Shown here: in pieces, positions 1 to 32,365 of the stretch | How positions within the stretch are numbered: position 1 is the stretch's first letter | Layout of the letters: every line of letters begins with the position of its first letter | Origin: Chloroflexota bacterium | GTDB lineage: Bacteria > Chloroflexota > Dehalococcoidia > JACPEP01 | Assembly (NCBI GenBank): GCA_016183425.1 | Contig: JACPEP010000018.1 | Location: 1 to 32,365 of the forward strand | Length of the DNA stretch: 32,365 bases | Reading direction: 5' to 3' | Made by a program: the position numbers and the translations under genes | The notes under the pieces: model-generated | Databases searched by the model: none | The model's input: the letters and a program-made list of their open reading frames with translations, nothing else | What the model was told of the DNA's origin: nothing

Positions 1-3000
1 TCTAGCTTCGCAAGGCGATAGCGAGCCTCGGGGTCCGGGTGACCCAGGGATACCGCCCCTTGGTATGCCCTCAAAGCAGCATCTGTCTCGCCTAACTCCT
101 CCAGTGCCCTGCCAAGGTAGAAGTGAGCCTCGGCACTATCCGGCGACAGATTGGTTGCTTCCTTCAGTTCCTCACAAGCCTCCTTTACCCGATCCCTCTC
201 CAAGAGAAGCCGTCCCAGGGGAAGCCGACTTTCCGCCCTGCCCAGACTCACCGCCTCTCTTAGCGCCGCCAGCGCCTCGTCTCCCCTTCCCGCCCCTAAA
301 TAGGCCAGCCCCAACTCCCCCCACGTGCCGCCGTCCTGGGGCGACACATCCAGCGCCTCTCGTAGGTAAGCTATGGCCTCCTCCCATCTCTTCAGGTATC
401 GGTGAGTGCTCCCCATCTGGCGTCGATATAGAAAGTTGCCCGGCTCCGCCTGGAAGGCTCTTTGAGCGTAGGCCAGGGCCATTTCTCCCTCCCCCTGTCG
501 AATCAAGGCCTCTGCCATAAGCTGATGGGTGGCAGGGGGATCATCCCCCAGCGCCATTGCCCTCTCCAAATGCGTTACCGCCTCCGCCACGGCTCCCCCC
601 GCAAGGCATAGGACAGCCAGTTGCCGGTGCAGAATCCCACTTTCATATCCCAGTTGCAGAGCAGTGTTATAGGCATGTTGTGCCTCCCCCCCCCTCCCTA
701 GAGCCAGCAAGGCATCGCCTAACTGCTGATAGCAGGGGGGCAAGTCATCTCCATTGACCCCTACCTCAAGCCCCAACTGCACCGCTCTTACTGCCTCAGA
801 GTATTGCCCTTTCTGATAGTAAAGGCGGGCTAAGTGGCAGTAACAGAATCCTCCCCCCGCCTGCCTGGTGGCCGCAGCGTAGTACTCCTCGGCCCGGTCC
901 CCCTCGCCTCGTTTCTCCGCCATCCTCCCTAATTGATAGAGCCATTGAGGAGACGACGGCTCCAGCTTGGTGGCGGCGTTCCAGTGGGATAGCGCCTCCT
1001 CTTCCCGCTCCAGCCTCTCTAGAACGGAGGCGGCCAGGGCATGGTACTCCGCCCTCTCTTCCCCCGTCAAAGCCTGCTGGCAGTGATAAAGGGCCCTTTC
1101 CCCGCCCGAGGCGGGCTGACTCTCCAGAAGGCCCCGAGCCAGAAGAAAGTGACCCTCAGGCCGATGGGGCTCCGCGGCCACTGCCCGCTCCCAAAGGTCT
1201 ATGGCCTCCTGGGTAAGCCCCTGCTTAAAGTACAAAGACCCGGCCTCCATATAGATATCCGCCGAGGCCGGAGCGAGCGCCACGACTTTCCCATAGAGCT
1301 CCCGCGCCTCCCCCTCCCTGCCTAGGGAGACCAGTATCTTGGCTATTTGCCGATAGCCGGGGACGTGGCTAGGATCCATCTCCAGGCCCCGTCGGGCGGC
1401 TGCCAGGGCTTCTTCACCACGGCCCAGGCTTTCCATAATGCTGGCGAGAAGAAAGTGCCCCTCCACATGCTTTGGACACGCCTCTAGGGCCGTTTTGACC
1501 TCCTCTGCTGCCTCCGGCACACGCCCCAATTTGGCTAGGGTTTGGGATAGCTCAAAGCGGGCCTCGGCCAAACCGCTATCCAGGGAAAGGGCCGTCCTAA
1601 GGCATGTTTGAGCTTCCCCCCAGCGGCCCGCCCGACGGCTCGCCCGTCCCGCCGCTAGCCAGTACTCCGCCCGATCCACGGCACGGCGGGCAGCCCGCAG
1701 ATAGCTATCCACTGCCGAAGACATCTGTCCCTCTTCCTCCCAGATATCCGCCAGGTAAAACAGGACCTCGGCATCGCCCGGTTGCAAGCTAGTCGCCTTC
1801 TCAAGGGAGCTTGCCGCCTCCTGGAGATTGCCCATCCGCCTTTGCACCCGTCCCAGACTCTTCCAGAACTCCCCCTCTGTAGGGGATAGTTCGGTGGTCG
1901 TCTGATATTCGGTTACTGCTTCCTGAACACAGTCCAGAAGCTCATAGGCCTGGCCAAGACGATAATGGACTATAGGATCGTGGGGCTGACTTGCCGCCGC
2001 TTTTTCCAGAAGGTGTAGCATCTGGTAGGGCTGGCTCAGGCGGCCATATATCAAACCCTCGTTGAGGCGGTAGTCGGTACGCTGGGGCACAAGGCGGGCG
2101 GCACGCTGGAACTCCACCAAGGCTAACTGGTGTTTCCCATGGTTCTCCAGGATAGCTCCCCTCTCGTTGCTAACATCGGCAGCGATGAAGCGACTAAGAG
2201 ACGAAATCTCCTGCTCTTCCCCATCCTCACACTGGTGGAGAGCGCCTTCGAAGGCCTCCAGAGCGGCCTCGTCATCTGTCATGGAGGTATAAGCCACCCC
2301 CAGGTTTCGATAGTACATGGGGTTTGCCGGCTCTAACCGGATGGCCTCTCTATATTCCACTACCGCCTGGAGATGATTTCCCTTATCCCAAAGGATGACT
2401 CCCAAGCCGTTGTGCCACTCTCCCCGTTCCGGGTTCAGCTTTACGGCCTGGCGCATGTGAGTTTCCGCTTCATCCAGCCGCCCTATGGAACGGGCTAGCC
2501 AGCCTCGCAACTCATGGTGCTCTGGATTTTCTGGTTCTACGTCGCAGGCGCGACGGGCTTGTTCCAGGGCATCATGGTGCCTTTCTTGGCACTCCAAGAG
2601 ACGAGCCATCTCCGCATAGGCCTCACCATAGTCAGGTCGGAGGTGAGCCGCCCTTTGCAGGTGGAAGCTTCCTGAGGAATACTGTCCCGCCAAGCGACAT
2701 ACTCGACCCAGTTGGCAATGGAGAGGGGCTTCAGTAGGAGCCAACTCCACAGCACGACGAAAGTGGGTTAGGGCCTCGCTGTAGCGACCCTCTTCTTCTG
2801 CCAGAACGCCCAATGCAGCAGAGGCCAGGGCGTGGTTGTTCGCCGCCATCTGCAAGATTTGCCTGGCCTCCTCGCGCCGACCCTGGGCCATAAGGATGCC
2901 ACCCAAATGATGCCACAAGTCCCCCTGAGGCCATAGAGCAACCGCCTCCCGTCCATCCTCCTCGGCCTCTTTGAGGAGGCCCTCTTCCATTTTAAGGCGG

Positions 3001-4610
3001 GAAAGCTCATAGAGGGCTTGGGCCCGGCGCTGTTTCAGTACCCCGGCCAAACGGCTTAGCTCCTTTTTAGCGCCGCCTCTGTCCCCGGCTTTAGCTTGCT
3101 CTGTAGCCAGGCTAATCTCCCACTCCTGGGGACTGTAAACAGAAGCCTCTTGAAAGGCGCGTAGGGCCGTCTGATGCTTTCCCAGGGCGGACAATATCTG
3201 GCCCCGGCGGTAGTGTAAGTCAGGGCGTTGGGGGCTAAACATTATCGCCTCATCTATTTCTTCCAGCGCCTCCTGGAAACGGCCCGCCTCTTGGAAGGCC
3301 TGGGCCAGATAGAGATGGAGTCGCGAATCGGTTGTGCTGGGGCGTAGAGCCACCAGTAGACGACCAGAGGGTTCGTTCTCAACTAAACAGTCAACCACCA
3401 GCGTCAGCTTTTGAGGATCGAAGGGCGGGGCCAGAAGCTGGTCGAGAACGGCCCGCCGCCGCGAGGTCATCCCATAGAGATGAACCACAGCGCGGGCCCA
3501 GGGCGTCACCTCTGGGGAGAGGAGTGAGGTCAGGCTTTGACCGCCGACCAAAGCGGCCTCCAAGGCGAAGGCGGCGAAGAAGGCCCGGTACTCGGAATGG
3601 CTAAAGGCCAGCCCTTGTCGCCCCTCCGTCAAACGCAGCACCCCGGCCCTTACCAAATCCCCCCAAACCTCGTCACCCAGGACACCCCACAAGCCATCTT
3701 CCAGAATCGGCCGACAGCGCACTACTTCCAGGGTTTCCCGGTTTTCCTTCATCATAGTGAGAGCCAGTTTCCCCAAGGCATACCACCTCTGGGTGTTGCC
3801 TGGCCCAAGAATGCTTCCCACCAGACGAGATAGGAATTCCCTGACCGTAGGCGCTGACCCCTCGAAAGTCAAGGGACCCATCCGGCTCACACTGCCGGGA
3901 CTTTCGGCCAGTCCCCAAAGGCCCACTTGGGTGAGGATATTTGCCATCCTGCGGGCATTTTCCTCTCCCCCCATCTGGCACATGTAGCGATAGGCCGTCT
4001 CCTGATCTAGGGGAGCCAGGATAACCTTTTGGGCTGACCAGGACTCAAAGAAGGGCAAGTCATGTTCACGCACCGCCAAGACGATACGATGGCGTGGTGA
4101 GTAAAGGTTCAAGAACTGGATAGCCTTCATGGCCTCCATCTGCGAGCCCCAAGACTGCCGATCCCAGTGGTCGATGAGGAACAGGAGCTCATCGCCTCCC
4201 AGCGCCGTCTTCCATACCGATGGAGATGGCAGGTGGGCAGCCAGACAGCGAAAAGCCAGCTCTTCCCACCCCTCGCCAGGCTTTTTGGTCGCTAAGTCCA
4301 AATAGATGGGCACCCTCTCCTCGTCACAAAGAGGACTGGAGGAAAAATCGTCCCCCTCTCCGTGCAAGGCGTAATCGTAAAGAATAGATTGAAGCAGGGT
4401 TGTTTTGCCCGCACCGGGGCTGCCGACAATGATAGTAGTGGCAGACCCCGTAAGAGCCTCCGCCATGTCCCACAAGTTGTCCGTAGTGTCTTGAGATGGT
4501 AGAACAACCTGGGGAGGAATGAGTTGCCGCCGCAGGGACTTCAAGGTAGCATCACTGACTATGTGATGAAGATAGGCTTCAAAGCCCCTGGGCATGTTTT
4601 CCCTAGTCAT
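1..4610 (-). CDS. NACHT-like NTPase with very long TPR array (3' end outside window)
   Basis: The reading frame is open without a stop from the ATG at 4610 through base 1, at least 1,536 codons; the C-terminus lies outside the window. Residues 63-70 read GSPGAGKT (Walker A). LLFLIDHW ending near residue 148 is a Walker B-like strand with D147. A LAFSHSEYRAFFAAFAL segment near residues 330-350 matches the winged-helix end of NACHT/STAND modules. From about residue 430 to the window edge there are continuous 34-residue TPR units (roughly 30), with typical A-x-Y/H-L-G and Y/F-x-x-A-L patterns. No N-terminal effector domain is present: only about 60 residues precede the P-loop. The family suggests an ATP-dependent signalling scaffold that oligomerises when the TPR superhelix binds a ligand; the ligand and output are unknown. 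A second in-frame ATG lies at 4595. All plus-strand ORFs here are antisense shadows. Confidence 0.88.
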   Translation of the reverse strand, partial: MTRENMPRGFEAYLHHIVSDATLKSLRRQLIPPQVVLPSQDTTDNLWDMAEALTGSATTIIVGSPGAGKTTLLQSILYDYALHGEGDDFSSSPLCDEERVPIYLDLATKKPGEGWEELAFRCLAAHLPSPSVWKTALGGDELLFLIDHWDRQSWGSQMEAMKAIQFLNLYSPRHRIVLAVREHDLPFFESWSAQKVILAPLDQETAYRYMCQMGGEENARRMANILTQVGLWGLAESPGSVSRMGPLTFEGSAPTVREFLSRLVGSILGPGNTQRWYALGKLALTMMKENRETLEVVRCRPILEDGLWGVLGDEVWGDLVRAGVLRLTEGRQGLAFSHSEYRAFFAAFALEAALVGGQSLTSLLSPEVTPWARAVVHLYGMTSRRRAVLDQLLAPPFDPQKLTLVVDCLVENEPSGRLLVALRPSTTDSRLHLYLAQAFQEAGRFQEALEEIDEAIMFSPQRPDLHYRRGQILSALGKHQTALRAFQEASVYSPQEWEISLATEQAKAGDRGGAKKELSRLAGVLKQRRAQALYELSRLKMEEGLLKEAEEDGREAVALWPQGDLWHHLGGILMAQGRREEARQILQMAANNHALASAALGVLAEEEGRYSEALTHFRRAVELAPTEAPLHCQLGRVCRLAGQYSSGSFHLQRAAHLRPDYGEAYAEMARLLECQERHHDALEQARRACDVEPENPEHHELRGWLARSIGRLDEAETHMRQAVKLNPERGEWHNGLGVILWDKGNHLQAVVEYREAIRLEPANPMYYRNLGVAYTSMTDDEAALEAFEGALHQCEDGEEQEISSLSRFIAADVSNERGAILENHGKHQLALVEFQRAARLVPQRTDYRLNEGLIYGRLSQPYQMLHLLEKAAASQPHDPIVHYRLGQAYELLDCVQEAVTEYQTTTELSPTEGEFWKSLGRVQRRMGNLQEAASSLEKATSLQPGDAEVLFYLADIWEEEGQMSSAVDSYLRAARRAVDRAEYWLAAGRASRRAGRWGEAQTCLRTALSLDSGLAEARFELSQTLAKLGRVPEAAEEVKTALEACPKHVEGHFLLASIMESLGRGEEALAAARRGLEMDPSHVPGYRQIAKILVSLGREGEARELYGKVVALAPASADIYMEAGSLYFKQGLTQEAIDLWERAVAAEPHRPEGHFLLARGLLESQPASGGERALYHCQQALTGEERAEYHALAASVLERLEREEEALSHWNAATKLEPSSPQWLYQLGRMAEKRGEGDRAEEYYAAATRQAGGGFCYCHLARLYYQKGQYSEAVRAVQLGLEVGVNGDDLPPCYQQLGDALLALGRGGEAQHAYNTALQLGYESGILHRQLAVLCLAGGAVAEAVTHLERAMALGDDPPATHQLMAEALIRQGEGEMALAYAQRAFQAEPGNFLYRRQMGSTHRYLKRWEEAIAYLREALDVSPQDGGTWGELGLAYLGAGRGDEALAALREAVSLGRAESRLPLGRLLLERDRVKEACEELKEATNLSPDSAEAHFYLGRALEELGETDAALRAYQGAVSLGHPDPEARYRLAKL

Positions 4611-4649
4611 ACCTGCCTCTGCTTAGGAAACACCGTCACATTTTAGGCC

Positions 4650-4679
4650 ATTATAACAACTATAGCGACGGCTTCTCAA
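4650..4679 (-). promoter_or_regulatory. Promoter of the NACHT-TPR gene
   Basis: Minus-strand -35 TTGAGA (4674-4679), 18-base spacer, -10 TATAAT (4650-4655). It places the transcription start about 33 bases before the ATG at 4610. It lies just beyond the cytochrome terminator, so the NACHT-TPR gene is transcribed separately. Confidence 0.6.
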
Positions 4680-4698
4680 TGTTTCGTGCTCCTTAAAA

Positions 4699-4730
4699 GA
4701 GTAAGGCCAGCCTTTGGGCTGGCCTTACTC
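4699..4730 (-). terminator. Rho-independent terminator after the cytochrome gene
   Basis: A perfect 14-bp stem (4699-4712 with 4717-4730) and a four-base loop, followed on the minus strand by TTTT. It sits 19 bases after the stop of the cytochrome gene and separates it from the NACHT-TPR promoter. Confidence 0.9.
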
Positions 4731-4748
4731 ACTATTTGCGCCTAGTTG

Positions 4749-5627
4749 CTAGCTACCGATCCTCCTTGTCCAACGAAGGAGTGCGACGCCAGTCAGCAAA
4801 GCCAGACCACCAGCGGCAGCTAGAGGTAGGTAGGGAAGAGGGGTATCGCCTGTTTTCGGTAACACAGCAGGTGTAGGGGGAGCCTCTTCGCCGGTAGGTA
4901 AGGTTTGGGCAAAGGTCAAGACATCCACCGCTTTTTCACGAGCCCAGCCACTTTCAAAGCCCGAAGGCATCGGCGCTCCCGGTTGGCCGGACATGACCTT
5001 GTGCAGGAATTCCCAGGGGTTGTCGCTGGCAATGGTGCCCACGTACTCCGGCTCCTTCTCGCTTCCGAAGTTGAGCTGGGTGCCATCGGCACCATGACAA
5101 GGGGCACAGGAACTAGTGAACACTTGTTTTCCCTGCTCCAGGTTGCCGCCGATGGGTTTCTTAGTCTGATAGTTTATGTACTTGGAATCATCGGCTAGCC
5201 CCTCCTTCAAGAAATCTGCCAGGCTATCTATCAGTGCGGAGAAATCGTGTTTTGGATTGGTCGAGCCTTTAAGGATGGCCACTAGCTCCGCTTTGCTCTT
5301 GGCGGCGCCGGCGTTATAAACGCCGACGAAGCCCGTTTTGTGGGAGCCGGAGCCATAGGCGCCATCCTTGCCTTTGTAATCCCAACCGTGGCACTCCTTG
5401 CACCGCCAGGTGTCAGGACCCGTTCGTGTATTGGTAGTTTGCGATGCCCAGAGGGGATGGTCCCCCTTAGGCTCAACAGCGTTGGGAACCACTTTCCACC
5501 ACTTGTCATAGAGCTTGCCACCCTTGGCTATGCTGGCCGGGCTTGCCTGGGCCTGTGCCAGAGAATAGCCCGCTAGGGCAAGAAGGGCAACCATCGCTAC
5601 TACAAACCATCTCAGTTTGCTATTCAT
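4749..5627 (-). CDS. Diheme c-type cytochrome with LPxTG cell-wall sorting signal
   Basis: 292 residues from the ATG at 5627, chosen because AAGGAGAG lies about 9 bases upstream and the product then starts with a signal peptide (MNSKLRW plus hydrophobic core, AQA cleavage region near residue 27). Two heme-c motifs are visible: CKECH at 76-80 and CAPCH at 174-178, with likely axial Met residues downstream. The C-terminus has a Pro-rich linker, LPKTG at 256-260, a hydrophobic helix and RWTRR tail: the classic sortase substrate arrangement. The protein is therefore predicted to be exported, heme-loaded and either sortase-anchored or held by its C-terminal membrane helix. Role: electron transfer at the cell surface; the partner is unknown. 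An extended reading frame from a TTG at 5717 exists, but it would place 30 charged residues before the signal peptide and is unlikely. It follows the blaI-blaR1 operon but has its own upstream dyad. Confidence 0.9.
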   Translation of the reverse strand: MNSKLRWFVVAMVALLALAGYSLAQAQASPASIAKGGKLYDKWWKVVPNAVEPKGDHPLWASQTTNTRTGPDTWRCKECHGWDYKGKDGAYGSGSHKTGFVGVYNAGAAKSKAELVAILKGSTNPKHDFSALIDSLADFLKEGLADDSKYINYQTKKPIGGNLEQGKQVFTSSCAPCHGADGTQLNFGSEKEPEYVGTIASDNPWEFLHKVMSGQPGAPMPSGFESGWAREKAVDVLTFAQTLPTGEEAPPTPAVLPKTGDTPLPYLPLAAAGGLALLTGVALLRWTRRIGS

Positions 5628-5710
5628 CCCTCTACTCTCCTTCCTTAGCTCGTGTGCTCGCTGCCTGGGCGGATGTTGTCCCTGGAGGTTTGCCTCTCGT
5701 CCTATCTTCG

Positions 5711-5743
5711 CTACCAACCTCCTCTCACCCAGTGGATTCTCAT
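5711..5743 (-). CDS. Possible 10-residue leader peptide before the cytochrome
   Basis: An ATG at 5743 stands 7 bases after a strong AGGAGGT. It opens a 10-codon frame (MRIHWVRGGW, then TAG) ending 84 bases before the cytochrome start, in another frame. The ribosome site is better than that of the cytochrome itself. It could be a translated leader that affects expression of the downstream gene, or a decayed start. The peptide has two Trp codons but no terminator-type hairpin was recognised near it. Confidence 0.3.
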   Translation of the reverse strand: MRIHWVRGGW

Positions 5744-5759
5744 AATTCTTACCTCCTAC

Positions 5760-5778
5760 TTACTACTTAATGTAGTAA
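5760..5778. promoter_or_regulatory. BlaI/MecI-type operator dyad
   Basis: TTACTACTTAATGTAGTAA: two perfect 7-base arms (TTACTAC / GTAGTAA) around five bases. BlaI/MecI/CopY-family repressors bind TAC...GTA inverted repeats of this kind, and a BlaI-family gene lies 1 kb upstream. The site is between the blaR1 terminator and the cytochrome gene, overlapping the region where its promoter must lie. Assignment to BlaI is inference. Confidence 0.55.
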
Positions 5779-5784
5779 CAAAAA

Positions 5785-5806
5785 GCAAAAAGGGGACCCC
5801 CTTTGC
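5785..5806 (-). terminator. Terminator of the blaI-blaR1 operon
   Basis: On the minus strand a GCAAA...TTTGC-flanked GC stem (AAAGGGG paired with CCCCTTT) is followed by TTTTTG. It begins about 20 bases after the stop of the M56 peptidase gene. The stem can pair in more than one register. Confidence 0.6.
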
Positions 5807-5825
5807 CCTTTAGCTACCTATCACA

Positions 5826-6815
5826 TCAACAAAGGAAGAAAAGTACTGGGAACATGGGTGCTGCCGTGGCCCAGGGAAGCCACCGCTGGTAATACGGTAC
5901 CGGCCTCTGGGAGTAATCCATAATAGAGGTCAGGCGTCTCTTAAAGCCCTGGTTTTTAGAGACAAAGCACGCTCTAGTGCCTTGAAGGCGAAAGATCGCC
6001 TCATCCTCCCGACAGCGATGACCAACGTCTAGCAGACACTGGGCATAGCCCGCCGGTTTCCCCACCAGGCTGATGGCCAACCGGTCCGTGGCCATTTCTG
6101 ACTCTTGAAGCACCGCATCGCAGAGAAAATGAACCAGGGGGTTAAAGAAAAGAACATTTCTGAAGGTAAGCAGTAAGAAGTTGAGCCAGCCGTCTCGCCG
6201 TTTGATGTGAGCCACCTCGTGAGCGAGTATCCCCTTTAAGGAGGCATCATCCAGATGCTCCATCAGGCCCCGGGATAGGAGCAAATAAGAGCGATGAAGA
6301 CCGAAGGCACAGCACAAGCTCCTTTCCTCCTCGGCCACAAGAATCCGGGGCCGGGAGACGCCCGTCTGCCCCAGCAGCCCAGCCAATAGGGCATCCAGAC
6401 GAGGCTCCTCTCCTTCCGGCAGCGCTCTAAAATGCGACGGCAGGCGGAGCAAGCTCCACAGGCTAACTAACCCCTTTACGAGGAGAAAAGCAAAAATGGC
6501 AAGAACGATAGAGGTCAGAAGGGGAGACAAAACAGACCACAAAGGCCATGATGACAACCACTTCTCCACATTGAGCAGCCGGTCCGCAGCCAGCACCGGC
6601 AGCTTCTGACGCTGAGGAAAGAAAAGGTAGAAACTGGGAGCTGAAATAAGAGGAATAACCACCGGCACCAGGAAAAGAATGGCGCGTAGTGCCGCATCTC
6701 TCACCCGCAGCAACTTAACTAGGGCCAGAACGACCACCAGAACTACCACGGTGTGAAGGATGTTCTCCACCAGGTAGATATTCACCGACTGAATGAGGGA
6801 ACCAGTGTTGAACAT
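5826..6815 (-). CDS. BlaR1/MecR1-like M56 metallopeptidase without sensor domain
   Basis: 329 residues. The N-terminal ~120 residues contain several membrane helices. HEVAH at 199-203 is the M56 zinc motif, and ESEMATD near 238-244 carries the expected third ligand glutamate. In BlaR1/MecR1 this peptidase cleaves the partner repressor after an external signal. Here the protein ends soon after the last helix (FFLC), with no penicillin-binding sensor domain, so the signal cannot be a beta-lactam bound in the classical way. The ATG at 6815 follows the BlaI stop by 9 bases with AAGGGG as ribosome site, so the pair is co-transcribed. Substrate and signal are unknown; M56 proteins of this short form are common beside BlaI-like regulators. 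Confidence 0.87.
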   Translation of the reverse strand: MFNTGSLIQSVNIYLVENILHTVVVLVVVLALVKLLRVRDAALRAILFLVPVVIPLISAPSFYLFFPQRQKLPVLAADRLLNVEKWLSSWPLWSVLSPLLTSIVLAIFAFLLVKGLVSLWSLLRLPSHFRALPEGEEPRLDALLAGLLGQTGVSRPRILVAEEERSLCCAFGLHRSYLLLSRGLMEHLDDASLKGILAHEVAHIKRRDGWLNFLLLTFRNVLFFNPLVHFLCDAVLQESEMATDRLAISLVGKPAGYAQCLLDVGHRCREDEAIFRLQGTRACFVSKNQGFKRRLTSIMDYSQRPVPYYQRWLPWATAAPMFPVLFFLC

Positions 6816-6824
6816 CTTTTCCCC

Positions 6825-7244
6825 TTAGGGGGATTCCTCCTTTTTTTCCTTCACCAGCCGCTCCAGCTCCGCCAAGTCATCCTCCTTGAGGCGATGGACA
6901 AAGTAGGCCACGGCTGGCATGCCGAAATCCTGAAGCAAGCCGTCGATGATGCTCTTCACGAGAGACTGTGCCATTTCCTCTCGGCTCACCTGGGGCCAGT
7001 AGAGGTAGGCGTTGTTAGCCAGGGAACGGTGAAGAAAGCCGCGGTTGGCGAGACGAGACATAATAGTCATCACCGTGGTGTAGGCGATGGGCTGGCGGCT
7101 ATTTATTACCCCATGAACCTCAGCAACCGTGGCTGGTCCCCTTTGCCAAAGCACCTCCATCACCTCGGCTTGCCGGAAACCCAGCACCCGGGCCATGCCC
7201 TTCTGGTTGAAGCGGAACCGGATACTCGTCAAGATATCTTTCAT
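6825..7244 (-). CDS. BlaI/MecI/CopY-family transcriptional repressor
   Basis: 139 residues. Residues ~20-80 form the winged helix typical of the family (LGFRQAEVMEVLWQRGPATVAEV, then the AYTTVMTIMSRLANRGFL recognition region). The C-terminal part (residues 90-135) is the helical dimerisation and cleavage region, ending in a charged KEKKEESP tail. It is first in an operon with the M56 peptidase, the standard repressor plus protease-anti-repressor pair. Expected role: represses its own promoter and nearby targets until cleaved. A candidate target is the cytochrome gene, whose upstream region holds a TACTAC/GTAGTA dyad. Confidence 0.92.
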   Translation of the reverse strand: MKDILTSIRFRFNQKGMARVLGFRQAEVMEVLWQRGPATVAEVHGVINSRQPIAYTTVMTIMSRLANRGFLHRSLANNAYLYWPQVSREEMAQSLVKSIIDGLLQDFGMPAVAYFVHRLKEDDLAELERLVKEKKEESP

Positions 7245-7323
7245 TGATTTATTCCACTACCTCAATAATTTTGTTCTATTTGCCTGCCTATTTGTACTCT
7301 GCGTCATCACCGCTATGTAGCTA

Positions 7324-7398
7324 AAATTCAGTACTAACCTTACCTATGTGGATAGAATCACTATTACGGTATGTAGTTTATAGTACCAAACTGAATTT
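7324..7398. repeat. Inverted repeat in the blaI upstream region
   Basis: AAATTCAGT (7324-7332) and ACTGAATTT (7390-7398) are perfect inverted copies. TACTA (7332-7336) and TAGTA (7381-7385) add a second, inner inverted pair of the kind BlaI-family proteins bind. The outer arm abuts the TTGACA of the presumed blaI promoter. It may be paired operators for looping or an mRNA leader hairpin. Confidence 0.45.
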
Positions 7399-7403
7399 GT
7401 CAA
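7375..7403 (-). promoter_or_regulatory. Promoter of the blaI-blaR1 operon
   Basis: Minus-strand TTGACA (7398-7403), 17-base spacer, TAAACT (7375-7380); an alternative -10 TATAAA overlaps at 7377-7382. It leaves a leader of about 125 bases before blaI. The -35 end overlaps one arm of the inverted repeat at 7324-7398, suggesting autoregulation. Confidence 0.5.
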
Positions 7404-7461
7404 CACTTTTAGCCCGCCCATTGTGCCACCTCATCGGTATCCCCCTTCCCAAAGGCCACGA

Positions 7462-7495
7462 TTGACAGTCGGCTTATAATCTATCATCATGATAG
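7462..7495 (+). promoter_or_regulatory. Candidate promoter-operator of the aminopeptidase operon
   Basis: TATAAT (7475-7480) is followed at once by a perfect dyad CTATCAT-c-ATGATAG (7481-7495) at the expected transcription start. A TTGACA (7462-7467) is only 7 bases upstream of TATAAT, too close to be its -35. The dyad looks like a repressor site; the promoter itself is weakly supported. No regulator is assigned. Confidence 0.4.
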
Positions 7496-7534
7496 GGCGA
7501 CAAACCAGAGTAACGTTGTAGAGGAGGTAGCAAG

Positions 7535-8494
7535 TTGAACCTAGTGGAGGCAATGAAATATGCCCACATCCCCCTGGCACTGAACGGCAAGGCAGGGGAA
7601 GAGGTGATGATCTTAACCGATAGTCGCACCGATCCCCTTATCGGACAGGCCCTGGCAGCGGCGGCTTTTGAAATGGGTATGGAGCCAACCCTAATGACCA
7701 TCGTCGCCCGAGCCGCCCACGGCCACGAGCCCCCCAAAGGAGCCGCCGAGGCCATGAAAGGGGTCTTTCTCCTCATTTGCGCCACCTCCACGGCCATGAC
7801 CCATACCGACGCGGTACGGGGCGCCCTCCGTCAGGGAGTCAAATATATCTCCATGCCCAGTATTACACTGGATATGCTATGCAACGGCGCCGCCACCGCC
7901 GACTACCAAGAGGTGGACCGCATCACAGCCACTGTAGCAGACATCCTCAACCGTGGCAGTAAGGTGCGCGTCACCTCCCCCCAAGGCACCGATTTGGTTC
8001 TCAGCATCGCCCAGCGGCCCTGTTTTCCCCTCTCAGGTATCGTACACCCCGGCACCATAGCCGGCTTCCCTGACGGTGAGGCAGCCATAGCGCCGGTGGA
8101 GGGCACGACGGAAGGAACGCTGGTCTTCGATCAGACCATGCACACCATGGGTCTCCTCACCGAGCCTATAGCTTTCACTGTGTCCAAGGGGAGGGTAGTG
8201 GAAGTGCGGGGCGGCGCCCAGGCTAAGGCCCTGGAGGAGCTGTGGCAGCGTCACGGAGATGATAACTCTCGCCAAATAGGGGAGTTCGCCGTGGGCACCA
8301 ACCCCAAGGCGCGCATCAGTGGCAATGCCACTGAGGATAAGAAGCGAGCCGGCACCATCCATATCGGACTAGGTGACAACTCCACTCTAGCGGGAAAGGT
8401 TGTCAGCGCCACCCACCTGGATGGCGTCCTTTCTCAGCCCACGGTTTGGGTGGACGGGCATCTGCTGGTGGATGGTGGAAAGCTAAAGGTCTGA
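7535..8494 (+). CDS. Aminopeptidase T / leucyl aminopeptidase-like (M29-related)
   Basis: 319 residues starting at a TTG, supported by GAGGAGG seven bases upstream. The C-terminal half has the pattern seen in thermophilic-type aminopeptidases of the M29 group: GEFAVGTNPKARISGNATED, HIGLGDN, and HLDGVLSQPTVWVDGHLLVD, which together carry Glu, His and Asp metal-ligand candidates. The N-terminal half is an alpha/beta domain binding the other side of the active site. It is shorter than typical M29 enzymes of about 400 residues, and NicX-type dihydroxypyridine dioxygenases share the fold, so exact substrate is uncertain. Expected role: metal-dependent removal of N-terminal residues from peptides in the cytoplasm. 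The MscS gene follows 26 bases after the stop. Confidence 0.75.
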   Translation: MNLVEAMKYAHIPLALNGKAGEEVMILTDSRTDPLIGQALAAAAFEMGMEPTLMTIVARAAHGHEPPKGAAEAMKGVFLLICATSTAMTHTDAVRGALRQGVKYISMPSITLDMLCNGAATADYQEVDRITATVADILNRGSKVRVTSPQGTDLVLSIAQRPCFPLSGIVHPGTIAGFPDGEAAIAPVEGTTEGTLVFDQTMHTMGLLTEPIAFTVSKGRVVEVRGGAQAKALEELWQRHGDDNSRQIGEFAVGTNPKARISGNATEDKKRAGTIHIGLGDNSTLAGKVVSATHLDGVLSQPTVWVDGHLLVDGGKLKV

Positions 8495-8520
8495 GCCAGC
8501 CTTTCTGAAGGTTGGATGCC

Positions 8521-9372
8521 ATGCCTATCCCCGAGTCTATCATAGCGGTGGGCCTTCGCATTCTCCTCATTGCTGCCTTTTCTTTCCTCTTGGACATGGT
8601 CATCAAAAGGGTGATCCCCGGGGCATTGAACCGCGCCCTGGTCAAAGAGAGAGGCGCTCTACTGGTAGAGGAGGCCCTCAAACGAGCTAAAACCCTGTCT
8701 GGCGTCGCCACCAAGACCGCAACGGTGGTGATCCTGGCTATCGCTACCTTCATGGCTCTATCGGCTTTGGGTATAGACATCGCTCCGCTCCTCACCGGAG
8801 CTGGCATCGTCGGTATCGCTCTGGGCTTCGGCGCCCAAAGCCTGGTGAAGGATATCATCAGTGGCCTTTTCATCCTCCTGGAAAACCAGTACAGCAAGGG
8901 AGATGTGGTGGGCATCGCTGGTGTTTATGGCCTGGTAGAAGATGTGAATCTGCGGCGTACCGTCCTCCGGGACCTGGACGGCACGGTACATAGCGTGCCC
9001 AACGGAACTATTACCACCTCCAGCAACCTGACCCGGGAATATTCCCGAGTCAATATAAACGTCTCCGTAGCCTACAAAGAGAACCTGGACCACGTTATTC
9101 GGGTGCTGAACCAGGTAGGCCAAGAATTGGCCCAAGACGAGACGTACGGACCCTTCATCCTGGAGGCCCCTAAGGTGCTCCGGGTGGACGCCTTAGAAGA
9201 ATCGGGCCTGGCCATCAAAATCCTGGGTACTACCAAGCCCAGCAAACAATGGGACGTCATGGGTGAGCTTCGGAAACGCATAAAAGAAGCTTTTGACCGG
9301 GAGGGCATCGAGATTCCTTTCCCGCACCGGGTGATAATCGGCCGGCCGCCCCCCGCAGGAAAGTTGGGATAG
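8521..9372 (+). CDS. MscS-family small-conductance mechanosensitive channel
   Basis: 283 residues from the ATG at 8521 (AAGG nine bases upstream; an in-frame TTG at 8512 is less likely). Three membrane helices occupy residues ~5-110. The pore helix region IVGIALGFGAQSLVKDIISG with the following FILLENQYSKGD is the signature of MscS TM3 and the start of the beta domain. The soluble part (residues ~125-275) has the beta and alpha/beta vestibule; VPNGTI is the usual conserved turn. Function: releases solutes on membrane tension during osmotic downshift. It neighbours trehalose synthesis genes, so this stretch may serve osmotic adaptation. Confidence 0.93.
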   Translation: MPIPESIIAVGLRILLIAAFSFLLDMVIKRVIPGALNRALVKERGALLVEEALKRAKTLSGVATKTATVVILAIATFMALSALGIDIAPLLTGAGIVGIALGFGAQSLVKDIISGLFILLENQYSKGDVVGIAGVYGLVEDVNLRRTVLRDLDGTVHSVPNGTITTSSNLTREYSRVNINVSVAYKENLDHVIRVLNQVGQELAQDETYGPFILEAPKVLRVDALEESGLAIKILGTTKPSKQWDVMGELRKRIKEAFDREGIEIPFPHRVIIGRPPPAGKLG

Positions 9373-9389
9373 GGTGCGCTAGAGGCGGT

Positions 9390-10229
9390 ATGCCCCACCT
9401 CTTTGATCATCTATCCTCCGTCGCTAGGGTCCTGTCCTACACCCCATTAGGGCTGATCACCGATGTGGATGGCACCATCAGCCCCATTGCCCCCTCCCCC
9501 TACGAGGCCAGAATATCCTCCGGCTGCCGACAGAGCCTGGCTCGTCTTGCCCGTCACCTGGCCCTGGTAGCCGCCATCTCCGGACGCCGTGCGCGAGAGT
9601 TGCGTCACCTGGTGGGCCTCCCCGGCCTGGTCTACGTGGGGAACCACGGGCTGGAGCGCTGGCATAAGGGCAAGGTGAAGCTCTCACCACGCATTGACCG
9701 CTACCGTCCCAGAGTGGTTACAGTGCTGCAGGAGCTTGCCCAACATCTCACCATTCCTGGAGTGTATTTAGAGGACAAAGGGGTCATAGCAGCTATCCAC
9801 TACCGACGGTGTCCCCAACCTGATGTGGCTCGGGAAGCGATACTCGCCCACGTATCTGAAAAAGGGTGGGACAAGGAGTTCCTGATAATGGAGGGACGAA
9901 GGGTGGTGGAACTGCGACCAGCCTTGTCGGTGAACAAGGGAACAGTGGTAACCCAGCTTGCCCATGAATACCGGCTCCGGGGCATCCTCTATATGGGGGA
10001 CGATACCACAGACGTGGATGCCTTTCGGGCTTTACGCCAGCTAAAGGAAGCGGGAGTGGTGGGCTACGCCGTGGGGGTAGTGGAAGATGAGACGCCCGGG
10101 GAAGTAAAGGCCGAGTCAGACCTTAACTTGAGGGGAGTGGCAGAGGTGGAGCGGTTTCTAGAGTGGTTGGTCTCACGGGTTGCTATGCCAGGGCCAGAAG
10201 ATCCTCAAACTGGCGACAAAGCCATGTGA
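9390..10229 (+). CDS. otsB: Trehalose-6-phosphate phosphatase
   Basis: 279 residues of the HAD superfamily. DVDGT at 25-29 supplies the nucleophile Asp25 and acid/base Asp27. SGR near residue 64 is motif II. The lysine in LSVNKGTVV serves as motif III, and MGDDTTDVDAF near residue 205 is motif IV. It dephosphorylates trehalose 6-phosphate to trehalose in the cytoplasm. It starts 18 bases after the mscS stop with AGAGGCGG as ribosome site, so the aminopeptidase, mscS and otsB genes probably form one operon. Its last 47 bases overlap the 3' end of otsA on the other strand, an unusual convergent arrangement for two enzymes of the same pathway. Confidence 0.93.
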   Translation: MPHLFDHLSSVARVLSYTPLGLITDVDGTISPIAPSPYEARISSGCRQSLARLARHLALVAAISGRRARELRHLVGLPGLVYVGNHGLERWHKGKVKLSPRIDRYRPRVVTVLQELAQHLTIPGVYLEDKGVIAAIHYRRCPQPDVAREAILAHVSEKGWDKEFLIMEGRRVVELRPALSVNKGTVVTQLAHEYRLRGILYMGDDTTDVDAFRALRQLKEAGVVGYAVGVVEDETPGEVKAESDLNLRGVAEVERFLEWLVSRVAMPGPEDPQTGDKAM

Positions 10230-11736
10230 TAATATCCTCCTGAAATACTATGCGCCGCAGGTTTTCTGCCCTCTGCCGTCGCTCTTCCTTAGACATGGTG
10301 ATGGCAGTGTAGATAGCCTGGGCCGTGCCCTCCAGGTCAGCCGGGGCGACGGAGATGGCGTACTCACCCAGTTGCTCGTAAGCACCTACCGTTTCCGATA
10401 AGATGAGAACACCGTGGCGCCGATTGACAACGGGGCCCTCCTTGGCCACCAAGTTCATGCCATCGATGACGGGATTGACCAAAAGCACGTCGTAAAGACT
10501 CATGGCAGCAATAGCCTGAGGATAGTTGTTTTCCATGAAGGTGGTGATGGGTTGCCAGTTTTCGTCCCCATACTTGGCATTGATAACGGACACAATTTGG
10601 TTTACCTCCGCCATATATTGCCGATACTGGCGAATCCTGGTGCGAGAAGGGACCAGAAAAGCAAGAAAGGCCAGCCGACCGCGAAACTGAGGATAACGCT
10701 CTAAAAACATATCGAAAGCCCTAAAACCCCGCACGATATTCTTGCTGGGCTCGACCCTATCCACCCGCATTAGGGTTATCTCCCTGATAAGGCGACGTAA
10801 TTTCTCCTCATGCTCCCTTACCCTTGGCGTGCGTAACAGACGTTGTATACCGTCCACGTCGATGGAAATAGGATAGGCGTTGACCGTGGTCAGGTGACCT
10901 CTGTGCCACAAAGTACGCCGTCGGTAGTCCACTTCTGCCCCTTCCAAGAAAGATTCGCAGGTATGAAGAAAGTTGTGCACATCCCGCTGGCTCTGCAAGC
11001 CGACGATGTCATTGCTACACAGGTTCTCACAGATAGCGTGGCGCATAAAGGAGGGGAGAAGCTGCCAATAGGCCGCCGCCGGCCAAGGGATATGAATAAA
11101 GTGCTGGAGGACAGCTCGAGGCAGGTGCTGCCTCACATATCCAGCCGTCAAATAGAGGTGATAATCATGTAGCATGACAAAGGGAGCCATCTCATCCCGC
11201 TGCGCCTCTTCCACGATAGCCCTGGCGAAGGCCTCGTTAACGGGTACGTAGCCATTCACCCAGGCATCGTACGCAGCGGCACCCACATTGGGGGTGTAGG
11301 GGGAATTCCACATGTAGTGCTGCAAAAACCAAAGAAGGGGATTACATAAAACGTTATAATACTTGTGGTAAACGTTTCGTGGCGAAACCACGAAGCGAAG
11401 GACAAGGTTCTGCCCTGCTATAGGGGGACGCAGACTCTCACCCTGGGCGCTTTCCGCCGCTATCCGATCTCCCTCCCCCATGGCGCTGGCCACCCAGGTG
11501 ACCTCCACGTGCTGGCTGGCACTGCTCAGGGCAGTTACCACCCCGCCACTGCCCCGGCGACATTGGAGACCAGCCCCATTCTCGGCCATATAATACTCCA
11601 CTGGCCCCCGATTGCTGGCCAGAATGAGGCGGCGCTTAGCCAGTAACTCTCGAGATAGATCGGCAAGATGATGGTGATGATCTTGGGAGAGGGAAAGCAT
11701 GGCCGTCATTACGTCCATTCCATTCTGGGTAGACAA
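10183..11736 (-). CDS. otsA: Trehalose-6-phosphate synthase (GT20)
   Basis: 517 residues. NRGP at 42-45 and GSGGVVTAL at 62-70 are the N-terminal glycosyltransferase-family 20 motifs. HDYHLYLTAGYVR near 190-202 and HIPWP near 215 bind acceptor glucose 6-phosphate. RVEPSKN near 318 and DGMNLVAKEG near 425 bind the nucleotide-sugar donor. It makes trehalose 6-phosphate, the substrate of the convergent otsB. The start is uncertain: a TTG at 11736 fits the predicted promoter but has only GGGG nearby; ATGs at 11718 and 11709 are alternatives. A DHHHHL stretch at about residue 19 precedes the conserved domain. Confidence 0.92.
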   Translation of the reverse strand: MSTQNGMDVMTAMLSLSQDHHHHLADLSRELLAKRRLILASNRGPVEYYMAENGAGLQCRRGSGGVVTALSSASQHVEVTWVASAMGEGDRIAAESAQGESLRPPIAGQNLVLRFVVSPRNVYHKYYNVLCNPLLWFLQHYMWNSPYTPNVGAAAYDAWVNGYVPVNEAFARAIVEEAQRDEMAPFVMLHDYHLYLTAGYVRQHLPRAVLQHFIHIPWPAAAYWQLLPSFMRHAICENLCSNDIVGLQSQRDVHNFLHTCESFLEGAEVDYRRRTLWHRGHLTTVNAYPISIDVDGIQRLLRTPRVREHEEKLRRLIREITLMRVDRVEPSKNIVRGFRAFDMFLERYPQFRGRLAFLAFLVPSRTRIRQYRQYMAEVNQIVSVINAKYGDENWQPITTFMENNYPQAIAAMSLYDVLLVNPVIDGMNLVAKEGPVVNRRHGVLILSETVGAYEQLGEYAISVAPADLEGTAQAIYTAITMSKEERRQRAENLRRIVFQEDIITWLCRQFEDLLALA

Positions 11737-11763
11737 ACCCCAAGAAGAAGCACCACGCTGGCC

Positions 11764-11792
11764 ACTTTAACATATTATAGGTAGGATTTCAA
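11764..11792 (-). promoter_or_regulatory. Promoter of otsA
   Basis: Minus-strand TTGAAA (11787-11792), 17-base spacer, TAAAGT (11764-11769). The predicted transcription start is about 20 bases upstream of the TTG codon at 11736. Confidence 0.45.
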
Positions 11793-11986
11793 CGCAATGT
11801 GCCATAGAGTACCCGACGCGGCTTTTCCCAGTAACTGGACAGCCGGAAGGGAAGAGGATACGCCTATCGAGGCGGCGGCGATAATCAATTGATTTATGAG
11901 ACCGTCACACTAGGAACCCATTGATCTAGTTATGTCCAAGGGCAACAGCCTGAACAAGGTGGCTAAGAACCTCACGAGCATAATGG

Positions 11987-12002
11987 GGGGGTGGCGCCCT
12001 TA
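11987..12002. repeat. 16-base inverted repeat, copy at the 3' end of the membrane-protein gene
   Basis: GGGGGTGGCGCCCTTA. Its exact reverse complement lies at 12453-12468. This copy begins four bases beyond the stop codon of the 12006-12410 gene, so it is in the 3' untranslated part of that transcript. Confidence 0.7.
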
Positions 12003-12005
12003 GGG

Positions 12006-12410
12006 TTAAGAAGCCTCCTGGCCCCGGGGGTAAACGACTATGAGGACCACGGCCAGAATCAAGCTGATGGTGCCAAAGATCCAACTCGAGACCGCGGCAT
12101 CCGGAACCACCACCAGATTCACGTAGACGGTTGACACCAGGAAGTCCAGCAATCCGAAGGCAATGAAGAACTTGATCAGCCCCAGGTTCTTTGGGGGGTC
12201 AAGAAGGGCGATGACGCCACCCACTACCATCGCCAGAGCTGAGCTACCCAAAAAGGTCATGTAACCTTGAATAGCTGGGTTAAAGGACTCCTTGAAAAAC
12301 CCTTCGTGCGTCTGCTGAGGCATAAACAGCATGCTCAGTCCAAAGAAAAGGGCTATCAGCGTGTTGATGGCCAGCACCACCCGTATGGTGTTGAGCTTGG
12401 TTGTAGACAT
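12006..12410 (-). CDS. Four-helix membrane protein of unknown function
   Basis: 134 residues with four predicted membrane helices (roughly 8-30, 47-68, 77-98 and 106-127) joined by short loops and ending in a YPRGQEAS tail. No family-specific motif is recognised. Start at 12410 is supported by GAGGAGG eleven bases upstream. It has its own promoter at 12477-12504. The gene is flanked by perfect 16-base inverted repeats that would let the two ends of its mRNA pair. Neighbours (otsA, a GH99-like lipoprotein) give no clear functional hint. Confidence 0.75.
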   Translation of the reverse strand: MSTTKLNTIRVVLAINTLIALFFGLSMLFMPQQTHEGFFKESFNPAIQGYMTFLGSSALAMVVGGVIALLDPPKNLGLIKFFIAFGLLDFLVSTVYVNLVVVPDAAVSSWIFGTISLILAVVLIVVYPRGQEAS

Positions 12411-12452
12411 AGGTTACGAATCCTCCTCTCTTAGAATAAACGCCTTGGGTTA

Positions 12453-12468
12453 TAAGGGCGCCACCCCC
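12453..12468. repeat. 16-base inverted repeat, copy in the 5' leader of the membrane-protein gene
   Basis: TAAGGGCGCCACCCCC on the plus strand, exact reverse complement of 11987-12002. It lies 2-17 bases downstream of the transcription start predicted from the promoter at 12477-12504, hence at the very 5' end of the mRNA. Confidence 0.7.
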
Positions 12469-12476
12469 AGGGGCCT

Positions 12477-12504
12477 ATTATACAAGAACTGCGGAACTGC
12501 ACAA
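12477..12504 (-). promoter_or_regulatory. Promoter of the four-helix membrane protein
   Basis: Minus-strand TTGTGC (12499-12504), 16-base spacer, TATAAT (12477-12482). It puts the transcription start near 12470, giving a leader of about 60 bases. Confidence 0.5.
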
Positions 12505-12560
12505 TACCCCGTTCGCTCTTTCCTCCCTTTGCTGTCCCAAATGCCTAAGTAGCTCCCGGC

Positions 12561-12600
12561 CCCAGCCCTTCCGGCAAGGTCTTTGCCTGGCGAGGCTGGG
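12561..12600 (-). terminator. Hairpin downstream of the GH99-like lipoprotein gene
   Basis: Nested stems CCCAGCC (12561-12567) with GGCTGGG (12594-12600), and inner CCGGCAA with TTGCCTGG. It starts 11 bases after the stop codon. No T run follows on the minus strand, so intrinsic termination is doubtful; it may act as a 3'-end stabilising structure. Confidence 0.4.
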
Positions 12601-12611
12601 TACGCAGCGCC

Positions 12612-13823
12612 CTACCAGCACAAAGCACTATCGGACTTAAAGGTGCCCGCGAACTCCCTGGTTAGGTCAAAATACCTTTCCCCGTAAGAGACGCTCGGTT
12701 CGATCTGGGTGCCCTCCACCCATTCGTTGAAGCTGGCGATGTAAATCCAGTCCGGTCGGCTCTCACATGCCTTTTCGAAGGTCTTGCGGTAAAACAAGCC
12801 ATCCTCTCGGTCTCTTCTGCTGGGCGGAGAGGGGTCGCGCAGATCGGGCATGTCAGCGGCACGAGTGTCATCCCAACCCGGCATTGTGGTTGCCACCCAG
12901 ATTTTGGGCGCCGCCAGAGTAGTCGCCCACTGCCTTACCTGGTTCCCCCAACGAGGGAGCTTGAGGTAGTCATCAGGGTAGTCCCGGTGGGTTATCTTGA
13001 TCACATAAAGGCCGTCGAAGACCGTTAGATAAGAGGGGTCGAGACCTTCGGCAATCCAGATTTGATCGTTATTGGGGTCTACCTTCGATCGAATCTGGCG
13101 CCAAGCTGCCTTGGGATCCACCGCACCATCAGGGACCCTCAGCATATCAGTGAAAAAGATCACCGGCTTCCCGTCTACTTTAAAATAGTTTGGATGGTTG
13201 CCATAAGTGGCCACAATATACCCCAGAGCGTTCGCAAAGCTCTCCTGGCTTTTTGATCTGTAAAGGCTTGTCTGCACGGCAACAGTGGATCTGAAATCAG
13301 TTCCCCTGGAGGCGGCAAGAAGCTTTGCCAGGTTCCTATCGGTTCTATCCCCTCGTTCCAACCAAGCGCTCACGAAACCGTCGATACCTAGACTTCTAGC
13401 CTGAGCGATGTGCCTTGCTATCATAGCCGAATTATCAGAGTTATAGGGGGCAACCGGCCTATCAGAGGTTATACCCCTGTTCCAGACACCCTCGTCGTAC
13501 CAGGGATAGTAAGCGGCCAAAATAACCCTACCAAATGACGACCTGGGACGCGCCATTTCCGTGGGCTCTACCACCGGCATTGGGGTTCTGGACAATACAG
13601 TTGGCGCCTCGGTGCTGTTATCCGTCGCCGCATCTGTTACGTCCTCGGGCGCCTTTTCCATGGTCACGGCAACAGCCGGTGTCTCCGAAGGTGGGGCGGA
13701 TTGCTCGGACGTAGGGGCTTCCAGAGTAGCCGGTGGCCACAGATTAAAGGTTTGCGAGGCCCGAACCGGGCTGCAAGCAGCAAAGACGATGGACAGAATC
13801 AATAAACAGACAAGACGTTTCAT
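12612..13823 (-). CDS. GH99-like glycoside hydrolase lipoprotein
   Basis: 403 residues from the ATG at 13823, chosen because it begins a lipoprotein signal peptide (MKRLVCLLILSIVFAAC, lipidated Cys17). Residues ~25-95 are a Ser/Thr/Pro/Glu-rich linker. The domain from ~97 to the end resembles GH99/GH71-like and WbsX-like proteins: AAYYPWYDEG near the start, a GIDGFVSAW strand, and the C-terminal SFNEWVEGTQIEPS motif whose acidic residues are probably catalytic. Predicted role: membrane-anchored, extracytoplasmic cleavage of a mannose-containing or related glycan; the substrate is inference. An upstream extension to 13874 would bury the signal peptide and is rejected. An extended -10 (TGGTACAAT) lies upstream near 13890. 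Confidence 0.72.
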   Translation of the reverse strand: MKRLVCLLILSIVFAACSPVRASQTFNLWPPATLEAPTSEQSAPPSETPAVAVTMEKAPEDVTDAATDNSTEAPTVLSRTPMPVVEPTEMARPRSSFGRVILAAYYPWYDEGVWNRGITSDRPVAPYNSDNSAMIARHIAQARSLGIDGFVSAWLERGDRTDRNLAKLLAASRGTDFRSTVAVQTSLYRSKSQESFANALGYIVATYGNHPNYFKVDGKPVIFFTDMLRVPDGAVDPKAAWRQIRSKVDPNNDQIWIAEGLDPSYLTVFDGLYVIKITHRDYPDDYLKLPRWGNQVRQWATTLAAPKIWVATTMPGWDDTRAADMPDLRDPSPPSRRDREDGLFYRKTFEKACESRPDWIYIASFNEWVEGTQIEPSVSYGERYFDLTREFAGTFKSDSALCW

Positions 13824-14034
13824 AGCCACCCTTCCCCTCAGAAAAGAGCTCCGAGAGCGACCTGCCCCAGACAACCAATAATTGTACCACTGAGAAAGCT
13901 AGAAAGGCGTGTGGGAACTGGTTAAATTGCCTCTGGGGCTAGAGGAGACGGTCTCCCGGGCCCGACTGAAGAGAGCGTCAAACGTTTCCTGGAAGTCGTG
14001 CCGCTCTACGATCCCTGTCCGGACGGAAATTTAG

Positions 14035-15168
14035 TCACCACTGGACAAACATGGGCATGACCACGTGGAGGTAGCTTTCGGAGCCCACGGGGCGTAAGAC
14101 ACCGGGGCTGGAGGGGCTGGTGGTCTCCAGAGCCACTTCTTCTTCATCAATGACACCCAACACATCCATAAGATAGGTGCTATTGAAGGCGATTTTGGCT
14201 CCTTCGCCGTCCACCGTGGCGTCGATCTCCCCCGTATTGTCTCCGTACTCCTCGGCACGAGCGGAGATGGCCATTCTACCCGGAGATAATTCCCCTCCGG
14301 GCGTTACCTGAATACGGATGATGCCGCTGCCATCCCGAGCGAAGATGGAGGCCGTTCGAGAGGCTCTCTGGAAGTCGGACACCGTCACCACGGCCCGGCT
14401 TTGGTAGCTTTGGGGAACAAGCTGGTTATAGTTAGGGAAAGTACCCTGGATCAGTTGAGAGACCATGACCACATTCTTAAGGCGAAAGAGTACCTGGTTC
14501 TTGGCGGCGCTGATGGCCAGTTGGACCGGCTCCGTCTCATCGCCCAGAAGACGGTTCAATTCCGACAAGCTCCGCGCCGGAATGATAACCTCCATCTTCT
14601 CGGCCACCGGCGTAGCCAGGGACAGCTTTCTGATGGCCAGACGGAAGCCATCGGCGGTGGCCAAGGTTGCCTGATTGCCCTCCAGCCTGAAGTGAACGCC
14701 GGTGAGAACAGGACGGGTATCATCAGTGGCGGCAGCAAAAACCACTTGGGTAATGGCGGAACGTAGCCCCACCGGATCCAAGCTGATGATAGACGCCTCA
14801 TCTATCATAGGGATAGGCGGAAAGTCCTCGGCATCCATGCCATTGATGCGAGCCTCGAAGCGAGCACAACGTAAGCCGAGGACACGCTGGCGCGGGGAGA
14901 GGTTCATATCGATGCGCTCGTTGGGCAAGGAATTGACAAATTCGCTGAGCAAGCGAGCGGGAATGGCGATGGCCCCTTCCTCTTCCACTTTGGCCCCTAT
15001 CCAGCAAGTAATGGCAATTTCCAGATTGGTGGCCGATAGTTTCAACCGGGACTGGTCGATGCTCAGAAGGACATTGTTGATCATGGGCAAAGTAGTCTTG
15101 CCGGCCACGGCCCGCCCCACCACACCCAACCCCTTGCTCAAGTTCTCTTGAAGACAAGAAACCCGCAT
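14035..15168 (-). CDS. dnaN: DNA polymerase III beta subunit (sliding clamp)
   Basis: 377 residues, the normal length of the bacterial clamp, with three similar domains. MRVSCLQENLSKGLGVVGRAV opens the N-terminal domain, TDDTRPVLTGVHF opens the second, and the terminal VVMPMFVQW matches the conserved PMR/MPM-type C-terminus. The protein forms a dimeric ring that tethers the replicative polymerase. It stands alone here, not beside dnaA or recF, next to molybdenum-cofactor genes, under its own promoter at 15201-15229. A GGGGGG run seven bases before the ATG is the likely ribosome site. Confidence 0.96.
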   Translation of the reverse strand: MRVSCLQENLSKGLGVVGRAVAGKTTLPMINNVLLSIDQSRLKLSATNLEIAITCWIGAKVEEEGAIAIPARLLSEFVNSLPNERIDMNLSPRQRVLGLRCARFEARINGMDAEDFPPIPMIDEASIISLDPVGLRSAITQVVFAAATDDTRPVLTGVHFRLEGNQATLATADGFRLAIRKLSLATPVAEKMEVIIPARSLSELNRLLGDETEPVQLAISAAKNQVLFRLKNVVMVSQLIQGTFPNYNQLVPQSYQSRAVVTVSDFQRASRTASIFARDGSGIIRIQVTPGGELSPGRMAISARAEEYGDNTGEIDATVDGEGAKIAFNSTYLMDVLGVIDEEEVALETTSPSSPGVLRPVGSESYLHVVMPMFVQW

Positions 15169-15200
15169 TTTTGTTCCCCCCCTCTATATTTCGAAAGTGC

Positions 15201-15229
15201 AGTATACAGCTTCGCCCAACATATGGCAA
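15201..15229 (-). promoter_or_regulatory. Promoter of dnaN
   Basis: Minus-strand TTGCCA (15224-15229), 17-base spacer, TATACT (15201-15206). The predicted transcription start is about 26 bases before the dnaN ATG. Confidence 0.6.
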
Positions 15230-15379
15230 TCATAGTGAGCAGGGACAGCGGCCTTTCCCGAAACGCTAGATAATGAGCCCTGAAGCCGGAGCTGACTAAT
15301 GCACTGCAACGCCTGTCTCCCCCCTAAGCTGTAGTAGCGTCGTCGTCCAACTACAGAAGTAGGTACACCCCCGGGGAAG

Positions 15380-15850
15380 TTAAACAACAAAGGGGCGTAT
15401 CCCGTAGTAGGTGTCGTTTTCCAGGAGGCGCTCTATTACCGCTGTGGAAAGATCGCGACGCACGTCCTGGTGGGCCATCCACTCCTTCAGGCGTTGGCAA
15501 ACCCCATCGGCAGTCAAGGGCTGATTGGCGTTGGCCAAGAAAATACGAAAGATAGCCTCCAAAAGGGGCCACCTTACGCTGATAAAGTCCTGCTTCTTGG
15601 CACAGCAAGTGCCAATAGTAGTGAAGGGATCCTCGCCGTAGGGGATCTTTCGCATCTCGAAGACCACTTTGCCGCTGGTTTCGTCCACTACCGGCACTCG
15701 AACCTCCGTTTCTTCCTTGCCCACCCGCCGCTGACAGCCTTGACACATTCGACTCCGGGCTATGAACGCAAAAGAGCGCCCCTTTTCCTGGTACCACCTG
15801 ACATCTATAAAGTAGCGACGTTCATCCTTTTCCTTTTCAGGGTTATTCAT
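15380..15850 (-). CDS. Small conserved-looking cysteine protein of unknown function
   Basis: 156 residues, soluble. Cys36-x2-Cys39 (MCQGCQRR) and Cys82-Cys83 (GTCCAKK) could form a split zinc site. The C-terminal part (residues ~92-155) is helical with a winged-helix feel (LLEAIFRIFLANANQPLTADGVCQRLKEWM). The frame starts at an ATG with AGAGGGAG just upstream, 33 bases after mobB, so it is probably the last gene of the mobA-moeA-mobB operon. I do not recognise the family. Possible roles include a small Zn-dependent nucleic-acid binding protein; this is inference from the Cys pairs and helical region only. Confidence 0.7.
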   Translation of the reverse strand: MNNPEKEKDERRYFIDVRWYQEKGRSFAFIARSRMCQGCQRRVGKEETEVRVPVVDETSGKVVFEMRKIPYGEDPFTTIGTCCAKKQDFISVRWPLLEAIFRIFLANANQPLTADGVCQRLKEWMAHQDVRRDLSTAVIERLLENDTYYGIRPFVV

Positions 15851-15883
15851 GGCTCCCTCTTCTGTTTTCTCTTTTTCATAAAC

Positions 15884-16534
15884 CTACTTACCTCGGGTTA
15901 TTGAAATACACAATGTCTCCGTTCCGTCCAGCCCGCGCAGAGAAGAGACCATGCCCCGGATGGTCTTGCTCATGATCTCTTTAACAAAGGGACTGAGGGG
16001 CACGTAGGCCCCTTCTGCGGTCATGGTGACCTCCTCTGGCTGTGACCGGGACAAAAGCTCTTTTCTCAGGAGATCCACCAGCCCGGTGACATCATCCAAA
16101 GGGAACTGGGGCACTGCTACATTCAATGTCTCGTCCGTGGCGATAGCCAGAAGCTCCCTGGGCTCACAGAGAAGCTCAGACCCCATCTCTTTCCGGTGAA
16201 CCTCCACCTTGTAGGCGGGGCCATGACGGTAGCCCTCTGTGAGGATGACGTCATACAAATCCCCCAGGAGCAAAGCGACCTCCTCCAGGAGGGCATCGTG
16301 GTCCATCCTTTTTATAAGGGCCAGCTTGTCTGGGGAGCTGATGACCACGGCATCGCTTCCGGCCTGGGTTAGGCGCCAGCTATCCTTTCCCGGCCGGTCG
16401 ATGTCGAAACCGTGGACGTCATGTTTAATGACCGCCAGGCGATAACCTTGCTTTTTTAGCTCCGGAATGAGACGCTCCAAGAGGCTGGTTTTGCCCACGT
16501 TGGATCGGCCCACAATAGAAAGGATCGGTGGCAT
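15884..16534 (-). CDS. mobB: Molybdopterin-guanine dinucleotide biosynthesis protein B
   Basis: 216 residues. GRSNVGKT at 9-16 is the P-loop, followed by the KHDVHGFDIDRPGKDSWR segment that is diagnostic of MobB, and VILTEGYRHGPAYKVEVHR near 96-114 as the second conserved block. It is a GTP-binding helper of MobA that assists guanylation of molybdopterin. The C-terminal ~55 residues beyond the core (containing YVPLSPFVKEIMSKTIRGM) are longer than in the E. coli protein and resemble a separate small helical extension. It starts 15 bases after moeA with AAAGGGG as ribosome site. Confidence 0.92.
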   Translation of the reverse strand: MPPILSIVGRSNVGKTSLLERLIPELKKQGYRLAVIKHDVHGFDIDRPGKDSWRLTQAGSDAVVISSPDKLALIKRMDHDALLEEVALLLGDLYDVILTEGYRHGPAYKVEVHRKEMGSELLCEPRELLAIATDETLNVAVPQFPLDDVTGLVDLLRKELLSRSQPEEVTMTAEGAYVPLSPFVKEIMSKTIRGMVSSLRGLDGTETLCISITRGK

Positions 16535-16549
16535 CTCTATACCCCTTTC

Positions 16550-17845
16550 CTACACAGCCTCGACACCTTTGTCGCGCAGCCAGCTATCTTCGCTCCAATC
16601 CAGCATCTGAACCTGAACCATGTCTCCGTCCTGGGCACTCGGCACCCCTTCGGGGATGACCACCAGCCCGTTGGCATAGGCCATGGAGGTAAGGATGCCG
16701 GAGCCTTGGGGGCCGGCGATGCGAGCAAAGTACCTCTCCCCTCGACGCCACACCTGGGCGCGGGCAAAGACCCGCCTGCCATCATCGTTGTTGATGCTAC
16801 CCTCCAGGGTAGCACGGATAGTGGGCAGGGGCAAGGGTTTCTTGCCCATCATCTTTCGGATAGCGGGCCGCCCGAACTGTTCGAAGGTAATCATAGAGCT
16901 TACCGGATTGCCCGGGAGTCCCAGATGGGGCACCCGTCGCCCCGGGGAAGCCCGGCTTTCTAATGTCCCGAAAGCCAGCGGCTTGCCTGGTCTCATGCAC
17001 ACCGTCCAGAAAGCGATCTGTCCATGAGCGGCCAGCACCTCCTTGACCACATCGTAGTCGCCACGGGAGACGCCGGCGGAAGTGACGAAGAGGTCGGCCT
17101 CCAGCCCCCGAAGAAGCTTTTCCTCCAAGGAAGGAAGGTCATCCTTAGCAATGCCCAGAAGGTGGGGCACACCGCCATGGCGCCTTACCTGGGAAGCCAG
17201 GCTGTAGGAATTGCTGTTATATATTTTCCCCGGCGCCAGGGGCTCACCCGCCTCCACCAGCTCATCCCCTGTAGCAAGTAGGACTACCACCGGCCGACGA
17301 ATGACAGATACGATGGCCCGACCCAAGGAAGCCAGCACCCCCACCTCGGCTGGCCGCAGAATGGTACCCTGTTCCAATATTAGCTGCCCTCGGGCGATGT
17401 CTTCTCCCGCCTGACGCACATTGGTTCCCGTTGCCACCTCTTGAAAAACAGCCACCTGAGACACCTGGTTTGCTCCCGCCTTCTTCTGCTCCACCTCATC
17501 GGTATCCTCAAAGGGAACCACGGCATCGGCCCCCTTCGGCAAAGGGGCGCCCGTCATTATGCGCACCGCGGTGCCCGTTCTCACCTCCACTTTGGGCAGA
17601 TATCCAGCGGCAACCTGGCCGATAACGGATAGGAAGCGAGGCGAAGTAGGAGAAGCCCCCCCGGTGCTTCTCGCCTGAACCGCATAGCCATCCATGGCGG
17701 AGTTGTCCAGAGGCGGAACATCGAAGGTGGAGTAAACATCCTCTGCCAGCACCTGGCCCAGACACTCCAGTAGCGGCTTGGCCTCCCGCTCCAAAACGGA
17801 GATGTAGCTCAGTATCTTGCCCAGGGCTTCTTCGACACTGATCAC
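16550..17845 (-). CDS. moeA: Molybdopterin molybdenumtransferase
   Basis: 431 residues from a GTG at 17845. This start is preferred because AAGGAG lies six bases upstream and the product then begins ISVEEALGKIL, as MoeA proteins normally do; an ATG at 17875 directly after the mobA stop would add 10 residues. Conserved blocks: DVPPLDNSAMDGYAV near 42-56, TGAPLPKGADAVVPFEDT near 98-115, ATGDELVEAGEPL near 193, TSAGVSRGDYDVVKEVL near 253, and HLGLPGNPVSSMITFEQF near 307. It inserts molybdate into adenylated molybdopterin. Middle gene of the mobA-moeA-mobB operon. Confidence 0.95.
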   Translation of the reverse strand: MISVEEALGKILSYISVLEREAKPLLECLGQVLAEDVYSTFDVPPLDNSAMDGYAVQARSTGGASPTSPRFLSVIGQVAAGYLPKVEVRTGTAVRIMTGAPLPKGADAVVPFEDTDEVEQKKAGANQVSQVAVFQEVATGTNVRQAGEDIARGQLILEQGTILRPAEVGVLASLGRAIVSVIRRPVVVLLATGDELVEAGEPLAPGKIYNSNSYSLASQVRRHGGVPHLLGIAKDDLPSLEEKLLRGLEADLFVTSAGVSRGDYDVVKEVLAAHGQIAFWTVCMRPGKPLAFGTLESRASPGRRVPHLGLPGNPVSSMITFEQFGRPAIRKMMGKKPLPLPTIRATLEGSINNDDGRRVFARAQVWRRGERYFARIAGPQGSGILTSMAYANGLVVIPEGVPSAQDGDMVQVQMLDWSEDSWLRDKGVEAV

Positions 17846-17875
17846 GGCACGCTCCTTACGGCTATCGCCGCCCAT

Positions 17876-18508
17876 CTATTCCTCATAGGGAGAGGTCGGT
17901 GCCATACCTCTAGCCAGCATGTGAGCCTTTTCCAGGTCAACAGCGTCGTTGATGTTGAAAAAGCTCAGTTGCTCCGGGTCTAGAGCGCTCACCTCCTCCT
18001 GGTTGAGATACCTTACCCGCACCTGAGACAAAAAGGAAATAATCTTAAGTTGGCCGCGGCGCAAAGAATCCTCCATGGGGCCAAGACAGTTTTTGGAATA
18101 GATGGCGTGAAGGGGCTCCATCTCTCCGTCCCGCCAAGGGATAACTACATCAAAGTCAGAAGCAAGGGTTACCATGTAGCGGAGAAGAGACAGGTTTAGA
18201 AAGGGCATATCACAGGCGACCACCAGGCTGTGAAACAAAGCGGCAGCCATCAGGCCGGAGTATAAACCGCCCAGAGAGCCCATATTAGGATAGATGTCGG
18301 TGACCAGCCTTACCCCCTGAGGAAGGCCGGCCACCCCTCGCTCACCATCTAGCACCACGACCCTGTCCTGACTTAAAGGGGCCAGCATTCGGAGAACTCT
18401 GGCCAGGAGGGTTTCCCCCTCCAGCTTCTCGGTGGCCTTGTCCCTTCCCAAACGACGGCTTTTCCCTCCCGCCAGCACTACAACGCTTATGGGCCACACG
18501 CCACTCAT
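17876..18508 (-). CDS. mobA: Molybdenum cofactor guanylyltransferase
   Basis: 210 residues. The N-terminal VVLAGGKSRRLGRDKA is the nucleotidyltransferase signature that binds GTP. ACDMPFL near 118 carries the metal-binding aspartate. INDAVDLEKA near 187 matches the family C-terminal NTPEDL-type motif in weaker form. It links GMP to Mo-molybdopterin to give the dinucleotide cofactor used by DMSO-reductase-family enzymes, including those that pair with NrfD-type membrane subunits. First gene of the operon, divergent from iorA, with promoter at 18548-18576 and a hairpin immediately before its ATG. Confidence 0.93.
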   Translation of the reverse strand: MSGVWPISVVVLAGGKSRRLGRDKATEKLEGETLLARVLRMLAPLSQDRVVVLDGERGVAGLPQGVRLVTDIYPNMGSLGGLYSGLMAAALFHSLVVACDMPFLNLSLLRYMVTLASDFDVVIPWRDGEMEPLHAIYSKNCLGPMEDSLRRGQLKIISFLSQVRVRYLNQEEVSALDPEQLSFFNINDAVDLEKAHMLARGMAPTSPYEE

Positions 18509-18532
18509 TTTGTCCTTCCCTTCTAGGACAAA
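18509..18532 (-). promoter_or_regulatory. Hairpin abutting the mobA start codon
   Basis: TTTGTCC (18509-18515) and GGACAAA (18526-18532) form a perfect 7-bp stem directly next to the ATG. The ribosome site (AAGGGAAGG) is partly in the 10-base loop. It may tune translation of mobA. It does not match the large molybdenum-cofactor riboswitch. Confidence 0.4.
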
Positions 18533-18547
18533 TATTATTTTATCACT

Positions 18548-18576
18548 GGTATACCCCTTTGACCAAGAGCAGTCAA
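18548..18576 (-). promoter_or_regulatory. Promoter of the mobA-moeA-mobB operon
   Basis: Minus-strand TTGACT (18571-18576), 17-base spacer, TATACC (18548-18553). Transcription would start near 18541, about 33 bases before mobA. Confidence 0.55.
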
Positions 18577-18608
18577 AACTCCTCTGGTGAGGATGTTTTA
18601 TGTAAACA

Positions 18609-18637
18609 TTGCTATCCCAAGTAAGCTGGTTTATAAT
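18609..18637 (+). promoter_or_regulatory. Promoter of iorAB
   Basis: TTGCTA (18609-18614), 17-base spacer, TATAAT (18632-18637). It is divergent from the mobA promoter, and the two -35 boxes are about 32 bases apart. Confidence 0.6.
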
Positions 18638-18644
18638 TAAAGCT

Positions 18645-18663
18645 GGCCCGCCGTCAGCGGGCC
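18645..18663 (+). promoter_or_regulatory. GC-rich hairpin at the 5' end of the iorAB transcript
   Basis: GGCCCGC (18645-18651), loop CGTCA, GCGGGCC (18657-18663), followed by AAAAAA. It begins about 8 bases after the -10 box, so the stem would be the very 5' end of the mRNA, a position that often stabilises transcripts. The A run is on the wrong side for a terminator in either direction. Confidence 0.45.
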
Positions 18664-18709
18664 AAAAAAGTGCTTGTCAAGGATGGCCCGATAAGGGAAC
18701 TCGCTGACT

Positions 18710-20638
18710 GTGTCAACCTCCAACCGAATGTATCTCACCGGCGACCAGGCGGTGGCCCGGGGCGCTCTGGAAGCGGGGGTGGCGGTGGCTACCGGCTACC
18801 CTGGCAATCCCTCGACACGAGCCATCGATTTTCTCCTCCCCCACGCTCATAAAGGCTCCCTGTACGCGGAATGGAGCGTGAACGAAAAGGTGGCCGTGGA
18901 GGTGGCGGCGGGAGCCGCCTGGGCAGGCCAAAGGTCCCTGGTAGCCATGAAGATGTCTGGCCTCAACGTAGCCGCCGACTCCCTTCTCTCCATAGCTCAC
19001 AGCGGCACTCGGGGCGGCCTGGTCATCTATGTGGCCGACGATGTCAATGCCTACTACGGCATGGTGGAGCAGGACTCCCGCTACTATGCCCTAATGGCCT
19101 GTCTTCCCACCCTTATGCCCGCCGATCCCCAGGAGGCTAAGGACCTGGCCCGTTTCGCCTTTCAACTCTCTGAGGTGGTGGGAACCCCCATTCTCCTCCG
19201 CTCCACCACTAACATAGCCAATGCCTTTCAGGACGTGACGGTTGAAGAGCCACAGGCGTTGATACGAGAAGCCACCTTTCAGCGACAGCCGGAGATCTAT
19301 ACCAAGGCTATCTCCTCTTGGTGCGTGACCCAGCACCAAAACGCCTTGGAGCGGTTATCCCAGGTCGCCTCTCATTTGGGTCCCTTGAATCCGTTGAAAA
19401 TCGCCCCCTCATCTCCCTACGGCGTCATCGCCTGCGGCCTTCCCTGGCAATATCTTCAGGAGGTGGTCTCTTCTTGGGGAATAGCCCTCTCCACTCTAAA
19501 GGTAGACTCCTTCAGCCCTCTACCGGAGGATAAAATAGCGGCTCTCTTGAGAGAGGTAAAGGATGTCCTCGTTTTAGAGGAGCTGGAGCCGTTGGTGGAG
19601 GATCAGACTAAAAAAATCGCCTGGGAGAGGGGGCTTTCTCCCCGCATCCGGGGCAAAGGAGACAACACCCTGCCTCGCACCGGAGACTATTCCCTGGAGA
19701 TGATAGCCGGTGCCTTAGGCAAGATGCTGAATAGGGCACCGCCTCCTCGTAAGCAGGAAGAGGTATTACAGCGAGCCCGGACCCTATCCGTAGCTCGCAA
19801 GCTGGAGTTCTGCCCGGGCTGTCCCCATCGTGTCACCTACTATGCCATAAACCAGGCCATCGAACAGTTGGGTTTACCTCGAGAGGAAACCATTACCACC
19901 GGCGATATAGGTTGCACAATCATTGGCATGAGCGAGCCTCAAAATACCTGCTGGACAGAGGTAGCCATGGGGGCCAGTATCCCCCTGGCCCAGGGGATGA
20001 AGCTGTCCGGAATAGATAGGCCCCTACTGGCAGCCATAGGCGATGGCACCTTCTATCACGCCGGCATCCCTGGCCTCCTTAACGCCGTTCAAAGTGGCGT
20101 CAACCTCACCATCATCGTTATGGACAATAGTTACATAGCCATGACGGGGCACCAACCCCATCCCGGAACGGGCCGCAACCCTCTAGGAGAGAAAAGACCC
20201 ACCGCTGACATCGTCTCTTTAGCACTGGCCTGTGGAGTGCAACACGTTACCCCTGTCAACCCCTTTCGTGTGACAGCTACCGTAGAGGCCATAGAAAGGG
20301 CCATTAAATACCCTGGCGTGGCGGTGGTAGTGGCCCAGGCCGAATGCGCCTATACCGATAGGCGCTTCCACCTGCCCTACCGGGTTAAGGAGGGTCGCTG
20401 CCCCGCCGATAAAAGCTGTGGCGTGGCTTGTCTCTACCAGGTGGGTTGCACTGGTGTTGAGGAAAGGGATAGTGGCGCGGTCATCCTAGAAAAGCAATGT
20501 CGCGGGTGTGGCCTCTGCGCTGCCGCCTGTCCCCACAACGCCATCGGGCGAGATTACTCGTGGCCGACCGTAAAACAAGCGGCAAGTCGATACTGGCGGT
20601 CTCGGGGGAGCCGAACTATCGTCCCTATGGAGCATTAG
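18710..20638 (+). CDS. iorA: Indolepyruvate:ferredoxin oxidoreductase, alpha subunit
   Basis: 642 residues. ATGYPGNPST near 28-37 opens the pyrimidine-binding domain. FCPGCPHR near 365 and TTGDIGCTIIGM near 398 lead into the thiamine-diphosphate motif GDGTFYHAG near 444 with the closing MDNSYIAMTG. The C-terminus is ferredoxin-like: a first Cys group CPADKSCGVAC near 564 and CRGCGLCAAACPHNAI near 597. The enzyme oxidatively decarboxylates aryl pyruvates made by transamination of aromatic amino acids to acyl-CoA, reducing ferredoxin; it is oxygen-sensitive and typical of anaerobes. The GTG start is weakly supported (AAGGG twelve bases upstream); an ATG at 18728 is the alternative and coincides with the start of conserved sequence. 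Confidence 0.93.
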   Translation: MSTSNRMYLTGDQAVARGALEAGVAVATGYPGNPSTRAIDFLLPHAHKGSLYAEWSVNEKVAVEVAAGAAWAGQRSLVAMKMSGLNVAADSLLSIAHSGTRGGLVIYVADDVNAYYGMVEQDSRYYALMACLPTLMPADPQEAKDLARFAFQLSEVVGTPILLRSTTNIANAFQDVTVEEPQALIREATFQRQPEIYTKAISSWCVTQHQNALERLSQVASHLGPLNPLKIAPSSPYGVIACGLPWQYLQEVVSSWGIALSTLKVDSFSPLPEDKIAALLREVKDVLVLEELEPLVEDQTKKIAWERGLSPRIRGKGDNTLPRTGDYSLEMIAGALGKMLNRAPPPRKQEEVLQRARTLSVARKLEFCPGCPHRVTYYAINQAIEQLGLPREETITTGDIGCTIIGMSEPQNTCWTEVAMGASIPLAQGMKLSGIDRPLLAAIGDGTFYHAGIPGLLNAVQSGVNLTIIVMDNSYIAMTGHQPHPGTGRNPLGEKRPTADIVSLALACGVQHVTPVNPFRVTATVEAIERAIKYPGVAVVVAQAECAYTDRRFHLPYRVKEGRCPADKSCGVACLYQVGCTGVEERDSGAVILEKQCRGCGLCAAACPHNAIGRDYSWPTVKQAASRYWRSRGSRTIVPMEH

Positions 20639-21274
20639 TTGACCAACCTTGTTATAGTGGGCGTCGGCGGCCAGCGGGTGATAACCTTGGGCAACCTCAT
20701 AGCCCGTTGTGCCCTGGAGGCGGGGCTTACCGTGCGAGGGCACGCCCAATCCAGCCTGGCCGTTCTGGGAGGCTCGGTTACCTATCACCTAAGGCTGGGC
20801 CCCAGCTACAGCCCCTTTGTGCCCCACGGGCAAGCGGATGTGATTCTCGCCCTGGAATTGGCGGAGACGTTGCGAGCCGTGCCCTACATCAAGGATGGCG
20901 GCCTGGCCTTGGTGAGCGAAGACAAAAAGGCGCCCATGAACCTGATCCTGTCCCATGCTCATTACCCCACCCCTGAGGAGGTAGCCCAAATCTACCGCCA
21001 TCTAGGGGCTCGCTTCATCTTGCTGCCGAAGGAAAACCAAAAGACCCAGAAGGGGCGGGCCCTTCCCGAGGCCTGGCGTCTGCTGGGAGTCATGAGCGCC
21101 GTCACGTCCTTCTGGAGTCGGAAGAAGATAGAAGAGACCATCGCCGCCTACCGGCCCCGGGAGGCGTCTCTTAATCTAGCCGCCTTCCGGCGCGGCTATC
21201 AACTGGCCCAGGAGATAGAGGCAAAGGCTGCCGCTTCTTCACCAATAGAGAAGGCGGCTTCCGCCGGAAAGTAA
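20639..21274 (+). CDS. iorB: Indolepyruvate:ferredoxin oxidoreductase, beta subunit
   Basis: 211 residues. The TTG start immediately follows the iorA TAG, so translation is coupled. The opening LVIVGVGGQRVITLGNLIAR is the gamma-type domain of 2-oxoacid oxidoreductases, with GGQR in place of the usual GGQG. VRGHAQSSLAVLGGSVTYHLR near 32-52 and ADVILALELAETLRA near 66-80 are the expected CoA/dimer interface blocks. It forms the catalytic heterodimer with IorA. Its stop is six bases from the convergent MFS gene. Confidence 0.9.
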   Translation: MTNLVIVGVGGQRVITLGNLIARCALEAGLTVRGHAQSSLAVLGGSVTYHLRLGPSYSPFVPHGQADVILALELAETLRAVPYIKDGGLALVSEDKKAPMNLILSHAHYPTPEEVAQIYRHLGARFILLPKENQKTQKGRALPEAWRLLGVMSAVTSFWSRKKIEETIAAYRPREASLNLAAFRRGYQLAQEIEAKAAASSPIEKAASAGK

Positions 21275-21280
21275 CATCCC

Positions 21281-22522
21281 TTAGCTGAGCCGCATGAGGA
21301 AGGGGCGTCGCAGCATAACGGCCAGGGAGAAGATAAGCCATAGGCCACCAAAAAGGGCCAAGGCGAGGGGCACCCCCCAGAGGCTACCCACCGCCCCCAT
21401 GACTAGATTGCCTATAGACATCAGGCCCCCCGCCAGCATCATGTAGACGCTCATTACCCTTCCCCGAAGACGGTCGGGGATGACGCTTTGAATGATAGTG
21501 TTACTTACGGCCATGTAGGAGGATGTGCCAGCACCGATGCTGAAGGCGGCCACCAGAGAGATGAGATACCAGGATGTGCCCGCGAGAAAAATAGGCGTCA
21601 GACCGCTGCCCAAGGTGGTAACCAGGAGAAGAAGGCCCTTACCGTTGAAGTTTCCCAGAGAAGCCAGGATCAGGGTGCCCCCCAACCCCCCCAATCCCAG
21701 GCTCACCACAATCAGGCTGAAGGTGGAAGCATCACCACCCAGGATATCTCGGGCAAAAGTGGGCAGAATGGCGTCGGTGGACATAGTCAGGGTGCAGTGT
21801 CCGCTTACCAAAACGATTATGAATAGGGCCGTGGGGTTTGTGGGGATGTACTGGAATCCCTCTCTCAAGTTATGCCACAGGTTGGCGTGCAGGGTGGCCG
21901 GATCGGAAGGCACCGTTATCACACGAGTAGTTACCCAGGTGCTCAAGGCGTAGGCTCCTGCCCCCAGGTAGAAACAGGCCTGTATCCCCAGAATGGCGAT
22001 CATAGGTCCCGCCGCCAGCGGCCCTAGAACCTGGGTGCCGTTTCGCGCCAAAGTGTTCAAGGCAATGGCATTCAGCAGGTCCTCCCGGGACACCAGGTTG
22101 GGCACGAGAGACTGGACGCCAGGGACATCCACCGAGCGCCCCACTCCCGCCAAAAAGGAAAGAACAATAATATGCCACACCTCCAACATACCAGTACCAG
22201 TAAGCACGGCTAAAAATAAAGCGATCAGGGCTCCCACACCTCGGGCTGCGATCACCAGATTACGTCGGTTCACCCTATCTACTATCACCCCCGCCAAGGG
22301 TGAGAAAATAAGCTGAGGTATCAAAGCTGAAAAGGTGACCAGACCCACCATAAAGGCGGAGTCGGTCATCTGAAGCACTAGCCACCCCCGTGCCACCATC
22401 ACCACCCACCACCCGGTAAACCAGAACATGCTGCCCAACCATAGATTTCGGTAGTCCTTATATTGCAAGGCGCGAAAGGTAGGTAGTCCAGAGCGGGGTA
22501 ACTCGGTCAGCGGGTGAAGGAT
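21281..22522 (-). CDS. MFS exporter (EntS-like), probable non-standard start
   Basis: About 413 residues if translation begins at an ATC codon (22522) that stands five bases after AGGAGG. No ATG, GTG or TTG occurs in frame before a TTG at 22468, which is 60 bases from the ribosome site. The segment upstream of that TTG (LPRSG..LPTFRAL) aligns with the N-terminus of the upstream paralogue (LPRSR..IRTFHAL), so it belongs to the protein. Twelve membrane helices; ADRVxKR-type loop present as VDRVNRRN after TM2, and PDRLRGRVMSVY near the second half. Drug, siderophore or lipid export is typical of this MFS_3 group. Coupled to the preceding MFS gene, whose TGA overlaps the ribosome site. Confidence 0.82.
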   Translation of the reverse strand: MLHPLTELPRSGLPTFRALQYKDYRNLWLGSMFWFTGWWVVMVARGWLVLQMTDSAFMVGLVTFSALIPQLIFSPLAGVIVDRVNRRNLVIAARGVGALIALFLAVLTGTGMLEVWHIIVLSFLAGVGRSVDVPGVQSLVPNLVSREDLLNAIALNTLARNGTQVLGPLAAGPMIAILGIQACFYLGAGAYALSTWVTTRVITVPSDPATLHANLWHNLREGFQYIPTNPTALFIIVLVSGHCTLTMSTDAILPTFARDILGGDASTFSLIVVSLGLGGLGGTLILASLGNFNGKGLLLLVTTLGSGLTPIFLAGTSWYLISLVAAFSIGAGTSSYMAVSNTIIQSVIPDRLRGRVMSVYMMLAGGLMSIGNLVMGAVGSLWGVPLALALFGGLWLIFSLAVMLRRPFLMRLS

Positions 22523-22532
22523 GGCGTCCTCC

Positions 22533-23789
22533 TCAATCCAGACGACGCAACTGGGGCGCTGTACTCCCCACTATCAAAATGAAAATAATGCCTATCAAAG
22601 CGAGAATGGTCACCGCTAGGGGAGCGCTGGTGAACTCGGCGATGGTGCCGGCAATAGTTACGGCGAAGGGCTGCAAGGCCTGGTCCATGGTGAACATACT
22701 TGTGATGCGCCCGTAGAAAGCCTCTGGAGTAAGATGGAAGAGTACCGTGTTGGCCACCGCCCTGGCCACGGAGTTGCCCATCCCCAACAGAAACAGCATC
22801 ATAAGGCTCAAGGGAAAGAGGGTGGATAAAGCAAAGCCAAGAAGGCCAACCTCGAAGAGGAGAATGCCCGCCAAGATAACCCACCCTTTACGGCGAACAT
22901 TGCCTAAAGTTGCCATGGTGGCAGCCCCGGTCACCGAACCGAATCCGGCGGCAGAGGTAAGGAGGCCCAAGCCAGAGCTCCCCACTTTCAACACTTGGTC
23001 GGCAAAAATGGGCATAAGGGTCATGTAAGCCCAACCGAAGGTTAAAGGCCCCAGGATAATGGCCAGAATAGCCAAGACCAAAGCATTTCCGGCGGCAAAA
23101 CGGAAGCCTTCTTTTAGATTCCTTACTACAGAGTCTCGCTTTGCTCTGGAAGCCACGGGCCGCGTCCTCAGCAACGCGGTGGTTACTATGACCACTAAAT
23201 AGATCCCGCCCGAGACATAATAGACGCCACCGACGCCGATGAAGGAGATGAGAATGCCAGCTAAGGCCGGACCGAAGACGCGGGTAATGTTCATCGCTGC
23301 CTGATTCAGGGATACTCCATTCATCAGGTTCTCTTTGTCCACCAGCTCCGGGACCATGGATGAGCGCACCGGCTGAGCGAAGGCCATAGATATCCCCATG
23401 AGAAACCCGTTGACATAGACGTGCCACACCTGCACAGCGCCAAAGGTTATAAGGAGGGCAAGAGAAAACTTGAGAAGCATGGTTGCTATGCTAGTGTAGA
23501 TAAGAAGCCGCCTCTTATCTACCCGGTCTGCCATGACCCCGGCCAAGAGACCAAAGAGGAGGAGTGGTGTTGCTCTGAAAACCTGCACCAGGCCGAGGAG
23601 AAAAGGAGAACCAGTCATTTCATACACGAGCCAGCTCCGGGCGACTCCTTCTATCCAGAGGGATAGGGAATGAGCAAATTGGGCCGACCACAGGAGACGA
23701 AAGTCCCGATAGCGCAGGGCATGGAACGTCCGAATCTGTAGGATGGCCGCGCTCCGGCTCCGGGGCAAGGTTTGCTCTTTTCTGAACAT
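22533..23789 (-). CDS. MFS exporter (EntS-like), first of a tandem pair
   Basis: 418 residues from the ATG at 23789 (a TTG at 23792 is adjacent). Twelve membrane helices; conserved ALRYRDFRLLWSAQF opening, VMADRVDKRRLL loop after TM2, and FYGRITSMFTM in the second half. It resembles the enterobactin-exporter/macrolide-efflux group of the major facilitator superfamily; substrate unknown. The next gene is a paralogue with the same domain plan (ALQYKDYRNLWLGSMF), so the two arose by duplication and may work as a pair. Own promoter at 23858-23886. Confidence 0.88.
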   Translation of the reverse strand: MFRKEQTLPRSRSAAILQIRTFHALRYRDFRLLWSAQFAHSLSLWIEGVARSWLVYEMTGSPFLLGLVQVFRATPLLLFGLLAGVMADRVDKRRLLIYTSIATMLLKFSLALLITFGAVQVWHVYVNGFLMGISMAFAQPVRSSMVPELVDKENLMNGVSLNQAAMNITRVFGPALAGILISFIGVGGVYYVSGGIYLVVIVTTALLRTRPVASRAKRDSVVRNLKEGFRFAAGNALVLAILAIILGPLTFGWAYMTLMPIFADQVLKVGSSGLGLLTSAAGFGSVTGAATMATLGNVRRKGWVILAGILLFEVGLLGFALSTLFPLSLMMLFLLGMGNSVARAVANTVLFHLTPEAFYGRITSMFTMDQALQPFAVTIAGTIAEFTSAPLAVTILALIGIIFILIVGSTAPQLRRLD

Positions 23790-23812
23790 CAACTCGTCTT
23801 CCTGGAACTTCC

Positions 23813-23832
23813 CCGCGGGCCCTCGCCCGTGG
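23813..23832 (-). promoter_or_regulatory. Leader hairpin before the MFS pair
   Basis: CCGCGGGC (23813-23820) and GCCCGTGG (23825-23832) pair with one wobble around CCTC. It lies in the predicted 5' leader of the MFS mRNA, about 25 bases before the start codon. No known riboswitch pattern. Confidence 0.35.
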
Positions 23833-23857
23833 TTATTCGGCGACGGAGAATAAGGGC

Positions 23858-23886
23858 ATGATAAGGATATTTCCCCCCAGCGTCAA
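23858..23886 (-). promoter_or_regulatory. Promoter of the MFS pair
   Basis: Minus-strand TTGACG (23881-23886), 17-base spacer, TATCAT (23858-23863). Leader of about 60 bases before the ATG at 23789. Confidence 0.55.
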
Positions 23887-24157
23887 GTTGTCTGTTGTCT
23901 TGAGTCTATCAGCGGTTATCGTGCATCGTTATGGAGCGTACTACATTTCCCTGACCGCCAGACTCCCCATTCGTGTATTGTTTTTTACTAGCTTATGATA
24001 TAAAATCATTTGTAGAAGATTTCTCAATCATCAAAAAGACTATCATTGGGGAGAGTAGGCCCTTCAAAAGAAGAGGACAGGGTAGCGGAGGGCTTGGCTC
24101 CAGAACTGCTACGAAAGATAAAGACTACTTGCGACAAGGCCATTTCTACGGCCTGGC
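23887..24157. other. Gene-free divergent intergenic region
   Basis: Together with 23790-23886 this is a ~370-base space between the MFS pair and the sensor kinase. It holds both promoters. Direct TGTCTgttGTCT motifs occur near 23888-23903. An 85-codon frame at 23973-24230 overlaps the kinase start and is not credible. Confidence 0.5.
23978..24006 (+). promoter_or_regulatory. Candidate promoter of the two-component system
   Basis: TTGTTT (23978-23983), 17-base spacer, TAAAAT (24001-24006), in an AT-rich stretch. The leader to the kinase start would be about 145 bases. Confidence 0.35.
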
Positions 24158-26530
24158 GTGGGCGAGGCATCATCGGTGTATACTAACAACAAAGGGTATG
24201 AAAGCCCCCCGGTACCAAAGCGAGTGGTGAAAACATTCTCCTGGTTTCTGCACAGTGTCGTCGGTCGAGTCACCTTTGCCGCTGTTTTGGGATCGCTGAC
24301 CCTTCTGGGGCTTCTGGGCTATATTGGCTTGGCGGCGGTGAGAGAAAGCACAGAGCTGGCCCTGGCGGAGCGTCTCAATCTGGCCCAAGCCACGGCCGAG
24401 CAGGTAGAGCAACACCTTTTACAGGAAGTAGTGGGGGAAATGGCGCAGTGGGTGCCAAACATAGATCCCCAGGGGGAGAAAGAGGATCAGAAAAGGGCAC
24501 TGGGACGCCTGTTCTCCACGCCTCATAGCGGCTTCGCTCCCCGAGCCCTTTTCCTTCTTGACAAGCAAGGGGATCTGGTGTGGGCTGAGCCCAGTGGCCC
24601 ATGGTCGGTTACAGAAGCTCAATACAAAGGGGATCACGTGATCCGGGCCATGACAACCGGCCAGCCCAGAGTATCTAACCTTATAACGGGAGACACGCCT
24701 AGTAGTCATATCATCTCAGTGGTAGTGCCCCTAAAAAATGATGGAGGGGAAGTGGTGGGGGCCCTGGGAAGCATCCTCAACCCCGAAGAAATCGCCTCCA
24801 CCCTATCCGTGCAGTTCATAGCCGCCCAGGGCAAGGAGCGCTACGGCCAACTGGTGGACCAGAATGGCCATGCCCTGGCCAGCAGTAGAGAGATAGACAC
24901 GTTCCAAAAAGTAGACCACGCCGACCGGATAGCAAACCTGATGGCTGAGGGCAAGGCCAAGGTGACCACATGCCACAGTTGCCATGGCCCAGACCTCCTA
25001 AAGGGTCGCGTCAGAGAAGTGGCCGCCTTCGCCCCCCTCTCCGTGGCCCCCTGGGGGGTGATTATCCGGCAGACGGAAGCGGAAGCCCTCGCCCCCAGTC
25101 GACAACTGCAAAGACTGCTGCTCATCGTTTCCGTAGGCATGGTGGTGGCGGTTGCCCTGGCCATGTGGCCCCTCTCTCGGAGCATGGTGGCACCTCTCCG
25201 TGCCCTCTCAGGAGCCTCGCGGAGAATGGCCCGGGGCGACCTAGAGGTGGCCGTGCCAATATCAGGACCGGCGGAGGTGAGAGAACTGGCCCTGGACTTT
25301 GAAGCTATGAGAGAGAAGCTCAAAGCCTCCTTGGAAGAAGTGAGGAGCATCAATCAGGAACTGGAGGAGAGAGTTAAGCTACGCACTACAGAGTTGGAGC
25401 GCCGCACCCAGGAGCTAGAGGCCGTATACTCCGTGGTGGCTATGAGCCAGCACCTCAGCGTCCAAGAGATCCTGGATAGCGCACTGGCCAGGGTCCTGGA
25501 TATCCTGGCCCTCAAAGCGGGGTGGATTATGCTCCGAGACGGCGAGAAAGCCAGATTGAAACCCATGGCTTGGCGGGGCATCTCTCCAGAAGCGGTCATG
25601 GAAGAAGTAGACGGCCATGGAGACGTGGCCGCCCGGGCAGGAGCCAAACTCTTGCACCTCAGGCCAGAGACCCCTTTGTTCGCCGCCGGTGTGTCATGTT
25701 TCCTCAGTGTGCCCCTGGGCATTCGAGAACAAGCACTGGGGGTCTTGAATATAGCCTGCCGAGATGACTGTAGCTTCACAGAAGAAGAGCTACGTCTTCT
25801 AAACTCCATAGGCCAACAACTGGGGGTAGCCGTAGACAATGCTCGCCTCTATCGAGAGCTACAGCAGAAAGAGGAGTTGCGAGGACAGCTTCTGGGCCAG
25901 ACCATCGCCGCCCAAGAGGAGGAACGACGGCGCATCGCCCGGGAGCTTCATGACTCCTTGGCCCAGATCGTAACCGGCCTCACCATCAACCTGGAGGCCC
26001 TGGCCAAGACCGCGCCGGAGACAACCAAAGAAGGGATAGACAAAAGTCGAGCCGCGGCGGCATCGGCCCTGGACGAATTGCGCCGCTTGATTGTGGAGCT
26101 TCGCCCTAGCGTCTTGGACGATCTAGGCCTGGTTCCCGCCATAAGGTGGTACGCCGAAAAACGCCTCCTTGAGAGCGGGGTGGCCGTGGAATTCAGCGCC
26201 GCCGGCTTTGAAAAACGCCTGCCCGGCGAGCTAGAGACGACTATCTTTCGCACCCTTCAGGAGGCTATTAACAACGTGGCCAAGCATGCCCAGGCCAGGC
26301 AGGCAAAGATTGCCTTACGGGTGTACGATTCCATGGTGCAAGTCACAGTGGAGGACGATGGACGGGGCTTCGATACCCAAGTGATGAATATTAGCCCGAT
26401 AGTAACCGGTCACTGGGGATTGGTGGGCATGAAAGAACGGGTCGCCCTTCTAGGAGGCACCGTGACCATCTGGTCTCAGCCAGGACGGGGCACCAAAGTC
26501 ACCTTGGATATACCAATAGAATACAAATAG
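24158..26530 (+). CDS. NarL-type sensor histidine kinase with extracytoplasmic heme-c motif
   Basis: 790 residues from GTG 24158 (GTGs at 24176 and 24227 are alternatives; no clear ribosome site). TM1 at ~32-62, an extracytoplasmic Cache-like domain at ~65-315, TM2 at ~320-340, HAMP to ~395, coiled coil, GAF at ~425-565, HisKA_3 dimerisation helix with RELHDSLAQ (phosphoacceptor His598), and an HATPase domain with NNVAKHA and DDGRGFD. In the sensor domain TTCHSCHGPDLLKG carries CxxCH at 272-276, the covalent heme-c attachment motif, on the outside where heme c is attached. It is therefore probably a heme-based redox or gas (NO/CO/O2) sensor. The cognate regulator follows 22 bases downstream and a membrane redox operon follows that. 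Confidence 0.88.
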   Translation: MGEASSVYTNNKGYESPPVPKRVVKTFSWFLHSVVGRVTFAAVLGSLTLLGLLGYIGLAAVRESTELALAERLNLAQATAEQVEQHLLQEVVGEMAQWVPNIDPQGEKEDQKRALGRLFSTPHSGFAPRALFLLDKQGDLVWAEPSGPWSVTEAQYKGDHVIRAMTTGQPRVSNLITGDTPSSHIISVVVPLKNDGGEVVGALGSILNPEEIASTLSVQFIAAQGKERYGQLVDQNGHALASSREIDTFQKVDHADRIANLMAEGKAKVTTCHSCHGPDLLKGRVREVAAFAPLSVAPWGVIIRQTEAEALAPSRQLQRLLLIVSVGMVVAVALAMWPLSRSMVAPLRALSGASRRMARGDLEVAVPISGPAEVRELALDFEAMREKLKASLEEVRSINQELEERVKLRTTELERRTQELEAVYSVVAMSQHLSVQEILDSALARVLDILALKAGWIMLRDGEKARLKPMAWRGISPEAVMEEVDGHGDVAARAGAKLLHLRPETPLFAAGVSCFLSVPLGIREQALGVLNIACRDDCSFTEEELRLLNSIGQQLGVAVDNARLYRELQQKEELRGQLLGQTIAAQEEERRRIARELHDSLAQIVTGLTINLEALAKTAPETTKEGIDKSRAAAASALDELRRLIVELRPSVLDDLGLVPAIRWYAEKRLLESGVAVEFSAAGFEKRLPGELETTIFRTLQEAINNVAKHAQARQAKIALRVYDSMVQVTVEDDGRGFDTQVMNISPIVTGHWGLVGMKERVALLGGTVTIWSQPGRGTKVTLDIPIEYK

Positions 26531-26552
26531 AACGTTAAAAAAGGAGGTTCAG

Positions 26553-27221
26553 ATGGACAATGGCGACCGGATTAAGGTTCTGATAGCCGAAGATCACCCC
26601 ATCGTCCGCGACGGGTTGCGTATGCTATTACGCAGCTATAGCGACATGGAGGTGGTAGCTGAGGCCACCGATGGAGACGAGGCAGTAGAGAAAGCCCTCC
26701 AGCACCACCCAGATGTTGTCCTCATGGATGTGGCGATGCCCAAAATGAGCGGCATCGAAGCCACCCGAGCAATCAAAGAGCGGGAGCCCGACATCAAGAT
26801 CCTGACCCTAACGGTGCATGACAGCCAGGACTACTTCTTCCGCATCGTTCAGGCGGGTGCCTCGGGCTACATCCTCAAAGGGGACACCTCCAGCGAGCTG
26901 GTAGCCGCCATTCGAGCGGTGCAGCGGGGTGGGGTTTTCCTATCGCCCCTGGTAGCCAAAAGACTCATGGAGGATTACCTGCGCCGGGTGGCCAGTGGCG
27001 AGGAGAATGCCAGCTACAATGGACTCACAGAGAGGGAACGGGAGGTCCTGAAACTCATCGCCCAGGGGCATACAAACCAGGAGGTGGCCGATCTCCTCTC
27101 CATAAGTCCTTACACCGTCCAGACCCATCGCGCCCATATCATGGAAAAGCTAAATCTTCATAGCCGCTCCGACCTTATTAGATTTGCCATTAAAAAGGGG
27201 TTAATAGATATGAGTGCCTAG
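26553..27221 (+). CDS. NarL/FixJ-family response regulator
   Basis: 222 residues. Receiver domain at 8-125 with acidic pair Glu13/Asp14, phosphoacceptor Asp59 (VVLMDVAMP), the Thr of LTLTVHD near 87 and Lys109. LuxR-type helix-turn-helix at ~155-215 (LTEREREVLKLIAQGHTNQEVADLL, then SPYTVQTHRAHIMEKL). AAGGAGG five bases before the ATG is a strong ribosome site. It is the partner of the heme-motif kinase and most likely activates the downstream NrfD operon or its own promoter. Putative binding sites are the 13-base direct repeats at 27406 and 27608, by position only. Confidence 0.94.
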   Translation: MDNGDRIKVLIAEDHPIVRDGLRMLLRSYSDMEVVAEATDGDEAVEKALQHHPDVVLMDVAMPKMSGIEATRAIKEREPDIKILTLTVHDSQDYFFRIVQAGASGYILKGDTSSELVAAIRAVQRGGVFLSPLVAKRLMEDYLRRVASGEENASYNGLTEREREVLKLIAQGHTNQEVADLLSISPYTVQTHRAHIMEKLNLHSRSDLIRFAIKKGLIDMSA

Positions 27222-27405
27222 CCTGACACCGCTCTACATCTCCTGATTTTTCCTGCCCAGCCAAGGGCAACACATATCCCTCTCTTAAGCCCCCTTGCCC
27301 CCTAAAAACCCCCACCGATTGCTCACTTTAGTAGATGCTATACTCCAATCATATTACCTTATAGCCACACTTTATCCCTAATTCAGCTAATCTATCCACT
27401 ATATA

Positions 27406-27418
27406 AAGGTACTAGGCC
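27406..27418 (+). repeat. 13-base direct repeat, upstream copy
   Basis: AAGGTACTAGGCC, identical to 27608-27620, 202 bases apart. It overlaps the TATAAA at 27402-27407. Confidence 0.5.
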
Positions 27419-27607
27419 CACTGTTTTTTCTTCTTCTGTGTAGAGAAGCTAGCAGACTCTCGTAACTATTTTTTGTCCTCGAAATCATAAGGAGACGGGA
27501 TGTTAGACGATGGATGCTAGCAGTAACATTGTCTATGGAGAAGTGAAAATTAACACAATAAGGGACTAAGGCTCTAGTAAAAAGGATGTCAAAGTGTTTC
27601 CATCATC

Positions 27608-27620
27608 AAGGTACTAGGCC
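27608..27620 (+). repeat. 13-base direct repeat, downstream copy
   Basis: AAGGTACTAGGCC, identical to 27406-27418. It sits 23 bases before the first gene of the NrfD operon and may be a regulator site or a recombination scar. Confidence 0.5.
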
Positions 27621-27642
27621 TTGGCGAGAAAGGAGGGAGAAG

Positions 27643-27957
27643 ATGGCAGCCGTAGCGGAAAAGGGTAGAACCATAGCCTATACGGGGGGCATCCTTCTCG
27701 GCCTGGCGGTGTTTACCCTCGTGAGTCTGGCGCTTCCCCTAAGCGCGGCCCTGGCGGCAGTAGGGCTGCCGCTGCTGGTGGCCGGGCTGGCGATGAACCT
27801 GGTGGGGCGAATCACCGCCTCCCGGGCCGGGGGCGACACATACCCAACCCTCAGCGAGGAGGATTACCGTATCCTCTTTGGTCTTCCAGCCCACGGCGAG
27901 GGAAAGGCCACCGCACCCAGAGAGAAGGTGGTTTTGCGAGGAGGCAATAAAGGATGA
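27643..27957 (+). CDS. Small membrane protein of the NrfD operon
   Basis: 104 residues from the ATG at 27643, chosen for AAAGGAGGG just upstream. Two membrane helices (~9-33 and ~36-55) are followed by a ~50-residue charged cytoplasmic tail containing YPTLSEEDYRILFGLP. No family is recognised. Its last four bases overlap the NrfD start (ATGA), so the two are translationally coupled and probably form one complex. A longer frame from 27586 lacks a ribosome site of comparable quality. Confidence 0.75.
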   Translation: MAAVAEKGRTIAYTGGILLGLAVFTLVSLALPLSAALAAVGLPLLVAGLAMNLVGRITASRAGGDTYPTLSEEDYRILFGLPAHGEGKATAPREKVVLRGGNKG

Positions 27958-29219
27958 GAGTAGCTCAAAGTCACCATCTAAACCAGTTGACCCATCTGGG
28001 GGCCGGGTTCTACTGCGTATCCGCCGTCTTGGCCGGGCTGCTCCTCTGGGGCCTATACACCTGGGGCTCTCAACAGCTCATCTACGGCCTAGGGGTAACC
28101 GCCCTAAACGTACCCTTCTACTGGGGTGCTTATATCGTCAACTTCGTCTTTTTTGTCGGGCTCAGCGCCGGCGGCATCGTGGTCGCCTCCATGGTGCACG
28201 CCCTGGGCTTAGAGCGGTTTCGACCCGTCAGCCGCATCGCCGAAGTTCTGGCTATTAGCTGTCTTACCCTGGCCACCATGTTCATCTTCTTTGACCTGGG
28301 ACGGCCTGACCGCTTCCTTAACCTACTGAAGTACGCCCGGCCCATGTCGCCATTGATCTGGGACGTCATTGTCATCACCCTGTACATGGGGATGGCCCTG
28401 ATCCTGGCTTACTTCAGCACTCGGGTGGACCTGGTGCGGTGCATGGAGAAGATCCCTAGCCGTAGCAGATTCTACCGATGGCTGACCTTGGGCTACACCG
28501 ATGTCTCCCCGCGCGCCCTGGCCCGGGATAAAATCATCCTTCGGGTGTTCGCCGTCCTGGCCATCCCCGGTGCCGTGGCCCTTCATTCCGTCACCGCCTG
28601 GATCTTTGGCCTTTTGAAAGCTACCCCGGGCTGGAACACCGCTATTCTGGCACCCCTCTTTGTCGGCTCGGCTCTGGTCTCCGGCCTGGCTCTGGTGACC
28701 CTAACCTCCGTTCTGGGACGGCAATTCCTCAAACTGGACATCGAGGAGAAGCTGATTCGGGACATGGGCAAGCTCCTGGCTTTCCTCATCCCTGTCCTGG
28801 GCTACTTCCTCTTCGCCGAATGGATCACCGTCATGTACGCCCAGGAGCCCGCTCGTCTGTCCCTCTTTCAGGAGCTGATGTTTGGCAACTACGCCACCGT
28901 GTTTTGGTTCGACCTCCTCCTGGGGCTTATTATTCCCTTCGTTATACTGGCGGTGCCCGGCACCCGAACCGTGGCCGGCGTCGGCCTGGCCTCGGCTCTG
29001 GTAGTAGTAGGGGTACTGGCAGAGAGGGTGAACCTGGTGGTGGCCCCTCTCATGTTCCGTTTTCTGGTGCCCCAAATCACTTTCTACGTACCCAGTTGGG
29101 TGGAGCTATCGGTGATTCTGGGCACTTATGCCGTGGGCGTCTTGGTTTTCGTTGTTCTGGCCAAGATTCTGCCCTTGGTGGAAATAGAGGAGCCCGCTTC
29201 TCGACGGGCAGGAATTTAA
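27954..29219 (+). CDS. NrfD/PsrC-family membrane subunit
   Basis: 421 residues with about ten membrane helices. The motif GLSAGGIVVASMVHALGLERF near 63-83 and FFDLGRPDRFLNLLKYARPMSPLIWDV near 105-131 are conserved in NrfD/PsrC proteins; the latter lies by the quinone site. CHSVTAWIF-type residues are seen as ALHSVTAWIFGLL near 204. In PsrABC, tetrathionate and related enzymes this subunit exchanges electrons with the quinone pool for an Fe-S subunit (PsrB) and a Mo-bis-MGD catalytic subunit (PsrA). Neither of those is in this operon. It lies downstream of a heme-type two-component system and within 10 kb of mobA-moeA-mobB. Confidence 0.9.
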   Translation: MRVAQSHHLNQLTHLGAGFYCVSAVLAGLLLWGLYTWGSQQLIYGLGVTALNVPFYWGAYIVNFVFFVGLSAGGIVVASMVHALGLERFRPVSRIAEVLAISCLTLATMFIFFDLGRPDRFLNLLKYARPMSPLIWDVIVITLYMGMALILAYFSTRVDLVRCMEKIPSRSRFYRWLTLGYTDVSPRALARDKIILRVFAVLAIPGAVALHSVTAWIFGLLKATPGWNTAILAPLFVGSALVSGLALVTLTSVLGRQFLKLDIEEKLIRDMGKLLAFLIPVLGYFLFAEWITVMYAQEPARLSLFQELMFGNYATVFWFDLLLGLIIPFVILAVPGTRTVAGVGLASALVVVGVLAERVNLVVAPLMFRFLVPQITFYVPSWVELSVILGTYAVGVLVFVVLAKILPLVEIEEPASRRAGI

Positions 29220-29231
29220 TAGGAGGTGAGG

Positions 29232-29483
29232 ATGTCTAAAAGCGTGATGTACCTCGGGGCAGCGGTCGGCCCGTGGCTGATGATGTATCTGTCCTATAGC
29301 GTACTGGCCGCCGAGGCATGGTGGCTGTTCGCCTTCTTCGCCTTTGTGATAATGGTCGCCGCCCTCTTCATGGTCTGGCTCTTCGCCGATTGGGTACCCC
29401 AGCCAGAGGCCACTGAAGAAGGGGAGCGTCTGCGAGCACCCGCCTTCCAGCAGCGCCACAGCCAGAGGCCTTCCGGCTTCTAA
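29232..29483 (+). CDS. Small membrane protein, last gene of the NrfD operon
   Basis: 83 residues from the ATG at 29232; AGGAGG ends five bases upstream and 12 bases separate it from the NrfD stop. Two membrane helices (~5-24 and ~27-50) and a charged tail rich in Glu, Arg and Gln. Family not recognised. It resembles the first operon protein in size and layout, suggesting that both are accessory subunits that flank the NrfD protein in the membrane. Confidence 0.72.
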   Translation: MSKSVMYLGAAVGPWLMMYLSYSVLAAEAWWLFAFFAFVIMVAALFMVWLFADWVPQPEATEEGERLRAPAFQQRHSQRPSGF

Positions 29484-29524
29484 GCCTGACCGGAGCCACT
29501 GGGTCGAACAAATAGCCGCCACGG

Positions 29525-29562
29525 GGAGGGGGCTTCCCTTGTGGGAAGCCCCCTCCTTTCTC
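29525..29562 (+). terminator. Rho-independent terminator of the NrfD operon
   Basis: Perfect 14-bp GC-rich stem (29525-29538 with 29543-29556), loop TTGT, followed by TTTCTCTC. Ends the plus-strand operon about 40 bases after its last stop codon. Confidence 0.9.
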
Positions 29563-29626
29563 TCTCCGATCCCCATCTCGTCGGCCAATGTCCCCTCACG
29601 CCTCGGCGAGACAAGTGGGGAAGGCT

Positions 29627-30093
29627 TTATTTCTTCCCTTCCCGGGCCGGGCGAACGCTGACTTTTATGGCTTTGGCTTTTTCCTCGTCCTTCTTGGGGA
29701 CAGTGATAGTCAGCACGCCGTTCTCAAAGCTAGCCTCGGCCTTGTCCCCCTGAATCGAGCCGGGCAGAGATACCGTGCGAGAGAAGGCCCGTAGCGGCGC
29801 TCCTGGCGGAGGTAGTCATCTCGACGTACCTCCCTCTCTGCCTTGGCCTCGCCCTTAACAGTCAAGGTGTCTCCGCTGATGGTGACCTCTACCTCCTCGG
29901 GTTTGACCCCAGGAAGCGCCATACTCACCACCACCGCATCACCCGTCTGGTACATGTCCACAGCCGCCTCGCGGGTGCCGACCACGTCCTCTAAGAGAGA
30001 GTAAGGCCTGATTAAAGCATCTTCAAAGAGACGGTCCATGGCCTGGCGAAGGCTCACCAGCTCCCGGAAAGGCTCCCCTCTCACTAAAGACAT
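29627..30093 (-). pseudogene. hsp20: Hsp20 small heat-shock protein gene with one-base frameshift
   Basis: Begins at the ATG at 30093 (GGGAGG eight bases upstream; GTG at 30102 is an alternative). The N-terminal part and alpha-crystallin domain are intact: VDMYQTGDAVVVSMALPGV, EVEVTISGDTLTVKGE, YLRQERRYGP. Around 29783-29790 the frame shifts: one base is missing before the expected FSRTVSLPGS. Reading on in the next frame gives DKAEASFENGVLTITVPKKD and a stop at 29627, a complete, well-conserved C-terminus. Uncorrected, translation ends at 29710 after 26 aberrant residues. Because the rest is pristine, a sequencing or assembly error or a very recent mutation is more likely than old decay. Promoter at 30148-30176, divergent from dnaJ. 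Confidence 0.88.
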
Positions 30094-30147
30094 ATCAAAC
30101 ACCTCCCGCTATTAATGTCTATTCTTTGGATTTTTGACTTCATTGCC

Positions 30148-30176
30148 ACTATAGCATATTGATATATCTTTATCAA
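30148..30176 (-). promoter_or_regulatory. Promoter of hsp20
   Basis: Minus-strand TTGATA (30171-30176), 17-base spacer, TATAGT (30148-30153). The -35 box is one arm of the inverted repeat at 30159-30176. Confidence 0.65.
30159..30176. promoter_or_regulatory. HspR-type operator of hsp20
   Basis: TTGATATATCTTTATCAA, inverted TTGATA/TATCAA arms. Similar in layout to the HAIR element bound by HspR (TTGA..TCAA), with six rather than seven bases between arms. It overlaps the hsp20 -35 box and matches the dnaJ operator in arms and flank. Confidence 0.55.
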
Positions 30177-30228
30177 GTATATTATCATAATGCAAATAGA
30201 TATTTATCATAGCTATTTTTAAAGACTG

Positions 30229-30246
30229 TTGACACAACGTTGTCAA
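30229..30246. promoter_or_regulatory. HspR-type operator of dnaJ-hspR
   Basis: TTGACACAACGTTGTCAA, inverted TTGACA/TGTCAA arms; the inner ACAACGTTGT is itself a perfect palindrome. It overlaps the -35 box of the dnaJ promoter. hspR is in the controlled operon, so this would be autoregulation. Confidence 0.6.
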
Positions 30247-30257
30247 TATGCTAATCT
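30229..30257 (+). promoter_or_regulatory. Promoter of dnaJ-hspR
   Basis: TTGACA (30229-30234), 17-base spacer, TAATCT (30252-30257). The bases TCAATATGCTA after the operator arm are identical in the hsp20 promoter. The leader to the ATG at 30274 is only about 10 bases. Confidence 0.65.
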
Positions 30258-30273
30258 AATACGAGGGCGAGAA

Positions 30274-31278
30274 ATGGCCAAAAAGGATTATTACCAGATT
30301 TTGGGGATAAGCCGCAACGCCTCGGAAAAAGAGGTAAAGCAGGCCTACCGTCGACTGGCCCGTCGCCACCACCCCGACGTTAACCCGGGCGACAAGCAGG
30401 CGGAGGAGCGCTTTAAGGAGATCAACGAGGCCTATGAGGTGCTCTCCGACGCCGAGAAGCGGAAGAAGTACGACCAGTTCGGGGATAATTGGCAGTATGC
30501 CGACCAGATGGGTCAGGGGGAACCCAGGCGCTACCCATGGGGTCCCCAGGCGGGGGAGACCTTCGCTGGCTCTGGCTTCGACGACCTGACCGATGACGAC
30601 CTGGGGGGCATATTTGACCGCCTGTTTCGCAGCTCACCAGGGGGACAAACCTTCCGCCGCCCCCGACAAGGAGAGAACGTAGAGCAGCCCACAGAGATAA
30701 CCCTGGAGGAAGCCTACCAAGGCACCCAGCGCACCATCCTTCTTCAGGCCGAGGAGCCATGCCCCGATTGCCGGGGCACCGGTGGCGTTCTGGGCGCCCG
30801 TTGCGCTACCTGCCGCGGCGCCGGCAAAGTGCTTCACCCCCGCCGCCTGGAGGTGAAGATACCTCCGGGCGTCACCGATGGCTCTCGGGTGCGGGTGGCG
30901 GGGGCCGGTAGACATGGCGGCCGGAGAGGGAGTGCAGGGGACCTTTACCTGGCTATCAAAGTGAAGCCTCATGACCTCTTCCAGCGACGCAATAGCGACC
31001 TCCATGTGGAGGTGCCCATCTCCCTGTTCACCGCCATCCTGGGGGGAGAAGTAGAGGTGCCTACCCTTAAGGGGAAGGTAATGCTGAAGATACCGCCGGA
31101 GACCCAAAACGGGCGCGTCTTTCGCCTGGCAGGCCAGGGGATGCCCCACCTGGGCACATCAGAGCGAGGTGAGCTCTACGCAGGGATAAAGGTCGTGCTG
31201 CCCTCGGGACTCACCGAGGAGGAGAAGAAGCTGCTTAGGCAGCTGCGAGAGTCCTGGGAGAGACGGAACGGCGGCTAA
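30274..31278 (+). CDS. dnaJ: DnaJ-family co-chaperone with half-size zinc finger
   Basis: 334 residues from the ATG at 30274; a longer frame from 30229 starts inside the promoter and is rejected. J domain at 4-68 with the HPD motif (HHPDVNPGD) that stimulates DnaK ATPase, a Gly-rich region, then only two CxxCxGxG repeats (CPDCRGTG, Cys163/166; CATCRGAG, Cys177/180) where standard DnaJ has four. The C-terminal substrate-binding domains run from ~185 to 330 ([15 protein letters not shown], then [16 protein letters not shown]). The two repeats could bind one zinc ion. Likely partner is DnaK encoded elsewhere. First gene of the operon with hspR. Confidence 0.93.
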
Positions 31279-31288
31279 CCCCCCACCC

Positions 31289-31316
31289 TTAGGCAACTAA
31301 TAAGATTTTTGCCTAA
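31289..31316 (+). promoter_or_regulatory. Weak hairpin between dnaJ and hspR
   Basis: TTAGGCA (31289-31295) and TGCCTAA (31310-31316) with a 14-base loop; the flanking CCC/GGG extends the stem after a one-base bulge. No T run follows, so it is more likely a processing or mRNA stability element than a terminator. Confidence 0.35.
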
Positions 31317-31350
31317 AGGGCGGGCCGCATAAAAAGGAAAGAAGAGCGAT

Positions 31351-31698
31351 ATGGCCAGAAAGACCCACGACGAGGAATCGGAGCCGCTGTACGTCATCAG
31401 CATCGCTGCTCGAATACTGGGCGTGCACGCCCAGACCCTGCGCTACTACGAGCGGGTGGGCCTGATCACCCCTTCCCGGTCCCAGGGGAACATCAGGCTA
31501 TACTCGGGAGAGGACATCAACCGCTTGCGGCAAGTCCTGCGTCTCATCAACGACCTGGGGGTCAACCTGGCCGGCGCCGAGGTCATCCTGCGTATGAGCC
31601 AGCGCATGGCGGAGATGGAGCGGGAGATACGCCAGTTGAGGGCAGAGTTGACGCAGCTTAGGGAAGGAAGGCCTAACAGTGGCAACCCTACCCTTTGA
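31351..31698 (+). CDS. hspR: MerR-family heat-shock repressor HspR
   Basis: 115 residues. Residues 12-60 are the MerR helix-turn-helix (LYVISIAARILGVHAQTLRYYERVGLI, then SQGNIRLYSGEDINRL). The HspR hallmark of starting with a long acidic N-terminus and lacking a metal-sensing Cys loop is present. The C-terminal 50 residues (MSQRMAEMEREIRQLRAELTQLREG) are a dimerisation coiled coil. HspR represses chaperone operons and is released when its DnaK partner is titrated by unfolded proteins. It sits behind dnaJ, 72 bases after its stop, with AAGGAAAG as ribosome site. Confidence 0.9.
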   Translation: MARKTHDEESEPLYVISIAARILGVHAQTLRYYERVGLITPSRSQGNIRLYSGEDINRLRQVLRLINDLGVNLAGAEVILRMSQRMAEMEREIRQLRAELTQLREGRPNSGNPTL

Positions 31699-31715
31699 CA
31701 TGAAGGAGAGCTAAC

Positions 31716-31925
31716 ATGGAGCAAGTAAAGGTCTTCTACGACCGGGCGGGCAACACTCTAACGGTGTGGTTTGGAGAGCCCGCCGAGGGATTTGTGGCTG
31801 AAGAGACCGGTGAGGAAGTAGTGTTGATAAAGGACCGAAATGGCCGAGTCATCGGTTTTGAACGGCTGAACCTCACCATCCCAGCTCCAGAGCAACTGCG
31901 GGTGACCTTCGAGGCGGTGGGCTAG
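31716..31925 (+). CDS. DUF2283-family small protein
   Basis: 69 residues. VKVFYDRAGNTLTVWF at the start and VVLIKDRNGRVIGFERLNL in the middle are the pattern of the DUF2283 fold, a small beta-rich protein of unknown function. GGAGAG seven bases before the ATG is a good ribosome site. It begins 17 bases after the hspR stop, so it is co-transcribed. DUF2283 proteins often sit next to small partner genes of toxin-antitoxin appearance, but none is clear here. Confidence 0.8.
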   Translation: MEQVKVFYDRAGNTLTVWFGEPAEGFVAEETGEEVVLIKDRNGRVIGFERLNLTIPAPEQLRVTFEAVG

Positions 31926-31929
31926 GTGC

Positions 31930-32016
31930 ATGGCGGAGATGGAGCGAGAGCTGGACGAGCTATGCCGCATCGTGGGGCGCAACATGCTGCCAGACAGGGC
32001 AAAAGGGATTGGGTAG
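31930..32016 (+). pseudogene. 28-codon fragment resembling the hspR coiled-coil tail
   Basis: Reads MAEMERELDELCRIVGRNML and ends at TAG 32016. Its first 19 bases (31928-31946) are identical to 31604-31622 within hspR, where the same frame encodes MAEMERE. It looks like the relic of a second hspR copy or of a partial duplication across the DUF2283 gene. No proper ribosome site precedes it. Confidence 0.5.
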
Positions 32017-32024
32017 GGTGAAGA

Positions 32025-32365
32025 ATGAGCAAGACCATCTTGTTTGTTTCCCTGAAGGATGACCTGAAGTACGTGTCTCAATTGAAAGAACTCATGGGGC
32101 CTATGAAAGTGCGGTTGCTTCAACCGGACCAACATCCCTGGGGAGAAGGGTTAAAGGCGTATGAAACCTATCTAGCCGGGAATAATGTGAGGCCACGTCA
32201 AATGGCGGCTTTGGACAGACTTATCCTATATGTAACGACACAAGTAGTTGCGCATTATGATATTTTGAGTTATATTGGGAGCAAAGATTGTTTGGAGGTT
32301 GCTCCCAATGAAAAGGATAAGCATTCCAGATGCAGAGACTTTTGTCGCCGCAATTCAAGACGAAA
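32025..32365 (+). CDS. Open frame of unknown function running off the window, probably interrupted
   Basis: ATG at 32025 (GGGTGAAG upstream) opens a frame with no stop before the window end, at least 113 codons. The first ~66 residues (SKTILFVSLKDDLKYVSQLKELMG onward, split here: MKVRLLQPDQHPWGEGLKAY) look protein-like but match no family I recognise. After about 32225 base composition becomes AT-rich and the encoded sequence loses coherence (SKDCLEVAPNEKDKHSRC). The natural reading is a gene cut by an inserted element that begins near 32225-32275. Confidence 0.4.
   Translation, partial: MSKTILFVSLKDDLKYVSQLKELMGPMKVRLLQPDQHPWGEGLKAYETYLAGNNVRPRQMAALDRLILYVTTQVVAHYDILSYIGSKDCLEVAPNEKDKHSRCRDFCRRNSRR
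32275..32308 (+). promoter_or_regulatory. Hairpin exposing a ribosome site before the last frame
   Basis: TTGGGAGCAA (32275-32284) and TTGCTCCCAA (32299-32308) form a perfect 10-bp stem. The 14-base loop contains GGAGG, and the stem reaches the A of the ATG at 32308. Such a structure could limit translation of a transposase. Confidence 0.5.
32308..32365 (+). mobile_element. Possible 5' end of an IS630-like transposase gene
   Basis: An ATG at 32308 with GGAGG nine bases upstream opens MKRISIPDAETFVAAIQDE and continues off the window. From memory this opening resembles the N-terminal helix-turn-helix region of IS630-family or related transposases, but only 19 residues are visible. The AT-rich stretch before it (from about 32225) could be the element end. 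Confidence 0.35.

Follow-up and report, generated by a model that had tools for sequence, protein, structure and literature searches.

A sensor histidine kinase of 790 aa, encoded in a Chloroflexota genome, very likely carries one covalent heme c on a CHSCH motif in its extracytoplasmic double Cache domain, as predicted from the motif itself, its position and its co-occurrence with cytochrome c maturation genes. The kinase lies in a 32,365-bp stretch of DNA, hereafter called the window. Its sensor belongs to a family designated here dCache_heme, which is distinct from the sCache_heme family (PF11845), and the system as a whole is probably a redox- or gas-responsive heme-c double-Cache kinase governing electron-transport genes via a NarL-type response regulator.

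Domain layout and fold of the kinase

The kinase ORF is open throughout and begins with a GTG codon, the true start codon being uncertain. The protein has the order TM1, double Cache, TM2, HAMP, GAF, HisKA_3 and HATPase (Table 1), with the last four domains all scoring above the Pfam cut-offs and the dCache_1 profile matching residues 130-303 below its own (33 bits against 45). CHSCH is the sole CxxCH motif in the protein, the expectation from the kinase's own composition being 0.0006 per protein. The first-pass annotation, made from the sequence alone, had placed this motif in an extracytoplasmic Cache-like domain between two membrane helices, and this placement holds: hydrophobic segments are found on either side of it, and residues 62-315 are assigned to the outside because the HAMP and kinase domains come after TM2. 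The Cache assignment can be made more exact, since the AlphaFold2 model shows a double Cache with the motif in the membrane-proximal module. The GAF domain, also claimed earlier, is present above its cut-off and is a possible further input. Its cysteines were considered as an Fe-S site and this was rejected, as they are not conserved. In the HisKA_3 domain His598, within the ELHDS sequence, is likely to be the phosphorylated residue.

Table 1 Features of the kinase and its downstream genes in the window
Feature	Position (nt)	Strand	Basis
Sensor histidine kinase, 790 aa	24158..26530	+	ORF, Pfam
TM1, residues ~34-61	24257..24340	+	Kyte-Doolittle scan
Membrane-distal Cache module, residues ~130-207, with a long helix (55-96) ahead of it	24545..24778	+	AlphaFold2 model
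Membrane-proximal Cache module with the motif, residues 229-306	24842..25075	+	AlphaFold2 models
Tyr229	24842..24844	+	Alignment, motif group vs motif-free
Asp253-His254	24914..24919	+	Alignment
CHSCH, residues 272-276, predicted heme-c attachment site, beta-3/beta-4 loop	24971..24985	+	
Arg304	25067..25069	+	Alignment, motif group vs motif-free
TM2, residues ~316-344	25103..25189	+	Hydrophobicity
HAMP, residues 339-389	25172..25324	+	PF00672
GAF, residues 433-560	25454..25837	+	PF13185
HisKA_3, residues 589-653	25922..26116	+	PF07730
HATPase_c, residues 693-787	26234..26518	+	PF02518
NarL-type response regulator, receiver and GerE/LuxR domains	26553..27221	+	Pfam
Small membrane protein without a Pfam family; possible start at 27643	27586..27957	+	
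NrfD-family quinone-interacting membrane protein	27954..29219	+	PF03916
Small membrane protein, 85 aa, adjoining NrfD	29226..29483	+	ORF, hydrophobic sequence

AlphaFold2, run with 36 aligned family members, gave a confident double Cache (pLDDT 88.8, pTM 0.86), for which the best PDB matches found with Foldseek are dCache ligand-binding domains, among them MkcA, KinD, PctA and TlpQ (probability 1.00). In the membrane-proximal module the motif comes after beta-3 and ahead of a short helix and beta-4, in a loop which is about three residues longer when the motif is present (median 25 against 22 in the motif-free group). All 36 family members match dCache_1 (PF02743) at E up to 1, the best value being 2e-18. 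When the proximal module alone was searched, Foldseek returned WalK, MkcA, McpH and further Cache/PAS structures, and 3B42, 3B47 and 5B82 were absent among the 50 matches listed.

Conservation and relationships of the CHxCH motif

The sensor domain alone, without selection for the motif, was searched against 100 genomes of the same class, among which there is none from the window's own genus or family, and matches were found in 29 of them; the 12 closest matches outside the window's genome all carry CHxCH. Further loci came from a phylum-wide search with a profile built from motif-bearing members and from named genomes searched with motif-favouring patterns. Among the 104 aligned sensor domains, 64 have the motif at the same position and 40 lack it, a ratio which is no frequency because both added sets of loci are biased to the motif. 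Cys272, Cys275 and His276 are present in all 64 members of the motif group, whose identity to the window sequence is about 30%. Together with the 12 closest matches this indicates that the motif is not there by chance, and the conservation of CxxCH which the first-pass annotation had made a test of its reading is thus borne out. The same annotation had also asked for a check on the conservation of an axial ligand; no strictly conserved Met or Cys distal ligand was found in the sensor-domain alignment. In one of the 64 sensors, L037, the site takes the CX3CH form CHSGCH.

Three further positions go with the motif: Tyr229 (94% in the motif group against 17% in the motif-free relatives), Asp253 (91% against 12%) and Arg304 (94% against 0%). 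His254, a close neighbour of the motif in the sequence, is conserved whether or not the motif is present.

On a tree of the 104 sequences the motif changes state only twice, compared with a mean of 32 changes for shuffled labels, and the number is still two with the motif columns omitted and six long-branch rows dropped. The window sequence itself sits at the margin of the motif group, on a long branch, and the nearest relatives of this group include motif-free dCaches. As the tree has no root and its deep forks have weak support, a single gain of the motif is a possible reading of this pattern.

Several relatives have other residues in this region. L117 and L120 carry CLGC, that is CxxC without the His, in the same loop, and one group among the motif-free relatives (L059, L060, L065, L116 and L129-L131) keeps a His in a shortened loop of the YR-x-H type, which is perhaps the remnant of a site since lost, or else a more ancient metal ligand. 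In locus L058 the sensor ORF at 4830-7784 (+) has no proximal motif; its distal Cache module has a CX3CH instead, CLNMCH. ORFs with five and two CxxCH motifs adjoin it.

The named loci are from Chloroflexota (records of Chloroflexi, Dehalococcoidia and Anaerolineae) and one Nitrospirae metagenome bin; among them dCache_heme is mostly a Chloroflexota family. The Nitrospirae locus (L094, bin JdFR-88) comprises a CHRCH dCache kinase, a regulator and a nearby ORF with four motifs, and its kinase may be due either to horizontal transfer or to a binning error.

Predicted heme attachment and comparison with known Cache sensors

The window's genome possesses a System I cluster on contig C12 with genes for CcmE, CcmF, CcmB, CcmC and likely CcmA, and, away from this cluster, CcsB- and ResB-type proteins. 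It thus combines a CxxCH motif outside the membrane with a maturation system, as is characteristic of c-type heme proteins. A CcmF-type protein, distinguished by frame length from its shorter relatives, was detected in 17 of the 18 genomes with motif-bearing sensors compared with 33 of the 82 others among the 100 genomes (Fisher p = 3e-5, a statistic that ignores the relatedness of the genomes), and in 6 of the 11 genomes with only motif-free relatives. The one motif-bearing sensor without a detected CcmF is in genome G025, which is 88% complete. All this supports the heme-c sensor reading of the first-pass annotation, with the covalent heme itself being a prediction. A cytochrome origin of the motif segment was also considered and rejected, as the matches to a diheme cytochrome and to reaction-centre cytochromes were weak and not significant (best E 0.06).

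The closest described parallel is sCache_heme (PF11845, DUF3365/Tll0287-like), a class set out in 2026 which includes GSU0582, GSU0935, Tll0287 and a sensor from P. azotoformans and in which a single Cache carries CXXCH in a beta-3/beta-4 insertion, with c-type heme proven by spectroscopy (PMC12889525, 2026 preprint). Its authors describe it as the first Cache known to carry a covalent cofactor and as rare or absent in Chloroflexota (PMC12889525). The window family is similar in that its Cache fold is extracytoplasmic, has CxxCH and a short helix inserted between beta-3 and beta-4 and is joined to HAMP and signalling outputs, but it differs in being a double Cache, as follows from the confident model and the dCache PDB matches, and in having CHxCH with the extra near-invariant His. 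With respect to dCache_1 (PF02743), represented by KinD, PctA, TlpQ and MkcA, the fold and sequence family are the same; however, these solved dCaches bind small ligands (amino acids, pyruvate, histamine) and have no covalent cofactor, and the proximal loop is longer in the window family and contains CHxCH. No heme-bearing dCache was described in the literature searched, which lacks most subscription journals.

Periplasmic c-type heme in transmembrane signal transducers is shared with the Geobacter heme-c two-component proteins and Desulfovibrio DcrA. In Geobacter sulfurreducens there are eight two-component proteins with heme-c motifs, of which GSU0582 and GSU0935 were read as redox sensors that also bind NO and CO (PMC8396549); as regards sensor folds, the comparison covers these two as members of PF11845 (PMC12889525). 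The output half of the kinase resembles NarX/NarQ-NarL, with HAMP, a GAF-like linker, a HisKA_3 kinase and a NarL-type regulator, and gives partial profile matches over the kinase which are far below the equivalog cut-offs (NarQ 134 bits against 553, NarX 94 against 578). NarX and NarQ sense nitrate via a helical domain and without heme.

It could be suggested that the proximal module is a divergent PF11845 module to which a distal Cache was added, leaving no separate origin to explain, and the identical beta-3/beta-4 position and common Cache superfamily (PMC12889525) are in keeping with this. Such descent is, however, very improbable. PF11845 has no match in the window protein, nor in any of the 36 family members at E up to 1, all of which match dCache_1 instead; the profile comparison with a single PF11845 member, a weak test, aligned 17 columns around the motif with a probability of 4%; and motif-free dCaches are far closer relatives. 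PF11845 was found in 1 of 148 genomes of the class and not in the window's genome. Another explanation is that CHxCH does not hold heme at all and instead binds Zn or another metal ion, or acts as a thiol-disulfide switch, through Cys272, Cys275 and His276 with His273 or His254. It draws on the extra His273, which is dispensable for heme attachment and is present in 63 of the 64 motif-group sensors but in none of the 77 CxxCH motifs of the neighbouring multiheme cytochromes, so that the motif may do more than bind heme, or something else; the conservation of His254 and the CxxC without His retained in L117 and L120 are also compatible with such a site. Against it are the exact CxxCH (with the single CX3CH exception) on the side where maturation acts, the CcmF association, and the use of the same slot in a Cache family for which heme c has been demonstrated (PMC12889525); moreover, an outside-exposed CxxC in a genome with cytochrome c maturation would be a likely substrate. 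A non-heme site is therefore unlikely.

For the heme reading the near-invariant His273 is the weakest point, since it hints at a further role of the motif or at a metal site other than heme. Its position next to the first Cys makes it unlikely to ligate the same iron. With covalent heme c as the preferred reading, we give an even chance to the view that the cofactor was acquired for a second time, independently of PF11845 and in the same slot of a double Cache, with this His serving signalling, for instance as a ligand or hydrogen-bonding partner across the receptor dimer. If true, a separate double-Cache heme family in Chloroflexota would suggest that the same Cache loop took up heme more than once. 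With the closest motif-free relatives on hand, gain or loss of the cofactor in a sensor becomes directly testable.

Gene neighbourhood and the proposed signal

The regulator gene starts 22 bases downstream of the kinase, and a regulator follows the kinase in all related loci with room on the contig. With its receiver and GerE/LuxR domains, it confirms the NarL-type output proposed in the first-pass annotation, and the adjoining HisKA_3 kinase makes the pair a two-component system of the NarL type. The NrfD gene lies 0.7 kb past the regulator, flanked by the two small membrane proteins. A gene for NrfD is located within 7.5 kb of 9 of 45 motif-bearing sensors, about ten times the 0.9 expected from simple density, and of 6 of 16 motif-free sensors (0.3 expected); since this proximity is shared by the motif-free relatives, it says nothing on heme and applies to the whole dCache family. 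Multiheme cytochromes also recur near the related sensors. Gene position thus points to control of electron-transport genes by the sensor/regulator pair, and NrfD, by its proximity, is most likely the target. If borne out, a separate family of this kind would offer a handle on respiratory regulation in uncultured subsurface Chloroflexota.

It is proposed that one heme, exported and attached by the System I (or II) machinery of the genome, would sit on CHSCH, in the loop between beta-3 and beta-4 of the membrane-proximal module, with His276 as the proximal ligand. A shift in the redox state of the heme, or the binding of a small gas (NO, for example), would alter the distal coordination, and the proximal module would then move TM2 and HAMP, possibly under modulation by GAF, so that the HisKA_3 and HATPase domains could phosphorylate the adjacent regulator; the latter would in turn govern electron-transport genes, in this locus most likely those of the NrfD cluster that follows it.

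As to the main signal, we lean towards the redox state of an outside electron-transfer chain rather than a gas, given that the neighbouring genes are electron-transfer genes and that GSU0582 and GSU0935 have been read as redox sensors. The same heme-c dCache could instead be a gas sensor proper, with NO (or O2, CO) binding at an open distal site. The signal-linked sCache_heme proteins bind NO tightly, form no stable O2 complex and have the properties of NO sensors (PMC12889525), and the lack of a conserved Met or Cys distal ligand makes an exchangeable site plausible; a haem-copper oxidase and an NnrS-like protein are encoded in the window's genome, so that both O2 and NO are conceivable signals. 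Yet the neighbours are NrfD and cytochromes and not NO-handling genes, and the two Geobacter proteins are read as redox sensors in spite of binding NO and CO (PMC8396549), which leaves a dedicated gas sensor as a tentative alternative.

In the region upstream of the NrfD cluster there is a 16-nt direct repeat, ATAAAGGTACTAGGCC (27403-27418) and ATCAAGGTACTAGGCC (27605-27620), with the copies 202 bases apart. Being upstream of the cluster and at its start, these copies are possible candidate sites for the regulator; of the two upstream regions compared, only that of NrfD contains repeats, none being found ahead of the kinase. Promoter-like sites are no more numerous than in shuffled sequence. 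A cytochrome c-like protein with CKECH and CAPCH and a weak Cytochrome_CBB3 match is encoded at 4749-5717 (-).

Elsewhere in the window's genome, on contig C33, locus L137 contains a possible NO-response cluster: an NnrS-like/haem-copper-oxidase-like protein bearing DUF1858 domains is encoded at 3261-8347 (-), and after it come a putative Crp/FNR-like gene and genes for a NarL-type regulator and a HisKA_3 kinase.
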